32,965 nt of DNA. Source: a virus. Shown piece after piece: positions 1 to 32,965 of this stretch. A program made the position numbers and the translations under genes. Location: the IMG/VR virus record IMGVR_UViG_3300047667_000273, positions 1 to 32,965 of that record, one strand, 5' to 3'. Below the pieces are notes generated by a model that saw only the letters and a program-made list of their open reading frames with translations, was not told where the DNA came from and did no database searches. Numbering within the stretch: the first letter of the stretch is position 1; every line of letters starts with the position of its first letter.

Positions 1-1
1 T

Positions 2-238
2 ATGAAACATGCTAACATCAGATGGAGGGAGACAGTTAAGCCTACACTTATTCAGCTAAAGCAAGTCAACTTTGTACACGACGAGTGGCAGACTGAGGTT
101 TGTGGCTCTATGGCAGAGGCTGAAGAAGTAGGTAGACATCAGAGAGAAGCACTTGAGTGGGCTGGAGTAGAGTTTGGGGTATACTGCCCACTTGCTGGCT
201 CAACAGAAATAGGAAGGAATTGGTATGAGACACACTAA
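2..238 (+). CDS. Small unknown protein, possibly 5'-truncated by the window edge
   Basis: The reading frame is open from base 2 to a TAA at 236-238 and gives 78 residues. The first ATG is at the window edge, so the true start may lie upstream and no ribosome binding site can be judged. The protein is acidic and rich in Glu and Trp, with no signal peptide, membrane segment or motif that I recognise. It is followed 11 bp later by another small gene on the same strand, as expected for the closely packed early region of a phage. Function unknown. Confidence 0.55.
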   Translation: MKHANIRWRETVKPTLIQLKQVNFVHDEWQTEVCGSMAEAEEVGRHQREALEWAGVEFGVYCPLAGSTEIGRNWYETH

Positions 239-249
239 GGAGAGTAACA

Positions 250-402
250 ATGAGCAACGTACCTAGTCGTATCACTGATATGATCCGTAGGTTTGATGAA
301 GAGTGTGGGTCAAAAGGCCACAGCTTTGCTGACAGCCCCTTACAAAAAGGTTGGTTATACTGCCAAGGTTGTGGGGTAACTAAAGAAAAGGAGAGCAAGT
401 AA
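250..402 (+). CDS. 50-aa protein with possible zinc-binding Cys/His pattern
   Basis: ATG at 250 is preceded by AAGGAGAG (238-245), a good Shine-Dalgarno sequence, and the frame ends at TAA 400-402. The 50-residue product has an N-terminal basic stretch, one Cys and one His near the middle (Cys19, His24) and a C-terminal Cys-x-x-Cys (residues 38-41). That spacing would suit a small zinc-ribbon-like fold, but this is inference from four residues. The stop codon overlaps the ATG of the next gene by one base (TAATG), so the two are probably translationally coupled. No family recognised. Confidence 0.55.
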   Translation: MSNVPSRITDMIRRFDEECGSKGHSFADSPLQKGWLYCQGCGVTKEKESK

Positions 403-794
403 TGCGAATATTTTTAATTACTGCCGCGCTGTTAACGTCTTTATCAGCGTGTTCATCATCGCCGCTACGTACTGCTGACTATGCAGACGCAGCTTCAACC
501 GCGATGGTTATTGCTAGTGGAGGTGTTGAGCTAAACCCTCTACTCGGGGCACTGGGCGACGACCTAGCTGCACCCTTGTCACTGGTTGTCAGTGCAGGAG
601 CACGGTATGCTATTGATGAGTTCATCCCGCCGGAACAACAACCAGTGTACCACCACGTCTTGTCAACAGCAAAGATAGCGTTGGTTTGTAATAACCTAGG
701 TGTGGTATTTGGCTTTGAGCCTGTTGGTTTACTTGTCGTAGCTATTGGATGTGGTACAATCTACCACTACGCCTCTACTCTTGAGGAGGCCTAA
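402..794 (+). CDS. Putative lipoprotein with hydrophobic C-terminal half
   Basis: 130 residues. The N-terminus has one Arg, a hydrophobic run and a lipobox Leu14-Ser-Ala-Cys17, so the mature protein is probably a lipoprotein anchored through Cys17. After a short linker come Asp/Ala-rich and Gly-Val-Glu-Leu-Asn-Pro segments, then two hydrophobic stretches near residues 50-70 and 90-125. The E-L-N-P pattern between hydrophobic helices recalls the DUF5658 membrane family, but I cannot verify that. An early-expressed phage lipoprotein could block entry of related phages or alter the envelope; this is speculation from location and topology. It overlaps the upstream gene by one base. Confidence 0.75.
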   Translation: MRIFLITAALLTSLSACSSSPLRTADYADAASTAMVIASGGVELNPLLGALGDDLAAPLSLVVSAGARYAIDEFIPPEQQPVYHHVLSTAKIALVCNNLGVVFGFEPVGLLVVAIGCGTIYHYASTLEEA

Positions 795-802
795 GTGATG
801 AC

Positions 803-831
803 TTGACATAACAACAAACTTGTGTTAGACT
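803..831 (+). promoter_or_regulatory. Putative sigma70 promoter
   Basis: TTGACA at 803-808 is a perfect -35 hexamer. It is followed after 17 bp by TAGACT at 826-831, which matches four of six positions of TATAAT. It lies in the only sizeable gap (795-861) between the lipoprotein gene and the putative ssDNA-binding protein gene, so it would drive the nuclease/nucleotide-metabolism genes. A second TATACT at 831-836 is too far (22 bp) from the -35 box to be the main -10. Confidence 0.6.
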
Positions 832-861
832 ATACTTCTCATAACAAAAAGGTAATATAAC

Positions 862-1314
862 ATGGCTTCTACAACAACAGAGCTTAAGATTAGCGGTACA
901 ATCATGTGGGCAAAGGTCTTCGAGCGTAATCGTGACCAAGGTGAGTTCCACACAGAGACAGACGGTGCTTGCACAGTTAACATGATCCTAGAGAAAGAAG
1001 AACTGGATAAGCTTAAAGCTGCTGGTTCACGTCTACGTCCAAATATCACAGACGATGGCCTTAGTGTTAAGTTCCGTCGTGCGTTTAAGAACCCAGTAGC
1101 AGAAGACTTCGGTGGTGCTCCACAGGTTGTGGACGGTGAAGGTAACGACTGGGACGACTCTATCTCTATTGGCAATCTGTCTAAAGGTACTGTAGCCATT
1201 ACAATCTACGAGACTAAGATGGGTAAAGGTACACGACTAGAGGGATTGCAAGTCACTGAGTTGGTAGAGTTTGCCACAGATGGTGGTTCCTATGAAAAGA
1301 AACTTCCTTTCTAA
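862..1314 (+). CDS. Putative single-stranded DNA-binding protein (OB-fold-like)
   Basis: 150 residues, starting at ATG 862 behind AAAGG. The N-terminal third alternates hydrophobic and charged residues in strand-like segments (KISGTIMWAKVFERN), followed by a Lys/Glu-rich helix and more strands, and the protein ends in an aromatic Phe. Phage ssDNA-binding proteins of the T7 gp2.5 type have such a beta-rich core and a C-terminal Phe. Here, however, the residues before Phe are basic (Lys-Lys-Leu-Pro-Phe) rather than acidic, which weakens the call. Its position directly before two nucleases of the PD-(D/E)XK type fits a recombination/replication role. Could also be an unrelated early protein. Confidence 0.5.
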   Translation: MASTTTELKISGTIMWAKVFERNRDQGEFHTETDGACTVNMILEKEELDKLKAAGSRLRPNITDDGLSVKFRRAFKNPVAEDFGGAPQVVDGEGNDWDDSISIGNLSKGTVAITIYETKMGKGTRLEGLQVTELVEFATDGGSYEKKLPF

Positions 1315-2171
1315 TGACAAAAACAATTAACACATTAGTCAAAGACATCAATGATGTGATTGATGGGAAAGGTGGCTGGGATGAGACAATTACAGAGTTC
1401 TTCCTCACAGAGCTTGGAAGCGTACTTAACGCTAGGTTCGGTTCAGATGAGCACCCGAGGGGAACTCTGCGAATGTCTAACTTGGGATCACCATGTCCTA
1501 AGAAACTCTGGTATGCAATCAACCGGCCTGATGAGGGCGAGGTATTTCTACCAAACACCAAACTCAAGTTCCTTTATGGAGACATTCTTGAAGCACTTAT
1601 GGTATCCTTGGCAATTGCCTCCGGGCACAAAGTTGAAGGATGTCAGGACGAGTTGTATATCCAAGATATTAAGGGACATAGAGACTGTGTTATCGACGGA
1701 ATTACAGTTGATATCAAGTCAGCGTCTGCGTTTAGTTTCAAGAAGTTTAAGGACGGAGGGTTGCGCGATAACGATGCCTTTGGATACATTTCACAGCTCT
1801 CTTCTTACGTCTATGCAGGAAAGTCCACCGACGTCCAGTCACACCACACGATTGGAGCTTTCCTTGTTGTAGACAAACAGTCAGGAGATATCTGTCTGGA
1901 TGTACACGACCTAACAGATGACGTTAAGGGTAAGGAAGATGAGGTGTCCTACCTTAAGACTATGGTGGAGAGCGACAAACCACCAGCACGATCCTTTGAG
2001 CCTGTACCGGATGGTGGTTCAGGTAACATGAAGCTTGGTACTAACTGTTCCTACTGTGCCTTTAAGCACCTATGCTGGCCCGGTGTTCGTACCTTCCTTT
2101 ACTCTGGTGGCCCACGCTACCTTACTACAGTGGCTAGACAACCACAAGCACACGTCTTTGAGGTAAAGTAA
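1314..2171 (+). CDS. Cas4/RecB-like PD-(D/E)XK exonuclease with predicted Fe-S cluster
   Basis: 285 residues. Seen in order: Cys61 in a Ser-Pro-Cys-Pro-Lys-Lys-Leu-Trp-Tyr motif, Gly89-Asp90 followed by Glu93, Asp124/Asp128 in a Gly-His-Arg-Asp segment, Asp133-Ile-Lys135 (the D/E-x-K catalytic pair), Gln161-x3-Tyr165, and Cys245, Cys248, Cys254 near the C-terminus. This is the layout of Cas4 and AddB-type nucleases: a RecB-like nuclease core with one N-terminal and three C-terminal cysteines holding a 4Fe-4S cluster. In phages such proteins resect DNA ends, serving recombination and possibly host-DNA breakdown. It overlaps the previous stop (TAATG) and the next start by one base each. Confidence 0.85.
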   Translation: MTKTINTLVKDINDVIDGKGGWDETITEFFLTELGSVLNARFGSDEHPRGTLRMSNLGSPCPKKLWYAINRPDEGEVFLPNTKLKFLYGDILEALMVSLAIASGHKVEGCQDELYIQDIKGHRDCVIDGITVDIKSASAFSFKKFKDGGLRDNDAFGYISQLSSYVYAGKSTDVQSHHTIGAFLVVDKQSGDICLDVHDLTDDVKGKEDEVSYLKTMVESDKPPARSFEPVPDGGSGNMKLGTNCSYCAFKHLCWPGVRTFLYSGGPRYLTTVARQPQAHVFEVK

Positions 2172-2524
2172 TGAAAACAGCATCAGCTAAAGCAAAAGGA
2201 CGGAGGCTACAACAAGACGTAGCTAAGAAGATTCTAGAAGCTTTTCCTAGCCTAGAAGAAGACGATGTTAGGTCAACCGCTATGGGCCAAGGGGGGGAGG
2301 ACGTACAACTCTCCCCTGCGGCTAGGCGTCTGTTCCCTTACTCAATCGAGTGTAAGTCTAGGGCAAGCTTTGCTCTCTACAAAGACTTCGATCAAGGTGT
2401 AGCAAATACACCAGAAGGTTCAGAGACTATTCTTGTCTTCAGGGGAGATAGGAAGAAAGCACTGGTAGCTACCACACTGGACCACTTTATAGAATTAACT
2501 GGAAGGACACAAACAAATGACTGA
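2171..2524 (+). CDS. PD-(D/E)XK endonuclease-like protein (possible Holliday-junction resolvase-type)
   Basis: 117 residues. After a basic N-terminus comes Gly-Glu-Asp44 followed by Val-Gln-Leu-Ser-Pro, then Ser-Ile-Glu60-Cys-Lys62-Ser-Arg, and a downstream Tyr-Lys-Asp-Phe-Asp-Gln segment. Asp44 with Glu60-x-Lys62 is the catalytic signature of the PD-(D/E)XK fold and recurs in small phage resolvase or nuclease genes. A role in cutting branched DNA or in DNA recycling is inferred from the fold and from its place next to the Cas4-like exonuclease. The start ATG overlaps the exonuclease stop (TAATG), and the 3' end overlaps the next gene by 8 bp. Confidence 0.7.
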   Translation: MKTASAKAKGRRLQQDVAKKILEAFPSLEEDDVRSTAMGQGGEDVQLSPAARRLFPYSIECKSRASFALYKDFDQGVANTPEGSETILVFRGDRKKALVATTLDHFIELTGRTQTND

Positions 2525-2732
2525 TTACACAAGCGTAGCCGTAACTCTCCGCAATCAACCTACTGACTACTTTGAAGGTGCTGACGAGGTTGGCTTTATT
2601 AATGGTTTCCTAATTATCCAAATTGGACGGGAACAACATCACTTCTCTGTAGCTGAGATAACTCACTTCTCATTCGTTGGACCAGAAGAGCCAGAGGAAG
2701 TAGTTCCTCCCACACTGACCATTGTTAACTGA
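2517..2732 (+). CDS. Small acidic protein of unknown function
   Basis: 71 residues. ATG at 2517 overlaps the 3' end of the nuclease gene by 8 bp (ATGACTGA), with AACTGGAAGGA upstream as ribosome binding site. Strand-like hydrophobic segments (residues 25-50) are followed by a Pro/Glu-rich tail. I recognise no family. The overlap and strand suggest co-translation with the nuclease. A 50-bp gap without an evident promoter separates it from thyX. Confidence 0.55.
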   Translation: MTDYTSVAVTLRNQPTDYFEGADEVGFINGFLIIQIGREQHHFSVAEITHFSFVGPEEPEEVVPPTLTIVN

Positions 2733-2782
2733 TGATCCTTGTGACAACGTAGAACATTGGTTTAGAGGGAAAGGAAAGAAAA

Positions 2783-3586
2783 ATGCAAGCTAGATACATA
2801 GACCATATGGGTACAGACCTTAGTGTAGTTAATGCTGCACGGGTAAGCTTTAGTAAAGAGAGTGCACTAGTAGACGGTGAGCTTTCTAAGGCTGACACGA
2901 GCCTAATCCAGTTCCTAGCTCGTGGGTGTACGTCAGGTGACTGGGATCAACTAAAGTTGGACCTTTTAGTTGCAGCCGATCCTTGGCAAAAAGAGGATAT
3001 GCTTGACCCCATAATGAATCACCTCAAGAACATGCCTACACACTGGACACCCTTTGGTCACACTGCAATTACACTACACATGAAGGCACCTCTATTTGTA
3101 GCCCGTCAGTTAGGTAAGCATCAGACAGGCCTAGTGTGGAATGAGGTTAGTCGTCGGTATGTGTCAGATGAACCTGAGTTCTATCGATCTGAAGTGTGGC
3201 GCAAGGCTGCTGCTAATGTAAAACAGGGTAGCTCAGATGAGGCTGTAGACCTTAAATCTGAGTACGTATGGTGTGATGATAACACCCCTAAGTATGGGTG
3301 GGACGACTACACTCTTTATGAACTTTACCACGAACATCTAGAAAGAGAAGCACTGCTGTACCAAAAAATGCTGGAGCGTGGAGTATGCCCTGAGCAAGCC
3401 CGTATGGTCCTACCTCAGTCTATGTATACTGAGTGGTACTGGACGGGTAATCTTTACGCCTTCGCTAATGTATTCATCCAAAGGACAGACAGCCACGCAC
3501 AGAAAGAAACACAGGAGATAGCACACCAGATAGGTTCTATCATCAGCCCACTATTCCCTGTATCATGGAAGGCTTTGACACAATGA
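2783..3586 (+). CDS. thyX: Flavin-dependent thymidylate synthase ThyX
   Basis: 267 residues; makes dTMP from dUMP using FAD, NADPH and methylene-tetrahydrofolate. The start is preceded by GGGAAAGGAAAG. The ThyX core is visible as Phe105-Val-Ala-Arg108-Gln, Lys112-His113-Gln, then Asn120-Glu121-Val-Ser123-Arg-Arg-Tyr126, followed by a Pro-Glu-Phe-Tyr segment. Downstream are Glu204-Gln-Ala-Arg207-x3-Pro211 and an Arg234-x-Asp-x3-Gln C-terminal helix. The classical Arg-His-Arg-x2-Ser before Asn-Glu is not present in that exact form (see findings). A Trp/Asp-rich insertion covers roughly residues 140-175. It sits with NrdJ and a MazG-like protein, forming a nucleotide-supply set. The stop overlaps the next ATG (ATGA). 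Confidence 0.9.
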   Translation: MQARYIDHMGTDLSVVNAARVSFSKESALVDGELSKADTSLIQFLARGCTSGDWDQLKLDLLVAADPWQKEDMLDPIMNHLKNMPTHWTPFGHTAITLHMKAPLFVARQLGKHQTGLVWNEVSRRYVSDEPEFYRSEVWRKAAANVKQGSSDEAVDLKSEYVWCDDNTPKYGWDDYTLYELYHEHLEREALLYQKMLERGVCPEQARMVLPQSMYTEWYWTGNLYAFANVFIQRTDSHAQKETQEIAHQIGSIISPLFPVSWKALTQ

Positions 3587-3870
3587 GTAGCACAGAGATT
3601 GAAGAACCACCAGTACACATCCTAAAATCAGCAGAGGTCCATGTATTTGATCGTGTCAACTACAGAGGAACTGGTGCTCGGTATGTGGCTAAGTTCTACC
3701 CCTACAGTAGCTTTCCTATTATCTTTAAGGGTGACACCTACGAGGGGGTAGTGGAGTCTATTGAGACTTTTAGAGAAGAACAACTGGCGATCCATGAGAA
3801 GGGTTTTCTTAACCGAGCAGCCGGGGCTAAGAAACGTAAGGATGCTAGAGATAAGAAGGAAAAAGCTTAA
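3583..3870 (+). CDS. Small basic-tailed protein of unknown function
   Basis: I place the start at ATG 3583, which overlaps the thyX stop as ATGA and has GGAAGG (3567-3572) 10 bp upstream. An in-frame ATG at 3565 has no ribosome binding site. The 95-residue product has a beta-rich middle (Phe-Tyr-Pro-Tyr, Ile-Ile-Phe-Lys-Gly-Asp) and a strongly Lys/Arg-rich C-terminus (last about 20 residues), which might contact nucleic acid. No family recognised. The stop overlaps the next ATG by one base (TAATG). Confidence 0.6.
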   Translation: MSSTEIEEPPVHILKSAEVHVFDRVNYRGTGARYVAKFYPYSSFPIIFKGDTYEGVVESIETFREEQLAIHEKGFLNRAAGAKKRKDARDKKEKA

Positions 3871-4643
3871 TGACAACACATTTAGTAATACCAGACCCAC
3901 ACGCTCACCCAGACTTCTCTAACGATAGGGCGGACTGGCTAGGGCAACTCATCAAGGATGTCAAGCCAGACGTAGTTATCAACTTAGGTGACGCTGCTGA
4001 CCTATCTTCCTTGTCTTCATTCGACAAAGGTAAGGCTTCTTTCCACGGTAGAAATTACAGTAGTGATATAGTATCACACCTTGACTTCCAAGAGAGAATG
4101 TGGTATCCTAGTAGGAAGACAAAGAAGAAGCAACCACGTAGAATTGTTTTAGAGGGCAACCATGAGCATCGGATTAAAAGAGCTATCGAACTCAGCCCGG
4201 AACTTGAGGGTGAACGCTTTGGTGTATCTTTCAAGGATTTGGACTTTGACAGCTACTACCAAGAAGTGGTTGAATACGACGGACAAACCCCCGGTATCAT
4301 TTCAGTTGATGGTGTATCTTACGCTCACTTCTTTATTTCTGGTGTCATGGGTAGGCCTATTGGTGGTGAGCACCATGCTCATTCTCTTATTGCCAAAAAC
4401 CATATTTCTAGCACCTGTGGTCATTCCCACCTTGTTGATTGGTCTGTTCGCACTAACCCTCTTGGTAAGAAGATTATGGGCTGTGTTGCAGGTGTCTACC
4501 AAGACTACCGTAGCCCGTGGGCTGGTAATGTCAACAACCTCTGGTGGTCCGGTGTTGTACTCAAAAGACAAGTAGAAGATGGTGTGTATGCACCTCAGTT
4601 CATCTCGATGGACCAACTTAGGAGAGAATACGGTGGAAGCTGA
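3870..4643 (+). CDS. Calcineurin-like metallophosphoesterase
   Basis: 257 residues. All metallophosphoesterase blocks are visible: Asp9-Pro-His11 near the N-terminus, Gly40-Asp41, Gly96-Asn97-His98-Glu, a His at 153, and Gly184-His-Ser-His187. These bind two metal ions and hydrolyse phosphoesters. Substrate cannot be read from sequence; phage members of the family are often annotated as DNA-repair-like or protein phosphatases. A Lys/Arg-rich patch (residues 82-91) precedes the Gly-Asn-His block. The 3' end overlaps the next gene's GTG start by 11 bp, and it is embedded among nucleotide-metabolism genes, so a role in nucleotide or nucleic-acid turnover is plausible. Confidence 0.85.
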   Translation: MTTHLVIPDPHAHPDFSNDRADWLGQLIKDVKPDVVINLGDAADLSSLSSFDKGKASFHGRNYSSDIVSHLDFQERMWYPSRKTKKKQPRRIVLEGNHEHRIKRAIELSPELEGERFGVSFKDLDFDSYYQEVVEYDGQTPGIISVDGVSYAHFFISGVMGRPIGGEHHAHSLIAKNHISSTCGHSHLVDWSVRTNPLGKKIMGCVAGVYQDYRSPWAGNVNNLWWSGVVLKRQVEDGVYAPQFISMDQLRREYGGS

Positions 4644-4785
4644 AATTAAACTACTACTAGACTCCTATGGTCTAGAGGGGTTACTAGAAGAAAATGATAT
4701 CACACAAGAGTACGTTGTAAAACTTCTGTTTAGAGAGAAGATGCTTGAACGTAGTGACTTCTTTCAAGAGGAGGAAGACGAATGA
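4633..4785 (+). CDS. 50-aa acidic protein with GTG start
   Basis: The frame extends upstream to an ATG at 4579 inside the phosphoesterase gene, but the best start is GTG 4633, six bases after GGAGAG (4621-4626). The product is 50 residues, Leu/Glu-rich and probably helical, ending in a run of acidic residues. It overlaps the upstream gene by 11 bp and the next gene by 4 bp (ATGA), so it is probably translated by coupling. Function unknown. Confidence 0.6.
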   Translation: MEAEIKLLLDSYGLEGLLEENDITQEYVVKLLFREKMLERSDFFQEEEDE

Positions 4786-5162
4786 CTAACCAAGAAATGG
4801 TAAAAGAGTTTCACGAGAAGTTCTGCCCAGACCAGATTGAAGTAGACTGGTCGTACAAAGAGAACTTTGAACTGAGGCAAACACTCCTAGACGAAGAGGT
4901 AAAGGAGTTTCACGAGGCTTGGTCTGAGCCACCCTTCCACGGCTACGAGGAACACATCCTTAAAGAGCTTGCTGATATTGTCTACGTGGCATACGGCACA
5001 GCAGTAGCACTAGGGTTTGATCTAGACGAAGCCTTAAAGAGAGTTCACGCTTCTAATATGTCTAAGCTAGACATCAACGGTGAGCCTATTCGCAGGGAAG
5101 ACGGTAAGGTACTCAAGGGTCCAAACTACTTCCTACCAGACCTTAGTAATCTTGTCCTATAA
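4782..5162 (+). CDS. MazG-like nucleotide pyrophosphohydrolase
   Basis: 126 residues with the all-alpha NTP-pyrophosphohydrolase pattern. An early helix contains Asp-Glu-Glu-x2-Glu-Phe (about residues 37-43). A second helix carries Glu-Leu-Ala-Asp-Ile-Val-Tyr-Val (about 62-69). A later helix reads Asp-Glu-Ala-Leu-x2-Val-His-x-Ser-Asn-x-Ser-Lys-Leu, followed by a Gly-Lys-Val-Leu-Lys-Gly-Pro-Asn-Tyr segment. The acidic residues bind Mg2+ in this family, which hydrolyses (d)NTPs to monophosphates; in phages it is proposed to clean up the nucleotide pool or lower (p)ppGpp. It starts by ATGA overlap and lies just upstream of nrdJ. Confidence 0.8.
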   Translation: MTNQEMVKEFHEKFCPDQIEVDWSYKENFELRQTLLDEEVKEFHEAWSEPPFHGYEEHILKELADIVYVAYGTAVALGFDLDEALKRVHASNMSKLDINGEPIRREDGKVLKGPNYFLPDLSNLVL

Positions 5163-5172
5163 AGGAAAATAA

Positions 5173-6930
5173 ATGAGTATTAGTTACGGCCCAACCCTTC
5201 GCATCAGTGAAGAAATCCATAAGATGAAGTACCGTGGTAGCGGTGAAAGTTTCAAAGAGGCTATGGCTAGAGTAGCTGAGTCCTTGAAAGACGATGATGA
5301 GCACTTCAGTAAGTTCAAAGACATTCTGTACAACATGCGTTTTCTACCAGCAGGTAGAGTTCAATCAGCTATGGGTGCTCCTCGAACGGTGACACCGTAC
5401 AACTGCTTTGTCTCTCGTACTATTGCAGACAGCATGGACGGTATCGCTGATGCTTCTAAGGAAGCTGCTAAGACAATGCAACTAGGTGGTGGTATCGGTT
5501 ACGACTTCTCCACACTACGTCCTAGTGGTGCCCTCATCAGAAGCCTTGAGAGCCGTTCTAGTGGCCCTCTTAGCTTCATGCAGGTGTTCGACGCATGGTG
5601 TAAGACTATCTCCTCAGCAGGCCACCGTAGAGGCGCTCAGATGGGTGTACTGCGGGTAGACCACCCAGACATTGAGGAGTTCATCACTGTTAAGAATAAC
5701 ACAGACAAGCTCACACAGTTTAACCTATCTGTAGGTGTGACTGATGAGTTCATGTTTGCTGTAGAGGCTGGGGGAGACTTTGACCTTGTGTTTGAGGGGA
5801 GAGTATACAAGACAGTCAAGGCCCGTGCTTTGTGGGATAAAATTCTACGCTCTACTTGGGACTGGGCTGAACCGGGGGTATTGTTCATTGACCGCATTAA
5901 TTCAAAGAACAACCTACACTACTGTGAGACTATCGCGGCGACTAACCCATGTGGTGAACAGCCACTACCACCTTACGGTGCTTGTCTTCTCGGCTCATTC
6001 AATCTAACCAAGTACATCAAGCCATCTAAAAGGTACTATACCCCAGATGAAGTGTACTTTGACTACGATCAACTACGTCACGATATCCCACACGTAGTTC
6101 GTGCTATGGATAATGTAGTTGATCGTGCTACCTATCCACTACCACAGCAAGAGCAAGAAGCTAAGAACAAACGTCGTATGGGTCTTGGTGTAACTGGTGT
6201 TGCTAATGCTATCGAAGCTATGGGCTACAAGTATGGCTCAGACGCTTTCCTACAAGAACTCAGTTTCATCATGGCTATTATCCGTGATACATGCTATAAT
6301 ACGTCAGTTAGCCTAGCTATTGAGAAGGGTGCCTTCCCGTTGTATGACGAGAAGTTCCTTGACAGTGGGTTTGCTAAGACACTACCAGACGACATCCGAG
6401 AGCTTATCCGTACCCACGGTATACGTAACAGTCACCTTTTGTCTGTCGCACCTACAGGTACAATCAGCCTTACAGCAGACAATGTAAGCTCAGGTATCGA
6501 ACCAGTCTTTAGTTACTTCTACGACAGAGTTATCCAAACTTTTGAGGGACCAATTACTGAGCGTGTAGAAGACTACGGTTACCGAGTGTTTGGTGTGAAG
6601 GGTGAGACAGCAGATAACCTTCCTGTGTTTGACCACGTTAAGGTTCTCAACCTTGCTTCTAAGTACGTTGACAGCGCCTGTTCAAAGACGTGTAACGTAG
6701 GTGACGAAGTAAGCTGGGAGGACTTTAAGGACGTTTACATGCGGGCTTACAAAGGTGGTTCCTCCGGGTGTACTACCTTTAGAGTATCAGGTAAGCGATA
6801 CGGTATCCTTACTGCCTCTTCTGTTGAGGATGTAGTAGAAGAGCCAATCATTGAAGACAACAAAGACTTCGTGGACGAGGGTGGCGCTTGCTACTACGAT
6901 CCATTGACCGGTCTTAAAACTTGTGAGTAG
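5173..6930 (+). CDS. nrdJ: Class II (adenosylcobalamin-dependent) ribonucleotide reductase
   Basis: 585 residues; converts ribonucleotides to deoxyribonucleotides, with a cobalamin-derived thiyl radical in place of a separate radical subunit. Visible active-site parts are Tyr76-Asn-Cys78, Gly105-Gly-Gly-x-Gly with Asp111-Phe-Ser, Phe183-Asn-Leu-Ser, Asn258-Pro-Cys260-Gly-Glu262, Cys271-Leu-Leu-Gly-Ser-Phe-Asn, Pro427-Thr-Gly-Thr-Ile-Ser, and redox-relay cysteines near the C-terminus (Cys573, Cys584). The cysteine trio 78/260/271 with Asn258 and Glu262 matches the class I/II catalytic set. No small (beta) subunit or flavodoxin gene follows, and the length suits monomeric class II. The start ATG follows AAAGGAAAAT. 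It implies dependence on host B12. Confidence 0.93.
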   Translation: MSISYGPTLRISEEIHKMKYRGSGESFKEAMARVAESLKDDDEHFSKFKDILYNMRFLPAGRVQSAMGAPRTVTPYNCFVSRTIADSMDGIADASKEAAKTMQLGGGIGYDFSTLRPSGALIRSLESRSSGPLSFMQVFDAWCKTISSAGHRRGAQMGVLRVDHPDIEEFITVKNNTDKLTQFNLSVGVTDEFMFAVEAGGDFDLVFEGRVYKTVKARALWDKILRSTWDWAEPGVLFIDRINSKNNLHYCETIAATNPCGEQPLPPYGACLLGSFNLTKYIKPSKRYYTPDEVYFDYDQLRHDIPHVVRAMDNVVDRATYPLPQQEQEAKNKRRMGLGVTGVANAIEAMGYKYGSDAFLQELSFIMAIIRDTCYNTSVSLAIEKGAFPLYDEKFLDSGFAKTLPDDIRELIRTHGIRNSHLLSVAPTGTISLTADNVSSGIEPVFSYFYDRVIQTFEGPITERVEDYGYRVFGVKGETADNLPVFDHVKVLNLASKYVDSACSKTCNVGDEVSWEDFKDVYMRAYKGGSSGCTTFRVSGKRYGILTASSVEDVVEEPIIEDNKDFVDEGGACYYDPLTGLKTCE

Positions 6931-6938
6931 GAATTAAA

Positions 6939-7079
6939 ATGCTAGAACAAATTAGATTCAACCTGAGCCTTTACTTTATCTTTGCTGGTATCAAACTGTG
7001 CCCCTATGAGGAGGTGAGGGAGACACTAAAGTCTTCCCTTATCCGGGGTTCAGATGAGGTGCTGAGGGGTCAACAATGA
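6939..7079 (+). CDS. 46-aa protein of unknown function
   Basis: ATG 6939 lies 8 bp after the nrdJ stop, with TAGGA upstream, and the frame ends at TGA 7077-7079. The product has a hydrophobic aromatic stretch (residues 7-20) and a charged C-terminal half. It overlaps the next gene by 4 bp (ATGA). It is short, so support comes mainly from the ribosome binding site, the tight packing and the coupling on both sides. Confidence 0.5.
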   Translation: MLEQIRFNLSLYFIFAGIKLCPYEEVRETLKSSLIRGSDEVLRGQQ

Positions 7080-7243
7080 TGGGGGCTACACTAGGCTTTT
7101 TTCTAGGGCTTACAGCAGGATTAGCGGTAGCAATTATTGTCTCTATACGTGCTGACTGGGAAAGAACTATGGTAAACAAAGCAATTTACAATGGTGATTG
7201 TAAGCCAGACAAGAATGGAAACATTGGCTGGGCAATCAAATGA
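7076..7243 (+). CDS. 55-aa single-pass membrane protein
   Basis: The ATG overlaps the previous stop (ATGA), with GCTGAGGGG upstream. Residues 4-23 form one Gly/Ala/Leu/Ile-rich transmembrane segment, followed by Arg/Asp/Trp/Glu and a soluble tail that ends Gly-Trp-Ala-Ile-Lys. The topology suggests a small inner-membrane protein with a cytoplasmic tail. It overlaps the next gene by 4 bp (ATGA). Function unknown; early small membrane proteins in phages often modify host functions, which is only a generic inference here. Confidence 0.55.
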   Translation: MMGATLGFFLGLTAGLAVAIIVSIRADWERTMVNKAIYNGDCKPDKNGNIGWAIK

Positions 7244-7401
7244 AGGCCCGTGTATGGGTGGTAACAAACGACAAGGGTAATGTAGCGGCTGCATACAGTA
7301 ACTACAAGGAAGCCACTAAACATATTGAACACTACGGTGGTGAGTTTACAAAGGTCTTAGTACAGGAGGTATTCATTAGTGAAGACAGAATCAGACGGTA
7401 A
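7240..7401 (+). CDS. 53-aa protein of unknown function
   Basis: The ATG overlaps the preceding stop (ATGA) and the frame ends at TAA 7399-7401. The product begins with strand-like residues (Arg-Val-Trp-Val-Val-Thr-Asn) and has a helix with Tyr/Lys/Glu, followed by another strand. This pattern is common in tiny phage proteins but matches no family I know. Its 3' end overlaps the next gene by 23 bp, and the coding sequence contains the strong Shine-Dalgarno of that gene. Confidence 0.5.
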   Translation: MKARVWVVTNDKGNVAAAYSNYKEATKHIEHYGGEFTKVLVQEVFISEDRIRR

Positions 7402-7729
7402 AGCCACAGCCTACTACGACTTCCCCGAGGGTGCAAAAACTCTACATGACCTAATCAAGCACCGTGGGATGTCCTTTGAGCAAGGTTCAATCTTTTTGGT
7501 AGCTTACAATCTAGGTCATGCTTCTGATGTTGCTTATAATTATGACCTGCCCGAGGGTGCAGAGACACTTAATGATTTGATTGAGTACCGTGAGATGTCC
7601 TTTGGACAAGGTAACATCTTTAAGGCAGCTTACAGGTTAGGTAAGAAAGTTGGTATTGACGACACGTATGACTTGAACAAGATTATTTACTACGCTGAAC
7701 GTATGTTAGCTAACAAGAAAGGAAGCTAA
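7379..7729 (+). CDS. Tandem DUF3310-like protein
   Basis: 116 residues, starting at GTG 7379 eight bases after the near-perfect Shine-Dalgarno AGGAGGT (7364-7370). The sequence contains two copies of one module: residues 13-50 and 55-92 share Tyr-Asp-[Phe/Leu]-Pro-Glu-Gly-Ala, Asp-Leu-Ile, Met-Ser-Phe and a Gln-Gly-[Ser/Asn]-Ile-Phe helix. Only the second copy continues into a Gly-Lys-Lys...Asp-Leu-Asn-Lys-Ile-Ile-Tyr-Tyr segment. The second half resembles the DUF3310 domain (as in T7 gp1.7-type nucleotide kinase proteins), where a G-N-x-[IV]-K-Y helix precedes a D-L-x-K-A-x-x-Y helix. Kinase activity is not shown; the likeness is from memory of the family pattern. Confidence 0.65.
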   Translation: MKTESDGKATAYYDFPEGAKTLHDLIKHRGMSFEQGSIFLVAYNLGHASDVAYNYDLPEGAETLNDLIEYREMSFGQGNIFKAAYRLGKKVGIDDTYDLNKIIYYAERMLANKKGS

Positions 7730-7975
7730 ATGTTTTTACCAATTATCTTAGTATGTAACCTAGCTACAATGGACTTGAGTGTTGACCCACCTATTGCGGA
7801 CTGCCAGAACCTTTACTCAAGACAACTCGCACGTACTCTTTTAGAGTGTCAACAGGACTTGGTAGATAATGGTATACCGCACATGCGAAATGAGTATGGA
7901 GACTACACCCTAATTGTTATTGACTGCCTTGAGGTAGGTATTCCCGCTATTATGGGTGTTATGACATCTGACTAA
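7730..7975 (+). CDS. 81-aa unknown protein with hydrophobic N-terminus and four cysteines
   Basis: The ATG directly follows the previous stop, with AAAGGAAG as ribosome binding site. The first 12 residues are hydrophobic and could be a short signal or anchor. Four cysteines (near residues 9, 25, 40 and 66) are spaced so that disulfides are possible if the protein is exported, but there is no clear cleavage site. No known family. Confidence 0.5.
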   Translation: MFLPIILVCNLATMDLSVDPPIADCQNLYSRQLARTLLECQQDLVDNGIPHMRNEYGDYTLIVIDCLEVGIPAIMGVMTSD

Positions 7976-8001
7976 CCCAGTTACAGTAGGAGATTAAGGG
8001 T

Positions 8002-8169
8002 ATGAACAAAGTATATTTAGTCTGGTGGAAGTGCCCTTACCACGGAGATAAACACGTAGAAAAAGTGTATCTTACTAAAGAAGACTCACTAGCATACGTG
8101 GAGAATGAACTTTCACATGGTTGTAACAATCGAGAAGATTACTCACTAGAGTTAATAAGTGTAGGGTAA
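8002..8169 (+). CDS. 55-aa protein, last gene of the plus-strand operon
   Basis: ATG 8002 is preceded by AGTAGGAGATTAAGG (7986-8000); the frame ends at TAA 8167-8169. The product is Trp/Tyr-rich at its start, with a Lys-Cys-Pro-Tyr-His-Gly segment and another Cys near residue 41, so metal binding is conceivable but unproven. It ends 23 bp before a bidirectional terminator, which marks it as the operon's last gene. Function unknown. Confidence 0.5.
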   Translation: MNKVYLVWWKCPYHGDKHVEKVYLTKEDSLAYVENELSHGCNNREDYSLELISVG

Positions 8170-8192
8170 CAAACCCAACCATTAAACAAAAA

Positions 8193-8226
8193 GAAGCCCC
8201 CTTGGTTCACACCTTGGGGGCTTTTT
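8193..8226. terminator. Bidirectional rho-independent terminator
   Basis: GAAGCCCCC and GGGGGCTTTTTC form a GC-rich 8-bp stem (AAGCCCCC/GGGGGCTT). An inner TT/TT mismatch, two more GG/CC pairs and a small TTCACA loop follow. The 3' side runs into CTTTTTCT for the plus strand, and the A-rich 5' side (AAACAAAAAGAAG) gives a U-tract for minus-strand transcripts. It lies exactly between the converging early and late operons. Confidence 0.85.
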
Positions 8227-8475
8227 CTATTTCTTTACTGCACCGGAGCTAGTTCTTCGGAAGCTTCTATTAGAGGACTTAGACTTAACACTCAGGTTTG
8301 ACCTAGAGTTGTTGTTGGCGTTATTGTCTTTATGGTCTACGTCCTTCCCATCACCTTTGCGAACTCTGCCTTCCCTTGCTAAGGTGCGCCTAGCTGCATT
8401 ACGAGAGGCTCTCTTCTTTTTCTGCTCAGGTCTTGAGTGGTAACTGGCATACTCTTTCTTGTAGTCTCTAGGCAT
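8227..8475 (-). CDS. Small HNH-type endonuclease
   Basis: I use ATG 8475, five bases after GGAGGG, and not the longer frame reaching 8547, because the shorter form overlaps the o-spanin-like gene by only 8 bp. The 82-residue product is very Arg/Lys-rich. It carries Asp-Val-Asp-His-Lys-Asp, a stretch of Asn residues, Asn-Leu and a Ser-Ser-Asn-Arg end, which is the compact His-Asn-Asn pattern of small phage HNH nucleases. In this family it cuts DNA, and such genes may act in packaging or as homing nucleases. It is the last gene of the late operon and ends at the shared terminator. Confidence 0.65.
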   Translation of the reverse strand: MPRDYKKEYASYHSRPEQKKKRASRNAARRTLAREGRVRKGDGKDVDHKDNNANNNSRSNLSVKSKSSNRSFRRTSSGAVKK

Positions 8476-8686
8476 CACACCCTCCGTCATAACCCAGAAT
8501 AACTTTAGTTCCTGTGAGAATGACACTATCTGGTGTGCTCTCCCCATGATTAACTAGTGCGTCAGCCAGTTCGTCTATCGGAGTACGGAGGCCTTCACAG
8601 AAAGCATTAGTTGTTGGCACCTTGCCTAACACCGAGCAGCCTGAGAGCATCAGTGACACTAGAAGGAGAGTTACGAATGGCTTCAT
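8468..8686 (-). CDS. Putative outer-membrane spanin lipoprotein (Rz1-like)
   Basis: 72 residues. A Lys followed by a hydrophobic run ends in the lipobox Leu14-Ser-Gly-Cys17, so the mature protein should be lipid-anchored. The short periplasmic part contains Phe-Cys-x4-Thr-Pro-Ile and ends in Gly-Gly-Cys-Asp-Ala. A conserved Cys/Pro-Ile segment is seen in Rz1-like proteins as I know them. Its 5' 80 bp overlap the 3' end of the adjacent membrane protein gene in another frame, the usual nested arrangement of o-spanin and i-spanin genes. It would join inner and outer membranes during the last step of lysis. Start sites with strong ribosome binding are not obvious. Confidence 0.7.
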   Translation of the reverse strand: MKPFVTLLLVSLMLSGCSVLGKVPTTNAFCEGLRTPIDELADALVNHGESTPDSVILTGTKVILGYDGGCDA

Positions 8687-8846
8687 CTATTTCACTTCTC
8701 TTTTCTATCTCTTTGCCAAGCTGTTCTACTTCAATAACAGACCTCTCTGCGTTACGGATATAGTTTAGGCCAAGGAAGATTAAGCCACCAGCTAGTAGTC
8801 CACCAGCTAGTACCTTAAAGACTTGGCTTGAGAGGAAGCTTAACAT
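8607..8846 (-). CDS. Putative inner-membrane spanin (Rz-like)
   Basis: 79 residues: an N-terminal transmembrane segment (about residues 8-29, Gly/Leu/Ile-rich), then Asn-Tyr-Ile-Arg and a charged Glu/Lys/Arg-rich stretch likely to form a coiled coil (residues 32-58). This single-pass type II topology with periplasmic coiled coil is that of i-spanins, and the overlap with a lipoprotein gene supports the call. The start overlaps the stop of the giant internal virion gene by one base (TAATG). It lies about 20 kb away from the holin and endolysin. Confidence 0.7.
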   Translation of the reverse strand: MLSFLSSQVFKVLAGGLLAGGLIFLGLNYIRNAERSVIEVEQLGKEIEKRSEIDEAIRNSPSSVTDALRLLGVRQGANN

Positions 8847-11494
8847 TAGTCAGCCCTCGGTGGTCTTTGGGCTATAGGCCTACTGCTTGGACGAGAGCTT
8901 GAGGAAGGCGCTAGGCTGGCAGGGCTAGAAGACCTAGGTGGTCTTGCTGCTACAACTCTACCTGAAGAGTCAGCATTAGGCCTTGTAGAGGGTCTACCAG
9001 ATAACAGTGGTGCTAGAGCAGACATAATCTCGTCGTCAGTCCAGCTACCACCGGTTAGTGTATTAATAGCATCCCGGATTTCTGTTGTGTTTTGAGCCCT
9101 TTCTTGAGCAGAAGGTAGTGGTGCGTCTTGTCTCTCTCTAGTTTCGTCTACAGGTGGAGGTAGTTGAGCAGAAGCGTCTGGGTCGTCAAAGTCAACAAGG
9201 TTCTGGCCTTGGCCTTCACCCTCGTCCCACTCAGCAGACACTACACCGTCACCACCGGTAAGCGACTCCAGAATAAGAGTTACTGTAGCATCATCGTAGG
9301 TAGTATCACCTCTGCTAATAGAACCACCAGTAGAGGCGGAAAGATCAGCACGAGGAATAGTGCCAGTAGCAATCATTGATTGCACTTCAGCAATACTCAT
9401 ACCACCGTAGCTATCGTTGTCGTAGTTCCAAGAGCGTCTTTCACCCATGTCAATGTGTAAGATACCGTTGCCAAGACCAAAGCCTTGGAAACCTACGGCA
9501 GTAGCATCCCTTACAAGTTGTAGGCGTTCTTCGTTGGACATACCAGAGATATCAATATCGATGGCATCACCGTGGAAGTGTCTGCTACCCGGTGTGTTAG
9601 ACTCTCTGCTCGTACCAGCTTGAGCTAGTGCGTCGTTGAGAACAAGGTTTCTACCGAACCTTTCCTGTAGTGCTGTAAATGGACCAGAGAGTACTCTAGA
9701 CATATTCTCTACAGCTTCTGGTCTAGTCATTGTAGACAGGTTACCATTGTCTGATGTAACAGCTACGTAGTTACCGCTAGAGTGAGTGAACACACCGGGT
9801 GCCAACTCAGTAGTATTAGCTGGTTGCTCAAAGGAAACTACTGGGCTAACCACGGCAGGGATTTCTTGACTAAGGCCGGGGTTAGGTGCAACCTCAGGGT
9901 AAACCCTACTGTTTACGTCAGCAGTAATTTCTGCAATTAGGCTAGAGCCAAGAGCCGATTGTCTCCGAGTGGCACCAAGAATATCCATCTTAGAGTTAAG
10001 TCTGTCAAGGACTGTTTGTTCAGCCGTATCTAGTCTACGTGATCCAACATCACTCTCAGCGTCAACTATGCTGGGGGTAAAGAGAAACTCAAAGTCTCCA
10101 TCAGCATTTACTTCAATTCTACCACCAGCAGTCAAGGCAGCATCAATGACACGCTCTGCGTCAGCAGTCATGTCACTCATAATAGCTGAGTTAAGGTTTA
10201 TCTTGTCCTCTTCATCTAGGTCATTTGGTAGACCAAGCAACGCAGTGTAGACACTAGGTGCATAAGCTCCAGTACTACGGTCCATAAGTGTAGCGAGGTT
10301 CTCTAGTACCCCACCCAGTTGCTCACGAGACTGTGGTGTGTCAGGTACAGTACCGTTACCAAAGTCACGTAGTAGACCTATAGTTGTTTGTGTTGTGCTT
10401 TCCACTTCGTCTATGGTTAGAGTACGAAGGTCTACAGGTCCACCTAGGATACGAGACATGGCCTGTACAAGATCAGTGTCAAAACCAGTGGAGCTTCTAA
10501 GAGCTTCTGCTGTCTGTGGGTCCAACCCAACAAACCAAGCCCGTAGAGGGATCAGGTGACCAAAGTTATTGTCAATTAGAGCTTGGTTAAACCCAAGGGT
10601 CTCCGAGTCTACTTGTCTTTGAAGGAGTTCTGTAGGGTCTACACCGTCAGCAATCTCAGTAACAGTACTTCTTAGTGAGCCAAAGATGTTGCTAGTATAA
10701 GCATCAGTAGGAACCTGTAGGTTTTGGAAACCAAGGTCATTTGTTAAGCTGTTAGTGTGTGCAGCTAGAATAGCCCTTTCAATCTGTGGGCCAATGGCTC
10801 CAACATTATTTCTATTCAGTGTAAGACCACCGGGAAATAACCCAGCTAGAGTGCCTGACTCATCCATAGCAATAATGTCTACTGGTGTACCACTAGATGC
10901 TAGTTGTTGGTAAGCTTGTGTGAGTAGGCCAGCGGCTACATTAGCTGAAGACGAGACAGATGTACTAACTTGGCCCCATACTGCGTCAGACGTAGACCCG
11001 TCACGAACCATACGGTCAAGCTGGGCAATCTCTTGTTGTGTATTAAAGTAAGCCCCAGTTATAGCAATTTCCTGTGCTTGAGGGTTATCTGGGTTGTTTA
11101 CAATTGCCCTGTTTCTGGCGTTGATACCCTCTGGTGATGCAGTCCAAGCAGCCTCACTGTCTCTTCGTGCATTTAATTCAGCGAACTCTGAACCACCGAA
11201 GTCGTTGAAATCGTCCTGTGCCCTAGAGCCATTACTGGGTGAGTACCTTGCAAATCTTCGTATGTCTTCTGGGGAAGAGCTAGTAGGTGTCCACCCCTCG
11301 TTACCAGTAGAAGAAGCAAAGTTACTAATAGCACGGTCGTACCTTGCATCAGCGTTATTAGCTTCTTCAGAACTACCACCACTAGAGCCACCAAAGACAC
11401 CAGCTAGAACAGTTTGTACTGCTGCAAAGTCTGAGGTTTGTTGTTGTGGTTGCTCAAATGCAACAGTACTAGTTAGTGTTGGGTTAAGAGCCAT
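8846..11494 (-). CDS. Internal virion protein with M15-type peptidase domain
   Basis: 882 residues. The N-terminal 600 residues are Ala/Ser/Thr/Asn-rich without a recognisable domain. At about residues 560-700 there is a zinc peptidase block: Ser637-Arg-His639-x2-Gly642-x-Ala644-x-Asp646 and Leu679-His680-Ile-Asp682. This matches the M15/LAS peptidoglycan-peptidase pattern H-x2-G-x-A-x-D plus H-x-D. A Pro/Ser/Arg-rich, probably disordered tail follows. The gene follows a 1551-aa virion gene with a 1-bp overlap (TAATG), in the position of the T7 gp14/15/16 set. It most likely helps the tail open the peptidoglycan during DNA entry. Cutting of cross-links by an M15 domain, not a transglycosylase, would differ from T7. 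Confidence 0.8.
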   Translation of the reverse strand: MALNPTLTSTVAFEQPQQQTSDFAAVQTVLAGVFGGSSGGSSEEANNADARYDRAISNFASSTGNEGWTPTSSSPEDIRRFARYSPSNGSRAQDDFNDFGGSEFAELNARRDSEAAWTASPEGINARNRAIVNNPDNPQAQEIAITGAYFNTQQEIAQLDRMVRDGSTSDAVWGQVSTSVSSSANVAAGLLTQAYQQLASSGTPVDIIAMDESGTLAGLFPGGLTLNRNNVGAIGPQIERAILAAHTNSLTNDLGFQNLQVPTDAYTSNIFGSLRSTVTEIADGVDPTELLQRQVDSETLGFNQALIDNNFGHLIPLRAWFVGLDPQTAEALRSSTGFDTDLVQAMSRILGGPVDLRTLTIDEVESTTQTTIGLLRDFGNGTVPDTPQSREQLGGVLENLATLMDRSTGAYAPSVYTALLGLPNDLDEEDKINLNSAIMSDMTADAERVIDAALTAGGRIEVNADGDFEFLFTPSIVDAESDVGSRRLDTAEQTVLDRLNSKMDILGATRRQSALGSSLIAEITADVNSRVYPEVAPNPGLSQEIPAVVSPVVSFEQPANTTELAPGVFTHSSGNYVAVTSDNGNLSTMTRPEAVENMSRVLSGPFTALQERFGRNLVLNDALAQAGTSRESNTPGSRHFHGDAIDIDISGMSNEERLQLVRDATAVGFQGFGLGNGILHIDMGERRSWNYDNDSYGGMSIAEVQSMIATGTIPRADLSASTGGSISRGDTTYDDATVTLILESLTGGDGVVSAEWDEGEGQGQNLVDFDDPDASAQLPPPVDETRERQDAPLPSAQERAQNTTEIRDAINTLTGGSWTDDEIMSALAPLLSGRPSTRPNADSSGRVVAARPPRSSSPASLAPSSSSRPSSRPIAQRPPRAD

Positions 11495-14400
11495 TAGTCT
11501 GATATTCCTTCATTGAGGCCTCTACGGGCCATGTCTAGGGCCATTGACTCTACGAGTGTACCCGTACCGTCAAAGACTAATCTTTCTACACGATCTCTCT
11601 CGTATGGTTCTAGTACACCGTACATAGTGGAGATAACTAGCCTAAGCTCATTTACCCTGTCGTAGTCACCACGTCTGTAGGCTGTGTTGATTTCAGTATA
11701 GACACCAGAAATACTTCTTGCATGTTGGTCAAAGAAGAACCTATCAATCTGCATCTGTGTCATATGGCGGTAGGCTGAGTCAACTGACTCAAGCGGTAGA
11801 CCAAAGGCTAAGAATACTGCCTCAGTGAAGTTAAGGCCTAGGTCTAGTGGTTGCCCTCTTCTAGACAAGTAGTCACCATAACGAGCAGCAATAATACCGT
11901 TGTAAGTATTGTTACCAGAGGACGTCAGACGAGCAAGGTCAACCAACCCTACGTTTATATCTTCCCAAGTACCTGAGGTACTGGCTTCTGCCAGACCCCA
12001 AAGGGCACTAATAGCACTAGACGTAAACTCACCAGAAGGACCACCAAGGTTGGTAAATACATTCTCCTGAGCCATCTCCTGCATCTTACGGAAGATACCA
12101 TCTGCTGAAGACAATCGAGTACTAACTGCTGTATCAGTTTCAAGGACTAAGGACAGGATACCGTCAAGCAAACCCTTACGGGCAAACCTGTAGGCGTCTT
12201 CATTAACCGGTACACCATAGTGTGACTCAAGCCTGTCCATGACAAAAGCAGTAGCACCAGTAGAGGCACCACCAAAGATTGCTAAGTGTGTTGCAGCCAG
12301 TCTTGCTTTCTCAGCTTTAGTCAGTACAGCCTTACCACCCTTCATTGTACCAGCAAAGATAGCTTCGTTGATACGAAGTGAGTAAGTCATAAACTGGAAG
12401 AATGGGATTTGCTCGTAGCCTTGGCGTGAAGCGTGGGTCATAGCTTGAGTAAGCTTCTGGTCGTTCCAAGTCATCCAACGTCTGGCATGTTCCAGATTGT
12501 CAAAGTTACCAAACTCATCAAGGTACTGAAGGTAAGATGTATTGAATGAGGAGATACGAGCAATAAGCTCACCCTCTCTAAAGAACATCTGTCCTTTGTC
12601 TACAACACCTCTAGCTCCTCTAAGCATAGCGTTGGTAGCCGTGTTAGAGTAGAAGCTTTCCTGTACTGAGTTCTCAGCAACATTAGCATCAACCACTGCT
12701 CTACCAGAGTTCCTTAGCATATCAACCATGTGCTCAAACTGGTCTGGAGTCAAACCAGAGACAGGTTGCATGGCCTTACCAAGTCTACGGATAACAGCAG
12801 GGTGTCCGTTAGCTAGTGCAAAACGCATAGCTGGGTACATTGCAGTACCTTGCATACCTTTAACACCACCAACAGCCATAATGTTTACAGACTGGATACC
12901 CTGCATGTAAAGCTGGCTTACGTTAAACATACCCAAGTAGGCATTAAAGACAAGACCACGCATAGCTGTGATCGGGTCACTAGACTGCCTGTCTGCCCAC
13001 CTAGCTGTCTTGTCAAAACCCTTCTCGTAGAACCCATTAGCTACACCACGCATCATGCTATTCCAGCTACTGACAAGTACACTGTCTTTACGCATACGGA
13101 AACGTAGGCGCTCAAGCTCTAGTTGAAGCTTGGCACCAGATGTGGCATCAGTACCACCAGAACCAGTGGTGTTAATTCTTACTTCCTCAAGCTGTTGTCT
13201 CAGAGGAAGATTAGCAAATCTAGTCTGGGCAGCCTTGTCACTGCCACGCATGTTGTCCAGTAACTTAGCATCATCAGCAGCAAGGATTAGACCTTGGCCT
13301 GCACGGATACGGTAAGCCTGCTCAGTAGCACTAATAAGTGAAGACACATAGGCACCTTCAATTGACTCCTGTGCTGGCCTAGTTGTTACTGTTCTGCCAC
13401 CATAACCTATAAGTGGTGTTGTACCACGACCACCTCTTTGGAAGCCAACAATAACTTGGTCACCATGTGTGAGGCCGGGGTTAAAAGCATCATCAAGTTT
13501 AGTGTAGTCTTCTAGTCTTTCCCCCTCTGCTACGTTATCAAACTTAGTTCTTAAGTCTAACCCACGATCAGAAGCAAATTCAATTAGGTCGTCTACTGTT
13601 TCAATGTCAATACTAAACTCAGAGTTTTCTTGTATGGCACGAAGAAGTGCTTTGTTCTTGGTGTAGCCTCTAAGACCATTAAGAACAGCATCACCATCTT
13701 TGTAGCTACCTAGAGTACCTTTACCCACGACCTCTTCAATGGCGTCAATGATATTATTGATCTGCTCTTTAGCTTTCTCAATCTCCTCACGAGTACGTCC
13801 GACCATCATTGTACGTGGTGGGAGTTCTCTAACTGACCCATCAGCGTAAGTCTTTGTACGTCTTTGCTTTAGAATATGCTGCATCTCGTTAAGCATGTAG
13901 ACCCTGTGGCCACCTGAGTTACGTGGTGCAATGTCGTTGTGGTACAGCCTACGTATCTCTGGGGAAGAGGAAGTCATAAACTGGTAGTCGCCCGGTACAC
14001 CCTCACCGTCTAGGCTACGGTACAAAGCTTGTCCCTCAGGAACTGTCGAGAGAGGAACAGCCTCATTAGCTAGGTCGTCCCACACCATAATTTCTGGTAC
14101 TCGGTCACCTCTAGCAGCAGCACCCTCAGTTGCTTCAGCAAGAACACCAGAACGAGTCTGGGGTACAACTACTACGTTAGCATTGCCACCCACACGCATA
14201 ACAGAAGCTCTAGCGTTAACCAGAGACTTGAACTGTGTGTCTACCGTAACCAAACGCTCAACGTCTAGTTGTTCTTGTGTACTTAGGTACAGGTCTACCT
14301 GTTTCTGGGTAGGACTCTTGTTAAATCGTTTATAGAAGTTACTCTTCCACTGGGCTACTGTGTAAGCTTCTTTAGTAACACTGGCAGCCATCTCGTCAAA

Positions 14401-16149
14401 CATCTCAAAGGTCTCATTGATCTGTCTATTAGACATACCTCTTTGCAAGCTCTTAGCTGTACGGGATACTTCCTTAAGAGCAAGAGAACGAGCAGACTCA
14501 CCACTAAACAAAGCACTCGTAATGTGTGGGTCACCCTGAGCTAGAGGTGAACCATGTCTAGCAATAGCACTTAGACCAAGTGCGTTTTCATCTGTCCTAG
14601 CGTAGAAAGCTAAGTCGCCTAGGTCACCAGACACACCAAACTCTCTCAGACCACTGAGGTTAGTAGGCATGTTGTGTGTAATCTCGTAGGCCCATTGGTT
14701 AGGGCCGACAAGTACGACATCAGCACCATAGGGGGCTGCTTTACGTGCCCCTACTTCTGTCTTAAAATAAGTACCGTTTGACTTACCCATACGGTCAACG
14801 ACAAGAAGGTTATCAAATGCAGACACACCACGTCGTCCTGCGCGAGGTAACACCACGTCAGTCTCAATAAATCTACCAGCACCTGAAGCGCGCATATCTC
14901 TTGTTCGTTCAGCAACTACTCTTGCACGAATAGGTTCTAGAAGATTATTGTCAAAGACCTGACCAGACTGTATTCTAATCTCAGACAGTCTATCGAGTAC
15001 ACGAGAGGACTCCTCAAAGGAGCGAGAAGCACCAGCATCAGGTGCAGACCAGTAGCCCCCACGCTCTGAGGTAGGTGTGCTGATACCAGCTTGAGTGTGG
15101 TTACTTAGTCTACCAGAGAAAGTAGAGGGGTCATCCATAATGACAGCCCCATTAAATACCTCGTCTGATACTGCTCTATTTGGGTTGAAGAAGTTAATAG
15201 CAGACAATGAGTCTGAGGTAGCGTCCCTAATAGAGGTAACAACACTACGCTGTTGAAGCCCTGTGGAAGGCGTGGAGAGAACCTCAGCTACATCAGCTAC
15301 TAATTCTGTGGTGGCAGTAGGTGAGGTAACTGTACGGGTAGCTGCTCTACGGGCCGCACGTACCGCTGAAGGGGCTAGGTCTAGGGTACCCAGCATAAAT
15401 ATGTCAAGGTAGCCCAGAGTGTCCTCTAGGGCGGCCTCAGGGCTATGAATACCATTACCTAAGTAGCTTAGGAATGTGCCAAGGTAGAAACGATTATTCT
15501 CTGATACAAAACCTGCATCTGAGGCTTGAGCCAGAATGTCTTGGAACCCTTCCTCAAAGTCGTCAGCACTAACACCGGGCTGCATAAGAGTTTCAAACTC
15601 TAGTGTAAGCCTACGGTATGTTACGTTATGCACTGAAGCGAATGGGTCAAGTAAGATTTCAGCAAAGTCAGGGATACCACTCAAGAAGCCTGTGTCTAGG
15701 CCAACCTGCTCGGCAATCATCTCGCTTGCTGTAAAGAGCTTAAGCACTCTGTCTTCTAAGAAGTCTGTAGCACCGGGTGTACCAGTGCTCATCATACTAA
15801 TCGTTGAAGGTGGTAGGAAACGAGTCCAAGTACCAATCTCCTGTAGGTTAGCAATATCAGTGAGAAGAGCATTTTCCTCTGGGCTACCACCCTCTGTGGC
15901 CATAGCCTCCTGAGTAGCTGCTGCTAGATTTCCGTTTACAATTGTCTGAGCACCATTACTCAACTCAGAGGTCATGTTGTTCTGGACCATTACAGCGGCG
16001 GTGCTAAGGTCTGTGTTATTAGACACAGCATAGAAATTAACATCTCTGTCAATCTCTGCTGGAGTAGCAGGAATAGGTGTTGGCTCAGGTAGAGAGAATG
16101 GTTCTTGCTCTACTGCTTCTGGCTCTAGGTCAAAAACTCCTTTAGCCAT
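11494..16149 (-). CDS. Giant internal virion (DNA ejection) protein
   Basis: 1551 residues, the largest gene in the window. The N-terminus is Pro/Glu-rich; most of the rest is mixed alpha/beta with long stretches without motifs I can name. A hydrophobic segment around residue 1290 (Ala/Gly/Phe/Val-rich) may insert in membranes. Size and place between a T7 gp14-like gene and an 882-aa protein with a cell-wall peptidase argue for a gp15/gp16-type ejection protein stored in the capsid and released with the DNA. I see no lytic transglycosylase signature, unlike T7 gp16. Stop and next start overlap by one base (TAATG). Confidence 0.7.
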   Translation of the reverse strand: MAKGVFDLEPEAVEQEPFSLPEPTPIPATPAEIDRDVNFYAVSNNTDLSTAAVMVQNNMTSELSNGAQTIVNGNLAAATQEAMATEGGSPEENALLTDIANLQEIGTWTRFLPPSTISMMSTGTPGATDFLEDRVLKLFTASEMIAEQVGLDTGFLSGIPDFAEILLDPFASVHNVTYRRLTLEFETLMQPGVSADDFEEGFQDILAQASDAGFVSENNRFYLGTFLSYLGNGIHSPEAALEDTLGYLDIFMLGTLDLAPSAVRAARRAATRTVTSPTATTELVADVAEVLSTPSTGLQQRSVVTSIRDATSDSLSAINFFNPNRAVSDEVFNGAVIMDDPSTFSGRLSNHTQAGISTPTSERGGYWSAPDAGASRSFEESSRVLDRLSEIRIQSGQVFDNNLLEPIRARVVAERTRDMRASGAGRFIETDVVLPRAGRRGVSAFDNLLVVDRMGKSNGTYFKTEVGARKAAPYGADVVLVGPNQWAYEITHNMPTNLSGLREFGVSGDLGDLAFYARTDENALGLSAIARHGSPLAQGDPHITSALFSGESARSLALKEVSRTAKSLQRGMSNRQINETFEMFDEMAASVTKEAYTVAQWKSNFYKRFNKSPTQKQVDLYLSTQEQLDVERLVTVDTQFKSLVNARASVMRVGGNANVVVVPQTRSGVLAEATEGAAARGDRVPEIMVWDDLANEAVPLSTVPEGQALYRSLDGEGVPGDYQFMTSSSPEIRRLYHNDIAPRNSGGHRVYMLNEMQHILKQRRTKTYADGSVRELPPRTMMVGRTREEIEKAKEQINNIIDAIEEVVGKGTLGSYKDGDAVLNGLRGYTKNKALLRAIQENSEFSIDIETVDDLIEFASDRGLDLRTKFDNVAEGERLEDYTKLDDAFNPGLTHGDQVIVGFQRGGRGTTPLIGYGGRTVTTRPAQESIEGAYVSSLISATEQAYRIRAGQGLILAADDAKLLDNMRGSDKAAQTRFANLPLRQQLEEVRINTTGSGGTDATSGAKLQLELERLRFRMRKDSVLVSSWNSMMRGVANGFYEKGFDKTARWADRQSSDPITAMRGLVFNAYLGMFNVSQLYMQGIQSVNIMAVGGVKGMQGTAMYPAMRFALANGHPAVIRRLGKAMQPVSGLTPDQFEHMVDMLRNSGRAVVDANVAENSVQESFYSNTATNAMLRGARGVVDKGQMFFREGELIARISSFNTSYLQYLDEFGNFDNLEHARRWMTWNDQKLTQAMTHASRQGYEQIPFFQFMTYSLRINEAIFAGTMKGGKAVLTKAEKARLAATHLAIFGGASTGATAFVMDRLESHYGVPVNEDAYRFARKGLLDGILSLVLETDTAVSTRLSSADGIFRKMQEMAQENVFTNLGGPSGEFTSSAISALWGLAEASTSGTWEDINVGLVDLARLTSSGNNTYNGIIAARYGDYLSRRGQPLDLGLNFTEAVFLAFGLPLESVDSAYRHMTQMQIDRFFFDQHARSISGVYTEINTAYRRGDYDRVNELRLVISTMYGVLEPYERDRVERLVFDGTGTLVESMALDMARRGLNEGISD

Positions 16150-16637
16150 TAGTTAGCACTCTCTGGAAAGAGTGGGCCTACAGTGCCCGTACCACCGGAC
16201 GAACTTCCTCCAGCAGAACCAGAACCAAAGCTCTCTCTAACACTGTTAAATCCACCAAAGGTGTTAAACGCTGCAAACCCTAGGCTAGAAATAGAACCCA
16301 TGTTTGCTGCTCTCTGATTAGCTCTGTTAATATTCCCAGACAACCCAGACATCTGTGAGGAGAAACCTAAAGCACCGCCTAGTTGTGAGAAAAGACTGGA
16401 CTGACCACCAAAGGCACCAGATCCACCAGCGGAACCAGTAGCACTAGCAAACGCTACAGACTGTGCTCTACGTAGCTGTGCTTCTCGGATAGCTTGTGTA
16501 CGTGACCTACGGGTCTGTAGTCTCTGTTGTGTAGCCTGTTGTCTGGAAGCGTTCTTTTGTGCTTTTCGTTGACCAACAGCCCCTGCAACACCAACTGCTG
16601 CTGAGACACCGAGGGCGATAGCTGTAAATGCTGGCAT
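16149..16637 (-). CDS. T7 gp14-like internal virion protein
   Basis: 162 residues: an N-terminal hydrophobic Ala/Val/Gly segment (residues 5-22), then a highly basic Gln/Arg/Ala-rich helix (residues 23-60), followed by Gly/Ser/Phe-rich low complexity. This architecture, not sequence identity, is what is shared with podovirus internal virion protein B, which forms part of the ejection channel in the outer membrane. Its position between a GNAT-like gene and the giant ejection protein matches T7 genes 13-14-15-16. The stop/start with the next gene overlaps by one base. Confidence 0.65.
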   Translation of the reverse strand: MPAFTAIALGVSAAVGVAGAVGQRKAQKNASRQQATQQRLQTRRSRTQAIREAQLRRAQSVAFASATGSAGGSGAFGGQSSLFSQLGGALGFSSQMSGLSGNINRANQRAANMGSISSLGFAAFNTFGGFNSVRESFGSGSAGGSSSGGTGTVGPLFPESAN

Positions 16638-16638
16638 A

Positions 16639-17082
16639 TTAAAGAGCCTTTGTGTAAGTGGATTCAGTTAGTTTGTAGCCCAGTTTTTTGTATAGTGGAC
16701 CCATATCAGCAAGCTCTTCGATACAAGCTAGTGCAATATAATTAGCACCCTTCTCTTTACCCCAGCCTGACAGAGCATCAATCAGAGCCATTGATTGACC
16801 CTTACCACGGTAACCAGCTTCAACAAACCAAGCTAGTTCAGAAACTACAGAAGACCTGTTAAAGAGTGTTTCGGTAAAGAGGCCAGCTACAAACCCGTGT
16901 ATGTCTTTGTCACCCTTTAAGACGTACAAACATCTCTCAGTGTCTGACATACAGGTACTCAGTAGCTCTTTAATCTTAGCCTCATCCCACTCGTAGTTGC
17001 TAGGAGCTTCGTCGTTAAACTGTTTGGACAGAGCCATCAGTCTGTAAAGGTCTGCAAACCTAGCTTTTCTTACTTCACTCAT
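16639..17082 (-). CDS. GNAT-fold acetyltransferase-like protein in the T7 gp13 position
   Basis: 147 residues with GNAT features: strand-helix N-terminus, Glu82-Leu-Ala-Trp-Phe-Val on the central strand, then the acetyl-CoA loop Tyr91-Arg92-Gly93-Lys94-Gly95 and a helix. The C-terminus has Tyr131-Lys-Lys-Leu-Gly-Tyr, typical of motif B. The gene lies between tail tubular B and a gp14-like gene, just where T7 places gp13, which is itself GNAT-like by annotation as I recall. It may therefore be a virion assembly protein that keeps a GNAT fold, or a real acetyltransferase; the Arg-Gly-x-Gly loop looks intact, so cofactor binding is plausible. Confidence 0.8.
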   Translation of the reverse strand: MSEVRKARFADLYRLMALSKQFNDEAPSNYEWDEAKIKELLSTCMSDTERCLYVLKGDKDIHGFVAGLFTETLFNRSSVVSELAWFVEAGYRGKGQSMALIDALSGWGKEKGANYIALACIEELADMGPLYKKLGYKLTESTYTKAL

Positions 17083-19245
17083 CTAAAACCTATCGCTTGC
17101 TGCGGTAATAATAGCATGTCCAATTAAGACAAAATCCTTACCTTGCTCAGACTCGTACCTAACCCGCATACTTCTACCCCTCCCACGCATCTTGAGACGC
17201 GATGAGAGCACCGTGTGGGGGCTATTAAAGGCGGTTAGGTCATCAGTGTCCACGACAAGGGGTAGTTGCCGCCTGTAGGCCTGCTGAGGGGCGCTAGAGG
17301 GTGTCTTCTTAAAGTCCCAGTAGGAGGAAACTTTAATAGAAGAGTCACCAATAGGTGTGTACCCAATAGTTTCGTTACCAGTCCAACCTGTTTCTGTTTC
17401 TCGTAAGTAAGACACTAGGTAAGGTGCAGTCTTCTTAATTACTGCATCACCTAGGAAGTCATACCCAGTCTCAGCGTATGAGGAGTAGTTCGTTGTACCC
17501 CAGTCTAAGAATGTTGTGTCACTAACAAAGCCCATAGTCATCTTACCAGAAGTGTAGTCTTTAATAAGGAAGACAATAGCTGTGTTCTCGTTAGTAAGGC
17601 TTGAGTCTTGAGTAGACTGTACATCATCACCAGCAGAAGTAACAACATCGTCACCTGCTGAAGTAATGACATCTAGTGTTGCTGTGTCAGAACCAAAACC
17701 AGAGTAGAATGTTAGGCCACACATGTAGTCTGTGTTAGAAGCTTCATCAACAAACCTCCAAGGGTAAAAAGCCTGTAGTTGGATATCCAACACAATAATA
17801 TTGTTCTTTTTATTCCTTACCGCTTCATTGTTGTCAGGGTAGGACCAGTAAATCTTCTTGTTGATGGGATCGTACACACCTTCAACAGCATCTTTAGCTG
17901 TAGTGTCGAGTGTATCCCAGAAAGATTGAATAGTAGTAATTGAAATATTTTGTTCAGTAGCCTTACCAAACTCGTTAAACGAGAGTGTATGAATACCGTA
18001 CCTACTCCACCAAAATGGTGTACCTTCGGCAGACACAAAGCTAGTAGGTGACTGCATACCGATAGAAGAAATTCTAGATACAGTGTAGGAGGTTGGGCTA
18101 AAGATATCATCAGCACCAGATATTTCCCAGACACCACTCTCAGAGAAGATAAACAAAGAGTTCTTAAAGGCGTAGAGTTTTCTTACTGCGGTAAGGCCGG
18201 GAATATTAATGACACCCCCATCAGTCTCTAGTATATCAGAGATAGTCTCAGAGGTTGGGTCATTTTGCTGTGAACAGTCACCATACTCGTTTGCATTTTC
18301 TATGATACGGGAGAAGAACAAACGACCAGAGTTCTTCTGTGAAGACAGCCCTGCGTAGAACACACGGCCAGAGAAAGCAGCTACAGTGGTAAACCTAGAG
18401 TTTTCTAGTTCAGTTGTGATACCAGCTACACCAGAAGCGGTTGTTCTATCTTTACTAAACAAGTCAAGAATAAAGTGACCATTCCCAAGCAAGGAACTAC
18501 CGGTGTAAATCTCTTCCCACTCGGTAACACTGAAGTTACCATTTGAGTCCTTACCGCTATACCAAGGTAGGCTCAATGGTGGGTAGGCTGAACGAGCAGC
18601 AATGTAGGTTGCTAGTGCTGCCGCACCTTTAGTACCAACCCAACCACTGTTAGCTGTGTCGTACTTACGGGCTGACGTAGCAGAACCTGTGGCTATTGAT
18701 GTGTTGTAAGAGTTCTTTTCACCAAGCCACTCAAAGTCTCTAATTCTTGGTGTAATCTGTGTAGCTGTAATAACACCAGCTAACTCTGTTAAATATACCG
18801 GTTCCATAGCCTCAGAAACAACCAGTAAGCTTCCGCCAATAGAGGCAAACTGACACTTAGCTTGGTCTACACCTATAGTTCCTGCTACCTGATATGTAAT
18901 TAAATCAATTGAAGTAGCAACTTCCTGACCTGAGTAAGGTAGTAAACCCTTGTTGAAAAAGTATAGAACTGAACCAGCCTGTACCACTAGGTACTCTTTA
19001 TTACCTACGTCACCGACGTTAATCCAAGAACCAGTTGTCATTGTAAGAGTGTTTGTAATATTAAAAGTAGACGCTTGAAAGTTAGCTTCTCTGTTAATAC
19101 CTTTTCTACGACGACGTGTTGCATCTCTAAACAAGTCACAGTTAAGTTCATCTACAGAGGCAGAGTCAGGGAAGGTCATCTCACCTGCTTCAGTGATTAA
19201 CCCCTTAACAAAGGTATTAAGTACTTTCTGGTCGTACTTTGGCAT
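17083..19245 (-). CDS. Tail tubular protein B (tail nozzle, T7 gp12-like)
   Basis: 720 residues, mostly beta-strand-like with Thr/Ser/Asn. The N-terminus reads Phe-Val-Lys-Gly-Leu-Ile-Thr-Glu, followed by Phe-Pro-Asp-x2-Ser and an Asn-Cys-Asp-Leu segment before an Arg-rich Arg-Arg-Arg-Arg-Lys-Gly. That is the pattern of podovirus nozzle proteins (Gly-rich start, a Pro-Asp, then Arg/Lys). Its size is near T7 gp12 (about 790 residues). It lies downstream of the adaptor (tail tubular A), as in T7. It forms the distal tail tube to which fibres attach. Two near-identical Asp-Asp-Val-x-Thr-Ser-Ala-Gly-Asp-Asp-Val segments sit around residues 535-550. Confidence 0.8.
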   Translation of the reverse strand: MPKYDQKVLNTFVKGLITEAGEMTFPDSASVDELNCDLFRDATRRRRKGINREANFQASTFNITNTLTMTTGSWINVGDVGNKEYLVVQAGSVLYFFNKGLLPYSGQEVATSIDLITYQVAGTIGVDQAKCQFASIGGSLLVVSEAMEPVYLTELAGVITATQITPRIRDFEWLGEKNSYNTSIATGSATSARKYDTANSGWVGTKGAAALATYIAARSAYPPLSLPWYSGKDSNGNFSVTEWEEIYTGSSLLGNGHFILDLFSKDRTTASGVAGITTELENSRFTTVAAFSGRVFYAGLSSQKNSGRLFFSRIIENANEYGDCSQQNDPTSETISDILETDGGVINIPGLTAVRKLYAFKNSLFIFSESGVWEISGADDIFSPTSYTVSRISSIGMQSPTSFVSAEGTPFWWSRYGIHTLSFNEFGKATEQNISITTIQSFWDTLDTTAKDAVEGVYDPINKKIYWSYPDNNEAVRNKKNNIIVLDIQLQAFYPWRFVDEASNTDYMCGLTFYSGFGSDTATLDVITSAGDDVVTSAGDDVQSTQDSSLTNENTAIVFLIKDYTSGKMTMGFVSDTTFLDWGTTNYSSYAETGYDFLGDAVIKKTAPYLVSYLRETETGWTGNETIGYTPIGDSSIKVSSYWDFKKTPSSAPQQAYRRQLPLVVDTDDLTAFNSPHTVLSSRLKMRGRGRSMRVRYESEQGKDFVLIGHAIITAASDRF

Positions 19246-19510
19246 TTCTTACCTCGCGTTCTTCAGAGATTTCTTTACGTTTAACAGTATAAGACTTTGC
19301 CAAAGACTTTTCGTAATCAAGGAAAGCTCTCTTAGCTCTTAGTAGGGAGGAGTACACACCAGACAACTCTTCAGGTAGTGGCCCCTTATCCAGTCTAAAC
19401 ACAAACTGTGAGTATCCTGTTTTATTTCTCTCTACGTAGTAAGTCGCTAGTCGTTTAGGTGTAGACATAACAAGCATTTGCTTGTCGGAAAGTTCTTTAA
19501 CTTCTACCAT
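19217..19510 (-). CDS. 97-aa unknown protein between tail tubular genes
   Basis: 97 residues, basic and helical, with Lys/Arg/Glu-rich ends and a middle containing Ala-Thr-Tyr-Tyr-Val-Glu-Arg and Phe-Val-Phe-Arg-Leu. The start overlaps the 3' end of the tail tubular A gene by 14 bp, and the 3' end overlaps the tail tubular B start by 29 bp. Overlap on both sides suggests coupled translation within the tail operon. A tail assembly or chaperone role is only a guess from position. Confidence 0.6.
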   Translation of the reverse strand: MVEVKELSDKQMLVMSTPKRLATYYVERNKTGYSQFVFRLDKGPLPEELSGVYSSLLRAKRAFLDYEKSLAKSYTVKRKEISEEREVRNAKVRPEST

Positions 19511-20231
19511 AGTTTCTTCCTACAGGACTTTTCTTAGTACGGTGTAGATCGTTCTGGATGTAGTTCTTCTGTCTCCTAGCTGCTTGCTCAACCTTTTGGT
19601 CAGGCCCACCTTTGAAGATAGAGAAGGCACGAGACTTAGCTTCGTTAACTAGGTAAGGAAACATGGTAGCGTCTAGGTCAGGCACGTAGCTGTCTGAAAG
19701 GGAGAATATAGGGTGTGTAACACCAATAGCTCTAACCTTGGCTTCAGTTAAGGTGGTGTCAACAGTGCTATCAAAGGAGTTCATAACAATGTACTGGTCG
19801 TCAAAGGATGTGTACAGAGTAGGTAGTTTGTTATTTGTGATACGGAGCTTAGTGCCAGCAGTCTTGTCGTTTACAAGAGTGTAGTTACCACCAACACTGT
19901 CAACTAGCTTTAAGAAGGCTTCTGGATCACACCAATCAATAAGACCATATTTGTAAGAGGAGTCTAAACTCTGGTCATACCAGACAGTAGAAATAACCTT
20001 AACATTAGTTGGGTACTGAAAGTGTGTAGGAAATAAAGTGTCACTAAGAGCAGTAAGCTTAATCAAGCTCTGGTGCTCAGGGATAAGTCTTGTTGCTGTA
20101 ATGTCGTAGAATGTTTGTTCTACAATGCGGGCAATCTGTAGTGCTTCTACACTAGCAGAAAGAGTAGATACATCCTCTGAGTCTAGGTCAGACAAGATAT
20201 CTTTAACAATAGCTATTAAGGTCTTTTTCAT
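19497..20231 (-). CDS. Tail tubular protein A (head-tail adaptor, T7 gp11-like)
   Basis: 244 residues. The N-terminal region is helical with Ala-Leu-Gln-Ile-Ala-Arg-Ile-Val-Glu-Gln-x3-Asp, then Pro-Glu-His-Gln near residue 52, followed by Leu-Phe-Pro-Thr-x-Phe. This is the pattern of podovirus tail tubular A/adaptor proteins, where an AxxIxxxxxxA helix pair is followed by H/F-containing strands. Its length is close to T7 gp11 (196) plus a modest insertion. It sits upstream of the tail nozzle gene and downstream of head genes, as expected for the ring that joins portal and nozzle. Start overlaps the preceding stop by one base. Confidence 0.75.
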   Translation of the reverse strand: MKKTLIAIVKDILSDLDSEDVSTLSASVEALQIARIVEQTFYDITATRLIPEHQSLIKLTALSDTLFPTHFQYPTNVKVISTVWYDQSLDSSYKYGLIDWCDPEAFLKLVDSVGGNYTLVNDKTAGTKLRITNNKLPTLYTSFDDQYIVMNSFDSTVDTTLTEAKVRAIGVTHPIFSLSDSYVPDLDATMFPYLVNEAKSRAFSIFKGGPDQKVEQAARRQKNYIQNDLHRTKKSPVGRNYGRS

Positions 20232-20860
20232 TACAAGTAAACCGGGTTAAGGGGTACTGTACGGATATACCAACCATTTATAACAACAGTGTCTCCAGTA
20301 GTAGTACTACTAAGAGTAAACTCAGCAGGATTATCTAAAGTAATTGTATCACCCATGTAAACACTAAAATGGTGTGTAAACTGAAATGTGCCCACAGGAA
20401 CACTTGTTGACCGGGCAACTTTAAGGGTGTAAGCACCTGCGTCACCAATGCCTAGGTTCATCTTTAGTGCAAACTGTCCGTCACCAGCGTTGTTAGCAAC
20501 ATCAAAGTCAATTCTAAAGTCAACAGTGTCTCCTACTAAACAACCAGAACCACCAAAATCAAACCTACTGGTAGACGTATTCCAAATTGCTGTTCTTCCG
20601 GGTAGCCTATACGTTGAATTAGTATTTGAGCCTAAACCGTTGTTAGTTAGTACGTAGTCTGTGTCTGCTAGGGTTAACGCAATAGGTGCACTTGCAGTAG
20701 CAGTGTCATTTACATCTTCCCAACCTTGTGTAAAAGCTTTTTTAAATGAACCTGAACCAGCACCATTAGAAACAAATACTTTGTTAACTGCCGCAGCAGC
20801 AGCACCCTTAGGCTCATGGAGGTAAGGGTCTGTCAGGACACTGTGATTAATATTAGCTAT
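20231..20860 (-). CDS. Virion structural protein with apparent AUA start codon
   Basis: A standard ATG gives only 76 residues from 20461, but the frame is open much further upstream. It reaches an ATA codon at 20860-20858 placed 7 bp after AGGAGGG (20874-20868), a near-perfect Shine-Dalgarno. Reading from there gives 209 residues beginning [Met]-Ala-Asn-Ile-Asn-His-Ser, then Leu-Thr-Asp-Pro-x-Leu-His-Glu-Pro-Lys-Gly. I recall marine phage structural proteins that begin Met-Ala-x-[Ile/Val]-Asn-His-Ser with this same block. No ATG, GTG or TTG lies in frame near this point, and the region up to the stop TAG just upstream holds no other start. The protein is beta-rich and probably a head or head-fibre component. 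It is the first gene after a strong promoter. Confidence 0.7.
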   Translation of the reverse strand: MANINHSVLTDPYLHEPKGAAAAAVNKVFVSNGAGSGSFKKAFTQGWEDVNDTATASAPIALTLADTDYVLTNNGLGSNTNSTYRLPGRTAIWNTSTSRFDFGGSGCLVGDTVDFRIDFDVANNAGDGQFALKMNLGIGDAGAYTLKVARSTSVPVGTFQFTHHFSVYMGDTITLDNPAEFTLSSTTTGDTVVINGWYIRTVPLNPVYL

Positions 20861-20928
20861 TGGTCTGCCCTCCTAAGGCGTGTGCTAGGGTACTGTTAGT
20901 AGTTATACCTTTGGAAGACTACAAGTCT

Positions 20929-20957
20929 ATTATACACTATAACTAACCTATTGTCAA
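20929..20957 (-). promoter_or_regulatory. Perfect-consensus sigma70 promoter for the tail/ejection operon
   Basis: On the minus strand TTGACA (20957-20952) is followed after exactly 17 bp by TATAAT (20934-20929), a full match to both consensus hexamers. Transcription would start near 20922 and read the AUA-start structural gene, the tail genes, the ejection proteins and the spanins. It lies directly after a hairpin terminator that ends the capsid transcript. Confidence 0.85.
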
Positions 20958-20967
20958 TAGTAAAGAT

Positions 20968-20991
20968 GGGGAGGCCCGTAAAGACCTCCCC
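20968..20991 (-). terminator. Hairpin terminator after the decoration gene
   Basis: GGGGAGG (20968-20974) and CCTCCCC (20985-20991) form a perfect 7-bp stem with a 10-nt loop, seven bases after the decoration gene stop. On the minus strand the stem is followed by ATCTTTACT, a weak U-tract. It may therefore only attenuate, giving more head than tail transcript before the new promoter at 20929-20957. Confidence 0.65.
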
Positions 20992-20997
20992 TTTAGT

Positions 20998-21483
20998 TTA
21001 CTCGACTTTGATGTACTCAATGACGAGCTTGGCAGTACCAGCGGTAAAGGCTGCTGAAGCGTAGAGAGCACCAACATGTGCATCCACAGCAAGCTTACCA
21101 CCAACACCGGTGGCTTGGGCACCGTCACAACGTACAACGTCATTGTCAGCGTCAATTGCCGTAACAGCAACCGTAGCATCAATACCGTCTGCGTCAATAG
21201 CCGTACCAGCAGCGTTGTACGTACCAATGGTTAGGGTAGCTGCACCACCGGAGGTAGCAGCGTCAGTGACGACCAGAGTGGCCCCAAGGATCACTGCACC
21301 AGCAGGGATTACAGCATCCATGACATCAATATTAGCTGCACCGAAGGAACTGGCAAGACTAGCAAGTGTAATAGTCTTTACCAGTGTCTGACGACCACCA
21401 ACCGTGGCCGTACCAGTATCTTGGACTGCACCTTTATCACCGAAGGTGAGAACGTACATGCCATCAGTATTTGTATAAGACAT
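20998..21483 (-). CDS. Putative head decoration / minor capsid protein
   Basis: 161 residues, Ala/Thr/Gly/Val-rich with repeated short strands and no membrane segment or catalytic motif. It starts with a small Tyr/Asn segment and then Tyr-Val-Leu-Thr-Phe-Gly-Asp. Composition and its position directly behind the major capsid gene, with its own terminator, suggest an abundant virion surface protein. Start ATG 21483 is preceded by AAAGGATAA. Codon choice is GC-richer than in the neighbouring tail genes, as is often the case for highly expressed capsid proteins. Confidence 0.6.
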   Translation of the reverse strand: MSYTNTDGMYVLTFGDKGAVQDTGTATVGGRQTLVKTITLASLASSFGAANIDVMDAVIPAGAVILGATLVVTDAATSGGAATLTIGTYNAAGTAIDADGIDATVAVTAIDADNDVVRCDGAQATGVGGKLAVDAHVGALYASAAFTAGTAKLVIEYIKVE

Positions 21484-21496
21484 AATTTATCCTTTC

Positions 21497-22462
21497 TTAT
21501 ACGTTAGTTTTTGAAGGAACACGAACCATGTTCTCAGGGCGATACAACTTAACACCATAACGAGCAGTAGTAACGTACTCGTGACGCTGGAAGTCTTTGT
21601 TGTACTCGTAGTCTACGTCAGGCATTTGACGCCATGCGCCTACAAACGGAGTTACCGTCTGAGCAGCGGAGAAGAACAAGTTTGCCTTACCGTTAACAGT
21701 AGCAAAGTTTACAGCCGCGTCAGCAGTCGTATTCAATGCACCGTCTGTAACATCCGGCAAGTAGTTGGATGTGTACACGTCAAAGCCATAGATGTTCTTC
21801 ATGAACGTCATACCGGTAGCAATACCGGACTCAACAATACCTTCCCAACGTGGGTTGTTGGAGACATCAACAAGATTGGTCAAAGTGTTGATTGTGTACT
21901 CAACCGATGGGTCTACAATCGCAATCAGGTTAGTGTCAGGCACGTTAGCCTTCTTCAGAGCGTAGCGGGCACGAGCAAAGTCCTCAAGGGCAAGGAATGC
22001 GCCAGTACCACCAGCAGCCCAACGGTGCTCAATACCGTCAATGGACTCGTTAGAGTTAGCTGTGACACCTGCTTCTGGAGTTGCCAGAGTGGTTGTCTCG
22101 AAGTGAGCCATGATTGCACGTTCTTGCTCTGGCACAAACTTAGACTTAAGCTGTGCAGAATAGAAGGCATCTTGCTCATTCTTCTTGGTGATGTACGTAG
22201 CCGAAGACAGGTATTCTGTGATCGAGAATTGAAACTCACCAGTGTCCATCGGACGGTAGACAACGGCAGAGTCTTCTACGTAGTTGTCAACTTGCAATTG
22301 ACCGATAGATGGGATCGTAAACGTATCGCCATCAGGGAAGCCAGAAAGCATGTCAACATACTTTTGAGCCATCATTTCGTCAGTCAAAATCTCTTTCAGG
22401 TCACTGGACCAGAGTTCCGACCGAATTAGGTATGGGTTTGACCCCGTTGTGTTACCAGACAT
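21497..22462 (-). CDS. Major capsid protein
   Basis: 321 residues. An N-terminal arm is followed by Glu-Leu-Trp-Ser-x-Asp-Leu and a helical Met-Ala-Gln-Lys-Tyr-Val segment. Next come a loop with Asp-Thr-Phe-Thr-Ile-Pro and Phe-Gln-Phe-Ser-Ile-Thr-Glu-Tyr, then Asp-Pro-Ser-Val and Asn-Ile-Tyr-Gly-Phe-Asp-Val-Tyr near the middle. The last part contains a beta-rich Glu-Tyr-Val-Thr-Thr-Ala-Arg-Tyr-Gly-Val-Lys-Leu-Tyr-Arg-Pro-Glu, a common ending of podovirus capsid proteins with an HK97-like fold. It lies directly after the scaffold gene, and the length is right for a T=7 head protein. GC-rich, regular codons fit high expression. Confidence 0.85.
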   Translation of the reverse strand: MSGNTTGSNPYLIRSELWSSDLKEILTDEMMAQKYVDMLSGFPDGDTFTIPSIGQLQVDNYVEDSAVVYRPMDTGEFQFSITEYLSSATYITKKNEQDAFYSAQLKSKFVPEQERAIMAHFETTTLATPEAGVTANSNESIDGIEHRWAAGGTGAFLALEDFARARYALKKANVPDTNLIAIVDPSVEYTINTLTNLVDVSNNPRWEGIVESGIATGMTFMKNIYGFDVYTSNYLPDVTDGALNTTADAAVNFATVNGKANLFFSAAQTVTPFVGAWRQMPDVDYEYNKDFQRHEYVTTARYGVKLYRPENMVRVPSKTNV

Positions 22463-22476
22463 ATTTTAGTTCCTTG

Positions 22477-23229
22477 TTATTTGTAAAAAGAATCGCCCAT
22501 TTTAAGACGGTCTGCCATACGTTGATCTTGTGTAGCGGCTGAATTATAGAGGCGGGAGTTTTCCTTACGCAGTTTTTGGTAGTAGCTGTTATTTTTCTTT
22601 CCAGCATTACCAGACTGCAATGCAACACTTTCTGTACGGACTGACCCTTTGTTGAAGCTTGTGGCTTCTGGGGGCTTTTCTCCGATAAGAGTAAAAAACG
22701 CTGTAGGTGACTCAGAGGCAAGTTCTTGAAGACGTGCTTTAGACATTCCAAGTTCTTTTGCTTTGGCTTCGACAGTTGCCGCAGCTTCTGTGCCAAACAT
22801 GGTACTAAGGTTTTCTTCAACCAAAGCCATGTTCTGTTTTACAGTGTTATCCTTATCCCGTTTAGAAAGTGTTAGTTCTACAAGGCTCTGAATAGTCTCT
22901 TCGCTAGTAGCGGTCTTGGTGTTTGACTCTGCTGCGCCATCTGTATTTTGAGCGTTTGCAGACGATGGACCTGCGGCCTTTTGCTCAATTTTAGAGAGAA
23001 GCTCTGTAACACGATTGTCTTTAGTAAGATTAGCGTTCATGTCAGCTAATTGCTTGGTAAGCTCTTCGATATGACGATCAGCTTCAATTTTACCTTTAGC
23101 AATTACCTCTGGATTACTCCAGTTGTCTCCTCGTGCTGATACTAGTTGCTCCAAATAAGTTTTGGTAGGCTCTGTTTGAATGGTAGTTTCAGTAGTCTCG
23201 GTTTGGTTACCGTCTTCAAATACAGGCAT
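22477..23229 (-). CDS. Capsid scaffolding protein
   Basis: 250 residues, strongly Glu/Lys/Thr/Ala-rich and mostly helical, with no catalytic motif. The N-terminal part (residues 1-60) is Thr/Glu-rich. Residues 50-85 and 105-175 look like long amphipathic helices. The C-terminus is basic (Lys-Lys-Asn-Asn-Ser-Tyr, Arg-Met-Ala-Asp-Arg-Leu-Lys-Met-Gly), which in phage scaffolds binds the coat protein. Placed between portal and major capsid genes, as usual. It would direct prohead assembly and then leave. Confidence 0.85.
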   Translation of the reverse strand: MPVFEDGNQTETTETTIQTEPTKTYLEQLVSARGDNWSNPEVIAKGKIEADRHIEELTKQLADMNANLTKDNRVTELLSKIEQKAAGPSSANAQNTDGAAESNTKTATSEETIQSLVELTLSKRDKDNTVKQNMALVEENLSTMFGTEAAATVEAKAKELGMSKARLQELASESPTAFFTLIGEKPPEATSFNKGSVRTESVALQSGNAGKKNNSYYQKLRKENSRLYNSAATQDQRMADRLKMGDSFYK

Positions 23230-23237
23230 GGTTATCC

Positions 23238-23468
23238 TTAGTCAGTTATATTTATGAGTTTATAGATGTCTTCGAGAACTTGATTGTACTCGTTAACAGC
23301 TATCTGTTTAGCCATCCAGTTAGAGTCTGTGTAGTCTCTAAACGCAGGCTTCTTCCCAAAGTCGTTCTCTAACACTTTCCTCAACTCGTCGAAAGCGTTA
23401 CGAAAACCTTTGATTTCTTTGGTCCTAGCATCTTTATCACTGGACCCTTTTAACCAAACTGATTGCAC
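23238..23468 (-). CDS. 76-aa unknown protein between portal and scaffold, GTG start
   Basis: The frame starts at GTG 23468, whose G is the last base of the portal TAG stop (TAGTG). GAGAGG lies about 8 bases upstream, inside the portal gene. The 76-residue product is helical with many Lys, Asp and Glu, and contains Trp-Met-Ala-Lys and an Asn-Glu-Tyr-Asn segment. No family recognised, and nothing directly shows a virion role other than its location. Confidence 0.6.
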   Translation of the reverse strand: MQSVWLKGSSDKDARTKEIKGFRNAFDELRKVLENDFGKKPAFRDYTDSNWMAKQIAVNEYNQVLEDIYKLINITD

Positions 23469-25201
23469 TATAGGCCTCTCTCAGCTTTATCTTGGAGGTC
23501 ACCTTGATGGGTAGCCTCTGCGTCTTCCATGACCTTCTGTGTCTCCATCTGCTCTGCTACACCGATGTTCTCGGAGAACAGTTCTGGCTCACCCAGTTCG
23601 TCAGCAAGCATACGAGCGATCTCTTTCTTAGATAGGTGAACACCTACCCCCGGATCACCGGCTGCCATCTGGTGTAGAGACGATAGGTTCTGAACCTTAC
23701 GTGCTCTTTCAGCAAAGTGTCTAGCTCCTACTGGAACAAGTTTACCTGATCCAAGGATGTCTGCTTTTTCAATCTCAAAGAAACTCTTAAGCCCTGTGTC
23801 GTCATTTGTAGTAGGAATAATCTCAACTGAGTCCATATTACGACGACCAACTTCAAGCATAGCGTTCAGGATTGGTTCAAGAAACACACGCTCAAAGTGT
23901 GCTGTTTTGTGTTCAAAAATCCTAGAAGCAGAGTTAGCTAGAGATTGTACTTCAAAGGCAGTCTTCTCACCCGGTGTACGGATGCCCATAGCCTGCTTAG
24001 GAGCGCCAGCTAACTCTTCCATACGATTCTGTAAGGTGTCGATCTGGAAGTCAGCTTGGAGGGCTGTACCGTCAGGCTGTAGATAACCTACGCTACCTTC
24101 TTCACCAAGATAAATCTTAGCACCCGGTGCCCAATCAAAGTCTTCTACGTCACCCTTAATCATCATAACAGGGTAAGCGATTTGATCGAAGACATCAGCC
24201 TTAAGGTTCTCTAGGTGGTCAATGCGGTACTGCATACCAACAAGGTTGTCTAGTGGACCCATAGCGTACAGGTTGTCTGGGCGTGGACGCCAGCCTACAT
24301 GGAAGATAAGAGGCTTACCAAACCAGCTTGCACCCTGTCTAATGTCCATGACGTAGGCTCTGTCAAGTACAACAATCTCTTGGTTCTTGTGGTAAGTACC
24401 GGAGTTCTTGTCGTAGTAGTCTCCGTACATAGTCAGTACTTCAACATAGTCAGAACCGTAGTAGTGTTGGATGCTACTAAAGCCATCAGCTACAAATGCT
24501 TCAGACTTGTCTGTGTGGTCACTGGAAAGGACTGTGTGTCTGTTGTCCAGTAGCCGTGTCAGTGTGCTGGCTAGGTATGGTTTGTTTTCTACCATGTTGT
24601 GTAGCTCACCCAGTGTGAACACACTTCTAATAATCTTTGGAGTCTTGCTAAAGTCAGACGCTACTGGGTTAAAGACAATATCAAGTGGAGAGATACGCTC
24701 AACCTTTGGGCCTACGTATACTGGGTTTACTTCACCAGACTCCATCTCAATAACTTCACGTACAAAGTCAACCTTAGCAAAACAGTTACCGTAAGTAATG
24801 TAGTCGTACAGTAGGTCAGACACTGTGTTGGAGAAGTCAGACTTGTCAATCTTGTGATAAAGATAGCTCTGAACAAGGTCAGCTTTCTCTTTACTACCGT
24901 CAATCTTGTTACTACCTTCCCAGCGCATCCACCTACGTCCCGGAAACAGGGAGGCAAAGTAGTTAGCGTGTAGGTTGTCCATGATCTGGGTTAGCTTAGG
25001 CGTAGTAGTATTATTGGACCAAGGAAGAAGGGCATTAGTCGTGGTACGTGTGTCAGTAGCATAGAGGTAGTTGCGGAGTTCTTTCCACTCTTCTACCTTG
25101 TCTGCACGGAACATATTCCACTCAGTAAACCTATTAGCAATCTCCATAGCAAGGGAGTCTGGGTCTAGTGTATGTTCTACGTCTAAAGCTGTGCCAGCCA
25201 T
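23468..25201 (-). CDS. Portal (head-tail connector) protein
   Basis: 577 residues. The N-terminus is helical (Arg-Phe-Thr-Glu-Trp-x2-Phe-Arg). A Trp-Ser-Asn-Asn-Thr-Thr-Thr-Pro-Lys-Leu-Thr-Gln-Ile segment and Tyr-Phe-Ala-Ser-Leu-Phe-Pro-x-Arg-x-Trp follow near residues 63-95, a signature of marine podovirus portals as I recall. The middle contains Pro-Leu-Asp-Ile-Val-Phe-Asn-Pro, and Gly-Trp-Arg-Pro-Arg-Pro-Asp-Asn-Leu-Tyr-Ala-Met-Gly-Pro-Leu-Asp lies near residue 305. The stretch Glu-Lys-Thr-Ala-Phe-Glu-Val-Gln and a Glu-rich acidic C-terminus complete it. The dodecameric portal would sit at the capsid vertex and work with the large terminase just upstream. Length is typical of the family (500-700). 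Confidence 0.85.
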   Translation of the reverse strand: MAGTALDVEHTLDPDSLAMEIANRFTEWNMFRADKVEEWKELRNYLYATDTRTTTNALLPWSNNTTTPKLTQIMDNLHANYFASLFPGRRWMRWEGSNKIDGSKEKADLVQSYLYHKIDKSDFSNTVSDLLYDYITYGNCFAKVDFVREVIEMESGEVNPVYVGPKVERISPLDIVFNPVASDFSKTPKIIRSVFTLGELHNMVENKPYLASTLTRLLDNRHTVLSSDHTDKSEAFVADGFSSIQHYYGSDYVEVLTMYGDYYDKNSGTYHKNQEIVVLDRAYVMDIRQGASWFGKPLIFHVGWRPRPDNLYAMGPLDNLVGMQYRIDHLENLKADVFDQIAYPVMMIKGDVEDFDWAPGAKIYLGEEGSVGYLQPDGTALQADFQIDTLQNRMEELAGAPKQAMGIRTPGEKTAFEVQSLANSASRIFEHKTAHFERVFLEPILNAMLEVGRRNMDSVEIIPTTNDDTGLKSFFEIEKADILGSGKLVPVGARHFAERARKVQNLSSLHQMAAGDPGVGVHLSKKEIARMLADELGEPELFSENIGVAEQMETQKVMEDAEATHQGDLQDKAERGL

Positions 25202-26739
25202 TAAGAAGCACTCCCACGGAACCTAGTGTTCCAAACAATGTTTGTGTTGGAAGACCCTCTGCGTGATCTATCCATTGGTTTAACAGCACCTTCGATAGCA
25301 GTAGCAAGAGCGTCTTTAACGTCATCGTGGGCTGGGTTACGTGACATAAGCTCATCTTCCAAGATTTGTGTATTCCCTGATTGGTAGTGAAAAACTTGTT
25401 TGTTTTCGTATCTAGGCATTAAAATAGCTTCAATACGCTCTTCTTTAGAACCTTGATGCCGTGTGGGTCTAACCTCATCGACCCTAATAGCTAGTCCGTT
25501 AGGTGCTAGGTAGTCTTCCTTAAGTGCTCTAACAATTGTAACCTGAGCCGCTGTAACCTCTGCTCTAAGCTTCCTGAAGCCCCATCTGTTGTACGAGTCT
25601 AGGATGTGCTCAAAGTATTCAGAAACTCTGTCAGTCTTAAACCTATCAATGTCTAGTACGTAGATGTTGTTCATGTGGTCAACACCGATAACAACTAACG
25701 CTGAGAAGTCTGCCTTTTCTCTCTTTGAGTAGGCAAAGTCGATAGAGGCAACAAGGTTTAGTTTATCGTTCTTTAGGTACCAGTTACCGTTTTCTTGCTT
25801 CAGGTGCTTCTTATCAAAGTACTGGAAGTCTTCGTGGGTAATAGGCATGTTGTCTGGGTCAGAAGGATCATTGTAATACTGTGCTCTAAACTGCATCCTG
25901 TCGAGGTACTTACCTCTCTTACGAGCTAGAATCCTTTGGTCAAAGCCAAACCACTTACCGTCTTTACGTTGGGTACGTGGCCACAGGAACTCACCTGTGC
26001 CATCCCCAAGGTCTTCTACAACAGCTTCGTATACTTCGTAGATGTTAGCTTCACCTACCTTATTACCTTCGTCGTCGTAGTCGTCCTCAACCATCTCAAG
26101 CATATCGTTGTAGAGGTCTTTAGGGTGGTAGCGAGTACCTACGACCCACTCAGAGGCTTCACCACCTTCGATGGAAGACAAGAGAGAGTATTGACTCTTA
26201 ACCTTGTTTTGACCTTCTCTGGTGTAGGCGTTCTCTTGGACAACAATATCGTCTAGGACAGCAATGTCACAGTGCATACCTGTGATTGTGGTTGTAAGAC
26301 CAGCCGTAAAGATTGATGGGTCACGGATGTTCTCTAAAGCTCTACGTGGGTGGTCTAACTGAATTTCTGTGTTAGTCCACTTAGCTCTCTTACCCTCAAC
26401 TACACCAACGTGGTCTGGCCAGTAACGTCTAAAGGCTTTACTTACTAAGATTGTTTTAATAAAGGATAGCTGTTTTTCTGCTAGGTTAGAAGTTGCAGAA
26501 ATGTAAAGAATACGTAGTGTGGGGTCTTTAGCTAGAGCCTGTGCCACTCGGTAGGCTACGTAGCCTGACTTACGGTGGTCACGAGGAAATAAAACTAGTT
26601 GGTGCTGCTTTGCGTCTTCTCTCTGCCACCACTTCATCAGCTTCTGGTGACAGATGCCTATGACTTCCTGTGGTGCTACGAGACGGATAAAGAACTCTAG
26701 GTCGTTCTCTGCCCTTTCTCTAATTTCATCAGGTGTCAT
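25201..26739 (-). CDS. terL: Terminase large subunit
   Basis: 512 residues; the packaging ATPase and nuclease. The N-terminal ATPase has a variant Walker A Pro52-Arg-Asp-His-Arg-Lys57-Ser58, a coupling motif Ser81-Ala-Thr83, and Walker B Ile159-Ala-Val-Leu-Asp163-Asp164. The RNase-H-like nuclease is shown by Asp334 (in Ser-Ile-Asp-Phe-Ala-Tyr), Glu394 and Asp472-Asp473 with Asp476 near the C-terminus. Phages with this layout pack concatemers into proheads by way of the portal, which follows with a 1-bp overlap (TAATG). A start at 26739 with AAGGAAC upstream fits. The Walker A has Arg-x4-Lys-Ser in place of Gly-rich residues, normal for this enzyme group. Confidence 0.9.
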   Translation of the reverse strand: MTPDEIRERAENDLEFFIRLVAPQEVIGICHQKLMKWWQREDAKQHQLVLFPRDHRKSGYVAYRVAQALAKDPTLRILYISATSNLAEKQLSFIKTILVSKAFRRYWPDHVGVVEGKRAKWTNTEIQLDHPRRALENIRDPSIFTAGLTTTITGMHCDIAVLDDIVVQENAYTREGQNKVKSQYSLLSSIEGGEASEWVVGTRYHPKDLYNDMLEMVEDDYDDEGNKVGEANIYEVYEAVVEDLGDGTGEFLWPRTQRKDGKWFGFDQRILARKRGKYLDRMQFRAQYYNDPSDPDNMPITHEDFQYFDKKHLKQENGNWYLKNDKLNLVASIDFAYSKREKADFSALVVIGVDHMNNIYVLDIDRFKTDRVSEYFEHILDSYNRWGFRKLRAEVTAAQVTIVRALKEDYLAPNGLAIRVDEVRPTRHQGSKEERIEAILMPRYENKQVFHYQSGNTQILEDELMSRNPAHDDVKDALATAIEGAVKPMDRSRRGSSNTNIVWNTRFRGSAS

Positions 26740-26787
26740 ATTTGTTCCTTAGTCTTGCCGTTTTTGGTCACTACTTTTTAGTTACAT

Positions 26788-27732
26788 TTATCCGCCAAAC
26801 TCTAGAACATAAACAACACCAGATTTACCAGAACCCCCTTGATAGGTGACATCCGGACCATTAACCCCCCTGCCCCCGCCGCTGCCGTAACCTGCACCGG
26901 GTCCACCGTTTCCTTCTTTGGGATTTCCACCACCGCCGCCCCAAAACGAACCAGAATCACCCCCGCCCGATATGTTTATGTCTCCGCCAGACGCGGAACG
27001 GTTAGCACCAGTCGAATTCTGACCACCTGTCGCAGTCAACGTGGTTGTTCCGGCGCTGAAAGAACTTGTGCCGCCAACAGCACCGCTGAAACCGCCGTTC
27101 CCACCTGATCCAACGACAATTGTGGCCGTGGTTATAGCCGCGAACGCTGCCCCTGTGATTAGCTTAATGGCAGTCGCACCTGCGCCGCCTGTAGCGGTAT
27201 TACTGTTGCCTCCACCAGCACCGCCGCCCGTGACAAACACCCAAGCCGAAACTGCGCCAGTGGTTGGCGTGTAAGTCCCGGACGCCGTAAACACTTGAAC
27301 TGCAAAAGGTGCCGTACTTACTGCAAGAGCAGCAATAGCTGCGGATACATTAGCTGGAGATGGGACACCCGGTGTAGTAGCTGTACCTGCCTCCCAAGCT
27401 GCTGTAAGGTGTGCTTCCCCTGTGTCAAGAAGGTTTAACTCTGCGGCGTTAGAAGTAACACCGTCAAGGATATTGAGTTCAGCAGCAGTGGAAGTAACAC
27501 CGTCAAGAATATTGAGTTCAGCAGTACTAGAAGTAACACCGTCAAGGATATTGAGTTCAGCAGTACTAGAAGTAATATCTGTTACGTCAGCAGTAACAAG
27601 ACCGGACTTAACAAAGGCCTTAATCTGAGCACCAGTTACCTTCTTTGAAGTACCAGCCTCATTGATTTCAAATTCATTAGCCGCAGCAGCAGCAGAAGCT
27701 GCCGTAAGCTCTGAGAGTTTTACATTTGCCAT
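26788..27732 (-). CDS. Tail-fibre-like protein with 13-aa repeats and glycine-rich tip
   Basis: 314 residues. The N-terminal 50 residues (Lys-Leu-Ser-Glu-Leu-Thr, then Ala/Asn-rich) resemble marine phage fibre starts. Residues about 55-100 are three near-identical 13-residue units (Ser-Ser-Thr-Ala-Glu-Leu-Asn-Ile-Leu-Asp-Gly-Val-Thr) plus a diverged fourth unit. The C-terminal half is dominated by Gly (Gly-Gly-Gly runs, Ser/Asn spacing), much like the glycine-rich receptor-binding tips of some phage adhesins. The DNA of the Gly-rich half is clearly more GC-rich than the 5' part. It follows two other fibre-type genes and precedes terL. Receptor binding is the likely role. Confidence 0.7.
   Translation of the reverse strand: MANVKLSELTAASAAAAANEFEINEAGTSKKVTGAQIKAFVKSGLVTADVTDITSSTAELNILDGVTSSTAELNILDGVTSTAAELNILDGVTSNAAELNLLDTGEAHLTAAWEAGTATTPGVPSPANVSAAIAALAVSTAPFAVQVFTASGTYTPTTGAVSAWVFVTGGGAGGGNSNTATGGAGATAIKLITGAAFAAITTATIVVGSGGNGGFSGAVGGTSSFSAGTTTLTATGGQNSTGANRSASGGDINISGGGDSGSFWGGGGGNPKEGNGGPGAGYGSGGGRGVNGPDVTYQGGSGKSGVVYVLEFGG
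27422..27568 (-). repeat. Tandem 39-bp coding repeats
   Basis: Three 39-bp units (27452-27490, 27491-27529, 27530-27568) differ at only a few positions. A diverged fourth copy lies at about 27422-27451. They encode the 13-aa Thr-Ala-Glu-Leu-Asn-Ile-Leu-Asp-Gly-Val-Thr unit in the fibre gene. Near identity in DNA suggests recent slippage or unequal recombination, and copy number may vary between isolates. Confidence 0.9.
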
Positions 27733-28019
27733 TAATAAATTCTAACCCATTCGCCTGATTGTTTTCGGTACATCTTGTTAGTTAAAGACCAGTCACTCCC
27801 TAAGTTTGCTGATGGGACTATTTGAGTCCATGTACCAGCTATTTTTGTGTAGACTTGGGAGTTAAAGAGTATTTTGTCTGGTAATGATACCATTGACAAA
27901 ACACCAACATTGCCTGCTATGGTTATAATTCTAGTATCACTAGCCTCTGTAAACCTAGTGTCACCTGCCTCAGTAATCCTAACAAGGTCTTGGTCGCTGC
28001 TATTAAAATTAGCGTTCAC
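27732..28019 (-). CDS. 95-aa fibre-region protein
   Basis: 95 residues. The N-terminal third is Asn/Asp/Thr-rich with an internal near repeat (Thr-Glu-Ala-[Gly/Ser]-Asp-Thr-Arg). The rest is strand-like and ends Tyr-Arg-Lys-Gln-Ser-Gly-Glu-Trp-Val-Arg-Ile-Tyr, a type of Trp-rich ending often seen in phage fibre-associated proteins. Its stop overlaps the start of the repeat-containing fibre gene by one base. A structural or fibre-assembly role is inferred from position. Confidence 0.55.
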   Translation of the reverse strand: MNANFNSSDQDLVRITEAGDTRFTEASDTRIITIAGNVGVLSMVSLPDKILFNSQVYTKIAGTWTQIVPSANLGSDWSLTNKMYRKQSGEWVRIY

Positions 28020-28029
28020 TCAGGTATCC

Positions 28030-28422
28030 TTAAGCAAGAGCTAACTCAACAGAACCAATTGCAAAGACAACAGCATCACCATCTTCGATTGTTAAAGGAG
28101 CAGCTAAAGAGCCGTGTACAAGCAAGTTACCAGAAGTAACAGCATCAAATAAACCCATGTGTGATACTACACCCCAGCTACTACCAGAAGCAGTAAAAGT
28201 AACAGCACCAGAGTTAGACGTTGTGCCTGCTGGAGAGGCCGCAGGAGCGAAGGTTACTGTTTCACGGGCATACCCACTACCTGATAGCTCTGTACCGCCT
28301 CCTGAGTCACTGGGAGGGGCTGTGTAGAGGGCTATGTACCAAGCGGTAGGTCTTACAGCAGTGCCATTAGTAAAAAGCCAGTCTAACAGTAACTTTTCGG
28401 AGTGATCTGAGAGCGCAGCCAT
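28030..28422 (-). CDS. Phage tail/fibre-associated structural protein
   Basis: 130 residues with a pattern I recall from small phage tail proteins: Leu-Ser-Asp-His-x-Glu-x-Leu-Leu-Leu-Asp-Trp-Leu-Phe at the N-terminus, Trp-Tyr-Ile-Ala-Leu-Tyr-Thr, a Gly-Tyr-Ala-Arg-Glu-x-Val-Thr-Phe strand, Asn-Ser-x-Ala-Val-Thr-Phe, and Trp-Gly-Val-Val-Ser-His-Met-Gly-Leu-Phe-Asp-Ala. It ends with a strand-rich Phe-Ala-Ile-Gly-Ser-Val-Glu-Leu. The family is usually found next to fibre genes. Start ATG 28422; upstream sequence CTAAGGAC serves as ribosome binding site. Confidence 0.65.
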   Translation of the reverse strand: MAALSDHSEKLLLDWLFTNGTAVRPTAWYIALYTAPPSDSGGGTELSGSGYARETVTFAPAASPAGTTSNSGAVTFTASGSSWGVVSHMGLFDAVTSGNLLVHGSLAAPLTIEDGDAVVFAIGSVELALA

Positions 28423-28432
28423 TTATAAGTCC

Positions 28433-28726
28433 TTAGGTTGTAACACGGAACCAGATGTCACCATTTGCACCACCTGTAGGAGCATCCGTAGAGATTGTGA
28501 TGTGGTTTAAAAGGGAGAGTAGATTAGCACCGTTCACATAAATAGTCTTAGCGTTGATAATGTCGTTGCTGTTCATATCAAGATCAGCGGTCATAGCGTT
28601 AGGGGTGGAACCGTCTAGAGACAGGGTATTATCAAAGGCAGCTTGTAGTGCTTCGTCGTTAGCTGTAATCTGTGTGGCAGACATGTAACCAGAGGTTACT
28701 GAGACAATAGTGGGTTGTTTAGCCAT
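28433..28726 (-). CDS. Short fibre-type structural protein
   Basis: 97 residues. The central block Ala-Asp-Leu-Asp-Met-Asn-x-Asn-Asp-Ile-Ile-Asn-Ala-Lys-Thr-Ile-Tyr-Val-Asn-Gly is a hallmark of marine phage fibre proteins, and the end reads Gly-Asp-Ile-Trp-Phe-Arg. It looks like a fibre N-terminal module standing alone. The start overlaps the endolysin stop by one base. Confidence 0.6.
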   Translation of the reverse strand: MAKQPTIVSVTSGYMSATQITANDEALQAAFDNTLSLDGSTPNAMTADLDMNSNDIINAKTIYVNGANLLSLLNHITISTDAPTGGANGDIWFRVTT

Positions 28727-29190
28727 TAGGGGTAATCCCCTCTAGGTAGCTCAAAGTGCACCCAGTCAATAAAGGTGTGGTCAGTGTGTTGTCCGTCACC
28801 ATCCCAGTCAGCACCCCAACGGATAGGTGTTCTTAGTTCTTGTGCAGCTTGGAGCATTGCTGTACCAATCTCTTGGTAGTTAACATACTCATCATCGTGG
28901 GAAACAGTGTAGAAGCTATCTGCGTTAGAGGTATCCCAAGAGATAACTCCGTCTTTTAGTAACCAAAGGTCAACAGCGTGGCTCCAACCATTTACAACTA
29001 GGTGACGAGAGTTAAGCGTCTTGGACTTACCTTCTCTGACGTACCTCTGTTGGGTCTTAAGAGTTCTCACTCCCTCACCTACAGTAAAGTCTTCCTCAGT
29101 AATCTCGATGGCTCTTTTAACAACCTTAACTAGGTCTGGGTGTACACCCTCTAGTTTACGGAGGCTCTTAGTCCCTAGTCTAAAACCCAT
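28726..29190 (-). CDS. Endolysin, M15-family L-alanyl-D-glutamate-type peptidase
   Basis: 154 residues. Zinc ligands of the M15C type are visible: Ser61-Arg-His63, then His71-Ala-Val-Asp74 and, near the C-terminus, Asp142-Trp-Val-His145-Phe-Glu. A Arg-Trp-Gly-Ala-Asp-Trp-Asp segment (124-130) also matches phage endopeptidases related to the T5 enzyme. An eight-residue stretch between His63 and Ala72 departs from the usual spacing His-x2-Gly-x-Ala-x-Asp. It would cleave peptidoglycan peptide links at the end of infection. It follows a holin and a 48-aa membrane protein, with an 11-bp overlap with the latter, forming a lysis cassette. Confidence 0.85.
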   Translation of the reverse strand: MGFRLGTKSLRKLEGVHPDLVKVVKRAIEITEEDFTVGEGVRTLKTQQRYVREGKSKTLNSRHLVVNGWSHAVDLWLLKDGVISWDTSNADSFYTVSHDDEYVNYQEIGTAMLQAAQELRTPIRWGADWDGDGQHTDHTFIDWVHFELPRGDYP

Positions 29191-29326
29191 CTAGCTGTTC
29201 CTCTTCTACCTGTAAGACTTCCTTCTTAACATTCTCACTGTAGTTTATCATTGCAAGAACAACTAACGTACACAAAACCCATACGACTGGGTTGTTATGT
29301 CTTTTTATGGTGGTTGGCGTGTTCAT
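29180..29326 (-). CDS. 48-aa membrane protein of the lysis cassette
   Basis: ATG 29326 overlaps the holin stop by one base (TAATG) and the frame ends at TAG 29182-29180, 11 bp inside the endolysin gene. The product has a basic N-terminus (Lys-Arg-His-Asn-Asn), one transmembrane segment (Val-Val-Trp-Val-Leu-Cys-Thr-Leu-Val-Val-Leu-Ala-Met) and an acidic C-terminus (Glu-Glu-Glu). Its place between holin and endolysin suggests a lysis-related role such as an accessory holin or antiholin; an i-spanin is less likely because a spanin pair exists elsewhere. It is too short for a usual length cutoff. Confidence 0.6.
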   Translation of the reverse strand: MNTPTTIKRHNNPVVWVLCTLVVLAMINYSENVKKEVLQVEEEQLDGF

Positions 29327-29610
29327 TACTTGAACCGACTTTTAAGGATTTCTTTTACAAACGCTCTATCTGAGACAAGAGAAGTTACTAGGTCAATCAA
29401 AAGGTAACCAAAGACAATAATAACAACCCCAGCAAAGGTCTCACCAATACCGAGCCAAGCTGCTACGTCACCCGCTAGGGAGAATCCAAAGCCAGCAGAA
29501 GATGCAACCATAAAAATACGGTAGTGGATAGCCTTGTCTTTAGCGTTAAGAAAGACATAAATGGCAGCAGCAATAGCAGCAACCCAGAATTCTGTAGTAC
29601 GTTCAAACAT
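29326..29610 (-). CDS. Putative holin (membrane protein with about three transmembrane segments)
   Basis: 94 residues. Hydrophobic stretches lie at about residues 8-22, 33-52 and 60-78, with a Lys/Arg-rich C-terminus (Lys-Glu-Ile-Leu-Lys-Ser-Arg-Phe-Lys). The size, segment number and charged tail are those of a class I-type holin, and the gene directly precedes a 48-aa membrane protein and the endolysin. It would form membrane lesions that release the endolysin. Start ATG 29610 lies one base inside the stop of the preceding fibre-associated gene. Confidence 0.7.
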   Translation of the reverse strand: MFERTTEFWVAAIAAAIYVFLNAKDKAIHYRIFMVASSAGFGFSLAGDVAAWLGIGETFAGVVIIVFGYLLIDLVTSLVSDRAFVKEILKSRFK

Positions 29611-30119
29611 TAAAGCAACCTATTTGAGGGGCTTGTGGTTGTGGCAGGATCGATTAACGCAAAGCCCTGCATAGTCGTACCGTCCTCGGCGTTATTGGAA
29701 ACAATGGCCGCGCCGGAATAGGTCCAGAGCGTGGCCCATTGCATCCACTCACCTCGGGCAACAACCACAGGCGAGAGCCAGAAGTTGATGTGATACCCGG
29801 AGGCAAAAACTGGTGCTGTGGTTTCGTTGCCGTTGCTGTCGTAAACACCGGGCACTAAAACGACAGAGCCGATCTCCGCTATTGTGATCCCCGGCGCAGC
29901 AATAAGTGGACCAGACGCGGAAACCGCTGGCGTTACGACCTCACCCGTCTCTGGGTCTGTCGTCTCAGCCTGTGCCGGGTTTGTGTACACCTTTAGCTTG
30001 GCACCCAAGGCTAGGGCGTCAAACGTGGCTTTGTCCGTAGCCCTGCCCATAAACCAAAGGTTGCCACGGTCCCACTGCCCATAGATACGCACGCCGTTGA
30101 TTATCAGGTGCTCAATCAT
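29610..30119 (-). CDS. Fibre-associated protein (unknown)
   Basis: 169 residues, strand-like and rich in Ala, Thr, Gly and Trp, with a Gln-Trp-Asp-Arg-Gly-Asn-Leu-Trp-Phe segment near the N-terminus. It starts 4 bp inside the 3' end of the large fibre gene (ATGA) and could be a fibre subunit or an assembly factor. Base composition is GC-rich like the preceding fibre gene (one 60-base line inside it is 38/60 G+C) and unlike the lysis genes downstream, so it probably came with that fibre as one cassette. Confidence 0.55.
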   Translation of the reverse strand: MIEHLIINGVRIYGQWDRGNLWFMGRATDKATFDALALGAKLKVYTNPAQAETTDPETGEVVTPAVSASGPLIAAPGITIAEIGSVVLVPGVYDSNGNETTAPVFASGYHINFWLSPVVVARGEWMQWATLWTYSGAAIVSNNAEDGTTMQGFALIDPATTTSPSNRLL

Positions 30120-31969
30120 GTGCTTTCCCTGACAATACCAGAATCACCAATGTCAACATCCCAAACACCAAACTTGTTAATGTGGCCCATGAAGCCAGAG
30201 CTGATGTTTAAGGTTTGTGCAGATAAGTCAGGAAGTGCAATTGGCGTCGTGTTGGCAGTCAATACTGTTCCGCTTACAGCGCCGTTAATGAAAGTAGACC
30301 CATGACGAGAAGCGATGTTGAACGGCACGTTAAGGCCCGGTGAATATGTTGTAGAACTAGACGCAACTGAGTCACCCACGCTGCCTGTGGCCTGCTCAAA
30401 TCCTACCTGACCCGTATCTCCGATCCGAGTATCAAGAAAAAATCCAATATAATTAGAGCCGACAGAGGGCCACAAAGGGAAAGGCCGGAAAAGTTCATTA
30501 GTGTCAGCGTAAGTTATCTTGCCGCTAATCTGGAGGGATACTGCCAGCGGGTTGATCTCTTTGACTGTTATATCATCAACAAACGTAGTTTTGTTGTTGT
30601 CGGTCCATATCTGGATAACGCCCGCGTTAGATGTCGTTGTCCGGACAATTCTAGTTTCTGTAGTATTCCCAGCATTTGTAACAGTACTTACTAACGTCCC
30701 ACCCGCTATAACATTCCAAAACGCGCGCTGTGTCCCTTCAACTCTAACAGATATAGAATAAACCTTGTTTGTCTCTAAAGGCAAACTCTGCGTTGGCGAT
30801 CCTAAAGCAGAACCCGCGCCACGAGACACAGACATATAGCCTGCCGGTGCCCATACTGTTGTCATGTTTGCCGCATTATCGTTGTTGAATGTCCACCCGC
30901 TTATTCCAGTGGCAAAGTTACCATTGGTCACAAGCTCAATACCCGTGGTCTCTACAGGCGTAGGCCAAGGCAGGTTCGCCGCAGATGCGGTCAGGGTCTC
31001 AGCGGCACGGGTTACAGTTGACCCGGCTGTGGGGATGTAGGAGGAAGGGGTCGAGCCTGCTTCAAACTGCAATCCACCAAGAATTATTGCTTTGGACGTG
31101 TCACCTACATAAGATTGGAATGCCCCCGCCGTTGTTGAGTTTATTAGCCCAAGGTTGACCCGCTCAGAAGTCCTACCCCCTTGAACGAAAGTCAATCTGC
31201 AACGATAAAAGCCGTTGCCGACATCCTCCATGGTAGCCGTGCAACCGGATTCAACTGTGACCACGCCGTTGATTAAGTCAAAATTTGCGTAGGTTGTAAC
31301 ATTGCCCGATAAAGCCTGATAGAACGAAAGCTGTAGAAGCCCGCGCCCACCCGGTGCGTTTTTAGCATATATAGAAGCGGTGTGACTATCGCCAAGAGAA
31401 AACGAAACCACCTCACTGACAGTGACGTGTGAGGCAGTGGTCGCCGCTTCATAAAGCCTGTCGGCGTTTTGACTTCCATCTGGTGAAATGTCTGTATTGC
31501 CCGAAACAGTTACATTGCTCCCCTTTAACCAGACCCCGTTCGTGTAGTCTTGGGAGTACGAAAGCAAGTTCGTCCGCGCTTCGCTCTCAAGCTGCAAGCC
31601 ATTGTTGGCCCACGCGCCGCCTTCGTAAAGGTGTGAACCCTCGCGGGGTACACCATCGGCAACAGTTACAAGCGTTCCTGTGCTGTCAAACATGGTCGCG
31701 TTGCCGGATCGGGCAAAGGTGGTTGTGCTTGCTAGTGTGGACTGAACATTGTTGCTTCGGTAGTAGCCATTAATAAAGTCTAAGAAAAACTTAGATGTAG
31801 AGGAAAACAAGTTACCTTTGTACCATGCAGCCTTCATATCAGATATTGTACCAGACAAACCTGCGTTAGACAAATAAGCTTTTTGCTTATCGTCCATAGT
31901 TCCAGCATACCCTTGGTCAGCAAGGGAGTTGAACTCTTGGTCTTGGCTTAGGTCTGGGAATAATCTCAC
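30116..31969 (-). CDS. Tail fibre/spike with carbohydrate-binding-type modules
   Basis: 617 residues. The N-terminal 55 residues carry a virion anchor pattern (Phe-Pro-Asp-Leu, Tyr-Ala-Gly-Thr-Met-Asp-Asp-Lys-Gln-Lys-Ala-Tyr-Leu). From residue 120 there is a Glu-Ala-Arg-Thr-Asn-Leu-Leu, Trp-Leu-Lys-Gly and Pro-Asp-Gly-Ser-x-Asn-Ala-Asp block, as in phage spike carbohydrate-binding modules. A second module near residues 340-470 begins Leu-Val-Thr-Asn-Gly-Asn-Phe and Gly-Trp-Thr-Phe. The C-terminal part is beta-rich (concanavalin/LamG-like pattern). These modules would bind host-surface glycans; no enzyme motif is seen. DNA coding the first 75 residues is AT-rich like the rest of the phage, then becomes GC-rich. 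Overlaps terS by 4 bp. Confidence 0.75.
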   Translation of the reverse strand: MRLFPDLSQDQEFNSLADQGYAGTMDDKQKAYLSNAGLSGTISDMKAAWYKGNLFSSTSKFFLDFINGYYRSNNVQSTLASTTTFARSGNATMFDSTGTLVTVADGVPREGSHLYEGGAWANNGLQLESEARTNLLSYSQDYTNGVWLKGSNVTVSGNTDISPDGSQNADRLYEAATTASHVTVSEVVSFSLGDSHTASIYAKNAPGGRGLLQLSFYQALSGNVTTYANFDLINGVVTVESGCTATMEDVGNGFYRCRLTFVQGGRTSERVNLGLINSTTAGAFQSYVGDTSKAIILGGLQFEAGSTPSSYIPTAGSTVTRAAETLTASAANLPWPTPVETTGIELVTNGNFATGISGWTFNNDNAANMTTVWAPAGYMSVSRGAGSALGSPTQSLPLETNKVYSISVRVEGTQRAFWNVIAGGTLVSTVTNAGNTTETRIVRTTTSNAGVIQIWTDNNKTTFVDDITVKEINPLAVSLQISGKITYADTNELFRPFPLWPSVGSNYIGFFLDTRIGDTGQVGFEQATGSVGDSVASSSTTYSPGLNVPFNIASRHGSTFINGAVSGTVLTANTTPIALPDLSAQTLNISSGFMGHINKFGVWDVDIGDSGIVREST

Positions 31970-32460
31970 TGCATCATGCCTTCTTCTTTGAGACGAGCCA
32001 CGTCCTCGCTAAAATGGTCGTAGGCTTTTGCAGTTGTATCTTTCTTGACAGTCTGGACAGCTTTGGTCCTACCTTTCCAAGGCTCATCAATGAGGTACTT
32101 GGCAGCAGCAAAACTGTTCTTGTCACCAACATTTGTAGCAGCAGCAATAATAACACTAAAGGCTTTCTGCTTACGCTTGATGTCTGCCTCTGAGCGCCAG
32201 TCAGCTAGGTACGAAGGCATGAAGGCAGCTTCACGTAGCTTAAGCCAATACCGGAGGTCACTGAAGACAGCATCAGCAAAGACAGACTCAGTAGGATCAT
32301 CAACAGTAAGGGCAACATACAATTCTCTCAGACAAGGAAGGGAGGTATCCAAGCCATTGAGAGACATAATAGGTACATTCTCAGGCTTACATGTTTCTTT
32401 GAACAAGCTATTGGTCTTAGGCAACCCGTTAGTCGTCCAGAGTTGGTCTTTACGGAACAT
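31966..32460 (-). CDS. terS: Putative terminase small subunit
   Basis: Start chosen at ATG 32460, five bases behind GGAGAAG; a longer frame uses TTG 32478. The 164-residue protein contains Val-Asp-Asp-Pro-Thr-Glu, a Tyr-Trp-Leu-Lys-Leu-x-Glu-Ala block, Tyr-Leu-Ala-Asp-Trp-Arg, a Lys-Arg-Lys-Gln-Lys helix, and Ala-Ala-Lys-Tyr-Leu-Ile-Asp-Glu-Pro-Trp before a basic C-terminal part. This order resembles small terminase subunits of marine podoviruses as I recall them, where the helical domain binds the packaging site. It is the first late gene after the promoter/tRNA-like region and lies about 5 kb from terL. A non-terminase structural role remains possible. Confidence 0.5.
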   Translation of the reverse strand: MFRKDQLWTTNGLPKTNSLFKETCKPENVPIMSLNGLDTSLPCLRELYVALTVDDPTESVFADAVFSDLRYWLKLREAAFMPSYLADWRSEADIKRKQKAFSVIIAAATNVGDKNSFAAAKYLIDEPWKGRTKAVQTVKKDTTAKAYDHFSEDVARLKEEGMMQ

Positions 32461-32495
32461 ATTCTTCTCCAGAGACAAGGATTGTAGATATTATA

Positions 32496-32532
32496 ACCAC
32501 TACGTGGCCCAGTAGGGTTCAGAGGTAGTGGT
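32496..32532. repeat. 8-bp inverted repeat between terS and the tRNA-like element
   Basis: ACCACTAC (32496-32503) and GTAGTGGT (32525-32532) are perfect reverse complements separated by 21 bases, which include a smaller GCCC/GGGT pairing. In the minus-strand transcript it lies just 3' of the tRNA-like element and upstream of terS. It could be an RNA processing or attenuation structure. Confidence 0.5.
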
Positions 32533-32545
32533 CGTATGGGTTGAG

Positions 32546-32639
32546 TGAGGTAGGTGGGATTTGAACCCACGGCGATCAGCATAGAGTACCTGCCAAACGC
32601 TTCCCGTCGGAATGCTTTAATCCTCTCAGCCACTGCCGC
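32546..32639 (-). tRNA. Serine-type tRNA-like element, atypical or degenerate
   Basis: On the minus strand a class II tRNA outline is visible. The D-arm region has Ser-type TGGCTGAGAGG, and the T-arm is canonical (GTGGG, TTCAAAT, CCCAC at 32570-32554). There is a long region between the D- and T-arms, and the 3' acceptor strand is CTACCTC followed by A. The acceptor pairs GCGGCAG/CTACCTC with two mismatches. The presumed anticodon arm folds best as TTCC-GACG-GGAA with only four loop bases, so no standard seven-base loop with U33 can be placed and the anticodon is uncertain (CGA Ser or GAC Val are both possible). CCA is not encoded. It may be a degenerate tRNA or a tRNA-like RNA. Confidence 0.5.
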
Positions 32640-32647
32640 ACTCATGG

Positions 32648-32716
32648 GGTACATACAAGTTCGGACTATTCGTCGTGGTATCGGGCACTTGTCCACCCAC
32701 CAACTTTGTATGTACC
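32648..32716 (-). other. Long stem-loop in the late leader
   Basis: GGTACATACAAGTT (32648-32661) pairs with AACTTTGTATGTACC (32702-32716), a 14-bp stem with one bulged base. The 40-base loop has further GTGG/CCAC complementarity. It lies in the leader between the promoter at 32853-32881 and the tRNA-like element. The stem is too long for a tRNA acceptor, and no D- or T-arm can be placed in it. Confidence 0.6.
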
Positions 32717-32852
32717 ACAACAATGCGGCTTAGTACTGTTCTTAGACAAAGAAGAAGGTTTTCCCCATACTACAAGTATGAAACCTTAAGTATTGTTATT
32801 CTTTAAGAGTATTAAGCTTAAGTTCTTCATACTGTTTGAATACTATAAGTAT

Positions 32853-32881
32853 ATTATAACATACTCCGCGAGGTATGTCAA
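32853..32881 (-). promoter_or_regulatory. Perfect-consensus sigma70 promoter for the late operon start
   Basis: TTGACA (32881-32876) and TATAAT (32858-32853) on the minus strand are separated by exactly 17 bp, a full consensus match. Transcription would start near 32846 and run through the leader stem-loop, the tRNA-like element, terS and the fibre/lysis genes. The -35 box lies within an inverted repeat. Confidence 0.85.
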
Positions 32882-32897
32882 GCATAAAGTGACATAC
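32859..32897. promoter_or_regulatory. Operator-like inverted repeats overlapping the promoter
   Basis: GTATGTCA (32873-32880) and TGACATAC (32890-32897) are perfect 8-bp inverted copies with 9 bp between them and cover the -35 hexamer. A third half-site ACATAC (32859-32864) is the inverse of GTATGT and lies in the promoter spacer. Half-sites about 17 bp apart suit a dimeric DNA-binding regulator, phage or host. No candidate regulator gene is seen in this window. Confidence 0.6.
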
Positions 32898-32934
32898 TAG
32901 GTGAAATAGTTTACTAGGTGTGTCAAACTAGGTG
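32896..32934. repeat. Three direct repeats of ACTAGGTG
   Basis: ACTAGGTG occurs at 32896-32903, 32913-32920 and 32927-32934, with start-to-start spacings of 17 and 14 bp. They lie just upstream (-50 to -90 side) of the late promoter. They might be activator sites or iteron-like replication elements. From 32935 to the window end I see no further gene or signal. Confidence 0.7.
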
Positions 32935-32965
32935 GTTCTGTCCCTCCAAAGGTAGTAAATTTTGC

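Follow-up and report, generated by a model that had tools for sequence, protein, structure and literature searches.

The window, that is, the whole stretch of 32,965 nucleotides of IMG/VR virus record IMGVR_UViG_3300047667_000273 that was analysed here, carries a major capsid gene (PHROG 267), an uncharacterised open reading frame of 161 amino acids, a gene opening with an ATA codon and a tail protein gene (PHROG 7592), in this order. The features in and around the ATA gene are as follows:

20968..20991, minus strand: terminator-like hairpin, preceding the promoter and parting the ATA gene from the capsid-side gene upstream
20929..20957, minus strand: sigma-70 promoter TTGACA-17-TATAAT, 12 of 12 consensus matches
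20861..20884, minus strand: 24-nt segment CACACGCCTTAGGAGGGCAGACCA, similar to the 3' end of an HNH insertion in relatives (e.g. TGCCAGAGGAGGGGCTAGACCC); likely scar
20868..20874, minus strand: Shine-Dalgarno (SD) sequence AGGAGGG, 7-nt spacer to the ATA, duplex with the anti-SD of -10.7 kcal/mol
20858..20860, minus strand: probable ATA start codon, in the place of the ATG of relatives
20231..20860, minus strand: predicted virion-protein gene, SIO1 gp29-like, 209 codons from ATA to TAA, read from the ATA
20459..20461, minus strand: ATG at codon 134, the first canonical start in frame and the one that gene callers pick
20233-20231, minus strand: stop codon TAA of the ATA gene
19497..20231, minus strand: downstream tail protein gene (PHROG 7592), its ATG overlapping the preceding stop

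The overlap of this stop with the ATG of the next tail gene has the form TAATG (20231-20233), and through translational coupling a weak start of the ATA gene may also affect the tail protein. Elsewhere in the window, the gene at 26788-27732 contains an internal repeat of two neighbouring 74-nt segments (27424-27497 and 27502-27575) that are 82% identical.

A preliminary description of this DNA had let the 209-codon frame open at ATA, 7 nt after AGGAGGG and directly downstream of a perfect promoter, and the minus-strand sequence bears this out, with the -35 hexamer beginning at 20957 and the -10 hexamer ending at 20929. The in-frame codons around the start read TAG GAG GGC AGA CCA ATA GCT, and neither ATG nor GTG nor TTG occurs between the preceding in-frame TAG and codon 134, so that callers limited to these three codons reduce the protein to 76 residues, as had also been claimed. 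Two features of a near-cognate (AUN) gene are found in the window, a strong SD at the usual spacing and a conserved N-terminus without a canonical start.

Read from the ATA, the protein begins (I/M)ANINHSVLTDPYLHEPKG and thereby has the MANxNHSxLTDPYLHEPKG-type N-terminus of SIO1 gp29-like virion genes. The start of marine phage relatives given in the preliminary description, Met-Ala-Asn-Ile-Asn-His-Ser...Leu-Thr-Asp-Pro, proved correct: MAN[VI]NHSxLTDPYLHEPKG is present in dozens of loci. The gene also lies between the major capsid gene and the gene for tail tubular protein A, with the 161-amino-acid frame as an extra on the capsid side. In Zobellviridae the same place is taken by gene 42 of Lentibacter phage ICBM2 (between capsid and tubular protein A), by gp29 of Roseophage SIO1 and by the corresponding genes of two oyster-associated phages. 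From position and N-terminal motif, we predict that the ATA gene encodes a virion protein and belongs to a Zobellviridae-like podovirus. Its relatives are annotated as hypothetical protein, tail fiber or putative head fiber, and PHROGs assign no function to the family; gene position is what makes the label 'structural' probable for its product. While the window gene shares both its post-capsid position and its N-terminal motif with SIO1 gp29 and ICBM2 gene 42 (Zobellviridae, Cobavirinae), the annotated start of the latter two is at the family's ATG, where the window has ATA. In the SIO1 record (L302:442-2157), a feature 'gp29.1' begins at the position of the capsid gene and reaches into gp29; it may stem from an early annotation of a fusion product.

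Relatives of the ATA gene were drawn from IMG/VR, 80 loci being fetched by protein and further ones by a degenerate pattern of the N-terminus; none were found among genome contigs. Aligned at this locus, as the preliminary description had suggested, the ATG of relatives stands exactly at the position of the window's ATA. Among 128 distinct loci the start codon is ATG in 121, ATC in four, TTG in two and ATA in one, the last being a twin contig (L001/L084) that differs from the window by one mismatch in 13,970 nt. One of the TTG relatives (L010:3001) has a fairly strong SD (-8.5) and no HNH gene that we could find upstream. The window is a metagenomic contig, and a true ATG might have been lost in sequencing or assembly, as the preliminary description had considered. 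However, the twin contig agrees on the ATA, being a separate assembly, though possibly of the same population or sample, and four other contigs have ATC at the same codon, which makes such an error very improbable.

The region ahead of the internal ATG behaves as ordinary coding sequence, since codons 21-133 are about as identical to full-length relatives as codons 134-209, and codons 1-20 are even more so (45-85% identity over the N-terminal 20 residues). A conserved N-terminus is also seen behind ATC: between the two loci that share an ATC scar described below (L026 and L088), codons 2-40 differ mostly by silent changes (dN 0.11, dS 0.72), which, unless recombination moved the scar at a later time, supports that the N-terminus has continued to be translated from ATC. 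These data bear on the possibility that the gene is being lost, with ATA as a loss-of-start mutation and either the 76-residue protein from the ATG at 20461 or nothing being made. AUA is indeed a poor start codon, and RpoS is reduced where the rpoS start of E. coli has naturally changed from ATG to ATA (PMC12864459). Yet the frame is intact over 209 codons, with its N-terminal 133 residues conserved like the remainder, the SD is properly spaced for the ATA while 20461 has no SD-type support, no relative starts at the position of 20461, and the ATC relatives retain purifying selection on the N-terminus. We therefore regard gene loss as improbable; if the full-length protein is made instead, the peptide ANINHSVLTDPYLHEPK should be present in virions.

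The SD of the window is exceptional within the family. In the 118 ATG loci with enough leader, the energy of the anti-SD duplex averages -6.7 kcal/mol and ranges from -4.8 to -9.3, compared to -10.7 in the window and -12.1 to -12.5 in the four ATC loci, so that all five ATA/ATC loci surpass every single ATG locus. Because their leaders are related and the scar is shared, the ATC loci do not count as four independent draws. The SD strength is consistent with functional use of a weak codon. In L026 and L088, direct reading of the sequence shows the same promoter hexamers with a 17-nt spacer. The overall fold of the leader is no more stable than that of shuffled sequences; a leader segment GTCTTCCAAAGG can pair with CCTTAGGAGGGC (20908-20919 with 20868-20879), and transcripts starting at the local promoter would then have their SD masked. 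Two other routes to the N-terminus were rejected: initiation at the ATT of codon 4, for which the SD distance would be 16 nt, and a group I intron splicing an upstream ATG to codon 2, for which leaders of about 60-70 nt (window) and about 40 nt (L088) are too short.

A possible origin of the non-ATG starts emerges from those relatives in which an HNH endonuclease gene occupies the start site. Complete HNH genes lie between the leader and the virion gene in L085 and L086, both ATC loci, and in L159, a TTG locus. In all three, the HNH gene starts at the native ATG of the virion gene, with the native SD, and the virion gene behind it has a new ribosome binding site and ATC or TTG, followed by GCN AAY GTN AAY. 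From the native ATG the HNH proteins open with MANV or MA, the MANV of L085 and L159 copying the first residues of the virion protein. L086 and the HNH-less L094 have a 45-nt leader in common, and the leader of L159 is similar to that of L075, which is likewise HNH-less. At the protein level, the HNH products of L085 and L086 are only about half identical, yet both genes end in AAGGAGGGGCT[GA]GTCCC-ATC-GC. The third ATC locus, L026, retains a 33-codon HNH remnant, MLKVCRLCKEETAH joined to DNMSKGNKMPEEGLDPSQM, and in the fourth, L088, this scar is all that is left of the HNH gene. Complete, remnant and absent states of the site thus all occur among relatives, and upstream of the virion gene an HNH match is found in none of the 118 ATG loci. 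The HNH proteins carry a catalytic-type DHI.P..N motif and have PHROG 1035, endonuclease VII, as their best PHROG; on this basis we consider them putative site-specific homing endonucleases.

The overlap of the HNH frame with the virion start in L026 and L086 raises the possibility that the N-terminus is supplied by frameshifting or stop readthrough from an upstream frame, or by a recoded stop. In the window, however, the upstream frame contains several stops and no canonical start, even if readthrough of the TAG is allowed. The virion gene shares its frame with the HNH stop TAA in L085 but not with the HNH gene in L086, so that no single recoding event fits both. We give this explanation hardly any weight.

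In the window itself no HNH coding remnant is found, and the case for a scar is made by the 24 nt ahead of the ATA. Aligned to the ATC leaders (TGCCAGAGGAGGGGCTAGACCC versus CGCCTTAGGAGGG-C-AGACCA), this segment scores 11, compared to at most 6 for 62 distinct ATG leaders. Shuffles that keep AGGAGG reach a score of 11 in 0.26% of cases (p = 0.0026), for a match of 24 nt that is partly the SD itself; the spacer alone gives p of about 0.02. From this resemblance, the 24 nt likely represent an HNH insertion scar, short of proof. If so, the HNH gene of close relatives could end in AGGAGGGCAGACCAATAG or AGGAGGGCAGACC-AATAGC upstream of the virion gene.

The main competitor is a plain ATG-to-ATA point mutation behind an ordinary leader that never hosted an HNH gene, the weak start being served by a pre-existing SD. 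It needs only one transition, CCTTAGGAG is found in ATG relatives too (e.g. L044), and it agrees with the missing HNH remnant. Put forward as an alternative in the preliminary description, this bare mutation is possible, but it leaves unexplained both an SD that exceeds those of all 118 ATG relatives and a spacer with upstream bases closer to the HNH-linked ATC scar than those of any ATG leader. We therefore rate it as unlikely, though as a more serious contender than gene loss. AUA initiation, which the preliminary description had proposed, is supported as the best reading of the sequence, and it is probable, in our view, that the strong SD offsets an AUA start and that the non-AUG start is most likely an HNH-insertion scar, the two taken together. 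That translation does begin at the AUA, how strongly the gene is expressed, and that the window's scar descends from an HNH gene are what we infer.

According to this joint reading, an HNH gene would have inserted right behind the ATG of the virion gene and taken over its native SD and ATG. For its own translation the virion gene would then depend on an AUH codon and on an SD newly provided by the HNH 3' end; the HNH gene would later have been lost, while the scar stayed. The AUA would be read by initiator tRNA(fMet), presumably yielding an N-terminal Met, with the strong SD AGGAGGG making up for the weak codon. Initiator tRNA can read AUA, AUC and AUU by a third-position mismatch; IF3 lowers such reading, and a strong SD aids it. 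For infC, ccpN and citZ of S. aureus, initiation at AUA with an extended SD has been shown, and in this species AUA/AUU starts with an extended or strong SD gave about 10-30% of AUG output (PMC13009471), so that the ATA gene, too, could be attenuated. E. coli infC and pcnB, cited in the same paper, are AUU-initiated. As read here, the window gene would resemble the S. aureus genes in combining a near-cognate AUN codon with the normal initiator tRNA and a strong or extended SD (PMC13009471). Those genes, however, are cellular, mostly regulatory or metabolic, and conserve their near-cognate start, whereas the window gene is a predicted phage virion gene with ATG relatives and an apparent HNH link.

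A second gene family is found behind related HNH genes. Several of 80 loci drawn for such HNH genes contain an unrelated downstream gene starting x-I-Y-R-G-x-G-G, with ATG in L249, L257 and L286, TTG in L238 and L259, ATT in L241 and L245, and ATA in L210, L256 and L272. Its near-cognate starts are located as follows:

L210:2015-2020, L256:5176-5181 and L272:3013-3018: ATA starts of x-I-Y-R-G-P-G-G genes, with a common GGTAGGGTAAAAYC leader
L241:2990 and L245:1014: ATT starts of the same family, each immediately preceded by an HNH gene that ends in a TAG in frame with the ATT

An HNH gene lies directly upstream in L210, L241, L245 and L272; L256 shares the GGTAGGGTAAAAYC-ATA leader but has no HNH gene directly before the x-I-Y-R-G-P-G-G gene. 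Neither the 833-codon frame of L210 nor the 391-codon frame of L245 has an ATG, GTG or TTG before codon 300, and none occurs in L241 within the 287 codons covered. A tblastn search with the alanine-rich xIYRG N-terminus gave no matches, probably due to low-complexity filtering. The SD energies of this family, -7.3 to -9.8, are not unusually strong, indicating that compensation by a strong SD is not universal.

Free-standing homing endonucleases of phages are described (PMC2988022, PMC6083498, PMC13405050) as optional insertions beside conserved phage genes, with loss and degeneration in a cycle. The HNH genes of the relatives resemble the T4 seg/mob genes, F-CphI and HNH/Endo VII-like genes (PHROG 1035) in being optional insertions adjoining a conserved phage gene. 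The described genes lie between genes, however, while the HNH genes seen here take the target's own SD and ATG, leaving it with a near-cognate start. Near-cognate starts and free-standing homing endonucleases are each known; their link is apparently new, as we found no precedent among the openly available papers searched on homing endonucleases and start codons.

It is conceivable, though tentative, that the 3' end of this HNH type acts as a portable ribosome binding site with a near-cognate AUH start, serving both rescue and immunity, and that the window keeps this scar after HNH loss. An AUH codon would revive the host gene yet leave the ATG-containing homing site unrestored, and would so achieve rescue and immunity to re-cleavage in one. 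We can only guess that the non-ATG codon was also selected for, an ATG being liable to recreate the homing site; if so, the HNH enzyme should cut only the ATG allele of the empty site (ATGGCTAAC versus ATCGCTAAC).

For genome annotation, the finding means that callers restricted to ATG, GTG and TTG truncate or lose conserved virion proteins, calling 76 of 209 residues in the window, and would miss about 300 N-terminal codons in two other contigs (L210 and L245). For the phages themselves, the reading would provide a concrete origin for the very rare AUA, AUC and AUU starts: the canonical start is lost to a selfish gene, and a near-cognate codon together with a stronger SD keeps the host gene going. 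The rewiring of the translation of essential phage genes by mobile endonucleases would become testable.

Follow-up and report, generated by a model that had tools for sequence, protein, structure and literature searches.

According to PMC6775973, cobaviruses occur worldwide in marine metagenomes and have two-armed genomes with a bidirectional terminator and no tRNAs, the isolates carrying direct terminal repeats. The word "promoter" does not occur in PMC6775973, and no description of a cobavirus late-promoter pair was found in the literature searched, which included few subscription papers and covered parts of PMC6775973, PMC6918029, PMC8528129, and PMC10783043. Nor was any mapping found there for cobaviruses that bears on late-gene timing in T7-like podoviruses without a phage RNA polymerase. 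A conserved late-promoter pair with a shared start-site box is therefore undescribed in the literature searched. Here, we analyze a promoter region of this type from a metagenomic contig.

The window and its two consensus promoters

The window, meaning the whole stretch of DNA analyzed, is a complete IMG/VR virus record of 32965 bases whose record kind is classed as linear, often a fragment; it does not include the left part of the genome. Its large terminase shares 67.5% identity with that of Celeribacter phage P12053L and 67.2% with that of Lentibacter phage ICBM1, and its capsid protein is 57% identical to that of ICBM1. Replication and nucleotide genes occupy the plus strand and virion genes the minus strand, the latter forming a right arm arranged as in the P12053L and ICBM1 genomes. 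This gene order fits the cobaviruses (Zobellviridae, Cobavirinae), and the phage is a marine podovirus related to roseophages. The nearest record by gene layout is apparently PQ867845.1, with consecutive metallophosphoesterase, MazG, and ribonucleotide reductase genes. No DNA matches to positions 31800-32965 were found among phages at an E value of 1e-5; with E up to 10, the best 20 of 60 matches to positions 32460-32965 were short, and several fell on tRNA genes. The only close protein relative of the first right-arm gene in IMG/VR lies on a near-identical contig (L002/L008/L132) that ends at the start of this gene and so lacks the promoter region. The features discussed below are as follows.

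20916 to 20928, minus strand: start-site dyad of P2, AGACT-TGT-AGTCT, at the same offset as the dyad of P1
20929 to 20957, minus strand: P2, the second 12/12 promoter, from the whole-window scan and relatives
20968 to 20991, minus strand: hairpin resembling an intrinsic terminator, directly before P2
31966 to 32463, minus strand: first gene behind P1, 165 aa, phrog_8035 (no assigned function), no Pfam match
32546 to 32639, minus strand: tRNA-like stretch in the P1 leader, Rfam RF00005 at 33.2 bits (gathering threshold 29)
32635 to 32729, minus strand: long hairpin of the P1 leader with imperfect pairing (83% complementarity over 24-nt arms), z = -4.0 for 32630-32735
32767 to 32779, minus strand: second dyad copy near P1, 12/13 identical, with perfect arms
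32840 to 32852, minus strand: start-site dyad of P1, ATACT-TAT-AGTAT, a candidate operator lying directly against the -10 box, with its centre at the predicted +1 (32846)
32853 to 32881, minus strand: promoter P1, TTGACA-17-TATAAT with extended -10 (TG), from the whole-window scan and its conserved place in relatives
32873 to 32897, no strand assigned: inverted repeat GTATGTCA-9-TGACATAC, arms 32873-32880 and 32890-32897, at chance level
32896 to 32934, no strand assigned: three direct repeats ACTAGGTG (32896-32903, 32913-32920, and 32927-32934), between P1 and the contig end

The whole-window scan for sigma70-type promoters yielded only two 12/12 sites, P1 and P2 (20957-20929). P1, which the first-pass annotation had already called as a full-consensus sigma70 promoter, was confirmed on the minus strand: its -35 box TTGACA (32881-32876) and -10 box TATAAT (32858-32853) are separated by a 17-nt spacer, inside the 16-18 nt range of sigma70-type promoters, with TG before the -10 box, it reads leftward, and its predicted start lies at about 32846. 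As in Cobavirinae right arms, it sits directly upstream of the first right-arm gene, the phrog_8035 gene that heads the virion genes. This gene is perhaps the small terminase subunit, because a relative adjoins the large terminase gene in PQ867845.1 and in ICP2-type phages.

Relatives of the first right-arm gene came from three scans that gave 80, 17, and 27 loci; the 27 loci all lie on contigs of the first scan and, together with L103 and L104, where the match begins inside the gene, were left out of the promoter table. Duplicates and relatives with fewer than 150 nt upstream were dropped, the window was not counted, and the division into Siovirus and non-Siovirus loci follows the query that fetched each locus, not a tree. 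A promoter scoring at least 10/12 within 200 nt upstream of the gene was present in 60 of 71 distinct relatives versus 117 of 1420 shuffles, with an exact TTGACA in 57 of those 60. All 13 distinct Siovirus P1 regions carry 12/12 promoters, whose -35 box sits 129-158 nt upstream of the start codon (a count that includes 5 nt of the gene). The remaining 11 of 71 had no promoter at the P1 place by the 10/12, 200-nt rule (L009, L010, L011, L022, L052, L057, L067, L071, L084, L087, and L147), and one of these counted misses, L147, has a 12/12 promoter just past the 200-nt limit. Because P1 leads the block of virion genes and is conserved in relatives, we read it as the right-arm (late) promoter.

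Promoters pointing outward, toward the right genome end, were surveyed as well. None of the T7 phiOR type was found in the window, where the best such site scored 9/12. Among 56 distinct non-Siovirus right ends, 24 have an outward second promoter of 11-12/12 (4 of 280 shuffles do), as against 0 of 12 Siovirus regions; examples are L146 40364 (+), L007 8929 (+), and loci of the L047-L078 group, and the place resembles that of T7 phiOR.

P2 follows the capsid gene and one 161-aa ORF. A hairpin and promoter directly after the capsid gene were also seen in ICBM1, ICBM2, P12053L, SIO1, and CRP-5; CRP-4 has the terminator-like hairpin at this place and no P2-like promoter. Scanning 78 capsid loci (80 less L208 and L219, where the contig end truncates the match) for promoters scoring 10/12 or better in the 900 nt that follow the gene gave 64 positives; these comprise 40 distinct P2-type promoters, 37 of which score 12/12. 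A further set of 20 long contigs contained 17 with a capsid gene, of which nine were read (the other eight were not located on the plus strand by the pattern used); four of the nine had a 12/12 promoter, one an 11/12 promoter, and four (L239, L240, L241, and L243) only 8-9/12. Separately, a third promoter of 11/12 lies between the terminase and portal genes at L143 33240 (-), L004 4039 (-), and L005 1525 (+); it is conserved among ICBM1, P12053L, and SIO1 and has no 11/12 counterpart in the window.

The start-site dyad and the P1 leader

The letters that follow the -10 box read ATACTTATAGTAT at P1 and AGACTTGTAGTCT at P2. Both contain a perfect 13-bp dyad with 5-bp arms and a 3-bp centre at equal offset, and the two dyads differ by one compensated pair (T-A to G-C) and one centre base. 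The copy at 32767-32779 has its centre 73 bp downstream of that of the P1 dyad, or 6.95 turns at 10.5 bp; lying inside a folded hairpin (32757-32789), it could instead be an RNA feature. Perfect 5-3-5 dyads number 46 over 32953 positions of the window, and the P1/P2 family is found only at P1, at P2, and at 32767. Two such dyads within one mismatch of each other arose in 0 of 3000 shuffles of the P1 region. Agreement between P1 and P2 in the window amounts to 16/22 positions after the -10 box, compared with 3/17 in the spacer and 14/40 upstream, and 16/22 was reached by 0 of 100000 base shuffles. The element is thus a promoter dyad beyond chance that recurs at another promoter, which is the pattern looked for in an operator.

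A shared start element is also seen in relatives. Five Siovirus P1/P2 pairs (ICBM1, P12053L, SIO1, L090/L162, and L091/L171) agree at 22/22 positions of the start element with spacers at 6-9/17, and three further pairs share less (14-15/22 in the start element, 7-9/17 in the spacer); the Siovirus rows are close relatives and so not independent. P1 of the window matches P2 of these eight genome pairs at only 7-8/22 positions. The Siovirus element is an imperfect dyad, with a mean of 3.4/5 pairs at the best centre over 9 distinct rows, and among the phages compared the dyad is perfect only in that of the window. In ICBM2- and CRP-type relatives, P1 and P2 start sequences differ, as judged by eye. 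A universal start-site dyad was also considered and discarded, as none occurs at a fixed place in 42 distinct non-Siovirus P1 start regions.

A start motif that recurs at P1 and P2 suggests that one phage protein controls both, and an element common within a genome yet differing between clades is the trace expected from a common trans-acting reader. As the first-pass annotation had stated, no regulator gene was recognised among the ORFs scanned in the window. HTH_39 was not found in the window and is present in 6 of 20 records, namely ICBM1, P12053L, SIO1, ICBM2, and those of L090 and L091; these six comprise five with the Siovirus element plus ICBM2, and HTH_39 is therefore no more than a candidate regulator.

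From its predicted start to the gene, the P1 leader RNA would measure 383 nt, and its predicted fold is much more stable than those of shuffled sequences (z = -4.3 for 32480-32846). The tRNA-like stretch within it departs from a tRNA gene in having no normal anticodon arm and two acceptor mismatches, and ARAGORN called no tRNA at 32546-32639. Part of its acceptor strand pairs in the base of the hairpin at 32635-32729; because the same letters are used, the two folds exclude each other. In exact searches, the 5' part of the stretch had 0 matches in viral contigs, and the T-arm was found in genome_contigs on one archaeal contig (L247), which gives no clue to the host. ARAGORN on loci L009-L245 reported tRNAs only in L228 and L245, and Rfam at gathering gave 0 hits in five reference-phage stretches and 0 in 13 relatives, so that the tRNA-like stretch was found in no relative searched. 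A decayed tRNA gene and a processing signal are both possible identities.

Competing readings of the P1 region

The reading that we prefer, and consider somewhat better than even, is that this is the right-arm (late) promoter region of a Cobavirinae-related phage, probably located just inside the right genome end, and that the dyad is the operator of a phage protein acting on both late promoters. Host RNA polymerase with the housekeeping sigma factor would start at about 32846, and transcription would run leftward through the leader into the virion genes; P2, behind its terminator-like hairpin, would begin transcription anew downstream of the capsid gene. A phage DNA-binding protein with two-fold symmetry would bind the dyad and switch or tune P1 and P2 together, and looping could be aided by the second copy near P1, which faces the same side of the helix. 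We infer the late timing, the regulator, the looping, and the role of the repeats from the anatomy and conservation of the sequence, which are observed directly. The first-pass annotation had argued that a strong host-type promoter in a lytic phage must be kept silent early. Such silencing is not required, since a linear genome that enters left end first could delay P1 by entry order alone.

A start sequence common to two promoters can have other uses, in promoter escape or at the 5' ends of mRNAs, and the same two promoters might work without an operator, the start element being selected for escape, pausing, or 5'-end stability while timing follows from DNA entry order and template copy number. 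This alternative would explain why identity in Siovirus continues for 22 nt beyond the -10 box and reaches into the RNA, and why other clades keep their own P1 start sequence without a dyad (ATAAGTATAGGG in one, AACACAAGTGATTCG in another), and full-consensus promoters need no activator. Symmetry in the window is nonetheless kept by a compensated change, T-A at P1 and G-C at P2, and transcription covers just one half of the dyad, observations that a role at the RNA level does not explain; we regard this account as unlikely. Still less probable, to the point of being very doubtful, is the model of the first-pass annotation, in which the inverted repeat over the -35 box is a repressor site accompanied by further CATACT half-sites. 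The repeat is present and overlaps the -35 box as described, and a related half-site, AACATACT, was found in the spacer at 32858-32865. All four CATACT copies were likewise recovered (plus strand, at 32766, 32828, 32860, and 32893), while the "several inverse copies" hold for the 5-mer AGTAT (four) and not for AGTATG (one, at 32775). The cluster of five copies is beyond chance (0 of 2000 shuffles), the only 170-bp stretches of the window with five copies overlap the P1 region, and ATACT/AGTAT words between -60 and +110 of the P1 -35 start number 8 in the window and at most 4 in any of 59 relatives. The cluster is, however, partly built from the two dyads (32840-32852 and 32767-32779). An 8-bp inverted repeat with arms at most 30 bp apart occurs in 318 of 2000 dinucleotide shuffles of the P1 region, and the repeat over the -35 box is therefore not beyond chance; its arms ACATAC/GTATGT recur in only 1 of 59 other promoter regions (L091), and neither GTATGTCA nor its inverse has a copy near P2. 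On the shuffles and this lack of conservation, we ruled out the -35 repeat as an operator. What stands of the earlier interpretation is a strong host-type phage promoter with operator-like symmetry, and the start-site dyad is, on sequence grounds, the better operator candidate. The start-centred dyad and its copies, P2 with the same element, the tRNA-like stretch, and the conservation in relatives had all been missed.

The upstream repeats invite a different reading, in which they are end-processing or packaging sites (bound, for example, by the small terminase) or a replication origin, and the region is mainly a genome end. It concerns the repeats only and is compatible with P1 as a late promoter. 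The three copies of ACTAGGTG were confirmed and are beyond chance, with any 8-mer present three times in 8 of 2000 shuffles of the P1 region, and the window holds three further single copies elsewhere. In ICBM1, where about 100 bp separate P1 from the annotated direct terminal repeat, AGGTAACA occurs twice in this interval and once inside the terminal repeat, which favors the packaging or origin reading. So does the occurrence of other short repeats at the same place in other clades: ACTTTAA words form the upstream-of-P1 repeats in one, and seven copies of CATTCGCA fall in the 350 nt preceding the promoter selected for the first right-arm gene of L079 and L080. A collinear alignment also links the 84 nt upstream of P1 to the ICBM1 sequence that separates the terminal repeat from P1, with a score equalled in 45 of 2000 shuffles. 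Against it, ACTAGGTG is absent from all 59 other promoter regions of relatives, and the contig stops 84 nt upstream of the P1 -35 box, before any terminal repeat. By eye the contig end suggested a terminal-repeat boundary; the alignment of the last 30 nt alone to ICBM1 was not significant, being matched by 855 of 2000 shuffles. Clade-specific short repeats upstream of P1 favor sites for a genome-end protein over those for a P1-specific activator, and the ACTAGGTG repeats probably form a set of protein sites of their own, tied to the genome end; their more specific assignment to packaging or an origin we judge rather improbable. A long inverted repeat (L246, 1 to about 410) opens the circular record PQ867845.1, beside the late promoter across the record origin as seen by eye, and may reflect either a fold-back artefact of assembly or a true feature of the genome end.

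Returning to the operator reading, we offer only tentatively, and expect to be wrong somewhat more often than right, the broader proposal that cobaviruses, as T7-like phages lacking an RNA polymerase of their own, transcribe their late genes from two host-type consensus promoters whose common start-site box diverges in step, that a phage regulator of clade-varying specificity reads it, and that this box, not promoter strength, sets late timing. A start-site box common to two late promoters and varying between clades would offer a direct handle for finding the regulator and testing the timing.

Comparison with known systems

In kind, the P1 region is an ordinary phage control region; its detail is new. 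The lac O1 operator is centred near +1 of a sigma70 promoter, and the window resembles it in that a strong promoter has a dyad across its start point and an auxiliary copy in helical phase, with the difference that this dyad is known from sequence alone. The lambda-type late promoter pR' works with Q; P1 is likewise a strong, constitutive-looking late-gene promoter with a special start-region sequence, but no Q-like gene and no leader terminator were recognised in the fragment, and a dyad takes the place of the pause element. T7 phiOR is a promoter near the right genome end of its phage, a position that P1 shares in a T7-like podovirus and at which ICBM2/CRP-5-type relatives have an outward consensus promoter, whereas the window promoter is host-type and reads inward. 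Close counterparts are the right-arm promoter regions of Siovirus (ICBM1, P12053L, and Roseobacter phage SIO1). Their start element has another sequence (8/22 to the window) and an imperfect dyad, their leader is about 110 nt rather than 383 nt, their upstream repeats differ, and they have no tRNA-like stretch. They share with the window a consensus promoter at the P1 place, a second promoter after the capsid gene behind a terminator-like hairpin, and a start element common to both promoters.
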